Source of the DNA: Candidatus Nanopelagicales bacterium | GTDB lineage: Bacteria; Actinomycetota; Actinomycetes; S36-B12 | DNA: 35,735 bases | Reading direction: 5' to 3' | NCBI GenBank assembly: GCA_030726915.1 | Contig: JANRCR010000005.1 | Span: 1 to 35,735 of the forward strand | Part shown: one piece after another, positions 1 to 35,735 of the stretch | Layout of the letters: each line of letters starts with the position of its first letter | How positions within the stretch are numbered: position 1 is the first letter of the stretch | Notes under the pieces: generated by a model | What the model was told of the DNA's origin: nothing | What the model saw: only the letters and a program-made list of their open reading frames with translations | Databases searched by the model: none | Program-made: the position numbers and the translations under genes

Positions 1-178
1 GAGAATGTTGGCAAAATGTTCACACTTTTCTGAACTTGATTCCCTCACTTGACCCCCAGTCCTGCCGGAACCGTGGCGCACGCTTGCAGCGGGTGGCGCG
101 GAATGGCATCGCATTGGCGTGGAGAGGCACCGGGTTGTGTGGGGTTGCGGGACCGATGTGACACGAAAGTGACACATC

Positions 179-1237
179 TCAGGGTGGGCCGCTTTCGGTG
201 TCCCTCGCGGGAAGTTCCAAGTACAGGCTGTCCGCGTTCTGGCGGCTGTGTACCCATGAGTGGCACTTGCGACAGAGTGTCGTGAGGTTATCCATGTCCA
301 TCCTCCGCTCTGGGGCTACCGACCATGGAGCGATGTGGTGAGCGTGGAGTGCGTGATCGCCGTGGTCCTGGTGGTGTCCGCAACGGACGCAGCGGTAGCC
401 GTCGCGCTCGTAGACGGCCTTGACGAGGTCTTTCCATTCCCGCGTCTTGTAGAGGCGCTGCCGTTCGGGTGTGGTGCCGCCTGACCATGCCGGGTTGTTG
501 TTACCCTTCGACTTGCCGGATAGTCGCAGGCTGTCCGCCTGGGATCGCACCGGGATGTTGAACTTTCGGAGGAATCTCCGGACCGTGGCCGCGTTGACCG
601 CGCACTCGGCTGCGATGTCGTCGGCAGGACGGCCCAACGTTTCGTACTGTTCGCGCAGCCACGTCTCGTTCTTGTATGGCGCGTGCGCCCTGTAGTGGCC
701 CACGTCTGCATACGTTCGCCACCTGTTTCGGCCTGTGTCGAACTCAGTAGGTTCGCCGCACCCGCACGCACAATTGGGGCGGGGTTCTGATCGTGCCGCC
801 CGCCTCTCATCGAACGTCGTTCTCGTCCCTGCCTTGCGGTACGGGCCGCGCGGCGCGTTCGGGTCCCAGACAGCCTCAATAGGCTTGCCACGCTTCAACC
901 TGTCGTAATGCCGACCGCACAGCCCCTTGGCCCGCGGTGGTTCTTCACAGCCATCGACTGAGCAGGTGACACCAGCCACTTGGAGGGTACGACGACGTTG
1001 CTCCTCGTAGTGGACATTGCATAGGTCATGCGCGATGGGCTTACGGTCACACGCCGGTATCACGCACGCCACGGCAAGCGCCTTCGCCTTCGGCTTGATC
1101 GGAGCATCCATATCGTCACCTCGCTTGAAGCGCTCATAGTGCGTGGCGCAGAAACCACGCCGCAGCGCCTTGCGCCCGCACTCGAGCCGAGAACAAAAAA
1201 TGGAACTCGTTGCCACCGGACCATCAGCCCCAGACAT
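179..1237 (-). CDS. HNH endonuclease with three N-terminal Cys3His knuckles
   Basis: The 352-residue product has three tandem copies of a C-x4-C-x9-C-x2-H-Y motif (Cys/His at about 15-33, 58-76 and 92-110), each followed by a basic stretch and likely to bind zinc. A further Cys-rich patch follows near residue 155, then a helix-turn-helix-like segment around 190-225. The C-terminus is a classic HNH nuclease domain (about 283-345) with paired CxxC motifs and an A-H-H core. HNH proteins of this layout are common in actinophages and mobile elements, where they nick or cut DNA. The gene reads away from the tRNA cluster in tandem with the HIRAN gene, which supports an accessory or phage-derived origin. 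No integrase is visible. The ATG start places the first knuckle near the N-terminus. Family call is firm; the biological role is inferred. Confidence 0.85.
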   Translation of the reverse strand: MSGADGPVATSSIFCSRLECGRKALRRGFCATHYERFKRGDDMDAPIKPKAKALAVACVIPACDRKPIAHDLCNVHYEEQRRRTLQVAGVTCSVDGCEEPPRAKGLCGRHYDRLKRGKPIEAVWDPNAPRGPYRKAGTRTTFDERRAARSEPRPNCACGCGEPTEFDTGRNRWRTYADVGHYRAHAPYKNETWLREQYETLGRPADDIAAECAVNAATVRRFLRKFNIPVRSQADSLRLSGKSKGNNNPAWSGGTTPERQRLYKTREWKDLVKAVYERDGYRCVRCGHHQDHGDHALHAHHIAPWSVAPERRMDMDNLTTLCRKCHSWVHSRQNADSLYLELPARDTESGPP

Positions 1238-1246
1238 CCTTGGTAA

Positions 1247-1678
1247 CTAGGAGTTAACTGACACATCCAAGCGCACACCGATCACGGCAGGATCACTCCA
1301 GCCGATCACAGCCTGCACGTACAACACCTGTCCGTTCGTAGCCATCTCCTTCAACTGCGGCGACAACAACCGGGCATCCTCCTTCGGGATGTAGCCCACT
1401 CGCTTGTTCGCAATCACCACACACACCGCGTATGGATCGAACCTGTTCTCCGGCTCACACAGCAGGAAAGCGCCCGTCCGAAACTCGCCGCCCCCATTCA
1501 CGTCGAGGCCCTCCTCACGGAGGATCGCCCGCAGGTTCGCGTTGTAATTGCTCTCACCGACGACGTTGTAGTCGAACGTCCCTGGTCCCTCATTGGGTGC
1601 AACCTTCGGATCGTCTGGCAGCAGCCAGCCGTCAGCCGTGATGACCGGACCCTTTGGCACCTTTCTGAATAGACCCAT
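1247..1678 (-). CDS. HIRAN domain protein
   Basis: This 143-residue protein matches the HIRAN domain pattern: a V-V-G-E-S-N-Y start near residue 40, then E-P-E-N-R-F-D-P-Y-A-V near 76-86, and a K-R-V-G-Y-I-P-K-E-D-A stretch near 92-102. HIRAN domains occur alone in bacteria or on Rad5/HLTF-type helicases and bind DNA ends or damaged DNA. Here it is a stand-alone version with a short basic N-terminus. It ends 9 bp before the HNH gene start on the same strand, so the two are probably co-transcribed. A stand-alone HIRAN protein beside an HNH nuclease suggests a DNA-processing role in a mobile element. That role is inferred. Confidence 0.75.
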   Translation of the reverse strand: MGLFRKVPKGPVITADGWLLPDDPKVAPNEGPGTFDYNVVGESNYNANLRAILREEGLDVNGGGEFRTGAFLLCEPENRFDPYAVCVVIANKRVGYIPKEDARLLSPQLKEMATNGQVLYVQAVIGWSDPAVIGVRLDVSVNS

Positions 1679-2001
1679 TCGCTCCCCCCAAACTGGTTGT
1701 GGTCGGTCCCCTCAGAGAAACCATAGAACGAGGGCATGACAATCGATCACAATCACAGAACTGGCCCGGAATCCCTCATGGGCGCATTTCGCCCATTCCT
1801 GCGCTCCTCTCCCAATCCACCGCAATTGGCGAAGTCGCACGCACGCGATACTCCAACGACGACCTGCACATGCCTTCGCGCAAGCCACGCTGCGGTGTAT
1901 TCGAAGGTAGTCAATGCGGAAGCCGATAGGGCGAGTGATTAGCGACGCGCAAGGTGCTTGTGCTTAGTCGGCAGCGCTTGTGAGAGGTCGTGAGAGACGA
2001 A
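1679..2001. other. Intergenic stretch with no convincing gene
   Basis: This stretch lies between the HIRAN gene and the tRNA terminator. Only short frames without family motifs or ribosome binding sites are present, and base use is less G/C-biased at third positions than in the real genes. It probably carries the promoter of the HIRAN-HNH pair. I see no integrase, no excisionase and no copy of a tRNA 3' end. Confidence 0.4.
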
Positions 2002-2034
2002 GCCCCCCAGGACTGTGATGGTGTCCTGGGGGGC
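2002..2034 (-). terminator. Intrinsic terminator of the tRNA cluster
   Basis: Perfect 12-bp inverted repeat (2002-2013 with 2023-2034, both built on GTCCTGGGGGGC) around a 9-nt loop. It lies about 37 bp beyond the 3' end of tRNA-Phe in the minus direction and is followed on that strand by TTCGTCT, a modest U-rich tail. The arms are symmetric, so some activity on the plus strand is also possible. Confidence 0.75.
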
Positions 2035-2070
2035 GGTCTGATTCCCTCACGGGAAGTGGCCTTGGGAGTG

Positions 2071-2144
2071 TGGCCAGGGGCGGGGTCGAACCGCCGACCT
2101 TCCGATTTTCAGTCGGACGCTCGTACCAACTGAGCTACCTGGCC
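2071..2144 (-). tRNA. tRNA-Phe (GAA)
   Basis: A full cloverleaf can be drawn on the minus strand. The acceptor arm GGCCAGG pairs with CCTGGCC and has discriminator A. The D-arm contains AGCTCAGTTGGTA, the anticodon stem is TCCGA/TCGGA around loop CTGAAAA (anticodon GAA), and the T-arm carries GGTTCGACCCC. CCA is not encoded: the three bases after the discriminator read CAC. It is the last gene of a Glu-Asp-Phe cluster, and its 3' end faces the accessory HNH/HIRAN genes. Confidence 0.97.
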
Positions 2145-2184
2145 GTGCGGGTCGGAAAACCGACCCTGGTCGCTTGTGGCGACC

Positions 2185-2261
2185 TGGCGACCCCGACGGG
2201 ACTCGAACCCGCGACCTCCGCCGTGACAGGGCGGCGCGCTAACCAACTGCGCTACGGGGCC
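2185..2261 (-). tRNA. tRNA-Asp (GTC)
   Basis: Minus-strand cloverleaf with acceptor GGCCCCG/CGGGGTC (one G-U pair), discriminator G, and anticodon stem CCGCC/GGCGG around loop CTGTCAC (anticodon GTC). The T-arm contains GGTTCGAGTCC. The genome-encoded CCA is present at 2185-2187, unlike in the two flanking tRNAs. Confidence 0.97.
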
Positions 2262-2280
2262 TCGATGGTGCTGAGACCAG

Positions 2281-2353
2281 TGTCCCCAACGGGATTCGAA
2301 CCCGCGCTGCCGCCTTGAAAGGGCGGAGTCCTAGGCCGCTAGACGATGGGGAC
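2281..2353 (-). tRNA. tRNA-Glu (TTC)
   Basis: Minus-strand cloverleaf with acceptor GTCCCCA/TGGGGAC, discriminator A, and anticodon stem CCGCC/GGCGG around CTTTCAA (anticodon TTC). The T-arm has GGTTCGAATCC. CCA is not encoded. This is the promoter-proximal member of the Glu-Asp-Phe transcript. Confidence 0.97.
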
Positions 2354-2446
2354 CATCGCCTCCGAACCGGCGTCGAAGACTGGCAAAGCATAGGGGAGCC
2401 ACCGCACTGCGGACCACGGGGGTGGCGGTCTCCCCAGGGCGCGCGG

Positions 2447-2478
2447 AAGGGGCCACCCCGCACGAGAGGTGGCCCCTT
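2447..2478 (+). terminator. Hairpin with perfect 11-bp stem
   Basis: AAGGGGCCACC (2447-2457) pairs perfectly with GGTGGCCCCTT (2468-2478) around a 10-nt loop, followed by CTGATG on the plus strand. It looks like an intrinsic terminator with a weak T tail. No plus-strand gene lies just upstream, so it may guard against read-through towards the hydrolase, or stop leftward transcription from further right. Confidence 0.45.
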
Positions 2479-2566
2479 CTGATGCGTCAATGGGCCGGGC
2501 TCAATGCCGACCCCTAGTGGTCACCCGGGTGTGCCGCCTTCCACGCACAGGGACCTTGTCGGTGGA

Positions 2567-2592
2567 CCTCCTTCAGGAGGGCCTCGGTGATG
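2567..2592 (+). promoter_or_regulatory. Ribosome binding site inside a small hairpin
   Basis: AGGAGG (2575-2580) stands 6 nt before a GTG (2587) and 9 nt before an ATG (2590), both in frame with the hydrolase. CCTCC (2567-2571) pairs with GGAGG (2576-2580) around TTCA, so this Shine-Dalgarno can be sequestered. Whether it drives a longer hydrolase form or is fortuitous is unresolved. Confidence 0.35.
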
Positions 2593-2706
2593 GGAGCGAT
2601 CATCAATCCTCCTCTCACTGCGGGATGTACCGCTCTCTCAGTGTGCGCTCGACGGAAGGGCCAGGTCAAGGACTGGAGCAAAGAGACCTGGTCAGGCCTC
2701 GCCGCC

Positions 2707-4716
2707 ATGACCGGTGGACTCGCTTCACTCCACGCGTCACCATGGGGCGTGGCCTTGACCCGGCGTGCCCTCGGAGTTGCGATCGTCGTCGGTATGGCAT
2801 TCACGCTCACGGGCTTCTCGGCACCGGTGATGGCGCGCCCGACGGCAGAGGCACCCCAGGCATCGACTCTGCGCGTGGGCAGCGTCGAACTCTCGCCATG
2901 CCGCGTCATGCGCGACGCCTGGTGCGGATCGATCACGCGGCCGTGGGACACCTCGGGTCGCGTACCCGGCACTCTGCAGGTTGGCTTCGCGTGGATTCCC
3001 GCGTCGTCGGGCCGCTCGATCGGCACGCTCGTGCCGCATGAAGGCGGTCCGGGCTACAGCACGACCGGGTCGGGTGGGTGGTTCGCCGAGATGTACGGCG
3101 ACCTCATGCGCAATCACGACATGCTGCTCGTCGACCAACGCGGCATGGGGCGCACCGCGGTGATCGTCTGCCCCGCTCTCGATGAGGGCACCATGTCTTT
3201 CGTCCGCGCCGTCGGCGCGTGCGGGCGCTCGCTCGGTGACCGCGCGTACCTCTATGGGTCTGAGGCCTCGGCTGATGACCTCGCCGCCGTGCTCGATGCG
3301 CTGGAGATCGACAGGGTCGACATGTACGGCGACTCCTACGGCACGTTCTTCGGCCAGGTCTTCGCCGGGCGCCACGGTGACCGGCTGCGCACGCTGATCC
3401 TTGACGGCGCCTACCCGACCTACGGCGAGTCCGCGTGGTACCCCACCCAGGGACCCGCGCTGCGACGTGCCTTTACGGCCGTGTGTGCGCGCAGCGCGCT
3501 GTGCTCCGGTGCCGACGGCCTCCCGCTCCCACTGCTGGAGTCGCTGCTCGACCGTTTGCGCACCAAGCCGATGAGTGTGCGCGCGCCCGGCGGCGACGGT
3601 CGCTGGCACAACGTCGTCCTCGACCCCGAGGCGGTGGCCACCGTCGCCTACAACGCGACCTATCTCTCGCCGACGTATCGCGAGTTCACCGCCGCGGTGC
3701 GCGCGGCGCTCGCCGGCGACGCCCGGCCATTCGGCCGGCTCTTCGCGGAGTACTGGTGGACCGGCGACACCTCGAGCAATCCGCGCGCATACAGCAGCGG
3801 CGCCGAGGCGGCCGTCTCCTGCCACGACTACCCGCAACTCTTCGACCTCCGCAGCTCCGACGGTGTGCGCAAGGAGCAGTACCGGGACGCTTTCGCACGC
3901 AAGGAACGCACCGACCCCGGCCTCTACGCACCCTTCACCATCGCCGAATACAAGCGCTCGGGCTGGACGTCCTTCGGCATGTGCCGGGAATGGCCGAAAC
4001 CCCCGAAGGGGGTGAGCTTCGGCCCGCCGAAGCCCCCGAGTGGCCGCTATCCGGCCGTGCCCACGCTCGTACTGTCAGGCGAACTCGACACGATCACGAC
4101 CGCGGCCGAGGGCGAACTGGTCACCGAGCACTTCCCGCGCTCGCGCCACATCGTGGTGGCCAACGGCCTGCACGTCGTGGGCGGCGCGCGACCGGACAGC
4201 TGCGGACCGCGCCTGGTGCGCCACGTCATCCGGACCGGCGGACTCGACTTGCCGACGTCCCTGGAGGAGTGCGCGGCCACCGCTCCTATCATCCGTGCGG
4301 TCGGCACCTACCCGCGCGAACTTGCGGGCGTGCATCTGCCTTCAGGCCTTGCCGACGACACGGTCGCGCGCGTGACGGTGACGGCAGCCAACACCGCAGC
4401 CGACCTCATCGATCGCTGGTGGCAGGGCTACTCCGACACCGGCTATGGGCTGCGCGGCGGAGAGTGGCGCTACGCGGGTCATGCGCGCGTGCGATTCACA
4501 CTCACGGGCGTCAAGCTCGTGCGCGACCTGCCGGTGAGCGGCTCCTTTACCTGGGATCGCACCACCGGCAACGTCGCGGTCGATCTGCGCGTCCCCGGCG
4601 CGAGCGGCGTGCGCACGATCTCGGGTTCGTGGAACGCCGACGACTCCGGCGCCATGGCCACCCTGCGCGTCACCGGCGCCCTCGGCCCGGCCACGCTCGT
4701 CTTCCCCGCCCCGTAG
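2707..4716 (+). CDS. Exported alpha/beta hydrolase, tripeptidyl aminopeptidase-like
   Basis: This serine hydrolase is probably secreted or membrane-anchored. From the ATG at 2707 a basic region with two Arg is followed by a hydrophobic segment and an A-x-A-like cleavage region, a typical signal peptide. The body has the oxyanion region H-E-G-G-P-G, the nucleophile elbow G-D-S-Y-G (Ser210), acid Asp461 in G-E-L-D-T and His489 in G-L-H-V-V, the order seen in TAP/SlpD peptidases that remove N-terminal peptides. About 120 extra residues at the C-terminus look like a beta-rich add-on domain. The frame is open back to a GTG at 2587 with a good AGGAGG, giving 709 residues. I prefer 2707 because the signal peptide is then N-terminal and codon use upstream is atypical. 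Substrate is unknown. Confidence 0.85.
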   Translation: MTGGLASLHASPWGVALTRRALGVAIVVGMAFTLTGFSAPVMARPTAEAPQASTLRVGSVELSPCRVMRDAWCGSITRPWDTSGRVPGTLQVGFAWIPASSGRSIGTLVPHEGGPGYSTTGSGGWFAEMYGDLMRNHDMLLVDQRGMGRTAVIVCPALDEGTMSFVRAVGACGRSLGDRAYLYGSEASADDLAAVLDALEIDRVDMYGDSYGTFFGQVFAGRHGDRLRTLILDGAYPTYGESAWYPTQGPALRRAFTAVCARSALCSGADGLPLPLLESLLDRLRTKPMSVRAPGGDGRWHNVVLDPEAVATVAYNATYLSPTYREFTAAVRAALAGDARPFGRLFAEYWWTGDTSSNPRAYSSGAEAAVSCHDYPQLFDLRSSDGVRKEQYRDAFARKERTDPGLYAPFTIAEYKRSGWTSFGMCREWPKPPKGVSFGPPKPPSGRYPAVPTLVLSGELDTITTAAEGELVTEHFPRSRHIVVANGLHVVGGARPDSCGPRLVRHVIRTGGLDLPTSLEECAATAPIIRAVGTYPRELAGVHLPSGLADDTVARVTVTAANTAADLIDRWWQGYSDTGYGLRGGEWRYAGHARVRFTLTGVKLVRDLPVSGSFTWDRTTGNVAVDLRVPGASGVRTISGSWNADDSGAMATLRVTGALGPATLVFPAP

Positions 4717-4753
4717 TCGGCATCGAGACCGCACCGTATGGCAGCCTGACGGC

Positions 4754-6124
4754 ATGGATCGCCGGGGTTTCCTCGCCGCTGGACTCGGCCTCGCGACTGC
4801 ACCGCTCGTGCTGCGCCCGGGTCCCGCGACCGCGTCGGCGCGCCGGTCAATCCCCGCCCCCACCGACTCGCTGGTCACGCGTTGGGATACCGATCCGTGG
4901 TCGCGCGGCTCCTACTCCGCTCTGCCGGTCGGCGTCTCGCCCGCGGTGCGACGTACCCTCGCCGACGCGATCATCGGTGGACGCATCGCGCTCGCAGGGG
5001 AGTACGCCAGCACGCAGTTCCCCGCCACCACGACCGGTGCCTATCTCTCCGGACGCCATGCGGTGAGGCGCCTACTCAATCGCGTCAACGCGCGGACCGC
5101 CATCGTGATCGGCGCGGGCATGGCCGGTGCGGCGGCAGCGCGTGACCTGCGCGCCGCCGGCGTCGACGTGACGGTGCTCGAGGCGCGCGATCGCGTCGGT
5201 GGTCGGATCTGGAGTGATGAGGCATGGGGTGCACCCGTCGAGCTGGGTGCCGCCTGGATCCATGCACTTCGCGGCAATCCCCTGGTGCCGTTGGCGCGGG
5301 AGTCCGGACTCTCGTTGGTGCCGACCGACTACGAGGATGCGATCGCCCGCGACACGGTCACCGGGCGCCGCTCCACTGCAGCCGAGTCGCGTGCCAGCAC
5401 CCTTGAGGGGCTCATCGGGCGGCTTGAACGGGCCTGGCCGCCCGTGGACACGTCGGTCGGCGCATGGCTGGCGTCTCAGGGGTGGTCGGCCAGTCGGTTC
5501 GACGGATGGGCTGAGGCGGTGGAGATCACCCAGGAATACGGCGTCGATCCGCGCCGACTCGGCGTGCGCGCCACCCAGGAAGGTGCCGACTACCGCGGGG
5601 GAGACGCGATGGTGGCTGGCGGCTACGTGATGATCGTCGACGATCTCTTGGCTGGCAGCGATGTGCGCCTGGCCACGGCGGTTGAGTCCGTCAGCGCGCG
5701 CGGGCCGCGCGTCGAGGTAGCGCTGCAATCAGGTGCGCGCGTGACCGCCGATATCGCCGTCGTCGCTGCCCCCCTCGCGCTCGTGCGTGCCGGTCGGCCC
5801 AAGCTTCCGGACATGACCGGCGGCGTGCGCGCCGCGCTGCGTCAGATCGTGACCGGCAACCTCGAAAAGGTCGTGTTGCGTTACGACGATCAGTGGTGGG
5901 GCGACCATCAGGTCAACGGCATCGTCGGCGGAGGTGCGCCCGGTGCTCCAGCGGGCACCCCCGCGTCACTGAGGTGGACCGAGTTCTACTCGCTCACCGA
6001 CGTGCTCGGCTTCCCGGCGCTCGTGGGCTTCTCCGGTGGATCCGCCGCGCGGACACGCCCCGCCTCGGATTCGGGATGTGTGCGTGAAGCGACCGCTGCG
6101 CTCAGGGCCGCCTTCAGCGGTTGA
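4754..6124 (+). CDS. Flavin amine oxidase, apparently circularly permuted, Tat-exported
   Basis: FAD-dependent amine oxidase of 456 residues. The N-terminus D-R-R-G-F-L-A-A-G plus a hydrophobic stretch is a Tat-like signal. Residues 38-106 then carry what is normally the C-terminal flavin-binding end of the family: T-R-W-D-T-D-P-W-S-R-G-S-Y-S near 42-55, A-G-E at 81-83 and P-A-T-T-T-G-A-Y-L-S-G-R at 90-101. Only after this comes the usual N-terminal Rossmann motif G-A-G-M-A-G (120-125) with L-E-A-R-D-R-V-G-G-R about 20 residues on. The protein ends with the substrate-domain motif L-G-F-P-A-L-V-G-F and a helix A-A-L-R-A-A-F, which in ordinary relatives directly precedes the T-R-W-D segment. 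Ser53 sits where MAO has its covalent-flavin Cys, so FAD is probably non-covalent. Substrate is unknown. Family call is firm; permutation is read from motif order. Confidence 0.85.
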   Translation: MDRRGFLAAGLGLATAPLVLRPGPATASARRSIPAPTDSLVTRWDTDPWSRGSYSALPVGVSPAVRRTLADAIIGGRIALAGEYASTQFPATTTGAYLSGRHAVRRLLNRVNARTAIVIGAGMAGAAAARDLRAAGVDVTVLEARDRVGGRIWSDEAWGAPVELGAAWIHALRGNPLVPLARESGLSLVPTDYEDAIARDTVTGRRSTAAESRASTLEGLIGRLERAWPPVDTSVGAWLASQGWSASRFDGWAEAVEITQEYGVDPRRLGVRATQEGADYRGGDAMVAGGYVMIVDDLLAGSDVRLATAVESVSARGPRVEVALQSGARVTADIAVVAAPLALVRAGRPKLPDMTGGVRAALRQIVTGNLEKVVLRYDDQWWGDHQVNGIVGGGAPGAPAGTPASLRWTEFYSLTDVLGFPALVGFSGGSAARTRPASDSGCVREATAALRAAFSG

Positions 6125-6146
6125 GCGCTTCCCGCACAATGGGGGC

Positions 6147-6497
6147 GTGATTGAGGTCTCGCCCGTCCACTTCGAAGAGCTCGTCGCGCAAGCACTCGAG
6201 GCGGTGCCATTGCCGTTGGCGCGGCTCATCGACAATGTCGTCTTCGTCATCGAAGCCGATGGGCCTCCAGAGGATCCGGACCTGCTGGGCCTCTACGAGG
6301 GCATCGCGCTGACCGAGCGGGACGGCACCTATGCGGGTGCCCTGCCTGACCGGATCACCATCTACCGCAATCCCACCCTGCGCATGTGTGAGTCCTACGA
6401 CGAGGTCGTGGACGAGGTGACGATCACGGTTGTTCACGAGATCGCGCACCACTTCGGGATAGACGACGACCGTTTGCACGAGCTCGGATACGACTGA
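6147..6497 (+). CDS. Small zincin-like metallopeptidase (PF06262-like)
   Basis: A 116-residue protein whose C-terminal V-V-H-E-I-A-H-H-F-G-I is the HExxH zinc-peptidase signature (about residues 95-99). It is followed by D-D-D-R-L-H-E-L-G, the standard end of the actinobacterial minimal zincin family. The start is placed at the GTG at 6147, preceded by GGGGG, rather than at the in-frame ATG at 6036, which would overlap the amine oxidase by nearly 90 bp and add an atypical Arg/Pro-rich leader. It begins 22 bp after the oxidase stop, so it may share its transcript. Physiological substrate is unknown. Confidence 0.85.
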   Translation: MIEVSPVHFEELVAQALEAVPLPLARLIDNVVFVIEADGPPEDPDLLGLYEGIALTERDGTYAGALPDRITIYRNPTLRMCESYDEVVDEVTITVVHEIAHHFGIDDDRLHELGYD

Positions 6498-6523
6498 GGG
6501 CCCGCCGCGGCGAGCCCTCCGTC
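6492..6523. terminator. Bidirectional hairpin between convergent genes
   Basis: GACTGAGGGC (6492-6501) pairs with GCCCTCCGTC (6514-6523) with a single mismatch, around a 12-nt loop. It overlaps the stop codon of the zincin gene and faces the converging secreted-protein gene. The T tail is weak on both strands. Confidence 0.45.
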
Positions 6524-6545
6524 GTTAACGCCGTACCACGATGGT

Positions 6546-7072
6546 CTATCCAGTCTGCGACACCGTGCCGTTCATGTACACGGCGAGAATCGTGAGGCCA
6601 CCCGTGCTCGTCTGATAATTGACGTACCAGCGGAGTTTGCCGAAGTCCGGCGGTGCGGTGGTCGACTGCATGAGGTTCATCATGACCAGTGGCTCGCTAC
6701 GCGGGAGGTCGTTCTTGACGCGGTACTCCTGCGCCAATCGCAGCGCCTTCTTGGCGCTGACCCGGAGTGGCTGATCCGTGCCGGTGCTGCCCACCCACGG
6801 CTGTGGCACAAAGACCGCGGTCACCTTGCACAACCCGCTGTAGCGCATCTGGACCGATGCCGTGGTGCTGCCGTCGGAGGTGTTCAGCGCCAGGTTGTAG
6901 GTCACGTGGTTCCTGGTGAGGGTGGCCGGATCCCGTGGCCGGGTGGTCGCGCCGGGCGCAGCCTCGAGGTCGACCTCCATGCGCGTGTAGGAGCCGACGG
7001 TGACCCCCGGGCCGGGGTCACGGCAACAGCCAACGCCAGGGCGCCGAGCCCCGCGATCGCGCGCTTCCACAT
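6546..7072 (-). pseudogene. Secreted hypothetical protein, frameshifted or sequence error
   Basis: A proper start exists at ATG 7072 with GGAG 5 nt upstream, and it encodes a signal peptide (M-W-K-R-A-I-A-G-L-G-A-L-A-L-A-V-A-V-T-P-A). This frame leaves the long frame that encodes the rest (V-T-V-G-S-Y-T-R-M-E-V-D onward to the stop at 6546). The frames differ by one base and would join smoothly if the C run at 7004-7008 (five G on the coding strand) had one more base. The mature part, about 150 residues, has many Thr/Ser and alternating beta-like patterns and one Cys; I recognise no family. The same-frame start at 7106 gives an unlikely Cys/Pro-rich leader without a signal peptide. It may be a homopolymer sequencing error, a real mutation or, least likely, programmed slippage. 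Confidence 0.6.
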
Positions 7073-7127
7073 GTCCGCTCCATTCGTTGACAGGTGGTGA
7101 AGACACTAGGTGCGTTGACCGGTCATA

Positions 7128-8147
7128 TCAGGTCGCGGCCCGGTGCAGGCGATCCGCGATGGCTTCAGCGATGCCGTGCGCGTCCGGCCCCGGGAGGATC
7201 GCCACGATGAGGGTGATGCCCAGGGTGTCTGCCCGCCGCAGGGCGTCGTAGAGGCCGCGCGCGTAGTCCTCATCATTGGCCACCACGAGCAGCAGCTCAA
7301 CACCCGCCGGAGTGGTGACGCCGACACGACCGATGACACCGATGCACTGCGGATCATGCCCATCCGCGATCGCGGCCTCAATGTCGGCGAGGAGGGATGC
7401 CTCATCGTGGACGAGGGTCACGGTCGCCGCGGGTGCGTAGTGCGTGGGCAGGGCTCCGGGGACCCGGATCCCGGAGGTGCCCGGCTCGAGGGTGGCCAGG
7501 CCCGTGATGAGCTCGATCTGCGCGGTGCTGATGCCGCCGGGTCGTAGCACGCGCGGCTGCGGACCCGTGCAATCCACGATGGTGGATTCGACGCCGATGG
7601 TGCAGGGGCCGCCGTCCATCGCGACGTCATCTGCGGTCAGACGTGCGCTGAGATCATCGAGTGCGTGGGCGAGAGTCGTCGGACTCACGTGGCCAAAGAC
7701 GTTGGCGCTGGGCGCTGCCACCCCGTGGGGTGCACCGGCCGGATCGAGATCGTCCATCGCGCCGATGACGGAGCGGGCGATCGGATGGGCGGGGACCCGC
7801 AGGGCCACCGTGTCCTGACCCCCCGTGATGTCATCCCCCGCGCGCGGTGATCGCGCCAGGACGAGGGTGAGTGGGCCGGGCCACACACCGCTCGCTAGGT
7901 CGCGTGCATAGTCGGGCACGCTGCTCACCCATGCGTTGGGGCCGGTGGTGTCCAGTGCTGCATCGGCATCCGCCACGTGGACGATCACCGGATGCTGGGA
8001 GGGCCGGCCCTTCACGGCATAGATGCGCGCGATGGCCTCCGCATCATCAGCGCGACCGGCCAGGCCATAAACCGTCTCGGTCGGTAGGACGACCAGCGCC
8101 CCATCCAGGAGTGCGGTGGCAGCCACGCGAGGGTCGTCGATGATCAC
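7128..8147 (-). CDS. sua5: L-threonylcarbamoyl-AMP synthase, Sua5 type
   Basis: Makes threonylcarbamoyl-AMP from threonine, bicarbonate and ATP for the t6A37 modification of ANN-decoding tRNAs. The 339-residue length matches the two-domain Sua5 form rather than short TsaC. The YrdC domain (about 1-200) shows L-P-T-E-T-V-Y-G-L near 20-28, K-x-R-P-x-x-x-P-x-I-V-H near 46-57 and A-P-S-A-N in mid-domain, ending with S-T-I-V-D and R-P-G. The rest, about 225-335, is a Sua5 C-terminal domain with G-x-x-x-x-H-Y-A-P linker features. The GTG start at 8147 overlaps the upstream stop as GTGA, so translation is coupled to the upstream gene. Confidence 0.93.
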   Translation of the reverse strand: MIIDDPRVAATALLDGALVVLPTETVYGLAGRADDAEAIARIYAVKGRPSQHPVIVHVADADAALDTTGPNAWVSSVPDYARDLASGVWPGPLTLVLARSPRAGDDITGGQDTVALRVPAHPIARSVIGAMDDLDPAGAPHGVAAPSANVFGHVSPTTLAHALDDLSARLTADDVAMDGGPCTIGVESTIVDCTGPQPRVLRPGGISTAQIELITGLATLEPGTSGIRVPGALPTHYAPAATVTLVHDEASLLADIEAAIADGHDPQCIGVIGRVGVTTPAGVELLLVVANDEDYARGLYDALRRADTLGITLIVAILPGPDAHGIAEAIADRLHRAAT

Positions 8148-9556
8148 TCCTGGCTGCCCGGAGGGGCATGCTGCATGCGGTGTCCGCCGGTGCCAAAAGC
8201 ATCCGGGGGGATCGCTGTGGGAGCGGTGTCTCCCCGCAGGATGGAGTCGATGACCCGGAGATTGAAGGCGCAGTCGGTGATGGCATCGGGATCGTCCGCG
8301 CGCAGGATCTCCGGGATCGCCGCATAGGCATCGCGCGCGGTGATGTAGCGCTGGCGGGCCGACTCGAAGGAGCCCAGATTGCCCAGCAGAGCCGCCGCTT
8401 CATGGGTGCACTCCGCGGCTCGCTCGGGCAGTCCCTCCCGGGTGTAGGTCGCGGCCGCTTCGTCGAGCAGGGCGAGTGCTTCCACCGCCTCGTGCGGATC
8501 ACCGGTGCGTCCGCGGACAATGGCCTCGCCGTGACGGGCATCTGCTGCGCGCACGGCGTCTGGGATGGACTCGGCCACGCGGATGGCGTCGGCAAAGGAG
8601 TCGACGGCCTGCATCGTGTCACCGGCGAGGTCATAGGCCGTGCCCCGCGCTCCGAGCAGATCGGCCTCACTGCCGCGCTCATTGATGGCTCGCGCGGACA
8701 GGAGCGCCTGATCAAGCACCGCAACCGCATCATCGATCCTGCTGCGCTCGGTCAGGCGCCAGGCCAAACCCGGGGCCGCCATGAGGACAGCCGGGTGATC
8801 GTGCGTATCACGGAAGCCGTCGAAGGCGGCGCGCAATGTCGCATCGGCATCGTCGTCGAGGCCCTGGGCGGCGAGTGCGGCACCGAGCACCTGACGTGCC
8901 CGCGCGGTCAGACTGGGATCGTCTTCGGCATCGCGGATGACCATGAGCGCTTCCCGGGTCGCCTCGTCATAGCGACCCTCGTCCACGAGATGGGCGGCGC
9001 GCTCATAGCGCGCCGCACGACGCTGCTCCTCGGGCATCTCGGGGTCGCGCAGGCTGCGGTCGATGGCACCGAGGGCCTCAGCGCCCGCGCCATCAGCGCG
9101 GGCAACCTCGTCGGCGAGGGCATCCAGATTGCGGCGTAGATGGCGTCGGCTGAAGCCACGCACCAGGGGGCGAGCCTCATCGACCGCCACCCGGGCCTCA
9201 CTCCACCGGTGCAATCGGGTCAGCGCCGCCGCACGACCGACCCGTGCCCACGCCTCCAGGGCATCGAGGTCACCCAGATCCTCACCGGCAATGGGCAGGG
9301 ACAGGGACCCACGATGAATCAGGCGCAGCCGCTCATGCTCTCCGTCATCACGCAACATCGTGACGTAGTCGAGTGCGGCATCGATGTCGGTGAGGGCCTC
9401 AGCGGGCCGATCGAGCATCACGAGGGCTTGCGCGGCGATGGTGCGAGCGAGGGCCACCGAATAGGGCTGCCCCTGAGCCTGCGCAGCCTGGGCGCGTGCA
9501 CGCGCGTCAGCAAGCATTGCTTCTGCCTGATCGCGCATGGCCGAGTCATCTGCCAC
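8144..9556 (-). CDS. TPR-like helical repeat protein
   Basis: About 470 residues, almost entirely alpha-helical and Ala/Asp/Arg-rich, with degenerate 34-residue TPR-like units, for example around A-L-V-M-L-D-R-P-A-E-A-L, the Y-E-R-A-A-H-L-V-D-E-G-R-Y-D-E-A unit, and A-A-L-A-A-Q-G-L-D-D-D-A. No enzymatic motif, signal peptide or membrane segment is seen, so it is probably a cytoplasmic scaffold. I chose the GTG at 9556, giving V-A-D-D-S-A-M-R-D-Q; the frame is open to 9628 but that leader looks non-coding. It overlaps the Sua5 gene by 4 bp and is probably co-transcribed with it. Function unknown. Confidence 0.7.
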   Translation of the reverse strand: MADDSAMRDQAEAMLADARARAQAAQAQGQPYSVALARTIAAQALVMLDRPAEALTDIDAALDYVTMLRDDGEHERLRLIHRGSLSLPIAGEDLGDLDALEAWARVGRAAALTRLHRWSEARVAVDEARPLVRGFSRRHLRRNLDALADEVARADGAGAEALGAIDRSLRDPEMPEEQRRAARYERAAHLVDEGRYDEATREALMVIRDAEDDPSLTARARQVLGAALAAQGLDDDADATLRAAFDGFRDTHDHPAVLMAAPGLAWRLTERSRIDDAVAVLDQALLSARAINERGSEADLLGARGTAYDLAGDTMQAVDSFADAIRVAESIPDAVRAADARHGEAIVRGRTGDPHEAVEALALLDEAAATYTREGLPERAAECTHEAAALLGNLGSFESARQRYITARDAYAAIPEILRADDPDAITDCAFNLRVIDSILRGDTAPTAIPPDAFGTGGHRMQHAPPGSQE

Positions 9557-9666
9557 GCATCCACTATGGCGCACGTCACATCGGATGGCGCCGGAAGGGT
9601 GGCCTAGGGGGACATTGCCGACCGCCACGTCATTGCAGGCGAACTCTGCGAATTTTCATAGGTGTG

Positions 9667-9698
9667 TGTCACGTCCGCGACATGTCTACGACATGACA
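9667..9698. promoter_or_regulatory. 32-bp imperfect dyad, candidate operator
   Basis: Dyad centred between 9682 and 9683: outer arms TGTCA (9667-9671) and TGACA (9694-9698), core palindrome GACATGTC (9679-9686). Twelve of 16 positions in the two half-sites match. CGACATG is also repeated at 9678 and 9689 (11-bp period, one helical turn), and CACGTCC/GGACGTG flank it at 9670-9676 and 9700-9706. It lies in the divergent gap between the TPR gene and the small ORF at 9780. Confidence 0.45.
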
Positions 9699-9779
9699 GG
9701 GACGTGGGAGTAGGCGACGATAGACGTGGTCCTACCGGATCAATAACACCGTTGCCCACAAGGCGAACAAGGAGACACC

Positions 9780-9923
9780 GTGAAAAACATTATGTCCTGG
9801 CTACGGCCCCGGCCCGCCAGTCATCCCACCAGCATCCGTCGCACCTGGGATCGCGAGCGTGCGCGGGCGATGTCGCCCTCACATCGCGATGAGATCGACG
9901 CGATCTTCTCCCGCTATCTCTGA
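9780..9923 (+). CDS. Small 47-residue basic protein
   Basis: A short ORF starting at GTG 9780 with AAGGAG seven bases upstream, one of the better ribosome binding sites in the window. It encodes M-K-N-I-M-S-W-L-R-P-R-P-A-S followed by an Arg-rich helix (R-R-T-W-D-R-E-R-A-R-A) and a tail S-P-S-H-R-D-E-I-D-A-I-F-S-R-Y-L. No cysteine, no clear signal peptide and no recognised family. Third positions of its codons are strongly G/C, as in neighbouring real genes. It stands alone: a dyad-rich promoter region upstream and 218 bp before the protease gene. Function unknown. Confidence 0.65.
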   Translation: MKNIMSWLRPRPASHPTSIRRTWDRERARAMSPSHRDEIDAIFSRYL

Positions 9924-10050
9924 CCGCGCCCTGCCCGCCTGGTATGTCGAGAGCCGTGACCGGTCTTGATGACCACGCGGGCGCGCGGTTGGGAGCACCC
10001 AGTGTCAAGATCAGGTAAGGACCTGCTCGGAATCACGCACTCAGGGAACA

Positions 10051-10123
10051 TTGAGGCCCGCCGAGGCGTCACCCTAGGAGGAGCGAAGGGCCGGTGGCCC
10101 ACAGCGTGTGGGCCGAATGGCCC
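10051..10123 (+). promoter_or_regulatory. Possible promoter and nested hairpin before the protease gene
   Basis: TTGAGG (10051-10056) and TAGGAG (10075-10080), spaced by 18 bp, are a weak promoter candidate. Downstream, GGCCCACA (10096-10103) pairs perfectly with TGTGGGCC (10107-10114) around GCG, enclosed by GGGCC (10088-10092) and GGCCC (10119-10123). The hairpin ends 7 nt before the GGAGGAG ribosome binding site. Confidence 0.35.
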
Positions 10124-10141
10124 GGGACCTGGAGGAGTGAC

Positions 10142-11410
10142 GTGACCGAGACCAATCCGGAACGCGATCCGTACGCACCCAATGTGGGTGCGACCGATCC
10201 GTATGCCGCCTACCGCCAGCCCGGCTACAGCTACACCGATCCGTACGCGGTCGATCCCTACGCTGCAGATCCCTATGCGGCGTACAGGACACCCCAGCCG
10301 ACCACCGCGATGCCCGCGCAGCCGCAGCCGCGGTCGGGCCGAGGGGGCACCCTTGCGCTCGCGTCCGTGGGCTTGGCGCTAACCGCACTCGTCGCCGGAT
10401 CCATCGGTGGTGCGGTGGGCTTCACCGCTGCTCGACTCAGCCAGCCCGATGCGGTCACCTCCGTGGTGAGCGTGCCCATTGGCGCGACCGGCGAGCCCAT
10501 CAGTCCTCCCGCGGGTGGCAGCATCGCGGCCGTGGCTGCCGCACTGCAGCCCTCGGTGGTCCAGGTCAATGTGGCGGGCAACGGCGCCGCCGGCACGGGA
10601 TCAGGATTCATCATCCGCGAGGACGGCTACATCCTGACCAACAACCACGTCACGGCGAATGGCAGCGACATCACCGTGACCTTCAACGACGGTCGAACGA
10701 GCAGCGCGCGCCTCATCGGTGACAACCCGGGTTATGACCTCGCCGTCATCAAGGTGGATGAGACAGACCTGCCCGCCGTGACCCTCGGTTCCTCCGGAGC
10801 CCTTCAGGTCGGGGACACCGCGATCGCCCTGGGCTCACCGCTGGGCCTCCAGGGCACCGTCACCTCCGGCATCGTCAGCGCACTCAACCGCCCGGTCACC
10901 GCCGGAGGGCAGGGCGAGTTGGCCTTCATCAATGCCATCCAGACCGATGCGGCCATCAATCCCGGCAACTCCGGCGGACCCTTGGTCGACGGCAACGGCG
11001 CCGTCATCGGCATCAACTCCGCGATTGCATCACTCGGCGTCGGGCAGGGCGGCCAGCCCGGCAGTATCGGCCTCGGCTTCGCGATCCCGATCGACACCGC
11101 GTCACGCATCGCATCAGAGATCATCGCGACGGGTACGTCGGAGACGCCGATCATCGGCGTTAGCCTCGACAGGGGCTTCTCCGGGCCCGGCGCTCGCGTC
11201 GCCGGTGTCACCGATGGTGGCCCCGCCGCCGCGGCCGGACTGCGCGAGGGTGATGTCATCACTCAACTCAACGGCGCCCTGGTCGTGAACTCCACCGATC
11301 TCATCGTCGATGTGCGCTCACTCGCACCGGGTGAGCAGGTCACCCTCACCGTGGAGCGTGACGGCCAAGTGCGCGAGGTCACGCTCGTGCTCGACGCCCA
11401 GGAGAGTTAG
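10142..11410 (+). CDS. HtrA/DegP-like membrane serine protease with PDZ domain
   Basis: Surface quality-control protease of the S1C family, 422 residues. The cytoplasmic N-terminus (about 1-62) is Pro/Tyr-rich with repeated D-P-Y-A units. One membrane segment follows (about 75-100, A-L-A-S-V-G-L-A-L-T-A-L-V-A-G-S). The trypsin-like domain carries His169 (N-N-H-V-T), Asp199 (G-Y-D-L-A-V) and Ser277 (G-N-S-G-G-P-L). A single C-terminal PDZ domain (about 330-420) ends the protein. The topology puts protease and PDZ outside the cell. I chose GTG 10142 because GGAGGAG (10131-10137) precedes it with good spacing; the in-frame upstream ATG at 10094 lies inside the leader hairpin. Length and order match actinobacterial PepD/HtrA proteins. 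Confidence 0.93.
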   Translation: MTETNPERDPYAPNVGATDPYAAYRQPGYSYTDPYAVDPYAADPYAAYRTPQPTTAMPAQPQPRSGRGGTLALASVGLALTALVAGSIGGAVGFTAARLSQPDAVTSVVSVPIGATGEPISPPAGGSIAAVAAALQPSVVQVNVAGNGAAGTGSGFIIREDGYILTNNHVTANGSDITVTFNDGRTSSARLIGDNPGYDLAVIKVDETDLPAVTLGSSGALQVGDTAIALGSPLGLQGTVTSGIVSALNRPVTAGGQGELAFINAIQTDAAINPGNSGGPLVDGNGAVIGINSAIASLGVGQGGQPGSIGLGFAIPIDTASRIASEIIATGTSETPIIGVSLDRGFSGPGARVAGVTDGGPAAAAGLREGDVITQLNGALVVNSTDLIVDVRSLAPGEQVTLTVERDGQVREVTLVLDAQES

Positions 11411-11429
11411 GCCGGGACTCCGATCGGCG

Positions 11430-12875
11430 TCACACGATCGCGGTCGCGCCCCCGCGGCGATGATCACCGACCGCGGTGACCCGGCCATCGGGGTCACGTC
11501 GTACGGCGTGCACCCCACCGAAGTAGAGGTCGCGCGAGGGCCATTCCCGCACCGGGGGATGGCCCTCGCGCCATGTCCAGGTCGAATCCTCAGGCCGCAG
11601 GCCGGGCTCGACGTCGATGAGTGTCTCGGTGGCGTGCAGGCGCGGTGCGGCCACGGCGCTCGCGAGATCGTCACCGTGATCCAGAGTGCGCACCAGTGTC
11701 TGGACCAGTGCCGAACGGATGCGCTCACTGCCTCCGGTGCCCAGCACCGTGCGGGTGCCGTCATCGTCGATCACGAGGGTGGGCGCCATCATCGAGCGCA
11801 GACGCGTTCCGGCGTCCAGGGCATGCCAGCCTCCCGGGTTCAGGTCTGCTTCGCCCAGCATGTTGTTGAGCGTGACACCGTGCACGACGGTGCCGGAGTT
11901 GGACCCGTTCGACATCGACAATGCCGCGACGCGCCCCTCGGCATCGATGACCGACAGGTGCGTCGTACCGCGCCGCACCCCACCGCGATGTCGATGCGTC
12001 GACTGGACCAGCGCATCCGCAAGCGCGGGCCACGGATTGGCGACCTCGGGGACGAGCCCGAGTGTCTCGAGCACGATCGCACCGCCAAAGGCGGGTGGGG
12101 GATTGGTCCACAGCGAGGAGGTCCCTCGGCGGCCCCCGACGGGGCGGCGCTCCACCACTCGGTAGGCCCGCAGATCCTCGTGGGTCAGGAGTCCGCCGCC
12201 CGCCTGGACAGCCGCAACGAGTGGGTCGGCGTACGCGCTGGTCGGCAGGGGTCCCGCAGCGATACGCGTGAGGACATCCGCATACGCCGGATTGCGGAAG
12301 GCCTGACCCTCCAGCGGGGGTGTGAAGAGTGCGGCCGACTCCGGGGTCAGGGTGAGGATCGGCCCGATCACCCGGATGAATCGCACCTGGACATCGTCAA
12401 GGTGGATGCCCTCGCGTGCCGCCGTGATCGCCGGCGCGAGGATGTCGGCGAGGGGTAGTCGCCCACCGCGCGCATGCAGGGCCAGCAGCCCCTCGAGCGC
12501 ACCCGGCACGGCAACACTGCCCCAGCCCACCTCGAAGTCCTGCACGGCGTGGTCGCCAAAGGTCACGCAGAGCGACTCCATGTGCGGGATGCGACCATCG
12601 CCACCGAGTCCGGGCACATTCACAAAAAAGTCGATGATGCGGGGCGCGCCGTCAGGCTCGGCCACCAGACAGAAGCCACCACCCCCGAGACTCGCGAGGG
12701 TCGGCTCCGCCACGGTGGCGGCGAAGGCGCCGGCGACGACGGCATCGATCGCGGTGCCGCCGTGGCGCAGCATGGCCACCGCCGCATCCCGAGTCGCGCC
12801 AGAGCCTGCCGCGACCGCGGCACTGCCCGGTCGCCCGGTGGATTGATGGGGAATCTCACCTGACACGCCCCGCAC
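11430..12875 (-). CDS. ggt: Gamma-glutamyltransferase family protein
   Basis: Ntn-hydrolase that cleaves gamma-glutamyl bonds, as in glutathione, or transfers the glutamyl group. The N-terminal half has A-M-L-R-H-G-G-T-A-I-D-A-V-V-A and S-L-G-G-G-G-F-C-L. The self-processing site G-T-T-H-L-S-V-I-D places the catalytic Thr at about residue 304, and the small-subunit half follows with S-M-S-N-G-S-N-S-G and L-N-N-M. At 481 residues it is shorter than E. coli Ggt (about 580). No signal peptide is apparent, so a cytoplasmic form is likely. Start is GTG 12875 or the in-frame GTG 12866; neither has a decisive ribosome binding site. It diverges from the carboxylate-amine ligase gene across only 28 bp. 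Confidence 0.88.
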   Translation of the reverse strand: MRGVSGEIPHQSTGRPGSAAVAAGSGATRDAAVAMLRHGGTAIDAVVAGAFAATVAEPTLASLGGGGFCLVAEPDGAPRIIDFFVNVPGLGGDGRIPHMESLCVTFGDHAVQDFEVGWGSVAVPGALEGLLALHARGGRLPLADILAPAITAAREGIHLDDVQVRFIRVIGPILTLTPESAALFTPPLEGQAFRNPAYADVLTRIAAGPLPTSAYADPLVAAVQAGGGLLTHEDLRAYRVVERRPVGGRRGTSSLWTNPPPAFGGAIVLETLGLVPEVANPWPALADALVQSTHRHRGGVRRGTTHLSVIDAEGRVAALSMSNGSNSGTVVHGVTLNNMLGEADLNPGGWHALDAGTRLRSMMAPTLVIDDDGTRTVLGTGGSERIRSALVQTLVRTLDHGDDLASAVAAPRLHATETLIDVEPGLRPEDSTWTWREGHPPVREWPSRDLYFGGVHAVRRDPDGRVTAVGDHRRGGATAIV

Positions 12876-12903
12876 GCTATCCGGCGGCGTCTAGCCTGGC
12901 CAC

Positions 12904-14055
12904 GTGGTCGACTTCCAAGCATCCGCCGGGCCCAGTCTCGGTGTCGAGGTCGAGTTCGCCCTGGTCGATCGCGATTCCGGTGCACTCGCCTGCGTGGCAC
13001 CCGAGGTCCTCGCGCGGGTGGGACACGGTCACGAGGGTGAGGAGCACCCGAGGATCAAGAAGGAACTCTTCGAATGCACCGTCGAGGTGATCACGGGCGT
13101 GTGTACGACGGTTGCGCAGGCACGCCAGGACCTGGCCGGGTCGATGCGTGAGGTGCAGATCGCGGCGTCCGCATCCGATGCCGCCGTCATCGGAGCGGGC
13201 CTGCATCCCTTTACGCCGTGGCAGGCGCTGACCATCTCCGAGGGTGAGCGCTATCAGCGACTCGTCGACACGATCGGATGGCCCGCGCGCCGCCTCACCA
13301 CCCACGGGGTGCATGTCCACGTCGGAGTCCGGTCGGGTGACAAGGCCATCGCGACGGTGAACTCGCTGTCGGGCTCCCTGCCCATCTTCCTGGCGCTGTC
13401 CGCATCCAGTCCCTACTGGAATGGGCAGGACACGGGTTTGGCGTCGACGCGCACAAAGATCTTCGAAGCAATGCCGACGACCGGACTGCCACCCCATCTG
13501 CACGACTGGGCGGAGTTCAACGTCTTCCTTGACACGTTGATCGAGGCGGGTGCGGTCGAGACGGTCCGGGAAGTCTGGTGGGATATCCGGCCGCACCCGG
13601 GCTTCGGCACGGTCGAACTGCGCATGTGTGACGCGATGCCGACCCTGTGGGAGATCTCCGCGCTTGCGGCGCTCGCGCAGTGTCTGGTGACCGAGATCGA
13701 TCGCAGCGTCGATCACGGCGAGACGCCCACGGTGCCGCGTGAGTGGATCCGCAGGGAAAACAAGTGGCGCGCTGCGCGCTGGGGCGTCGAGGCCGACCTC
13801 GTCGTGGAGGACACCGGCCACACCCGACCGCTACGCGAGGTCGTCGATGAGCTCGTCGATCGCCTCCACCCCCTCGCCCAGGAGTTGGACTGCGCCGATG
13901 AGTTGGCGGATCTGCTCCGCATCACCGCCGAGGGACCCAGTTATATCCGTCAGCGACGCGTCATGGCCGACACCGGGAGCCTGCCCGAGGTGGTCAGCCA
14001 CCTGCGCGGTGAATTCGATGAGTCCGTGCGCGCGGAGGGGGCTGCGGGCACGTGA
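12904..14055 (+). CDS. GCS2-type carboxylate-amine ligase (YbdK family)
   Basis: Member of the glutamate-cysteine ligase family 2 (YbdK/EgtA-like), which joins the gamma-carboxyl of glutamate to an amine such as cysteine using ATP. Family landmarks are the N-terminal L-G-V-E-V-E-F-A-L (about 12-20), K-x-E-L-F-E-C-T-V-E near 53-61, the H-G-V-H-V-H-V-G metal/substrate motif near 138-145, and W-W-D-I-R-P-H-P-G-F-G-T-V-E-L-R-M-C-D in the C-terminal half. The 383-residue length fits YbdK. GTG start at 12904. It overlaps the M20 gene by 4 bp (GTGA). The cellular product is uncertain because YbdK proteins are often weak or of unknown specificity. Confidence 0.88.
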   Translation: MVDFQASAGPSLGVEVEFALVDRDSGALACVAPEVLARVGHGHEGEEHPRIKKELFECTVEVITGVCTTVAQARQDLAGSMREVQIAASASDAAVIGAGLHPFTPWQALTISEGERYQRLVDTIGWPARRLTTHGVHVHVGVRSGDKAIATVNSLSGSLPIFLALSASSPYWNGQDTGLASTRTKIFEAMPTTGLPPHLHDWAEFNVFLDTLIEAGAVETVREVWWDIRPHPGFGTVELRMCDAMPTLWEISALAALAQCLVTEIDRSVDHGETPTVPREWIRRENKWRAARWGVEADLVVEDTGHTRPLREVVDELVDRLHPLAQELDCADELADLLRITAEGPSYIRQRRVMADTGSLPEVVSHLRGEFDESVRAEGAAGT

Positions 14056-15263
14056 GCGATGCCATCACCTCCCTCACCCATGCCCGGGAGCACGAGCTCG
14101 TTGCCTTCCGCCGCCGCCTGCATGCCCAGCCTGAACTGTCGTACGCCGAGCACGCGACCACCCAGGCCATCGCGGAGCGGCTCCAGGTCACCGGCCTGCA
14201 TCCGCAGACGTTGGAGATCGGCACCGGTGTGATTTGCGATGTGCCCGGCAATGCCCCGGGGCCACTCGTGGTGCTGCGTGCCGATATCGATGCCCTCGCG
14301 ATGCCCGATGGCACGACGACGGAGTATCGATCTCGTCGCGAGGGTGTGGCGCATGCCTGCGGTCACGATGCGCACACCGCGATTGTGCTGGGAGCCGGAC
14401 TCGTCGTACGAGCCCTCACGGAGGTTGAGCGGGTCCCCGGCACCGTGCGCCTGGTCTTTGAGCCGGGCGAGGAGGCCGTGCCGGGGGGAGCCATCGATGT
14501 CATCCGCGAGGGATGGATCACGGGTGCGTCGTACATCCTCGGCCTGCACTGTGATCCCAAAATCGACCTGGGGCAGATCGGCCTGCGCACCGGACCGATG
14601 ACCGCGGCATCCGACAGTGTGGAGATCACCGTCCGGGGGCCCGGTGGACACACGGCCCGGCCCCATCTCACCGTCGACCTCATCCGGACCATGGCGGATC
14701 TCGCCCAGGCCTTCCCCGACGAGGTGCGTCGACGCCTGGACTCACCCGATGATGTCGTCATCGTCTTCGGCGCCGTCCACGCCGGTGACGCGGCCAATGT
14801 CATCCCAGCGAGCGGTGTCCTGCGCTGCTCCGTGCGCTGTGCCGATCGGGACACCTGGGACCGCGCGGAGTCGGTCGTGCGCGAGGTCCTGCATGACCTC
14901 CTCGCGGGGTCGGGTGCAGCGGTCGACATCACCTACCTGCGCGGCACGCCACCCGTCGTCAATGCACCCTCCGCCGTGGCCGTCCTGGAGTACGCAGCGC
15001 TCAGTGTCGTGGGGGATCGCGGGCTGGTGGAGGCCCCCCGATCCATGGGCGCCGACACCTTCGCGTGGTACGGCGATCACGGAGCAGCGGCGTACGCCCG
15101 ACTCGGCACCCACGCCGGTGATCGACCCAGACTCGACCTGCACGCCTCGACCTTCGACATCGATGAGCGTGCCATCGGGATAGGCGCGCGCTTCCTGGCC
15201 GAAGCCGCGATGCGAGCCCTCCACGAGCCCGATGTCGACGCCGAAGGTGCGTCGCCGCGATGA
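14052..15263 (+). CDS. M20 family amidohydrolase (hippurate hydrolase-like)
   Basis: Metal-dependent N-acyl amino acid or peptide amidohydrolase of the M20D group, 403 residues. Metal ligands and catalytic motifs are in order: R-A-D-I-D-A-L at about 79-85, H-A-C-G-H-D-A-H (101-108), F-E-P-G-E-E with Glu near 138-139, G-L-H-C-D near 166-170, and a C-terminal region with H-A-S-x-F-D near 361-366. The dimerisation domain begins near G-G-H-T-A-R-P (about 198-204). Start is the GTG overlapping the upstream stop, so it is translationally coupled to the GCS2 gene. Together with the neighbouring gamma-glutamyltransferase this suggests handling of gamma-glutamyl or N-acyl compounds; that link is inference. 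Confidence 0.92.
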   Translation: MSDAITSLTHAREHELVAFRRRLHAQPELSYAEHATTQAIAERLQVTGLHPQTLEIGTGVICDVPGNAPGPLVVLRADIDALAMPDGTTTEYRSRREGVAHACGHDAHTAIVLGAGLVVRALTEVERVPGTVRLVFEPGEEAVPGGAIDVIREGWITGASYILGLHCDPKIDLGQIGLRTGPMTAASDSVEITVRGPGGHTARPHLTVDLIRTMADLAQAFPDEVRRRLDSPDDVVIVFGAVHAGDAANVIPASGVLRCSVRCADRDTWDRAESVVREVLHDLLAGSGAAVDITYLRGTPPVVNAPSAVAVLEYAALSVVGDRGLVEAPRSMGADTFAWYGDHGAAAYARLGTHAGDRPRLDLHASTFDIDERAIGIGARFLAEAAMRALHEPDVDAEGASPR

Positions 15264-15281
15264 CCTTGGCACTCTAGGGGG

Positions 15282-16187
15282 GTGAATCCCGTCGATGCCG
15301 CTGCCGATCTCATCGCCACCGGCTTCCGCCGGATGGTCTCCGGTGACCCCGACGGGCAGCCCGACTGGGTGCGCGATCTCGAGAACGGTGCCGACACGGG
15401 CTACTTCGGCCCCGGCTCAGCCCCGTGGGCCGTGCACGGATCGCTGCCCACACTCGTCGGCGGTGTCCGGGCGCTGCTCCTCCAGGCCCTGCACCCGGCC
15501 GCCCTCGCGGGTGTGCAGGAGCACTCCCGATACGAAGACGATGCCCTCGGCCGGCTTGCGGGCACCACGCAGTGGCTCACCGTCGTCACCTTCGGCGACC
15601 AGGCGCAGGCGGATCGCGAATGCGCTCGCGTCCGCGGACTACATCGTCGCGTGAAGGGTGACTACAACGACGACGGTCACATGCGCCCCTACTCCGCCAT
15701 GGATCCCGATCTCCTGCGCTGGGTGCACGTCGCCTTCACCGACTCCTTCCTCGCCACGCATCGGGTGTGGGGCGGGCCCATCCCCGGGGGCGAGGATGCC
15801 TATGTGCGCGAGTGGGCCCTGGCCGGTGAGTTGGTTGGAGTGACCGATCCGCCCCGTTCCGTCGCTGAGCTCGAGCAGCAACTCGCTGACTTTGAGCCGG
15901 TGCTGCGCCGCTCCGACGCCAGTCAGCGGACCGTGCGCTTCATCCGTCAGGCACCCCTGCCCCTGCCCGCGCGGCCGCCGTACAGCGTGCTCCTCGCGGG
16001 TGCGGCGTCGACCCTGCCGGCGCACTATCGACACCTGCTCGGGCTCCCGTCCATCCCGCTGGCCGTGACCAAGCCGGCGGTCGGGGCCCTGCTGGGGGCG
16101 ATGGGTGCGGTCCTGGGGCGTCAGTCACCGTCGCAGCGCAATGCGCGCCGACGGGCTGCCCGTCTGGATGCTGCAGCCGCGGGCTAG
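15282..16187 (+). CDS. MpaB/DUF2236 oxygenase family protein
   Basis: This 301-residue protein has the DUF2236 hallmarks: G-S-A-P-W-A-V near 46-52, L-L-L-Q-A-L-H-P-A-A-L-A-G-V near 66-79, H-S-R-Y-E-D soon after, and D-P-D-L-L-R-W-V-H-V-A-F-T-D-S in the middle. The conserved His and Arg residues are those proposed to bind haem b in rubber oxygenase Lcp and in MpaB, which cleave isoprenoid chains. Many actinobacteria have several paralogues of unknown function. GTG start with AGGGGG just upstream. It follows the M20 gene by 18 bp and its last 4 bp overlap the convergent DUF1622 gene. Confidence 0.88.
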   Translation: MNPVDAAADLIATGFRRMVSGDPDGQPDWVRDLENGADTGYFGPGSAPWAVHGSLPTLVGGVRALLLQALHPAALAGVQEHSRYEDDALGRLAGTTQWLTVVTFGDQAQADRECARVRGLHRRVKGDYNDDGHMRPYSAMDPDLLRWVHVAFTDSFLATHRVWGGPIPGGEDAYVREWALAGELVGVTDPPRSVAELEQQLADFEPVLRRSDASQRTVRFIRQAPLPLPARPPYSVLLAGAASTLPAHYRHLLGLPSIPLAVTKPAVGALLGAMGAVLGRQSPSQRNARRRAARLDAAAAG

Positions 16188-16606
16188 ACGATGTCGGCGT
16201 CGGGCACGGCACCGCCGCGCTTTTGCGCCTGGGCGATGACGGTCGCACCGCTCACCGTGGCCTTGCGCCAGGGTGGCACTCCGTCGATCTCGATCTCGAG
16301 GGAGAAGGACAGGAAGGTGCGGATCAGCACGATCAGTCCCAAGACGATGACATTGTCCAGTGTCGGTGCCACCGCGACAGTGCGGATGAGATCCCCGGCG
16401 ACCAGGATCTCCAAGCTCAACAGCACCACACCCCCGAAGGTCTGCCGCATGAGTTTGTACGCCGCGACACCACTGCGCGTGCGCGCCCACAGTCGCAGCG
16501 ATGTGATCGTCGCGAAGATGAGCCCCACCATCAGGACGGCCGCCGCGATGACCTCGAAGACCTGGGCGACGACCAGCATCGACTGCGTATACGTCTCTTC
16601 GTTCAT
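16184..16606 (-). CDS. DUF1622 membrane protein
   Basis: Small integral membrane protein of 140 residues, with hydrophobic segments at about 10-33 (F-E-V-I-A-A-A-V-L-M-V-G-L-I), 58-74 (G-G-V-V-L-L-S-L-E-I-L-V-A-G-D) and 82-100 (N-V-I-V-L-G-L-I-V-L-I-R-T-F-L). This matches DUF1622, including R-T-F-L-S-F-S-L-E-x-E. The tail is cytosolic and basic. It is 43 bp downstream of the WS/DGAT stop on the same strand, with a 12-bp palindrome in the gap. Function unknown. Confidence 0.88.
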   Translation of the reverse strand: MNEETYTQSMLVVAQVFEVIAAAVLMVGLIFATITSLRLWARTRSGVAAYKLMRQTFGGVVLLSLEILVAGDLIRTVAVAPTLDNVIVLGLIVLIRTFLSFSLEIEIDGVPPWRKATVSGATVIAQAQKRGGAVPDADIV

Positions 16607-16621
16607 GAGATGGACCCTGCC

Positions 16622-16633
16622 ATATCCGGATAT
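16622..16633. promoter_or_regulatory. Perfect 12-bp palindrome upstream of DUF1622 gene
   Basis: ATATCCGGATAT is a perfect palindrome 16 bp before the DUF1622 start codon and is strikingly A/T-rich for this genome. It could be an operator or part of a -10 region (GATATG on the minus strand). Confidence 0.3.
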
Positions 16634-16649
16634 CTCCTAGGCGCCATGG

Positions 16650-18173
16650 CTATCGGGGCTCGCCACGGTCGGGGTGCGCCGCGTCAATGAGGGAGGCGAG
16701 TTCGGCGAGGGTGCCCTCGACCAGCTCGCGAGGATCGGGCACCAGATCGGTGTCGGTGGCAAAGCCGATGGTGACCGTCCCGGCGTAGGAGAAGATCGTG
16801 CAGGTCATCGGCTGATCACCCGATGAGGGGGCAAAGCCGATCACCTGGTGCACCGGGGCGCCCGCGAAGGTCAGCGGTGCTCGCGGCCCCGGCACGTTGG
16901 TCAGGACGCCCACCGCCTTGTTGGCAAAGAAATTGGTCAGCGCGGTGCTGACCCGCAGCGGCGCCGTGGAGATTCCGCGCTGCACCCCGAAGGTGAGGAT
17001 CGGCTCATCCGATCGCTTGATCCGACTCATGCGCGATGCCGTCACTTCCAGTCGCGTGACGGCGTCAGGCGGCTCCAGCGGGAGCACGGCCATGACCAGG
17101 GCAAAGAAGTTGCCCAGATCCTCGGGGAGATTATCCGCGATCGGCACGAGATTGACCGGCACCATCCACTCGACCTCGTCGACGACGTCATCCCCGCGAG
17201 CGCGTAGATAGCGACGCATGCCACCGGCCACGGCGGTGAGGAGTACGTCGTTGACGCTGGCTCCGTATCGGTGGCCGACGGACTTCACGTCATCCAGGGA
17301 GAGCAGCGGAGACCACGCCACGCTTTTGCGCGTCCCGGGGGTGCCGCTCCACACCGTGCGGACCGAGGGTCCGCGCAGGGCAAGTTTGGCTACGGATGCG
17401 GTCGTGTTGGCGAGGCGATTGTCCAGACCCCACGCCTCGAAGGCGTCGACCAGTCGCCCCGGACTGCGCAGGACGTCACCGCTGATATCCCAGCCGGAGT
17501 CCCAGGCGCCGCGAGCATCTCGCGTGATCGACGCGGCTCCCCGGGCGAGTGCGCGGGCACTATCGGCGATCGCCTCGGTCACCGCGCTGACCACCCCGGT
17601 CGCGATGGCACGCGGGCCACTCTCACCGCGCGTCCGAGCCACCATGGCCGTGACGTGTGGATCGGCGGTATCGCACAGGCTGAGCATCACCTGGGTCAGG
17701 CGCACGCCATCCGCGATCGCGTGATGGAAGCGAGCCACAAAGGCGGCGCCGACGCGACCATCGTCGAGGACCACATCATCGACGAGGGTCAGATCCCACA
17801 GGGGGCGATCCCGATCCAGTGGACGTGAGCGCTGCTCGGCGACGTACTGCTCAAGCTCGGCCATCCCAGCGGCACCGGGCAGCGTGACCCGACGCAGGTG
17901 GCGGTCGAGGTGGAAGTCGGCGTCGGGCTGCCACACCCAGCCCTCCTCACCGTGCAGGGCGCGACAACCAAAGACGGGGAAGCGATCCAGCAGGCGGGTG
18001 GTGGTCGCCTCCACAACGGCATCCCAGGACGGGGGTGCGGTGCAGAGCATGACGCCGTCGATGACCATGAGGTTGTTGGGCCGATCCATCGTCAGCCAGA
18101 GCGAGTCCTGGGCACTCATGGTCGTGACCCGCGTGGTCACGGCACCGGGATCGATCGGCATGCTCGAATCCAC
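16650..18173 (-). CDS. Wax ester synthase/diacylglycerol acyltransferase (WS/DGAT)
   Basis: Bifunctional acyltransferase that makes triacylglycerol or wax esters from acyl-CoA for storage lipid. The condensation-type active site H-H-A-I-A-D-G lies at residues 150-156. Supporting motifs are P-L-W-D-L-T-L-V-D-D before it, N-D-V-L-L-T-A-V-A-G-G-M-R in the middle, and N-V-P-G-P-R-x-P-L-x-F-A-G towards the end, all typical of the actinobacterial family. Its length, 507 residues, is slightly longer than usual. The start is the GTG at 18173, preceded by GGAGGAGG with 6-7 nt spacing, not the frame-opening codon at 18266. It diverges from acetoacetyl-CoA synthetase across 75 bp. Confidence 0.92.
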   Translation of the reverse strand: MDSSMPIDPGAVTTRVTTMSAQDSLWLTMDRPNNLMVIDGVMLCTAPPSWDAVVEATTTRLLDRFPVFGCRALHGEEGWVWQPDADFHLDRHLRRVTLPGAAGMAELEQYVAEQRSRPLDRDRPLWDLTLVDDVVLDDGRVGAAFVARFHHAIADGVRLTQVMLSLCDTADPHVTAMVARTRGESGPRAIATGVVSAVTEAIADSARALARGAASITRDARGAWDSGWDISGDVLRSPGRLVDAFEAWGLDNRLANTTASVAKLALRGPSVRTVWSGTPGTRKSVAWSPLLSLDDVKSVGHRYGASVNDVLLTAVAGGMRRYLRARGDDVVDEVEWMVPVNLVPIADNLPEDLGNFFALVMAVLPLEPPDAVTRLEVTASRMSRIKRSDEPILTFGVQRGISTAPLRVSTALTNFFANKAVGVLTNVPGPRAPLTFAGAPVHQVIGFAPSSGDQPMTCTIFSYAGTVTIGFATDTDLVPDPRELVEGTLAELASLIDAAHPDRGEPR

Positions 18174-18248
18174 GATCCACCTCCTCCCACATGTCGGTCG
18201 GGGGCCCACCGTACGCCGAACCGGGGCTCGCGGTGACAGGATGCGCTC

Positions 18249-20273
18249 ATGTCCGATCCCGTGCATGTCCCCACCGGCCGATCGACCCGGATGGCCGACT
18301 TCGCGCGCGTTGCCGGGGAGCGCAGCGGTCGCGATCTATCGGCCTACGACGACCTCCACGCCTGGTCGATCGCCGATCCCGATGCATTTTGGTCCGCAGT
18401 ATGGGACTACTTCGGCGTCATTGGTGAGCGCGGGGAGCATGCTGCGGCACCGGCGACGCTGCCGCAGGCGGTGTTCTTCCCCGGCGCATCCTTGAATATC
18501 GTCGACACCTACCTGCGACCCGTGCCCGAGCGGGATGACGTTGGCTTGCCGATCGTGGTCCAAACAGCAGAGGTCGGCGACGGCCTCGCAGTGATCGCCT
18601 CCCTGACCCATGCGGAGTTGGTGGAGCGCGTGGCGGCCACAGCGGCCGCACTGCGTGCCCGCGGAGTCACCCCCGGTGATCGCATCGCCCTGGTGCTGCC
18701 GGTGGGGATCGATGCCCTGGTGGTCACGCTCGCGGGCTTGGCCATCGGCGCCATCGTGTCGAGTGCGGCACCGGAGTTTGGTGTCCCCGCGATCGTGGAC
18801 CGCTTCGGTCAACTCGACCCCAGGGTGCTCGTGGGTACGACGTCCTACCGGTGGGCGGGACGCCGCTACGACCGACGGGACCATCTCGTGGAGTTGGTCC
18901 GCGAGTTGCCGACCGTGCGCGCGCTCATGATCGTGCCCGGAGCCGATGACGTCAACAGCCCGATCGACCCGGATGTGGTCGATGTCGCGCGCATCGCCGC
19001 CCTATGCGTCGCCGGCAGTAACCGACTCCTCCAGGTCGATCTCTTGTCGGATGCCCAGCGTCGCCATCGCGGGGTGGAGTTGGAGACCGCGCCCCTACGT
19101 TTTGACGATCCGGCGTATGTCCTCTTCTCCTCCGGCACCACCGGCACACCCAAGTGCCTTGTCCACCGCGCCGGCGGGGTGCTGGTCAAGCATCTCGTCG
19201 AGGCTGGGCTGCACGGTGACTTCGGGCCCGGTGACCGCGTCTGCTTCTTCACGACCACCGGCTGGATGATGTGGAACTGGGCCATCTCCGTGCTGGCCAC
19301 GGGCGCGACACTCGTGCTGCACGACGGGGCGCCTACCTATCCGACGACGGATGCGCTCTTTGACCTCGTTGACGTCGCGGATCTGACCCATCTCGGTCTG
19401 GGGGCGCGCCTGCTGGACGCCGCGCGCACCGAGGGGCTGTCCCTGCGCGGGGGCCGTGCCCTCGATCGCCTGCGCATGGTGCTCGTGACCGGGTCACCCC
19501 ACACGGAGGCGACCGCTCGGTGGCTCGTGGATGAGTTGGGGCCCGATGTCATGCCGCAGCCGATCTCGGGGGGCACCGACCTCGTGGGCTGTTTCCTGGC
19601 TGGATCGCCGACACTGCCGGTGTGGGCGGGGGAGTTGCCCCGCGCGGCCCTCGGCATGGATGTCGACGTGTACGACGCCGACGGCGTACCCACTGCGGAT
19701 GCGACCCCGGGGGAACTCATCTGCCGAAACACCTTCCCGACGGTCCCGGTCGGCATCTGGGGGGATACGGATGGCTCCCTGCTGCACGAGACCTATTTTG
19801 CGCACTACCCCGGCGTGTGGACCCACGGTGATCTCACCTCGCGGACCGCCAGCGGCGGCTTCATCATCCACGGCCGATCCGATGCCACCCTCAACGTCGG
19901 GGGCGTGCGCATCGGGACGGGTGAGGTCTACGCCTCCCTCGAGCATGTGCCCGAGGTGGTCGATGCACTCGCATTTGCGCAGGTGTGGCAGGACGACACC
20001 CGCATGGTGCTCCTCGTCGTCCTGGCATCGGGAGCCGAACTCGACGGTGATATGCGCGACCGCATCCGCCGGGTGCTGCGCGAGCGCGGCTCCCCGCGAC
20101 ATGTCCCGGCGGTCATCGCCCGCGTGGACGACCTGCCGCGCACACTCACCGGCAAACTTGCCGAGATTGCCGTCGCCAACATCGTCAACGATCGGCCCGT
20201 GCGCAATCGGGACGCCCTCGCCAATCCCGACACGCTCGACGTCATTGCCGCGCTGGAGGCACTGCGGGTCTAG
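18249..20273 (+). CDS. aacS: Acetoacetyl-CoA synthetase
   Basis: Activates acetoacetate to acetoacetyl-CoA with ATP, feeding ketone bodies into lipid or storage polymer metabolism. It is an ANL-superfamily enzyme of 674 residues, the length of AacS. The N-terminal cap domain begins about D-L-H-A-W-S-I-A-D-P-D-A-F-W. The ATP loop is F-S-S-G-T-T-G-T-P-K (about 292-301), followed by T-T-T-G-W-M-M-W-N-W, which is characteristic of AacS, then S-G-G-T-D-L-V-G-C-F, and G-D-L with R-S-D-A-T-L-N-V-G-G-V-R. The C-terminal catalytic lysine lies in L-P-R-T-L-T-G-K-L-A-E. Paired divergently with a WS/DGAT gene, it may supply acyl precursors; that is inference. Confidence 0.95.
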   Translation: MSDPVHVPTGRSTRMADFARVAGERSGRDLSAYDDLHAWSIADPDAFWSAVWDYFGVIGERGEHAAAPATLPQAVFFPGASLNIVDTYLRPVPERDDVGLPIVVQTAEVGDGLAVIASLTHAELVERVAATAAALRARGVTPGDRIALVLPVGIDALVVTLAGLAIGAIVSSAAPEFGVPAIVDRFGQLDPRVLVGTTSYRWAGRRYDRRDHLVELVRELPTVRALMIVPGADDVNSPIDPDVVDVARIAALCVAGSNRLLQVDLLSDAQRRHRGVELETAPLRFDDPAYVLFSSGTTGTPKCLVHRAGGVLVKHLVEAGLHGDFGPGDRVCFFTTTGWMMWNWAISVLATGATLVLHDGAPTYPTTDALFDLVDVADLTHLGLGARLLDAARTEGLSLRGGRALDRLRMVLVTGSPHTEATARWLVDELGPDVMPQPISGGTDLVGCFLAGSPTLPVWAGELPRAALGMDVDVYDADGVPTADATPGELICRNTFPTVPVGIWGDTDGSLLHETYFAHYPGVWTHGDLTSRTASGGFIIHGRSDATLNVGGVRIGTGEVYASLEHVPEVVDALAFAQVWQDDTRMVLLVVLASGAELDGDMRDRIRRVLRERGSPRHVPAVIARVDDLPRTLTGKLAEIAVANIVNDRPVRNRDALANPDTLDVIAALEALRV

Positions 20274-20349
20274 GCAGCGCGGGTCCGGGTGTTCCGCTCG
20301 GCGGGGTGATCTGGTCGTGCGATGTGTGCGCTCGCGGCAGGATGGGGCC

Positions 20350-21000
20350 ATGGCCCCCGCCCAGGCACTCCTCCTCGACGTCGGTGTCGTCCTCTTTAAG
20401 TCCGCGTGGGAGATCGCCGATGACTATGAGCGCCTGCGGGGTCTGCCCGCGGGCACGGTGGTCGGGCGCGGCCCACTCGAGTGGACGGCCCCGGATGACC
20501 TGTGGCAGCGCTATCGGGCGGGGGAGATCACCGAGCGTGACTACTGGCTCACCTTCGCCGACACCGCCGTCGCCAATGGTGCGCCCCTGGACGGCCATCC
20601 CCACCTCATGCGCGCGATGTTCCAGCAGCCCGGTGTCGAGGCGGTGCGACCCGAGGCCCTCGCGCTCGTCGAGGAATGCAAGGTCGCCGGGATTGCCCTG
20701 GGCATCCTCACCAATGAGCTCATGGACTTCCAGGGCAGGGAGTGGGTCGAGGCGCAATCGTGGTTCCGCGACTTCCCCGTCCTCGTCGACTCCAGTGAGC
20801 TCGGCATCCGCAAGCCCGATCCGCGCCCGTACCTCATCAGTGCCGAGGCACTGCACCTGCCGCCACACGAGATCGTCTTCATTGACGACAATCCGGCGTA
20901 CGTCGACGGCGGAAACGCCGTGGGCATGCGCTCCATCCTGCTCGAGGTGACCGATCCCGCCGCCGCCTTTGACGCGGCGCGCACCGAACTTGGCCTCTGA
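20350..21000 (+). CDS. HAD-superfamily hydrolase
   Basis: Putative phosphatase of 216 residues. Motif I is L-L-D-V-G-V-V-L-F: the nucleophilic Asp is present, but the second Asp of the usual DxD is Gly, as in the epoxide-hydrolase-N/YihX-like branch. Motif II is I-L-T-N-E, motif III is the Lys in G-I-R-K-P-D-P, and motif IV is F-I-D-D-N-P-A-Y-V-D-G-G-N-A-V-G-M. A helical cap lies between about 15 and 90. I chose the ATG at 20350 although the frame is open far upstream over the previous gene. It follows aacS by 76 bp. Substrate unknown. Confidence 0.88.
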   Translation: MAPAQALLLDVGVVLFKSAWEIADDYERLRGLPAGTVVGRGPLEWTAPDDLWQRYRAGEITERDYWLTFADTAVANGAPLDGHPHLMRAMFQQPGVEAVRPEALALVEECKVAGIALGILTNELMDFQGREWVEAQSWFRDFPVLVDSSELGIRKPDPRPYLISAEALHLPPHEIVFIDDNPAYVDGGNAVGMRSILLEVTDPAAAFDAARTELGL

Positions 21001-21116
21001 CCCTACGGGTGGGCATCCGGTGTGCCACGATGTGACTGCACCGCCACGGGGGAGGTGCCGGGACCGGTGGGCTGTGGCCCAGGACCCCGGGGGGATCGTG
21101 GATTCGGGGGGATCCG

Positions 21117-21674
21117 ATGGCAATCACGGAGTCGGTGACCGAGGTCACCGGGCTGGATTTGCGCACCAGGGTGCTCGTGCTGCGCAATGGCGCGGCCAGT
21201 GCCCATCTGAGCGGAGTCGTCGATGCCCTGCAGACGGCCGGCTACCTCGTCGAGGCCGGTGAGCAGGACGATGTGACGGGTCGCCTCCCGGCGGAGGCGG
21301 TGCGATACGACGTCGTCATCGTGGATCCGCGTGCCCTCGCCCGTCAGGCGGCGCCGGCCGCTGACCTCGCAGATCTGGCATGTGGTCGCCTGCGCATCGA
21401 CTCGGCGCGGCGCACGGTCTACGTCGATGAGAGCCCGGTGCGCCTGTCCGCTCGGGAGTTCACCCTGCTGCACCATCTCGCCGCGCATCCGGGAGTGGTC
21501 TTCAGTCGCGACGCACTCCTGCGTGCTGTCTGGGGATCCGCGTGGCGGACGGAGGGCTCGGTGACGGAATACGTCCGACGGCTGCGCATGCTGCTCGCAC
21601 CGACGGGCATCGGGGAGTGCATCGTCACCCGCAAGGGATTCGGCTACTCCTTCGACCCCGACGCCGTCACCTGA
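21117..21674 (+). CDS. OmpR-type winged-helix regulator with degenerate receiver
   Basis: The C-terminal half (about 90-180) is a standard OmpR/PhoB winged-helix DNA-binding domain: L-S-A-R-E-F-T-L-L-H-H-L-A-A-H-P-G, then V-F-S-R-D-A-L-L, V-W-G, T-E-Y-V-R-R-L-R and V-T-R-K-G-F-G-Y-S-F. The first 85 residues resemble a shrunken receiver fold (V-L-V-L-R-N-G, then Y-D-V-V-I-V-D-P) but lack the acidic pair, the Thr and the Lys needed for phosphotransfer, and are about 35 residues short. No histidine kinase is adjacent. It is therefore probably an orphan, phosphorylation-independent regulator. It converges with kmo, with 7 bp between stops. Confidence 0.82.
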   Translation: MAITESVTEVTGLDLRTRVLVLRNGAASAHLSGVVDALQTAGYLVEAGEQDDVTGRLPAEAVRYDVVIVDPRALARQAAPAADLADLACGRLRIDSARRTVYVDESPVRLSAREFTLLHHLAAHPGVVFSRDALLRAVWGSAWRTEGSVTEYVRRLRMLLAPTGIGECIVTRKGFGYSFDPDAVT

Positions 21675-21681
21675 CGATCGC

Positions 21682-22992
21682 CTATCTGCGTCGGGATGCG
21701 AGTCCGACAGCCGCGAGCGCGGCGACCCCGGCGGCCGCCGCGAGACTGGCCACGGTGCGCTGCTTCTTGACCGTCGGCTCGATCTCGGCGTAGGGCGTGG
21801 TGCTGAAGGACACCATCTCGTAGCGCGTCTTGTAGCGGTCGCCCAGCACGCGATGCAGGAGTTGTTCGGTGCGGTGGGTCACCCGGTACGTCGGAGAGGT
21901 CACCCCATCGCGCATCTCGATGAAGTTGTGCAGGGCGAGATCGGCGATGGCATCCCCCTGCGGCTTGCGGATCGCGGCGTAGGCGGCCAGGGCGGGTGCC
22001 CAGTTGCCCAGGTGCACCTCCCACTGCCGGATCAGCTCGCTGCAGTCTTCGAATCCGGCGTTGGCACCCTGGCCGTAGAACGGGCAGATGGCATGTGCGG
22101 CATCACCGATGAGACCGACGCGACCGGCATTCCACGGTGAGCAGCGGACGGTGAGGAGGGAGCCGATGGGATTGAGGGCGTAGTCCTCCTCAAGGTCGGG
22201 CATGAGCTCAGAGGCATCGGGATAGTTGTCATCGAAATAGCGTCGCGCCTTGTCCGGCGTATCGATGTCCTCGAAGGATCCCGGCCCCGAACGCGGCCAA
22301 AACAGGGTCGCGGTGAAGCTGTGGTCGAGATTGGGCAGCGCGATCATCATGGACGCACCGCGCGGCCAAATGTGCAGCGCACCGGGATCGAGGGCGTAGT
22401 CGCCGTCCACCGGTGGGATGTTGAGCTCCTTGTAGCTGTGGCTGAGATAGTCCTGGGAGAAGTCGAATCCATCCCGCGGTTGCATGGCACGACGTACGAC
22501 GCTGAAGGCGCCGTCGGATCCGATGATGGCATCGGCTGCCACCTCGACCGGACCCTGCGGGCCCGTGAAGGACAGCGTGCATCCGTCGATGTCGATGCTG
22601 GTGAGTCGATGATCGAAGTGCACGGTGACGGAGGACTCCCGCTCTGCGGCATCGAGCAGCAGGTCATTGAGTTGTCCGCGGCTGATGGAATTGATACCGC
22701 GTTCGCCGTCAGCGCTGTAGGACTGGAACTCCTCGACGCCGTCGTTGTGGATCATCCGGCCCCGCATGAGGATCCCTCGGGAGAGTGCCTCATCCTCCAG
22801 CCCGACATCGCGCAGGGCGGTAAGTCCGCGGGTCGAGATGGCGAGGTTGATACTGCGGCCACGCTCCGCGCCCGACAGACGTGGATCACCGCGCCGTTCG
22901 TAGACGTCGACGGGCACACCGCGCTGCCCCAGCATGGTGGCGAGCAGGGCACCGGTGAGTCCCGCCCCCACGATCACAACGCGTTCGGTCAC
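21682..22992 (-). CDS. kmo: Kynurenine 3-monooxygenase
   Basis: FAD- and NADPH-dependent hydroxylase converting L-kynurenine to 3-hydroxykynurenine. The Rossmann motif V-I-V-G-A-G-L-T-G lies at about 5-13, then V-Y-E-R-R and the KMO-typical R-G-R-S-I-N-L-A-I-S-T-R-G. The second flavin motif is G-D-A-A-H-A-I-C-P-F-Y-G-Q-G-A-N-A-G-F-E-D in the last third, diagnostic for KMO. The C-terminus adds a hydrophobic helix (about 413-433) ending in R-R-R, which looks like a tail anchor. GTG start at 22992 with GGGAGGAC upstream. It is the last gene of the operon that begins with the RidA gene at 25007. Confidence 0.95.
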   Translation of the reverse strand: MTERVVIVGAGLTGALLATMLGQRGVPVDVYERRGDPRLSGAERGRSINLAISTRGLTALRDVGLEDEALSRGILMRGRMIHNDGVEEFQSYSADGERGINSISRGQLNDLLLDAAERESSVTVHFDHRLTSIDIDGCTLSFTGPQGPVEVAADAIIGSDGAFSVVRRAMQPRDGFDFSQDYLSHSYKELNIPPVDGDYALDPGALHIWPRGASMMIALPNLDHSFTATLFWPRSGPGSFEDIDTPDKARRYFDDNYPDASELMPDLEEDYALNPIGSLLTVRCSPWNAGRVGLIGDAAHAICPFYGQGANAGFEDCSELIRQWEVHLGNWAPALAAYAAIRKPQGDAIADLALHNFIEMRDGVTSPTYRVTHRTEQLLHRVLGDRYKTRYEMVSFSTTPYAEIEPTVKKQRTVASLAAAAGVAALAAVGLASRRR

Positions 22993-23029
22993 GATGTCCT
23001 CCCAGACGTAGTGCTGCAGCCGGACGTGC

Positions 23030-24043
23030 TCATGACGAGGCGCTCACGGTCAGGCCGAGGAAGCGCTCGGCGTTGCCCCCGAGGATGGCCCGGCGCTGGG
23101 CCTCGTCAAGGAAGTCAGCGCGACGGATCAGTCCACCCGCCGGGCGCTCACCCAGCGGATAGGGATAATCCGATCCCATCATGACCTGACCCACTCCCAG
23201 GGTGTCGACGAGGAGGCGCAGCGCCGGCTCATCGAAGACCACTGAGTCGACCGAGAAGCGATCGAGGTAGTCCGCGGGGGGTCGTGCGGATAGGCCGACG
23301 GCATCGGATCGGTTGTGCCAGGCATTGGTGAGTCGGCCGAGCCAAAAGGCAAAGGAGCCGCCACCGTGGGCAAAGCAGATGCGCAGTCGCTCGTCGACGC
23401 GGTCAAAAACTCCACCGAGGATGGCCGCGAGGATGGTGAGATGGGTCTCGGCGGGCATCCCGACCAGCCACTGCGCCATCCAGCGTGACGTGCGCGGGCT
23501 CGCGGTCATGTCCCACGGGTGCACGAAGACGGGGGCACCGACCTCGGCGCAGTGCTGCAGGAATTCGACGGTGCCGGGATCGTCGATATCGCGATCCCCC
23601 ACGTGGTTGCCGATCTCCACGCCACGATGTCCCGCGGCCAGGCAGCGATCCAACTCGGCGCAGGCAGCGTCGACATCCTGCAGCGGCACCTGGCAAAACG
23701 GTAGGAGCCGATCGGGCAGCCCAGCGCAGATGTCCAGGGATAGGTCGTTGAAGATGCGTGCGACCGCTGTGGCTTCACGCGCGGGCCGGTCGTAGGAGAA
23801 GAAGACCGGGGTCGGGGACACCACCTGGATGTCGACCCCGTCGGCGGTCATGTCGGCCTCGCGGATCTCAGGATCCCAGCACTGGCTGGTGATGCGTCGG
23901 AAATCCTGATCGTCCATGAGGATCATCGCGTCGCGCTCACTCTCGATCCGCAGTCGCGGCCACGGGCCCGGAGCACCGGTTGCCTCGGCGAGATCTGGCC
24001 AGCCCCGGGGTACGTCGTGGGAGTGAACGTCGACGACCGGCAC
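23030..24043 (-). CDS. nbaD: 2-amino-3-carboxymuconate-6-semialdehyde decarboxylase
   Basis: Amidohydrolase-superfamily zinc enzyme (ACMSD) that decarboxylates the ring-opened product of 3-hydroxyanthranilate, steering it away from quinolinate and NAD. At 337 residues it has the family length. Visible motifs are D-V-H-S-H-D (zinc His7 and His9), W-D-P-E-I-R near 56-61, V-H-P-W-D-M (His ligand, with the W-D characteristic of ACMSD), F-A-H-G-G-G-S in the second half, and G-S-D-Y-P-Y-P-L-G-E with the metal Asp. The GTG start at 24043 is 2 bp after the dioxygenase stop, so translation is tightly coupled. Confidence 0.94.
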   Translation of the reverse strand: MPVVDVHSHDVPRGWPDLAEATGAPGPWPRLRIESERDAMILMDDQDFRRITSQCWDPEIREADMTADGVDIQVVSPTPVFFSYDRPAREATAVARIFNDLSLDICAGLPDRLLPFCQVPLQDVDAACAELDRCLAAGHRGVEIGNHVGDRDIDDPGTVEFLQHCAEVGAPVFVHPWDMTASPRTSRWMAQWLVGMPAETHLTILAAILGGVFDRVDERLRICFAHGGGSFAFWLGRLTNAWHNRSDAVGLSARPPADYLDRFSVDSVVFDEPALRLLVDTLGVGQVMMGSDYPYPLGERPAGGLIRRADFLDEAQRRAILGGNAERFLGLTVSASS

Positions 24044-24045
24044 GC

Positions 24046-24570
24046 TCAGCCCTTGCCGGGATGCTGATGGCCGCAGTGGGGGCAGGTGCGAGCAGACTCA
24101 TCGGCGTAGAAGGTCTCAAAGATCGGCGGGAGATCGGCGGTGATGTCACGCACCTGCAGCTCCACCTCGTGCACCATGCCGGAGCACTCGGGGCAGTACC
24201 ACTGGAACTTCTCCAGGGTGCCCTCACCGCGTGGACGCTCAAAGACGAGGCCGATGGATCCGGCCTCGGGTCGCTGGGGGGAATGCGGCAGATTGCGCGG
24301 CAGCACCCACATCTCGCCCTCGCGGATATCGACGCGCTGCGGGCCATCGGCCGTGATGAGGTCGACGTGCATATTGCCCCGCACCTGATAGAAAACCTCC
24401 TCGTAGGGGTCCACGTGGAAGTCGGTGCGCTGATTGGGTCCGCCGACCACCATGACGATGAAGTCCTCGTGGCCGGGGAACATCTCCTTATTGGCCACGG
24501 GCGGCTTGAGATTCGGGCCGTGCTCATCCACCCAGGTGTTGAAGTTCAACGTCGTGGTCAGGTCGGACAT
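24046..24570 (-). CDS. nbaC: 3-hydroxyanthranilate 3,4-dioxygenase
   Basis: Non-haem iron ring-cleaving dioxygenase that opens 3-hydroxyanthranilate to 2-amino-3-carboxymuconate semialdehyde. It is a cupin of about 174 residues, with the catalytic Fe ligands in D-F-H-V-D-P-Y-E-E-V-F-Y and L-P-H-S-P-Q-R-P, plus Q-R-T-D-F-H for substrate binding. The C-terminus has C-P-E-C and C-P-H-C pairs forming the rubredoxin-like second iron site of bacterial enzymes. ATG 24570 is chosen because AAGGAG lies 5 nt upstream; the frame extends to GTG 24576, which would overlap the RidA stop. Confidence 0.96.
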   Translation of the reverse strand: MSDLTTTLNFNTWVDEHGPNLKPPVANKEMFPGHEDFIVMVVGGPNQRTDFHVDPYEEVFYQVRGNMHVDLITADGPQRVDIREGEMWVLPRNLPHSPQRPEAGSIGLVFERPRGEGTLEKFQWYCPECSGMVHEVELQVRDITADLPPIFETFYADESARTCPHCGHQHPGKG

Positions 24571-24572
24571 GG

Positions 24573-25007
24573 TCACTCCTTCTTCGGTGTGCCTGCGCTC
24601 GCGCCGGAGCGGCGTACGGCGACGGCTTGGATCTCAATGAGCAGATGGGGATGGGGCAATTCACGGACCGCCACGGTTGTGCGTGTGGGCCCGGTGTAGT
24701 CGAAGTACTCGGAGTAGGCGTCGTTGTATCCCGCGAAGTCCGACATGTCGACCAGGTAGGTCGTCATCTGCACCAGATCACTGAGATCGCTATCGACCGA
24801 GCGCAGGATGTCGCGGATGTTGTTGATCACCGCGCGCGTCTGCTCGCCAATGTCCAGCACCACGGTGCCGTCCGGGTGCACCTGCACACCGTCGAAGGTG
24901 TCGTCAGCGCGCCGGCTGCTGGTGCCGGAGACCCAGATGAGGTCATTGACCATCCGCACGTGCGGATAAGCCCCCCGCGGTGTGGCCTTGCCCGGGACCA
25001 GTGCCAT
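24573..25007 (-). CDS. RidA-family protein, likely 2-aminomuconate deaminase
   Basis: A 144-residue YjgF/YER057c/UK114 (RidA) protein starting at ATG 25007. Motifs include the strand V-N-D-L-I-W-V-S-G-T-S-S-R-R, T-R-A-V-I-N-N-I-R-D-I-L, L-V-Q-M-T-T-Y-L-V-D and a C-terminal R-E-L-P-H-P-x-L-L-I-E-I-Q-A-V-A-V. General RidA proteins hydrolyse enamines and imines. As first gene of an operon with 3-hydroxyanthranilate dioxygenase and ACMS decarboxylase, it fits 2-aminomuconate deaminase (AmnD/NbaF), which releases ammonia from 2-aminomuconate. The frame is open to 26027 over the LysR gene, but that extension is antisense shadow. Confidence 0.85.
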   Translation of the reverse strand: MALVPGKATPRGAYPHVRMVNDLIWVSGTSSRRADDTFDGVQVHPDGTVVLDIGEQTRAVINNIRDILRSVDSDLSDLVQMTTYLVDMSDFAGYNDAYSEYFDYTGPTRTTVAVRELPHPHLLIEIQAVAVRRSGASAGTPKKE

Positions 25008-25060
25008 ACCGACATTGTCCTTGCCGGGGCCATGCTCGGCAATTGCGGATGTGGGGGTAT

Positions 25061-25082
25061 GGCATGCCCATTGGGCATAGCC
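25061..25082. promoter_or_regulatory. LysR-type operator between divergent genes
   Basis: Perfect dyad ATGCCC-ATT-GGGCAT at 25064-25078, extended by GGC (25061-25063) and GCC (25080-25082). It contains T-N11-A (25065 to 25077), the LysR recognition pattern. It lies 8 bp before the LysR start and about 54 bp upstream of the RidA start, in the 82-bp divergent gap, so it could serve autoregulation and operon activation. A second small palindrome, GCAATTGC, is at 25039-25046. Confidence 0.6.
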
Positions 25083-25089
25083 TGGGCCG

Positions 25090-26055
25090 ATGGATGGGGT
25101 GGTGTCGCCGGAACGACTCCTGGACGGACGACTCAAACTGCGCCATCTGGTCCTGGCCACAGCGATTGCCGATGCCGGGAGCCTGGCGCGCGCAGCGGAG
25201 CATCTGCGGATCACCCAACCCGTCGTCACCCGAGGACTGCAGGATCTGGAGTCTGTCCTCGGCGTACCACTGTTTGAGAGGTCGGCCCAGGGTGCGGTGC
25301 CGACGGTGTATGGCGTGGCCTTCATCGACCATGCCCGAGGGGTGCTCGCCCAAATCCGCCAGGCCGGACGCACACTCAACGAACTCGCAACAGCCGACGC
25401 CGGCACCGTAACGGTGGGCACGCATCTGGCCGGCTCCAATGTGCTCCTGCCGCTGGCGATCGCGCGCATGAAATCCGCGCACCCGGGAGTGACCATCGTG
25501 GTGCGAGAGTCGACACCGGATGCGTTGGAGGCACAACTCCTGGTCGGTGACATTGACCTCACGGTGGGTCGCCTGACACCGGCGGATCCCCGCATCGAGC
25601 AGGTGCGACTGTACGTCGAACCGATCGTCCTCGTCGTCCGCGCCGACCATCCGGTGCTGCACGGTCCGGTGCCCACCTTCGCGACCCTGGCGGCCCTGCC
25701 GTGGATCGTGCCCGTCTCCGGGACCACCCTCAGGCGTGAGTTGGAGCAACTCTTTGCGCTGCGCGGACTGACCTGGCCGACTAATCGCGTGGAGTGCACC
25801 AGCGCACTCACACTGAGACGCTTGATCATCGACGGTGACTGTGTGGCGGCTCTGCCCGGACTGGTGGCGCTGCACGATGATGACCTCGCCGTGGTGCGTC
25901 CCGTGGATGTCGACCTCGGCGGACTCACCCGTCCCGTGGGAGTAAGTCGTGTCCGGGACCGTTGGGCCCCGCCCGCCGTTGTCGCCTTCACCGAGCACCT
26001 GCACCAAGCGGCCGCGCGCCTGCACATCGGCGCGGACCCGCTGGAGAGCGGCTAG
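25090..26055 (+). CDS. LysR-family transcriptional regulator
   Basis: A 321-residue LTTR. The N-terminal winged helix (about 12-75) has L-R-H-L-V-L-A-T-A-I-A-D-A-G-S-L-A-R-A-A-E-style sequence, T-Q-P-V-V-T-R-G-L-Q-D-L-E and P-L-F-E-R. The effector domain follows from about 100, starting V-T-V-G-T-H, with the conserved G-D-I-D-L-T-V-G. It diverges from the RidA-nbaC-nbaD-kmo operon and is flanked by kyn genes, so a kynurenine or hydroxyanthranilate intermediate is the likely effector; this is inferred from context. Its last 4 bp overlap the convergent hydrolase gene. Confidence 0.93.
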   Translation: MDGVVSPERLLDGRLKLRHLVLATAIADAGSLARAAEHLRITQPVVTRGLQDLESVLGVPLFERSAQGAVPTVYGVAFIDHARGVLAQIRQAGRTLNELATADAGTVTVGTHLAGSNVLLPLAIARMKSAHPGVTIVVRESTPDALEAQLLVGDIDLTVGRLTPADPRIEQVRLYVEPIVLVVRADHPVLHGPVPTFATLAALPWIVPVSGTTLRRELEQLFALRGLTWPTNRVECTSALTLRRLIIDGDCVAALPGLVALHDDDLAVVRPVDVDLGGLTRPVGVSRVRDRWAPPAVVAFTEHLHQAAARLHIGADPLESG

Positions 26056-26819
26056 CGCAGGAGTGTCCGTGCCAGCAGGTCACGGCGCATCTGCGACACC
26101 GGGGATGATGGGTCGAGGATCTCGTAGTGGCCGTCCCCGGGCATGACCGTGAGCTCGGCCGGCATCCCGTGGGCGCGCAGATGGGCGAGATAGGCCTCAC
26201 TCTGTGCGAGCGGCACCTCCACATCGGCATCCCCGTGCAGCAGCACCCGTCGCGCATCCGGGTCGGGCAGCAGTGCGGCGGGATCAGTGACGGCGTACCG
26301 CTCGGGCACGTCCTCGGGTCGCCCACCCATGAAGGTGTCGACAGCACCGTCCCCGAGATGGTCGCGGCTGCCGAGGGCGAGGCACGCGACCGGGGCGTGC
26401 AGCACCACGAGATCAAAGATGGGAGCGGCCGGATCCGCACCCGGGGCCTGCGCGGGCAAACCACGGCGGGAGGAGGCCCACGCGGCGAGGCCGCCACCGG
26501 CGGAGTGGCCGAGGAGTGCGCGCCGGGATGGATCGACCCCGTGACGGGCAGCCTCCGCCACGCCCTGGTCGATGGCCGTGGCGATATCGATCATCGTGGT
26601 GGGCCACGGGAATTCGTAGGTGCGGTATTCGATACTCCACACGGCGAAGCCGTGGGAAGCGAGCTCACGCGCACTGGCCTCTTCGATATCCAGTCTCCAG
26701 ACAGGGCGCCAGTAGCCACCGTGGACGAGGATGACGAGGGGGGGTCGGTCGCCGTCGGGGATGAACCATTCACCGAACTGTCGCGGATGCTCGCCGTACG
26801 GCTCGATGAAGCGGCGCAT
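26052..26819 (-). CDS. Alpha/beta hydrolase, probable kynurenine formamidase
   Basis: A 255-residue hydrolase with the H-G-G-Y-W oxyanion motif near 34-38, which is characteristic of the alpha/beta-hydrolase type of arylformamidase. The nucleophile motif is G-H-S-A-G-G near 123-128, the acid lies in H-G-D-A-D-V-E-V-P and the His in G-D-G-H-Y-E. Arylformamidase hydrolyses N-formylkynurenine to kynurenine plus formate. It lies 1 bp downstream of kynU in the kynA-kynU operon, and no classic metal-type KynB is present in the window, so it most likely fills that step. Specificity is inferred from context plus the H-G-G-Y-W motif. Confidence 0.82.
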   Translation of the reverse strand: MRRFIEPYGEHPRQFGEWFIPDGDRPPLVILVHGGYWRPVWRLDIEEASARELASHGFAVWSIEYRTYEFPWPTTMIDIATAIDQGVAEAARHGVDPSRRALLGHSAGGGLAAWASSRRGLPAQAPGADPAAPIFDLVVLHAPVACLALGSRDHLGDGAVDTFMGGRPEDVPERYAVTDPAALLPDPDARRVLLHGDADVEVPLAQSEAYLAHLRAHGMPAELTVMPGDGHYEILDPSSPVSQMRRDLLARTLLR

Positions 26820-26820
26820 C

Positions 26821-28086
26821 TCAGGCCAGGTGTCGCTTCAGGGCTTCAGCCGCGCGCCAGCAATCGAGATAACTGGAGTAGAGGGGCACGGGGGCGAAGC
26901 GAATGATGTCAGGGTTGCGGGTGTCGGCGATAACACCGTCCTCATCGCGCAAGATCTCGGCCAGGTGATGAATATCGGCCTGGAATCGCACCGATAGTTG
27001 GCAGCCGTGGCGTGCATCCTCCGCTGGCGTGACGATGCTCATGGCTCCCGCGGGACTCTCCGCGGTGACCTCCTCCAGGAGCGAGCGCAGGTACGCCGTC
27101 AGCCGCAGACTGCGCTCACGCAGGGCCGGCATGCCCACACGATCGAAGATCTCCAGGGACACCTGCACCGGGGTCATCGAGAAGATCGGCGGATTGGACA
27201 TCTGCCACGCATCCGCCGTCGGAGGTGGATCGAAGGTGTCATCCATGCGGAAGCGCGTCTCCGTGCTCGTGCCCCACCATCCGGCCAATCGCGGCAGCGA
27301 GGTGTCCCGGGCGTGCCGCTCATGGATGAAGGCACCGGCGAGGCCGCCGGGACCGGAGTTGATGTACTTATACGAACACCATGCCGCCCAGTCCACACCC
27401 CAGTCGTGCAACTGCATGGGCACATTGCCGGCAGCGTGTGCGAGATCCCAGCCGACGATGGCCCCCACCGCGTGACCTGCATCGGTGATGGCGGGCATGT
27501 CCATCCACTCACCGGTGAGGTAGTTAACGGCACTGAAGACAACGACGGCCACCTCATCGCCGGACGCACGGATGGCGGCGGTGACGTCATCGGTGCGCAG
27601 GACATCCTCACCGTCCCGCGGTCGCAGTCGGATGACATGCTCGGCGGGATCGAGTCCGTGCCAGCGCGCCTGAGATGCCATCGCATAACCATCGGAGGGG
27701 AAGACGATGTCTTCCATGATGATCTTGGTACGCCGGCCCTCGGGTCGATAGAAGGTCGCCATGAGCACGTGGAGGTTGACGGTCAGCGAGTTCATGGTCA
27801 CGGTCTCGTGCGGCAATGCACCGACGAGTCGAGCGGCGGGATCGCGGAGCGCCTCGTGGTAGTCCTTCCACGGCCGGGGCCCCGTGAGTTGGCCCTCGAC
27901 ACCCATCTGCGCCCAGCGTTCCAACTCGACGGTGACGGCGTCGCGGGTGGCCCGCGGCTGCAGGCCCAGGGAGTTGCCGGCGAAGTAGGCGACCTCGGTG
28001 AAGGGGTCGCCGGTGAAGGGTGGGATGTAAAAGTCATCACGCCAGCCCGGGTCCGCGGTGTCCAGGGCCGGGTCGTAGGCACGCAT
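26821..28086 (-). CDS. kynU: Kynureninase
   Basis: PLP enzyme cleaving kynurenine or 3-hydroxykynurenine to anthranilate or 3-hydroxyanthranilate plus alanine. It has 421 residues from ATG 28086, the family length. Landmarks are F-A-G-N-S-L-G-L-Q-P near 35-44, F-P-S-D-x-Y in the first third, S-A-V-N-Y-L-T-G-E, D-L-A-H-A-A-G-N (PLP Asp and following His), and W-C-S-Y-K-Y-I-N-S-G-P-G with the PLP lysine. I chose the ATG at 28086 rather than the frame opening at 28155, which overlaps kynA. It lies 2 bp after the kynA stop. Confidence 0.96.
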   Translation of the reverse strand: MRAYDPALDTADPGWRDDFYIPPFTGDPFTEVAYFAGNSLGLQPRATRDAVTVELERWAQMGVEGQLTGPRPWKDYHEALRDPAARLVGALPHETVTMNSLTVNLHVLMATFYRPEGRRTKIIMEDIVFPSDGYAMASQARWHGLDPAEHVIRLRPRDGEDVLRTDDVTAAIRASGDEVAVVVFSAVNYLTGEWMDMPAITDAGHAVGAIVGWDLAHAAGNVPMQLHDWGVDWAAWCSYKYINSGPGGLAGAFIHERHARDTSLPRLAGWWGTSTETRFRMDDTFDPPPTADAWQMSNPPIFSMTPVQVSLEIFDRVGMPALRERSLRLTAYLRSLLEEVTAESPAGAMSIVTPAEDARHGCQLSVRFQADIHHLAEILRDEDGVIADTRNPDIIRFAPVPLYSSYLDCWRAAEALKRHLA

Positions 28087-28088
28087 GG

Positions 28089-28952
28089 TCAGATTCTCGT
28101 CCTGGCCGACCACAACTCGGGGAAGGCCTGCCGCAGGAGGCTGCGTTCCAGCCACGCCAGACCCGCGGATCCACCCGATCCCACCTTGGCGCCCATGGCG
28201 CGACGCACCGCCATCAGATGGCGGTAGCGCCAGTCACTGAACTGCTCCGCGATGTCGGTCAGGGATTCCGCGAAGGCGCGCAGCGGGTCGCCGTGGGAGG
28301 TGTCGGCGTACACCTGCACCCACACGTCTTCGACAGCGTCGATGTGCTCGTAGGTGATGGCGTGATCACGATCCAGGGCAGCGGTCGGGACGTCGTAGCC
28401 GCGACGGGCGAGGTAGGCCAGCGCATCGTCGTACAGGCTCGGGGCCTCGAATGCTGCCACCAACTCGTCGTAGTGGGAGCCCGCCACGTGCTTATGTGGG
28501 CGCAGGAGGGCGGCATCCTTGAAGCCCAGGAGGAATTCCACATGGCGGTAGAGGAAGGACTGGAAGCCGGATGCTTCGCCGAGGGCCTCGCGGAAGGCAT
28601 TGAAGTCCGGCGGTGTCATCCAACGGAAACTCACCCAGGATGCATTGAGTGCCGTGAAGTGATCATTGCTGCGGCGCAGGGCGAGTAGGGCTTCGCCAAG
28701 CTTGTCCTCGCGCAGGAAGCGCTGCGCGGTGCGCCACTCAAAGGCGATCAGATTGAAATAGAGCTCCATGACCTGGGAGACGACGAGGAACATGTACTCG
28801 CCCGGCTCGTCCGTCGCCGTGCGCTGCAGTGTGGCCAGCGTGGACGCGCGGACGTAGGCGTCGTACGGGGTGGTGTCTTCGAACTCAACCCGGGGTGCCT
28901 GGGTGGGGGCCTGGTCGCGATCCCTCGACGACGGTGTCCGGCGACTGGTCAT
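28089..28952 (-). CDS. kynA: Tryptophan 2,3-dioxygenase
   Basis: Haem dioxygenase opening the indole ring of L-tryptophan to N-formylkynurenine. It has 287 residues from ATG 28952. Family motifs include Y-D-A-Y-V-R near 29-34, E-Y-M-F-L-V-V-S-Q-V-M-E-L-Y-F near 52-66, F-R-W-M-T-P-P-D-F, A-S-G-F-Q-S, Y-R-H-V-E-F-L-L-G, and the C-terminal W-R-Y-R-H-L with the haem-ligating His. The usual GT-x-G loop reads G-S-G-G-S-A-G here. First gene of kynA-kynU-hydrolase. Its probable promoter lies in the 36-bp repeat at 28985-29020. Confidence 0.95.
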   Translation of the reverse strand: MTSRRTPSSRDRDQAPTQAPRVEFEDTTPYDAYVRASTLATLQRTATDEPGEYMFLVVSQVMELYFNLIAFEWRTAQRFLREDKLGEALLALRRSNDHFTALNASWVSFRWMTPPDFNAFREALGEASGFQSFLYRHVEFLLGFKDAALLRPHKHVAGSHYDELVAAFEAPSLYDDALAYLARRGYDVPTAALDRDHAITYEHIDAVEDVWVQVYADTSHGDPLRAFAESLTDIAEQFSDWRYRHLMAVRRAMGAKVGSGGSAGLAWLERSLLRQAFPELWSARTRI

Positions 28953-28983
28953 GGCCCCAGTCTGGCCCTGCCGGCATCGCTGG

Positions 28984-29014
28984 ACCATAGGCGCACCGAA
29001 CGGGCAGAGGTCCT
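28984..29014 (-). promoter_or_regulatory. Candidate kynA promoter
   Basis: On the minus strand TATGGT (28984-28989) fits the actinobacterial TAnnnT -10, with AGGACC (29009-29014) 19 bp upstream as a weak -35. The site also has inverted arms, GGACCATAGG (28982-28991) against CCTATGTCC (29012-29020), that could bind a regulator. It falls almost wholly within the left 36-bp repeat. Confidence 0.4.
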
Positions 29015-29020
29015 ATGTCC
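28985..29020 (+). repeat. 36-bp direct repeat, left copy
   Basis: Begins CCATAGGCGCACC and ends GGTCCTATGTCC; all 36 bases are identical to 30651-30686. Flanking bases differ on both sides. Internally it has inverted ends CATAGG/CCTATG. Together with the right copy it brackets the AbiE gene pair. Confidence 0.97.
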
Positions 29021-29028
29021 CTGGGTGA

Positions 29029-29065
29029 GTCATGAGAGGAATAAGGTACAGTATTCTCTCATGAC
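29029..29065 (+). promoter_or_regulatory. AbiE promoter-operator with perfect inverted repeat
   Basis: GTCATGAGAG (29029-29038) and CTCTCATGAC (29056-29065) form a perfect 10-bp inverted repeat with a 17-bp spacer. The right arm contains the ATG start at 29061. TACAGT (29047-29052) in the spacer fits a -10, which puts the transcript start at about 29059-29061, so the mRNA is probably leaderless; no ribosome binding site is seen. AbiEi antitoxins are known to repress their own operon by binding inverted repeats, which fits. Confidence 0.65.
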
Positions 29066-29681
29066 AATCTCTACGGCCGCCCTCGTCCGGGAACGCATTG
29101 ACGCGCTCCCGGACCGGTCGTTCGTCCGTGTACGCGATCTTGACGAGGGCAGGGATCTCTCAACGAGGGCGGTTGAAGTAGCCATGAGCCGCCTTGCTCA
29201 TGCGGGGGTCGTGAACTCGATCCGCAAGGGCCTCTACTGGAAGGGCCCCCGGACGTCCGCAGGGATGCTGCCTCCCACGCCAGCGGAGGTGGGGCTCGCC
29301 ATCGGCGGGCCGGGATCAGGACCGTCTGACCTGGCCGCCGTGAGGTTTCTCGGACTGACCACGCAGGTCCCGGTAAACATGGATATGGCTGTGCCCGGCC
29401 GAGCCCCGGCGGGAGTGCCGGGCATCACGTTTCACTCACGCTCCTACTCGCGGGCCATGCGGGGGCTCAGGCCTGCGGAGGTCGCTGTTCTCGAGGTACT
29501 CCGCATGTGGCCGTCCGGAGTGGAAGACGACTGGGAAGCTCTGCGCAACCGCGTGACCGACCTTGTCACGCAGGGCATCGTTCGCACGGAGCACATGAGT
29601 GCCGCGGTTGCAGAAGAGCGCACGCCCGGTGCACGCACCCTCTGGCACGAGCTGGTCGACCGGCTCACGGTCTCACGATGA
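29061..29681 (+). CDS. abiEi: AbiEi-type antitoxin, winged-helix
   Basis: A 206-residue antitoxin of the type IV AbiE system. The N-terminal domain (about 1-75) is a winged helix: R-V-R-D-L, then S-T-R-A-V-E-V-A-M-S-R-L-A-H-A-G-V-V and the wing I-R-K-G-L-Y-W. The rest resembles the AbiEi C-terminal domain, with P-T-P-A-E-V-G-L-A, F-H-S-R-S-Y-S-R and R-P-A-E-V-A-V-L-E-V-L. These proteins repress their own promoter and neutralise the toxin without direct binding. I chose ATG 29061, which sits inside the operator and suits a leaderless transcript; the frame opens at 29025. Its stop overlaps the toxin start as ATGA. Confidence 0.85.
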   Translation: MTISTAALVRERIDALPDRSFVRVRDLDEGRDLSTRAVEVAMSRLAHAGVVNSIRKGLYWKGPRTSAGMLPPTPAEVGLAIGGPGSGPSDLAAVRFLGLTTQVPVNMDMAVPGRAPAGVPGITFHSRSYSRAMRGLRPAEVAVLEVLRMWPSGVEDDWEALRNRVTDLVTQGIVRTEHMSAAVAEERTPGARTLWHELVDRLTVSR

Positions 29682-30625
29682 GCCGGCTGCGGGATGAGCC
29701 GAATGCTCTGGACCAGTGGAGCCATGTGATTTCTCGCACGACCGGTATTCCGCTCCAGCACGTGGTCAAGGACTTCTGGATCACCGAATCTTTGCGTGCC
29801 ATGGCCTCAGCGGCGTCCGAGAGCCGCGTGCATCTGGTGTTCAAAGGTGGCACGAGCCTGTCCAAGGGCTACCAGATCATCAATCGCTTCTCCGATGACA
29901 TCGACTTGCTCTGCTTGGCTGAGGGTGGTGACACCGCCGTGCACGCCGCCATGCGGCTTCTCCACGAGGCTGTGGCGGGGCAGCTGCGCGTCGAGCCCCT
30001 GGTGGACAGCAAGAGGTCGATGAGCGGCGAATTCCGTCCGGCTGAGTACGAGTACCCCGGCCAGATCCTCCTCGAGGGAGAGTCGGCGGGGACCATTCGC
30101 GTCGAACTCAGCACATGGGGCGGTTCCATCCCCAGCGAGGTTAAGACGCTGCGCTCGCTGATAGCCGAACACGCCAGCGTGGCTGGACTGACTGGAACGT
30201 ATGAGGAGAGCCAGCCGTTCGACATCACGGTCCTGCGGCCGGAGCGGACGCTCGTGGAGAAGTTGGTCATTCTCCATGACGCTGCAGCGCGTGACGAGCG
30301 CAGGCAGCGCAAGACGGCAAGGCACTACTACGACCTTTGGTGCCTCTTGGGCAGGCCTGAACTACGCGCCTTGCTCGCCGGTCAGGGCACGGTGGCGTTG
30401 GCTAACGAGGTGTACAAGCACAACACCGCCTCGAAGAGCAGCACGGCGCGAAGGCGCCCTTCCGGCGGCTTTGCGGCGAGCACGGCGTTCACGGGAGGTG
30501 GTCCCGCAGCGGCGCGAGATGAGTACACCCGTCGCGTGATTGGCGGACTGATCTGGCCGGGACATCCTCAGCCGACGTTCGACGAGTGTCTCACCCGTGT
30601 TCAGGAGTACGCCGACATCCTGTGA
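29678..30625 (+). CDS. abiEii: AbiEii/AbiGii-family nucleotidyltransferase toxin
   Basis: A 315-residue toxin related to DNA polymerase beta-like nucleotidyltransferases. Motif I is F-K-G-G-T-S-L-S-K-G-Y with G57-G58-T-S, motif II is F-S-D-D-I-D-L with Asp73, Asp74 and Asp76, and the later conserved L-R-P-E-R-T-L-V-E-K-L and R-H-Y-Y-D-L-W motifs are present. Relatives such as AbiEii and MenT add nucleotides to RNA, including tRNA ends, and stop translation, giving abortive infection. Both catalytic motifs are intact, so it is probably active. The ATG at 29678 overlaps the antitoxin stop (ATGA), giving coupled translation. Confidence 0.92.
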   Translation: MSRLRDEPNALDQWSHVISRTTGIPLQHVVKDFWITESLRAMASAASESRVHLVFKGGTSLSKGYQIINRFSDDIDLLCLAEGGDTAVHAAMRLLHEAVAGQLRVEPLVDSKRSMSGEFRPAEYEYPGQILLEGESAGTIRVELSTWGGSIPSEVKTLRSLIAEHASVAGLTGTYEESQPFDITVLRPERTLVEKLVILHDAAARDERRQRKTARHYYDLWCLLGRPELRALLAGQGTVALANEVYKHNTASKSSTARRRPSGGFAASTAFTGGGPAAARDEYTRRVIGGLIWPGHPQPTFDECLTRVQEYADIL

Positions 30626-30650
30626 CAGAGGGTGGAGTCGCGCCAGAAGT

Positions 30651-30686
30651 CCATAGGCGCACCGAACGGGCAGAGGTCCTATGTCC
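30651..30686 (+). repeat. 36-bp direct repeat, right copy
   Basis: Identical over all 36 bases to 28985-29020. It begins 26 bp after the toxin stop codon. In this copy the base before the repeat is T instead of A, so the TATGGT -10 of the left copy becomes TATGGA. Confidence 0.97.
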
Positions 30687-30706
30687 AATCCGGACGACAT
30701 GCGGCA

Positions 30707-30788
30707 TCATCCGAACGGATGAGGAACCCAATCGGGCCGAGGCCCGTCAAAATGATCACGAGCCGCCAGGCTTAATCCCCGAGGGGAT
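30707..30788 (+). promoter_or_regulatory. Three short palindromes in the lipoprotein leader
   Basis: TCATCCG-AA-CGGATGA (30707-30722), CGGGCC-GA-GGCCCG (30733-30746) and ATCCCC-GA-GGGGAT (30775-30788) are each perfect with a 2-base centre. The last two fold as stems closed by a CGAG loop. The last ends 20 bp before the lipoprotein ATG. TTAATC (30772-30777) may be a -10. They may be operators or a structured 5' leader. Confidence 0.4.
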
Positions 30789-30808
30789 GTCACAGGAAGC
30801 AGGTCCCC

Positions 30809-31231
30809 ATGCGTTCGAGTACCCGTCGTGGCTTCGCCATCGCCGCTGCCAGCATCATCGCCCTGGGCGGAGCCAGTGTGCTCACCGCCTGCGGTGGTTC
30901 ATCCGAGAGCACCACATCCAGTTCGGCTGCTGCGCCGACTGAGTCAGAGGGGGGCGCCGGCATGATCGGACCCATCATCGTCGAGCCCGGCCAGACCGCC
31001 GTTGAGGCCCAGGTCGGACGCGTCGTCACCTTCAACGTCGACGACGTCATGACCTGGATGATCTCCTCCAGTGACCAGGCGGTCATGGCTGTCACCGCAG
31101 GCAAGGACGACGGCTCGGCCCAGTTCCTGCCGGGCGGCGAAGCGCTTGCCCCCGGAACGACAGAGGTCGTCCTCACCAACATGGACAACACTGACGAGAC
31201 GTGGACTGTCACGGTCACCGTGACCGAGTAG
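30809..31231 (+). CDS. Putative lipoprotein
   Basis: A 140-residue exported protein. The leader has R-R-G-F-A-I-A-A-A-S and a hydrophobic segment, then the lipobox L-T-A-C with Cys28 as the lipidated residue; the twin Arg would allow Tat export. A Ser/Thr/Ala-rich linker (about 30-45) leads to a beta-rich domain of about 90 residues ending in E-T-W-T-V-T-V-T-V-T-E, which reads like an Ig-like or inhibitor-type beta sandwich. I do not recognise the family with confidence. ATG 30809 has AGGAAG about 10 nt upstream. A strong terminator follows the stop. Confidence 0.8.
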   Translation: MRSSTRRGFAIAAASIIALGGASVLTACGGSSESTTSSSAAAPTESEGGAGMIGPIIVEPGQTAVEAQVGRVVTFNVDDVMTWMISSSDQAVMAVTAGKDDGSAQFLPGGEALAPGTTEVVLTNMDNTDETWTVTVTVTE

Positions 31232-31241
31232 GGCCACTCTC

Positions 31242-31289
31242 ACAGCGATCCCCCGCGCCACACCCATGGTGTGACCGGGGGATTGCTGT
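31242..31289 (+). terminator. Intrinsic terminator after the lipoprotein gene
   Basis: ACAGCGATCCCCCG (31242-31255) pairs with CGGGGGATTGCTGT (31276-31289) through 14 pairs including one G-U. An inner stem CACACC/GGTGTG folds within the loop, and the structure is followed by CTTTC. It lies 11 bp past the lipoprotein stop. Confidence 0.8.
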
Positions 31290-31321
31290 CTTTCGCGGGA
31301 GAAGTGGAGGACACTGGGGCC

Positions 31322-31876
31322 ATGTGGTGGCTGCTCATCGTCGTCGTCCTCCTGGCGGTGCTAGTCGTTTTCGGCATCATGCAGTTCAACAAGTTGCGCC
31401 GACTCGACGTGCTGTGCACCGGTGCGATCGGCGACATCGACACCCTCCTCACCAAGCGTGCGGACCTGGTGCCCAATCTCGTCGAGACGGTCAAGGGGGC
31501 GCGTGACTTCGAGTCATCGACGATCGAGGCCGTGACCACGGCGCGCACGCGCAGCCAGGCCGCGCAGTCGATCGACGAGAAGTCCGCGGCAGACGCGTCG
31601 ATGACGGGAGCGCTCGGGCGCCTCTTCGCGGTGGCCGAGGCATATCCGCAGCTCACGGCGACATCCAACTTCCAGACGCTGCAGGTGCAACTCGCGGACA
31701 TCGAGGGGCAGTTGCAATTTGCTCGACAGTTCTACAACGACTCGGTCGTCCACCTCAACACTGCGCTGCGCACCATTCCCTCGATGTGGTTCTCCGGCGT
31801 CGCGGGGGTTTCGCAGCGCAGGGTTTACAGCGAGCCGGACGAGAGTCGCCGATCTGCTCCGGACGTGCAGTTCTAG
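31322..31876 (+). CDS. LemA family protein
   Basis: A 184-residue protein with a single N-terminal membrane helix (W-W-L-L-I-V-V-V-L-L-A-V-L-V-V-F-G) and a long cytoplasmic or external helical domain. LemA motifs are I-D-T-L-L-T-K-R-A-D-L-V-P-N-L-V-E-T-V-K-G near 40-60 and A-Y-P-Q-L-T-A-T near 103-110, then L-Q-V-Q-L-A-D-I-E-G-Q-L-Q-F-A-R-Q-F-Y-N-D. The usual ends-in-helix pattern with F-P (here I-P-S-M-W-F) is kept. ATG 31322 is preferred: the frame opens at 31271, but that codon lies inside the terminator hairpin. It is 5 bp upstream of the DUF2207 gene. Exact function is unknown. Confidence 0.93.
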   Translation: MWWLLIVVVLLAVLVVFGIMQFNKLRRLDVLCTGAIGDIDTLLTKRADLVPNLVETVKGARDFESSTIEAVTTARTRSQAAQSIDEKSAADASMTGALGRLFAVAEAYPQLTATSNFQTLQVQLADIEGQLQFARQFYNDSVVHLNTALRTIPSMWFSGVAGVSQRRVYSEPDESRRSAPDVQF

Positions 31877-31881
31877 GCGTC

Positions 31882-33681
31882 ATGGCCCTTGCCGTGCACC
31901 CCGTCCTGGCGCGAGGCATCGCAAGCCTCGCCCTCGCGGGCGCGGCGGTGCTCTGGCTGGCCCCGGCTGCTCTCGCAGATTCCGAGCGCATCGGCCCCTA
32001 CGAGGTAGCAGCGGTGGTCTCGCCCGATGGCGACCTGGCGATCACCGAAACCATCACGTATCACTTCGACGAGGGTGAGCGCCGCGGCATCTTCCGGCTC
32101 ATCCCGATGTGGAGCGAGCTCCCTGATGGCACCCGATGGATGCATCCGGTCACGCTCGAGTCGGTGTCCATGGACGGCGGATCTGTGCCCTACGAGACGA
32201 GCCAGTATGGCGCCCTCTTCGAGGTGAAGATCGGCGATCCCGACGCGACCATCACCGGAGCGCACGTCTACGAGATCTCCTACGCCGTAGAGGGCGCCCT
32301 ACGCTCGATGACATCCGAGGAGCTGGCTGCCACCAACCCCTACGGGTTCGCTCCCGGCGATGTCGAGCTCTACTGGGATTTCATCGGTGACGGATGGCCC
32401 GTCTCGATCTATCAGGCCGAGGTGATCGTCAGCGGTCCCGGCCCGGTCCTCGCCGCGCAGTGCTACTCCGGCTACTACGGCGACACGGCAGGCTGCAATG
32501 ACCGCATCAGCGGCGACAGCGTGACCTTCCGCAAGGCATCCTCCTTGCCCTACCAAGGCCTGACCGCGGTCGTCGCCTATCCGGGATCGGCGTTCACGAC
32601 ACCACCCGTGCGACGCATCGAGGCGATGCCGCTCTCGGAAGACGCGAGCCGTGTCTTCTTCCCCGTCGCGCTCACGCTCTCGCTGGTCGCGCTCATCGCG
32701 CCGTCGCTCATCATCCTCGTCCTGCGTCGTCGTATCCGCGGGGTCGACATCCCGGGCTCGCCCGTGCAGTTCGGCCCTCCGCGTGGCCTGCGACCCGCGG
32801 AGATCGAGGTCAGCCTCGACGGCGAACTCAGCTCGCGCGGCGTACTCGCCACGCTCTTGGATCTGGTGGCCCGCCGTCACATCACGCTGTCGTCGGACCC
32901 CGGTGGCTTCTTGAAGGAGAGCCGCATCGACCTGGCCTGGTGGGGTGCGGGCACCGACACACTGCGTCCTTGGGAGGAGCGGCTCACCGGAGAGATCTTC
33001 GAGGGCCGCGACCGGGCGACCCTCGAGGGGTACGACGCGGATTTCGCCAGCTCCGTGAAGCGCGTGCGGACCGAGCTGACTAAGGAGGCCGTGGCCGCGG
33101 AGCGACTGGATCCGCAGGCGGGCTCACCGCGCCGACGGGTGGGCTGCATGGCGGGGATTGTCCTGATCCTGGGCATTGCCGCCTTCGGCTTCGGCAGCGT
33201 GACCGACAACGCGATCTTCTACGCCGGCGTCGCGCCCGTCCTGCTCGCGCTGACACTCGGCCTCTTCATCGCCGCGTATCTCGTGCCCGACAGGGAGACG
33301 CGGGAGACGGCTCGCTTCGAAGCCGAGGTCGAGGGCTTCAAGCGCCTGCTTGACACCGATCCCGGGGCCGCGCGTCGTGACCTGGTGCAGAGGCTGGGAC
33401 TGCCGGATTACGCCGTCTACGCGACCTTCCTTCCCTACGCCGTGCTCTTCGACCTCGAGGATGCGTGGTCGGGTGCCTTCCCCGACCTCACCGAGGAGCA
33501 GTTGCACTCGACCGGACTCTTCCTGGTCAATACCGCCGCGATCCACAGCCTCATGTCGGTGGGTGCCTCGACGGTGAGCGCGGCGTCAACCCCGCCGCGC
33601 GCCTCGGGCGGATCGGGCTTCTCGGGCGGTGGCGGCTTCTCCGGCGGTGGTGGTGGCGGCGGTGGCGGCGGCTCCTGGTAG
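31882..33681 (+). CDS. DUF2207 membrane protein
   Basis: A 599-residue membrane protein. It has a signal peptide (G-I-A-S-L-A-L-A-G-A-A-V-L-W-L-A-P-A-A-L-A), then an extracellular DUF2207 beta domain (about 30-240, with I-T-E-T-I-T-Y-H-F and R-R-G-I-F-R), a membrane helix at about 255-280, and a cytoplasmic region with W-E-x-x-L. Two further helices follow near 420-465. The tail is a Gly/Ser-rich run ending G-G-G-S-W, as is usual in this family. ATG 31882 is 5 bp after the LemA stop. The LemA-DUF2207 pairing is common, but its role is not established. Confidence 0.93.
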   Translation: MALAVHPVLARGIASLALAGAAVLWLAPAALADSERIGPYEVAAVVSPDGDLAITETITYHFDEGERRGIFRLIPMWSELPDGTRWMHPVTLESVSMDGGSVPYETSQYGALFEVKIGDPDATITGAHVYEISYAVEGALRSMTSEELAATNPYGFAPGDVELYWDFIGDGWPVSIYQAEVIVSGPGPVLAAQCYSGYYGDTAGCNDRISGDSVTFRKASSLPYQGLTAVVAYPGSAFTTPPVRRIEAMPLSEDASRVFFPVALTLSLVALIAPSLIILVLRRRIRGVDIPGSPVQFGPPRGLRPAEIEVSLDGELSSRGVLATLLDLVARRHITLSSDPGGFLKESRIDLAWWGAGTDTLRPWEERLTGEIFEGRDRATLEGYDADFASSVKRVRTELTKEAVAAERLDPQAGSPRRRVGCMAGIVLILGIAAFGFGSVTDNAIFYAGVAPVLLALTLGLFIAAYLVPDRETRETARFEAEVEGFKRLLDTDPGAARRDLVQRLGLPDYAVYATFLPYAVLFDLEDAWSGAFPDLTEEQLHSTGLFLVNTAAIHSLMSVGASTVSAASTPPRASGGSGFSGGGGFSGGGGGGGGGGSW

Positions 33682-33687
33682 CCCCAC

Positions 33688-33755
33688 TTCGTTGAGTGGC
33701 GGCTTATCGCACGCGACACGCCGTAGCGACACGTCACAACCCGCCACTCAACGAA
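33688..33755. repeat. 68-bp inverted-repeat element
   Basis: TTCGTTGAGTGGCGG (33688-33702) is the exact reverse complement of 33741-33755. The 38-nt middle holds GCGACACG twice (33713-33720 and 33726-33733, 13-bp period). There is no T-run on either side, so it is a poor intrinsic terminator and more like a REP/MITE-type intergenic repeat. It begins 7 bp after the DUF2207 stop. Confidence 0.7.
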
Positions 33756-33773
33756 CTAGCGTCGGATGCCGTG

Positions 33774-33899
33774 ATGGGTTCCCCGGGGCCGTGCCCCGCC
33801 TGCGAGACGGTGGACCTTCAACGTCGTGGTGGCAAGGACGTCTGTCCGCAGTGCTATTACATCCAGCCGTGTTGCGACGGAGGCGAGTGCGCCGTCTGA
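33774..33899 (+). CDS. Tiny zinc-ribbon protein
   Basis: A 41-residue protein rich in cysteine: C-P-A-C near the N-terminus and C-P-Q-C 14 residues later form a zinc-ribbon pair, followed by C-C-D-G-G-E-C at the end. Such small CPxC proteins are common in bacteria and may bind zinc or iron. Start is ATG 33774, or GTG 33771 one codon earlier; the ribosome binding site is weak for both. The frame opens further upstream (33696), but there it runs through the inverted-repeat element. It precedes the quinone oxidoreductase by 30 bp. Function unknown. Confidence 0.7.
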   Translation: MGSPGPCPACETVDLQRRGGKDVCPQCYYIQPCCDGGECAV

Positions 33900-33929
33900 C
33901 GGCGTGGCCCCGCCCTCTAGCCTGAGCCC

Positions 33930-34889
33930 ATGCGCGCTATTCAGGTCACCCAGTTCGGCGGTCCCGAGGTGCTCGAGGTCGTGGACCTCCCGGATCTGGA
34001 GCCCGTCACGGGCTTGGAACTCATCGACGTCGATGCCGCGGGAGTGAATTACGCCGACACGCATGCCGTCGACAATTCCTATCTGTCCGCGCAGGAGTTG
34101 CCCTTCGTCCCGGGCGCCGAAGCCATCGGTCGCACAGCAGACGGGCGTCGACTCTGCGGCTTCACCGCGTCCGGATCCGGCGGCTACGCCGAGCGTGCGC
34201 TGCTGGCCCCCGCATCCTTCGAGGTGCCCGACGGTGTCAGCGATGCCGCCGCGCTGGGACTGCTGGTCCAGGGACTCACGGCGTGGCATCTGCTGCGCAC
34301 CTCAGCGCGACTGGTGCCCGGTGAGTCCGTCGTCATCCACGCGGCAGCCGGTGGAGTGGGCTCCTTGGCGATCCAACTCGCCAAACTCTGGGGGGCTGGC
34401 CGCGTGATCGCGGTGACCTCATCGCCGGACAAGCGTCAGGTCGCCCTCGACCTCGGAGCGGATGTGGCCGTCGATGCCGCGGCCCCCGACCTGGCTGCCG
34501 CGATTCGCGAGGCCAACGAGGGCGCCCGCGTCAACATCGTCCTGGAGATGGTGGGCGGTCCGACGACCGATGCATCGCTGAAGGTCCTCGCACCCTTCGG
34601 ACGCCTCGTCGTCTTCGGTATGGCGTCGCGCACCGCGGCGACCCCGATCCCTCCCAGTGCGCTGATGACCGGCTCGCTCAGCGTCATCGGCTTCTGGCTC
34701 GTCGATTGCATGCGTGTGGATCCCGTAGGCATGGTCGTCCAGCCGCTGGGTGAACTCGTGCGGCTCGTGGAGTCTGGACAGGTGCGACCGCTGCCGGGCA
34801 GTTCCTATCCGTTGGCGCAGGCACGGCGAGCCCATGAGGACATGCGGGCCCGTCAGACGACTGGCAAGGTCATCCTCACCACACGCTGA
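33930..34889 (+). CDS. Quinone oxidoreductase-like MDR dehydrogenase
   Basis: A 319-residue NADPH-dependent oxidoreductase of the zinc-free medium-chain family (QOR/Qor-like). The N-terminus has the family signature I-Q-V-T-Q-F-G-G-P-E-V-L, then G-V-N-Y-A-D near 38-43 and P-F-V-P-G-A-E near 57-63. The nucleotide-binding motif A-A-A-G-G-V-G-S-L-A-I-Q-L-A-K lies near 139-153. The zinc-ligand cysteines of alcohol dehydrogenases are absent. The C-terminus has T-T-G-K-V-I-L. It probably reduces quinones or alpha,beta-unsaturated carbonyls; the natural substrate is unknown. Confidence 0.93.
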   Translation: MRAIQVTQFGGPEVLEVVDLPDLEPVTGLELIDVDAAGVNYADTHAVDNSYLSAQELPFVPGAEAIGRTADGRRLCGFTASGSGGYAERALLAPASFEVPDGVSDAAALGLLVQGLTAWHLLRTSARLVPGESVVIHAAAGGVGSLAIQLAKLWGAGRVIAVTSSPDKRQVALDLGADVAVDAAAPDLAAAIREANEGARVNIVLEMVGGPTTDASLKVLAPFGRLVVFGMASRTAATPIPPSALMTGSLSVIGFWLVDCMRVDPVGMVVQPLGELVRLVESGQVRPLPGSSYPLAQARRAHEDMRARQTTGKVILTTR

Positions 34890-34924
34890 TCCGCGGCGAG
34901 ACCCCACCCGGATAGCGTGCGACC

Positions 34925-35735
34925 ATGCGATCCCCGGAAGGTCTGGACCTCGACCTCCTCGTGCCCTGGCTCGGTGCCCGCGATCTCATCGACCCCGCGC
35001 GCGACGTCCAGGCGATCCGACTGACCGGTGGCCTGTCCAACGTGACCTTCCTGGTGAGTCAGGGGGAGCAGCAGGTCGTCGTACGCCGACCACCACTCGG
35101 CCATGTCATGCCCACGGCGCATGACATGGGTCGGGAATTCCAGGTGATCAGCGGTGTCACACGGGGTGGCTTCCCTGCACCGCGGGCCCTGGCCTACTGC
35201 GATGACGACACCGTCATCGGCGCTCGCTTCCTGGTCATGGAGTACGTCGAAGGACGCATCATCAGCAGCGATGCCGCGGCCGCCGATCTCACCGTCGAGG
35301 ATGCCGGCGCCCTGTCGGCCGAATTAGTCGACGTCCTCACCGATCTGCACGCCATCGATGCGACCGAGGTCGGACTGGCTGAGTTGGGCCGGCCCGGGGG
35401 ATTCCTCGGCCGCCAGGTCGCACGCTGGTCCAAGCAGTGGCAGTTGTCCAAGACCCGAGACCTCCCGCCCATTGATGAGTTGCTCACCTGGCTGGACTCC
35501 CGCGTGGCGGGATTGCCCCAGGACCTGCCCTGGTCGATCGTGCACGGGGACTATCGGCTCGACAACGCGATCATCGATGCCCGAGAGCCGCACATCCGCG
35601 CCGTACTGGACTGGGAGATGGCCACGCTGGGCGATCCGCTCATGGATCTGGCCACGATGCTCGTCTACTGGTCACGCCCCGGCGACGAATTGCGCCACCG
35701 GATCCGCTTTGCGGCGTTCGTCACCGACCGCGACG
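34925..35735 (+). CDS. ACAD10-like phosphotransferase, 3' end cut by window
   Basis: The first 270 codons of a kinase-fold phosphotransferase of the aminoglycoside phosphotransferase superfamily. It has the ATP-binding glycine loop L-T-G-G-L-S-N-V-T-F, V-V-R-R-P-P-L-G with the ATP Lys replaced by Arg as in this family, and P-T-A-H-D-M-G-R-E. The catalytic loop is I-V-H-G-D-Y-R-L-D-N and the metal motif L-D-W-E-M-A-T-L-G-D-P-L-M-D-L-A. This pattern is that of the ACAD10/11 kinase-like family, often found beside acyl-CoA dehydrogenases and short-chain dehydrogenases. ATG start at 34925; the frame stays open to the last base. Confidence 0.92.
   Translation, partial: MRSPEGLDLDLLVPWLGARDLIDPARDVQAIRLTGGLSNVTFLVSQGEQQVVVRRPPLGHVMPTAHDMGREFQVISGVTRGGFPAPRALAYCDDDTVIGARFLVMEYVEGRIISSDAAAADLTVEDAGALSAELVDVLTDLHAIDATEVGLAELGRPGGFLGRQVARWSKQWQLSKTRDLPPIDELLTWLDSRVAGLPQDLPWSIVHGDYRLDNAIIDAREPHIRAVLDWEMATLGDPLMDLATMLVYWSRPGDELRHRIRFAAFVTDRD

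Follow-up and report, generated by a model that had tools for sequence, protein, structure and literature searches.

The locus and its small gene

The window, by which we mean the whole stretch of 35,735 nucleotides that was analysed (contig JANRCR010000005.1 of a Candidatus Nanopelagicales bacterium), contains a small open reading frame with an upstream region of its own. It lies between a divergent TPR-repeat gene and a gene for an HtrA-type protease. The features of this part of the window are the following:

8144..9553, minus strand: divergent TPR-repeat gene (Pfam TPR_12), flanking and outside the unit; its true start is uncertain
9565..9580, no strand assigned: doubtful CRP-like match TATGGCGCACGTCACA, 8 of 10 positions
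9575..9998 (edges approximate), no strand assigned: insertion between the TPR and HtrA genes, which holds the small gene
9670..9706, no strand assigned: nested dyad, CACGTCC...GGACGTG (9670-9676/9700-9706) around CATGT-ctacg-ACATG (9681-9695)
9752..9766, plus strand: leader hairpin TTGCC-CACAA-GGCGA with the pentaloop CACAA
9769..9774, plus strand: Shine-Dalgarno sequence AAGGAG
9780..9923, plus strand: coding sequence of the 47-residue protein, GTG start and TGA stop; conserved in relatives, dN/dS about 0.09
9825..9866, plus strand: codons of predicted helix 1 (residues 16-29, with the invariant W23 and R27; AlphaFold2)
9876..9908, plus strand: codons of predicted helix 2 (residues 33-43, with E38-I39-D40-A41-I42-F43 and its invariant columns; AlphaFold2)
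10142..11410, plus strand: flanking HtrA/DegP-type protease gene with a PDZ domain (Pfam Trypsin_2, PDZ_2) and its own upstream region

A sequence-only reading of this DNA had proposed that the frame at 9780-9923 encodes an overlooked, conserved small protein rather than a chance product. The frame begins with GTG at 9780, ends with TGA at 9923 and has no internal stop; its first codons are A/T-rich (AAA AAC ATT ATG) and 35 of its 47 codons end in G or C (counted by hand), in agreement with that reading. AAGGAG is present upstream of the GTG as well, but the spacing is 5 nt and not the 7 nt given there. The dyad that had been noticed upstream is also found, in the form of the nested dyad centred at 9688 and the leader hairpin.

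Evidence for a gene comes from its relatives. The encoded protein is 85% and 83% identical to its counterparts in the two nearest species with the gene (G002, E 3.3e-22; G007, E 7.7e-22). The 34 and 33 base differences to these two relatives fall mostly on third codon positions (8/4/22 and 6/5/22 for positions 1/2/3) and change only 9 and 8 residues. Random placement of the differences gave means of 21.2 and 20.7 residue changes, and none of 2000 draws was as low as the observed values. Correspondingly, pS was 0.65 and pN 0.11-0.12. The sequence-only reading had named loss of the frame in close relatives, or an excess of non-synonymous change, as evidence against its proposal. Neither was found, since the frame is conserved in close relatives and the change is overwhelmingly synonymous. 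A chance ORF is thus ruled out by the conservation of the frame and by far fewer residue changes than expected. Judged by this pattern of substitution, by conservation throughout a protein family and by the Shine-Dalgarno-like match before the chosen start in most relatives, the ORF is a genuine gene under purifying selection.

The genome encodes a second member of the same family (G000:C4:36380-36493), which is 50% identical to the window protein. Within the genus this second type (B copy) occurs in 10 of 11 genomes, the window type (A copy) in three, and in all three the A copy has the same neighbours, the divergent TPR gene and the HtrA-type protease gene. In four congeners (G003, G004, G006, G008) only a short space separates the TPR gene from the HtrA gene; the HtrA upstream element is present in it and the small gene is absent. 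These are four of the seven genomes that could be compared; the TPR gene (query 8144-9553) had no match in the other four members of the genus. This short, gene-free space in four congeners shows that the A copy lies within inserted DNA of about 430 bp, at roughly 9575-9998. By this comparison, the window copy is an additional, second copy, inserted between the TPR and HtrA genes.

A small-protein family in bacteria and phages

Reading the fetched loci yielded 70 distinct family members, and 75 once more loci were added. Most are 42-55 residues long; the N-terminus varies, and the 30 residues at the C-terminus are conserved. In a 38-row alignment W23, R27, A30, E38, I39, D40 and F43 are invariant; the most conserved part is the C-terminal E-I-D-A-I-F-S-R (family pattern E-I-D-A-I-F-x-R). 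Conserved cysteines were not seen in the family alignments.

The family is present in 74 of the 85 genomes of the window's own bacterial family. Eleven genomes, including all four of genus g11, have no copy, and the gene is therefore not essential throughout the family. A search of the whole order matched 81 of 166 genomes, seven of these in a second family (f7) of Ca. Nanopelagicales; the order name was taken from the titles of matching records, and the other titles are those of aquatic actinobacteria. In samples of the class and the phylum, 18 of 394 genomes (every one from the window's order) and one of 296 (the window's own genome) matched, counts that may miss distant members as the first pass scored only some candidates per genome. 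The same scans, inspected for fusions or outside relatives, gave only weak short matches, mostly within long frames, which we take as chance. Some genomes of other genera have second, diverged family members (L169, L170, L172, L174, L175, L176). The family was also found in several metagenome bins titled Bifidobacterium breve (e.g. L088, L089, L094, L097, L099, L104), titles that are probably wrong.

The window protein had no match in Pfam up to E 10, in NCBIfam up to E 1 or in PHROGs up to E 0.1, and the other members reached at best E 0.015 against the three collections. A sequence search of the PDB gave nothing useful (one entry at E 0.81), and none of the papers searched mentions a small protein together with Nanopelagicales. 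From its sequence relationships, the 47-residue ORF thus belongs to an undescribed small-protein family that is near universal in the bacterial family of Ca. Nanopelagicales to which the window belongs.

For the window protein, AlphaFold2 with a 55-row alignment predicted helices at residues 16-29 and 33-43, with a block pLDDT of 96-98 over residues 21-40; residues 1-15 were of low confidence and are not amphipathic. In a canonical 55-residue member the predicted helices span residues 6-37 and 41-54, the first 20 residues again with low confidence. The core of the family is thus confidently predicted to be a helical hairpin that carries the invariant W-x3-R and E-I-D-A-I-F-x-R positions. A Foldseek comparison with solved folds and predicted viral folds found none at E 0.001 or better (best E 0.5), for which a two-helix hairpin is too short to allow a firm test. 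The basic helix followed by an acidic-aromatic C-terminus, to which the sequence-only reading had pointed, is borne out in its EIDAIF core, and the conserved part consists of the two helices. The charge is not conserved: the net charge of the host members ranges from -7 to +5. With such variation, nucleic-acid binding, when deduced from charge, is unsupported.

Apart from the shared site of the A copies, a conserved operon partner was not found, and the neighbours differ from genus to genus. These comparisons of gene order show that each family copy stands alone, outside any conserved operon. A TPP riboswitch at L012:23-134 (minus strand), near the family member of G016, seems unrelated.

The family is not confined to cellular genomes. 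The sequence-only reading had not foreseen copies in phages, nor the paralogue, the operator or the structured leader. A scan of IMG/VR found it in 53 viral loci, on stretches of 34-60% GC; an ORF with a start could be read in 52 of them, corresponding to 33 distinct proteins, many of which are close relatives. The terminase large subunit (TerL) was present in 10 of 12 phage records tested and a WhiB gene in 13 of 16, and on these grounds we regard the viral contigs as actinophages. Genes near the phage copies include terminase, dCMP deaminase, glycosyltransferases and the major head protein; four proteins of locus L203 that were compared with PHROG had no match. Taken together, these gene contents indicate that the family is carried by tailed phages of actinobacteria. 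Among the isolated phages of INPHARED, tblastn found no matching record.

In a 107-row tree the A copies join the phage copies L199 and L203 (support 90/88), apart from the B copies (99/100, the deepest fork drawn). With 55 columns and 33 of 104 inner branches open, this tree is weak, and so is the grouping of the window copy with a phage sequence; a single origin of the phage copies is compatible with it. A stretch of 67 bases at the gene's 3' end agrees between L203 and L026 in 62 positions, by a count of mismatches made by eye. The phage copies seem to be under weaker selection where it could be measured, with pN/pS of roughly 0.16-0.5 in pairs with at least eight synonymous changes.

Signals in the upstream region

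The CRP/GlxR regulators recognize the consensus TGTGAN6TCACA and are linked to cAMP. After thinning by similarity of 73 usable host upstream regions to 51, a match to this consensus in at least 9 of 10 positions was found in 22 of the 51 host and 19 of the 33 phage regions. Shuffles, which preserve base composition only, gave 0.2 each, and as a real-sequence background the remainder of the same phage loci, 171 kb, contained just five such sites. In all 19 phage copies with the site, its position relative to the start codon is -82 to -88. Among 31 listed phage copies, 30 have it 38 or 43 nt ahead of a TGATA-type -10 element; in L211 the distance is 11, by way of another match. The genome of the window itself encodes a CRP-type factor, at G000:C44:12578-12799. 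The family as a whole thus shows what marks a CRP regulon, a putative site before the promoter, and other members have no match this good. The window copy's own site is doubtful, since the left half of it falls within the conserved element upstream of the TPR gene. Similar control signals often precede the gene in bacteria and in phages; this suggests that the viruses have taken over a switch of importance to the bacterium.

Further dyads were seen in these regions. TTTGT-N7-14-ACAAA was found ahead of 17 of the 51 host genes and 5 of the 33 phage genes (0.03 and 0.13 after shuffling) and seems to overlap the promoter spacer. A palindrome around GCAAGATCTTGC, which presumably resembles LacI-type sites, stands ahead of the promoter in several genera (L046, L049, L052, L076, L084, L086, L087, L115 and others) and may be another operator. 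Palindromes of the form ATACCCCC/GGGGTAT, which we take to be like CsoR-type operators, occur upstream in L050, L051, L055, L056, L102, L111, L116 and L128; they probably serve the neighbour, and in L050 and L051 they adjoin a rhodanese/metallo-beta-lactamase gene.

The second type of signal is a hairpin in the leader. A hairpin with a 5-nt loop is present in 38 of 51 host leaders, compared with 18.2 in dinucleotide shuffles (maximum 26), and the loops AGACC, ACACC, CACAA or CACGA occur in 19 host leaders, compared with 0.1 (maximum 2). The same preference appears when words are counted without selection for pairing: 17 of 34 A[GC]ACC words and 8 of 30 CACAA words in leaders are flanked by at least four pairs, compared with 3% and 2% of such words in all loci. 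Among 29 aligned hairpins, six of the seven pairs show changes of both partners in at least one row. The covariation score was 0.410, compared with 0.128 for shuffled and at most 0.144 for slid alignments; the rows had been picked for pairing (at least three inner pairs, score of at least 9), which biases the comparison towards structure. Three of the 32 hairpins listed were left out of this count, namely L215 and L219, which are promoter dyads, and the doubtful L061. In 26 of 51 host leaders the Shine-Dalgarno sequence itself lies within a second hairpin, GGAG-N5-CTCC, immediately ahead of the start codon. The window leader has the CACAA form, with the counterpart GCCGCC-CACAA-GGCGG(C/T) in L026 and L027, and the second hairpin is missing. 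The same kind of pentaloop hairpin occurs in three phage leaders (L228, L230, L231). Rfam gave no match at the leader.

Possible function and known parallels

A possible interpretation, to which we give an even chance, is that the family is a small protein-binding regulator that is swapped between these bacteria and their phages, works by docking of its two helices and is controlled by a CRP-family factor and the leader. The two-helix core would dock on a conserved host protein and alter its activity, in analogy to the WhiB and Lsr2 regulators of other actinophages. Expression would answer to the carbon or cAMP state through the CRP-family factor, with an additional contribution of the leader hairpins. 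Phages would carry the small protein to steer the host, and the window copy may have come from such a phage or gone to one. A fusion of the family protein to a larger protein, or a binding partner, was not found; as these and a conserved operon are lacking, the docking on a host protein is what we infer. In a more specific and clearly more tentative version, a host regulator of two helices and about 50 residues under CRP-family control was taken up by several actinophage lineages together with a host-type control region, so that infection reads the carbon state of the host, and the window would hold such a unit, moved into the chromosome as a second copy.

Of 34 phage loci scanned, 21 have tRNA genes no more than about 3 kb away from the small gene; in L203 they lie directly upstream. 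This could point to a small factor that associates with ribosomes or tRNA and that, in phages, accompanies the tRNA genes. However, tRNA clusters are common in large phages, host neighbourhoods show no such link (host tRNAs were outside that scan) and the net charge is not consistently positive, so that we consider a role in translation unlikely. The scattered genomic context, the carriage by phages and the insertion in the window would also fit a gene that serves phage fitness (by superinfection exclusion, by anti-defence or as an antitoxin) and was domesticated by the bacteria. Yet nearly every genome of the family retains a copy under selection, more like a housekeeping regulator, and no recurrent paired gene adjoins it; such an origin seems improbable to us to a similar degree. 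A third idea starts from the N-terminus: residues 2-14 have a high hydrophobic moment in the long host members (median z 1.9) and in the phage members (2.0), and an N-terminal amphipathic helix might anchor the protein in the membrane, leaving the C-terminal hairpin to inhibit a carbon-controlled transporter or enzyme. The CRP-like operator would suit this, but the window copy and the short copies of the genus have no N-terminal amphipathic helix, and we give the idea no better prospects than the preceding two. That the peptide is secondary and the leader hairpins, with their conserved loops and covarying stems, are the functional element of a mainly regulatory RNA is very improbable in view of the strong selection on the amino-acid sequence and the missing Rfam match.

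The protein-binding regulator, our preferred reading, has parallels in several known systems. As a conserved small ORF it resembles the conserved but unannotated metagenomic smORFs gathered in the GMSC small-protein catalogue (PMC11364881). Its resemblance to the CRP/GlxR regulon genes lies in the TGTGAN6TCACA-like operator upstream of the promoter in many family members; for the window copy, whose best match is 8 of 10, such an operator is doubtful. Phage morons, too, are a likely comparison. A moron is by definition a gene in a phage genome with a promoter and a terminator of its own. Like a moron, the small gene stands alone in unlike genomic surroundings with its own promoter-like elements, at fixed spacing, but a terminator-like site follows only 3 of 32 phage copies, and in this respect the small gene falls short of a moron.

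A further parallel is provided by the WhiB-like and Lsr2-type regulators that actinobacteriophages share with their hosts, as described in three reports (PMC8612146; PMC10202952; PMC6802176). Here as there, a host-type regulator gene would be found on actinophages: homologues of the small gene lie in tailed-phage contigs with hallmark genes, as expected of a host gene on actinophages, and most of the tested records have WhiB besides. The small protein differs in that it is far smaller, has neither a sequence relation to these regulators that we could find nor a Pfam match, lacks conserved cysteines and is limited to two families of one order. The Nanopelagicales, freshwater and marine, are abundant aquatic bacteria, and the effects of their phages are little known. 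That nearly all members of one family keep a tiny protein which actinophages carry too, behind conserved control signals, suggests a host function that is of value to a phage, and like whiB its gene might help to identify the hosts of metagenomic phages.
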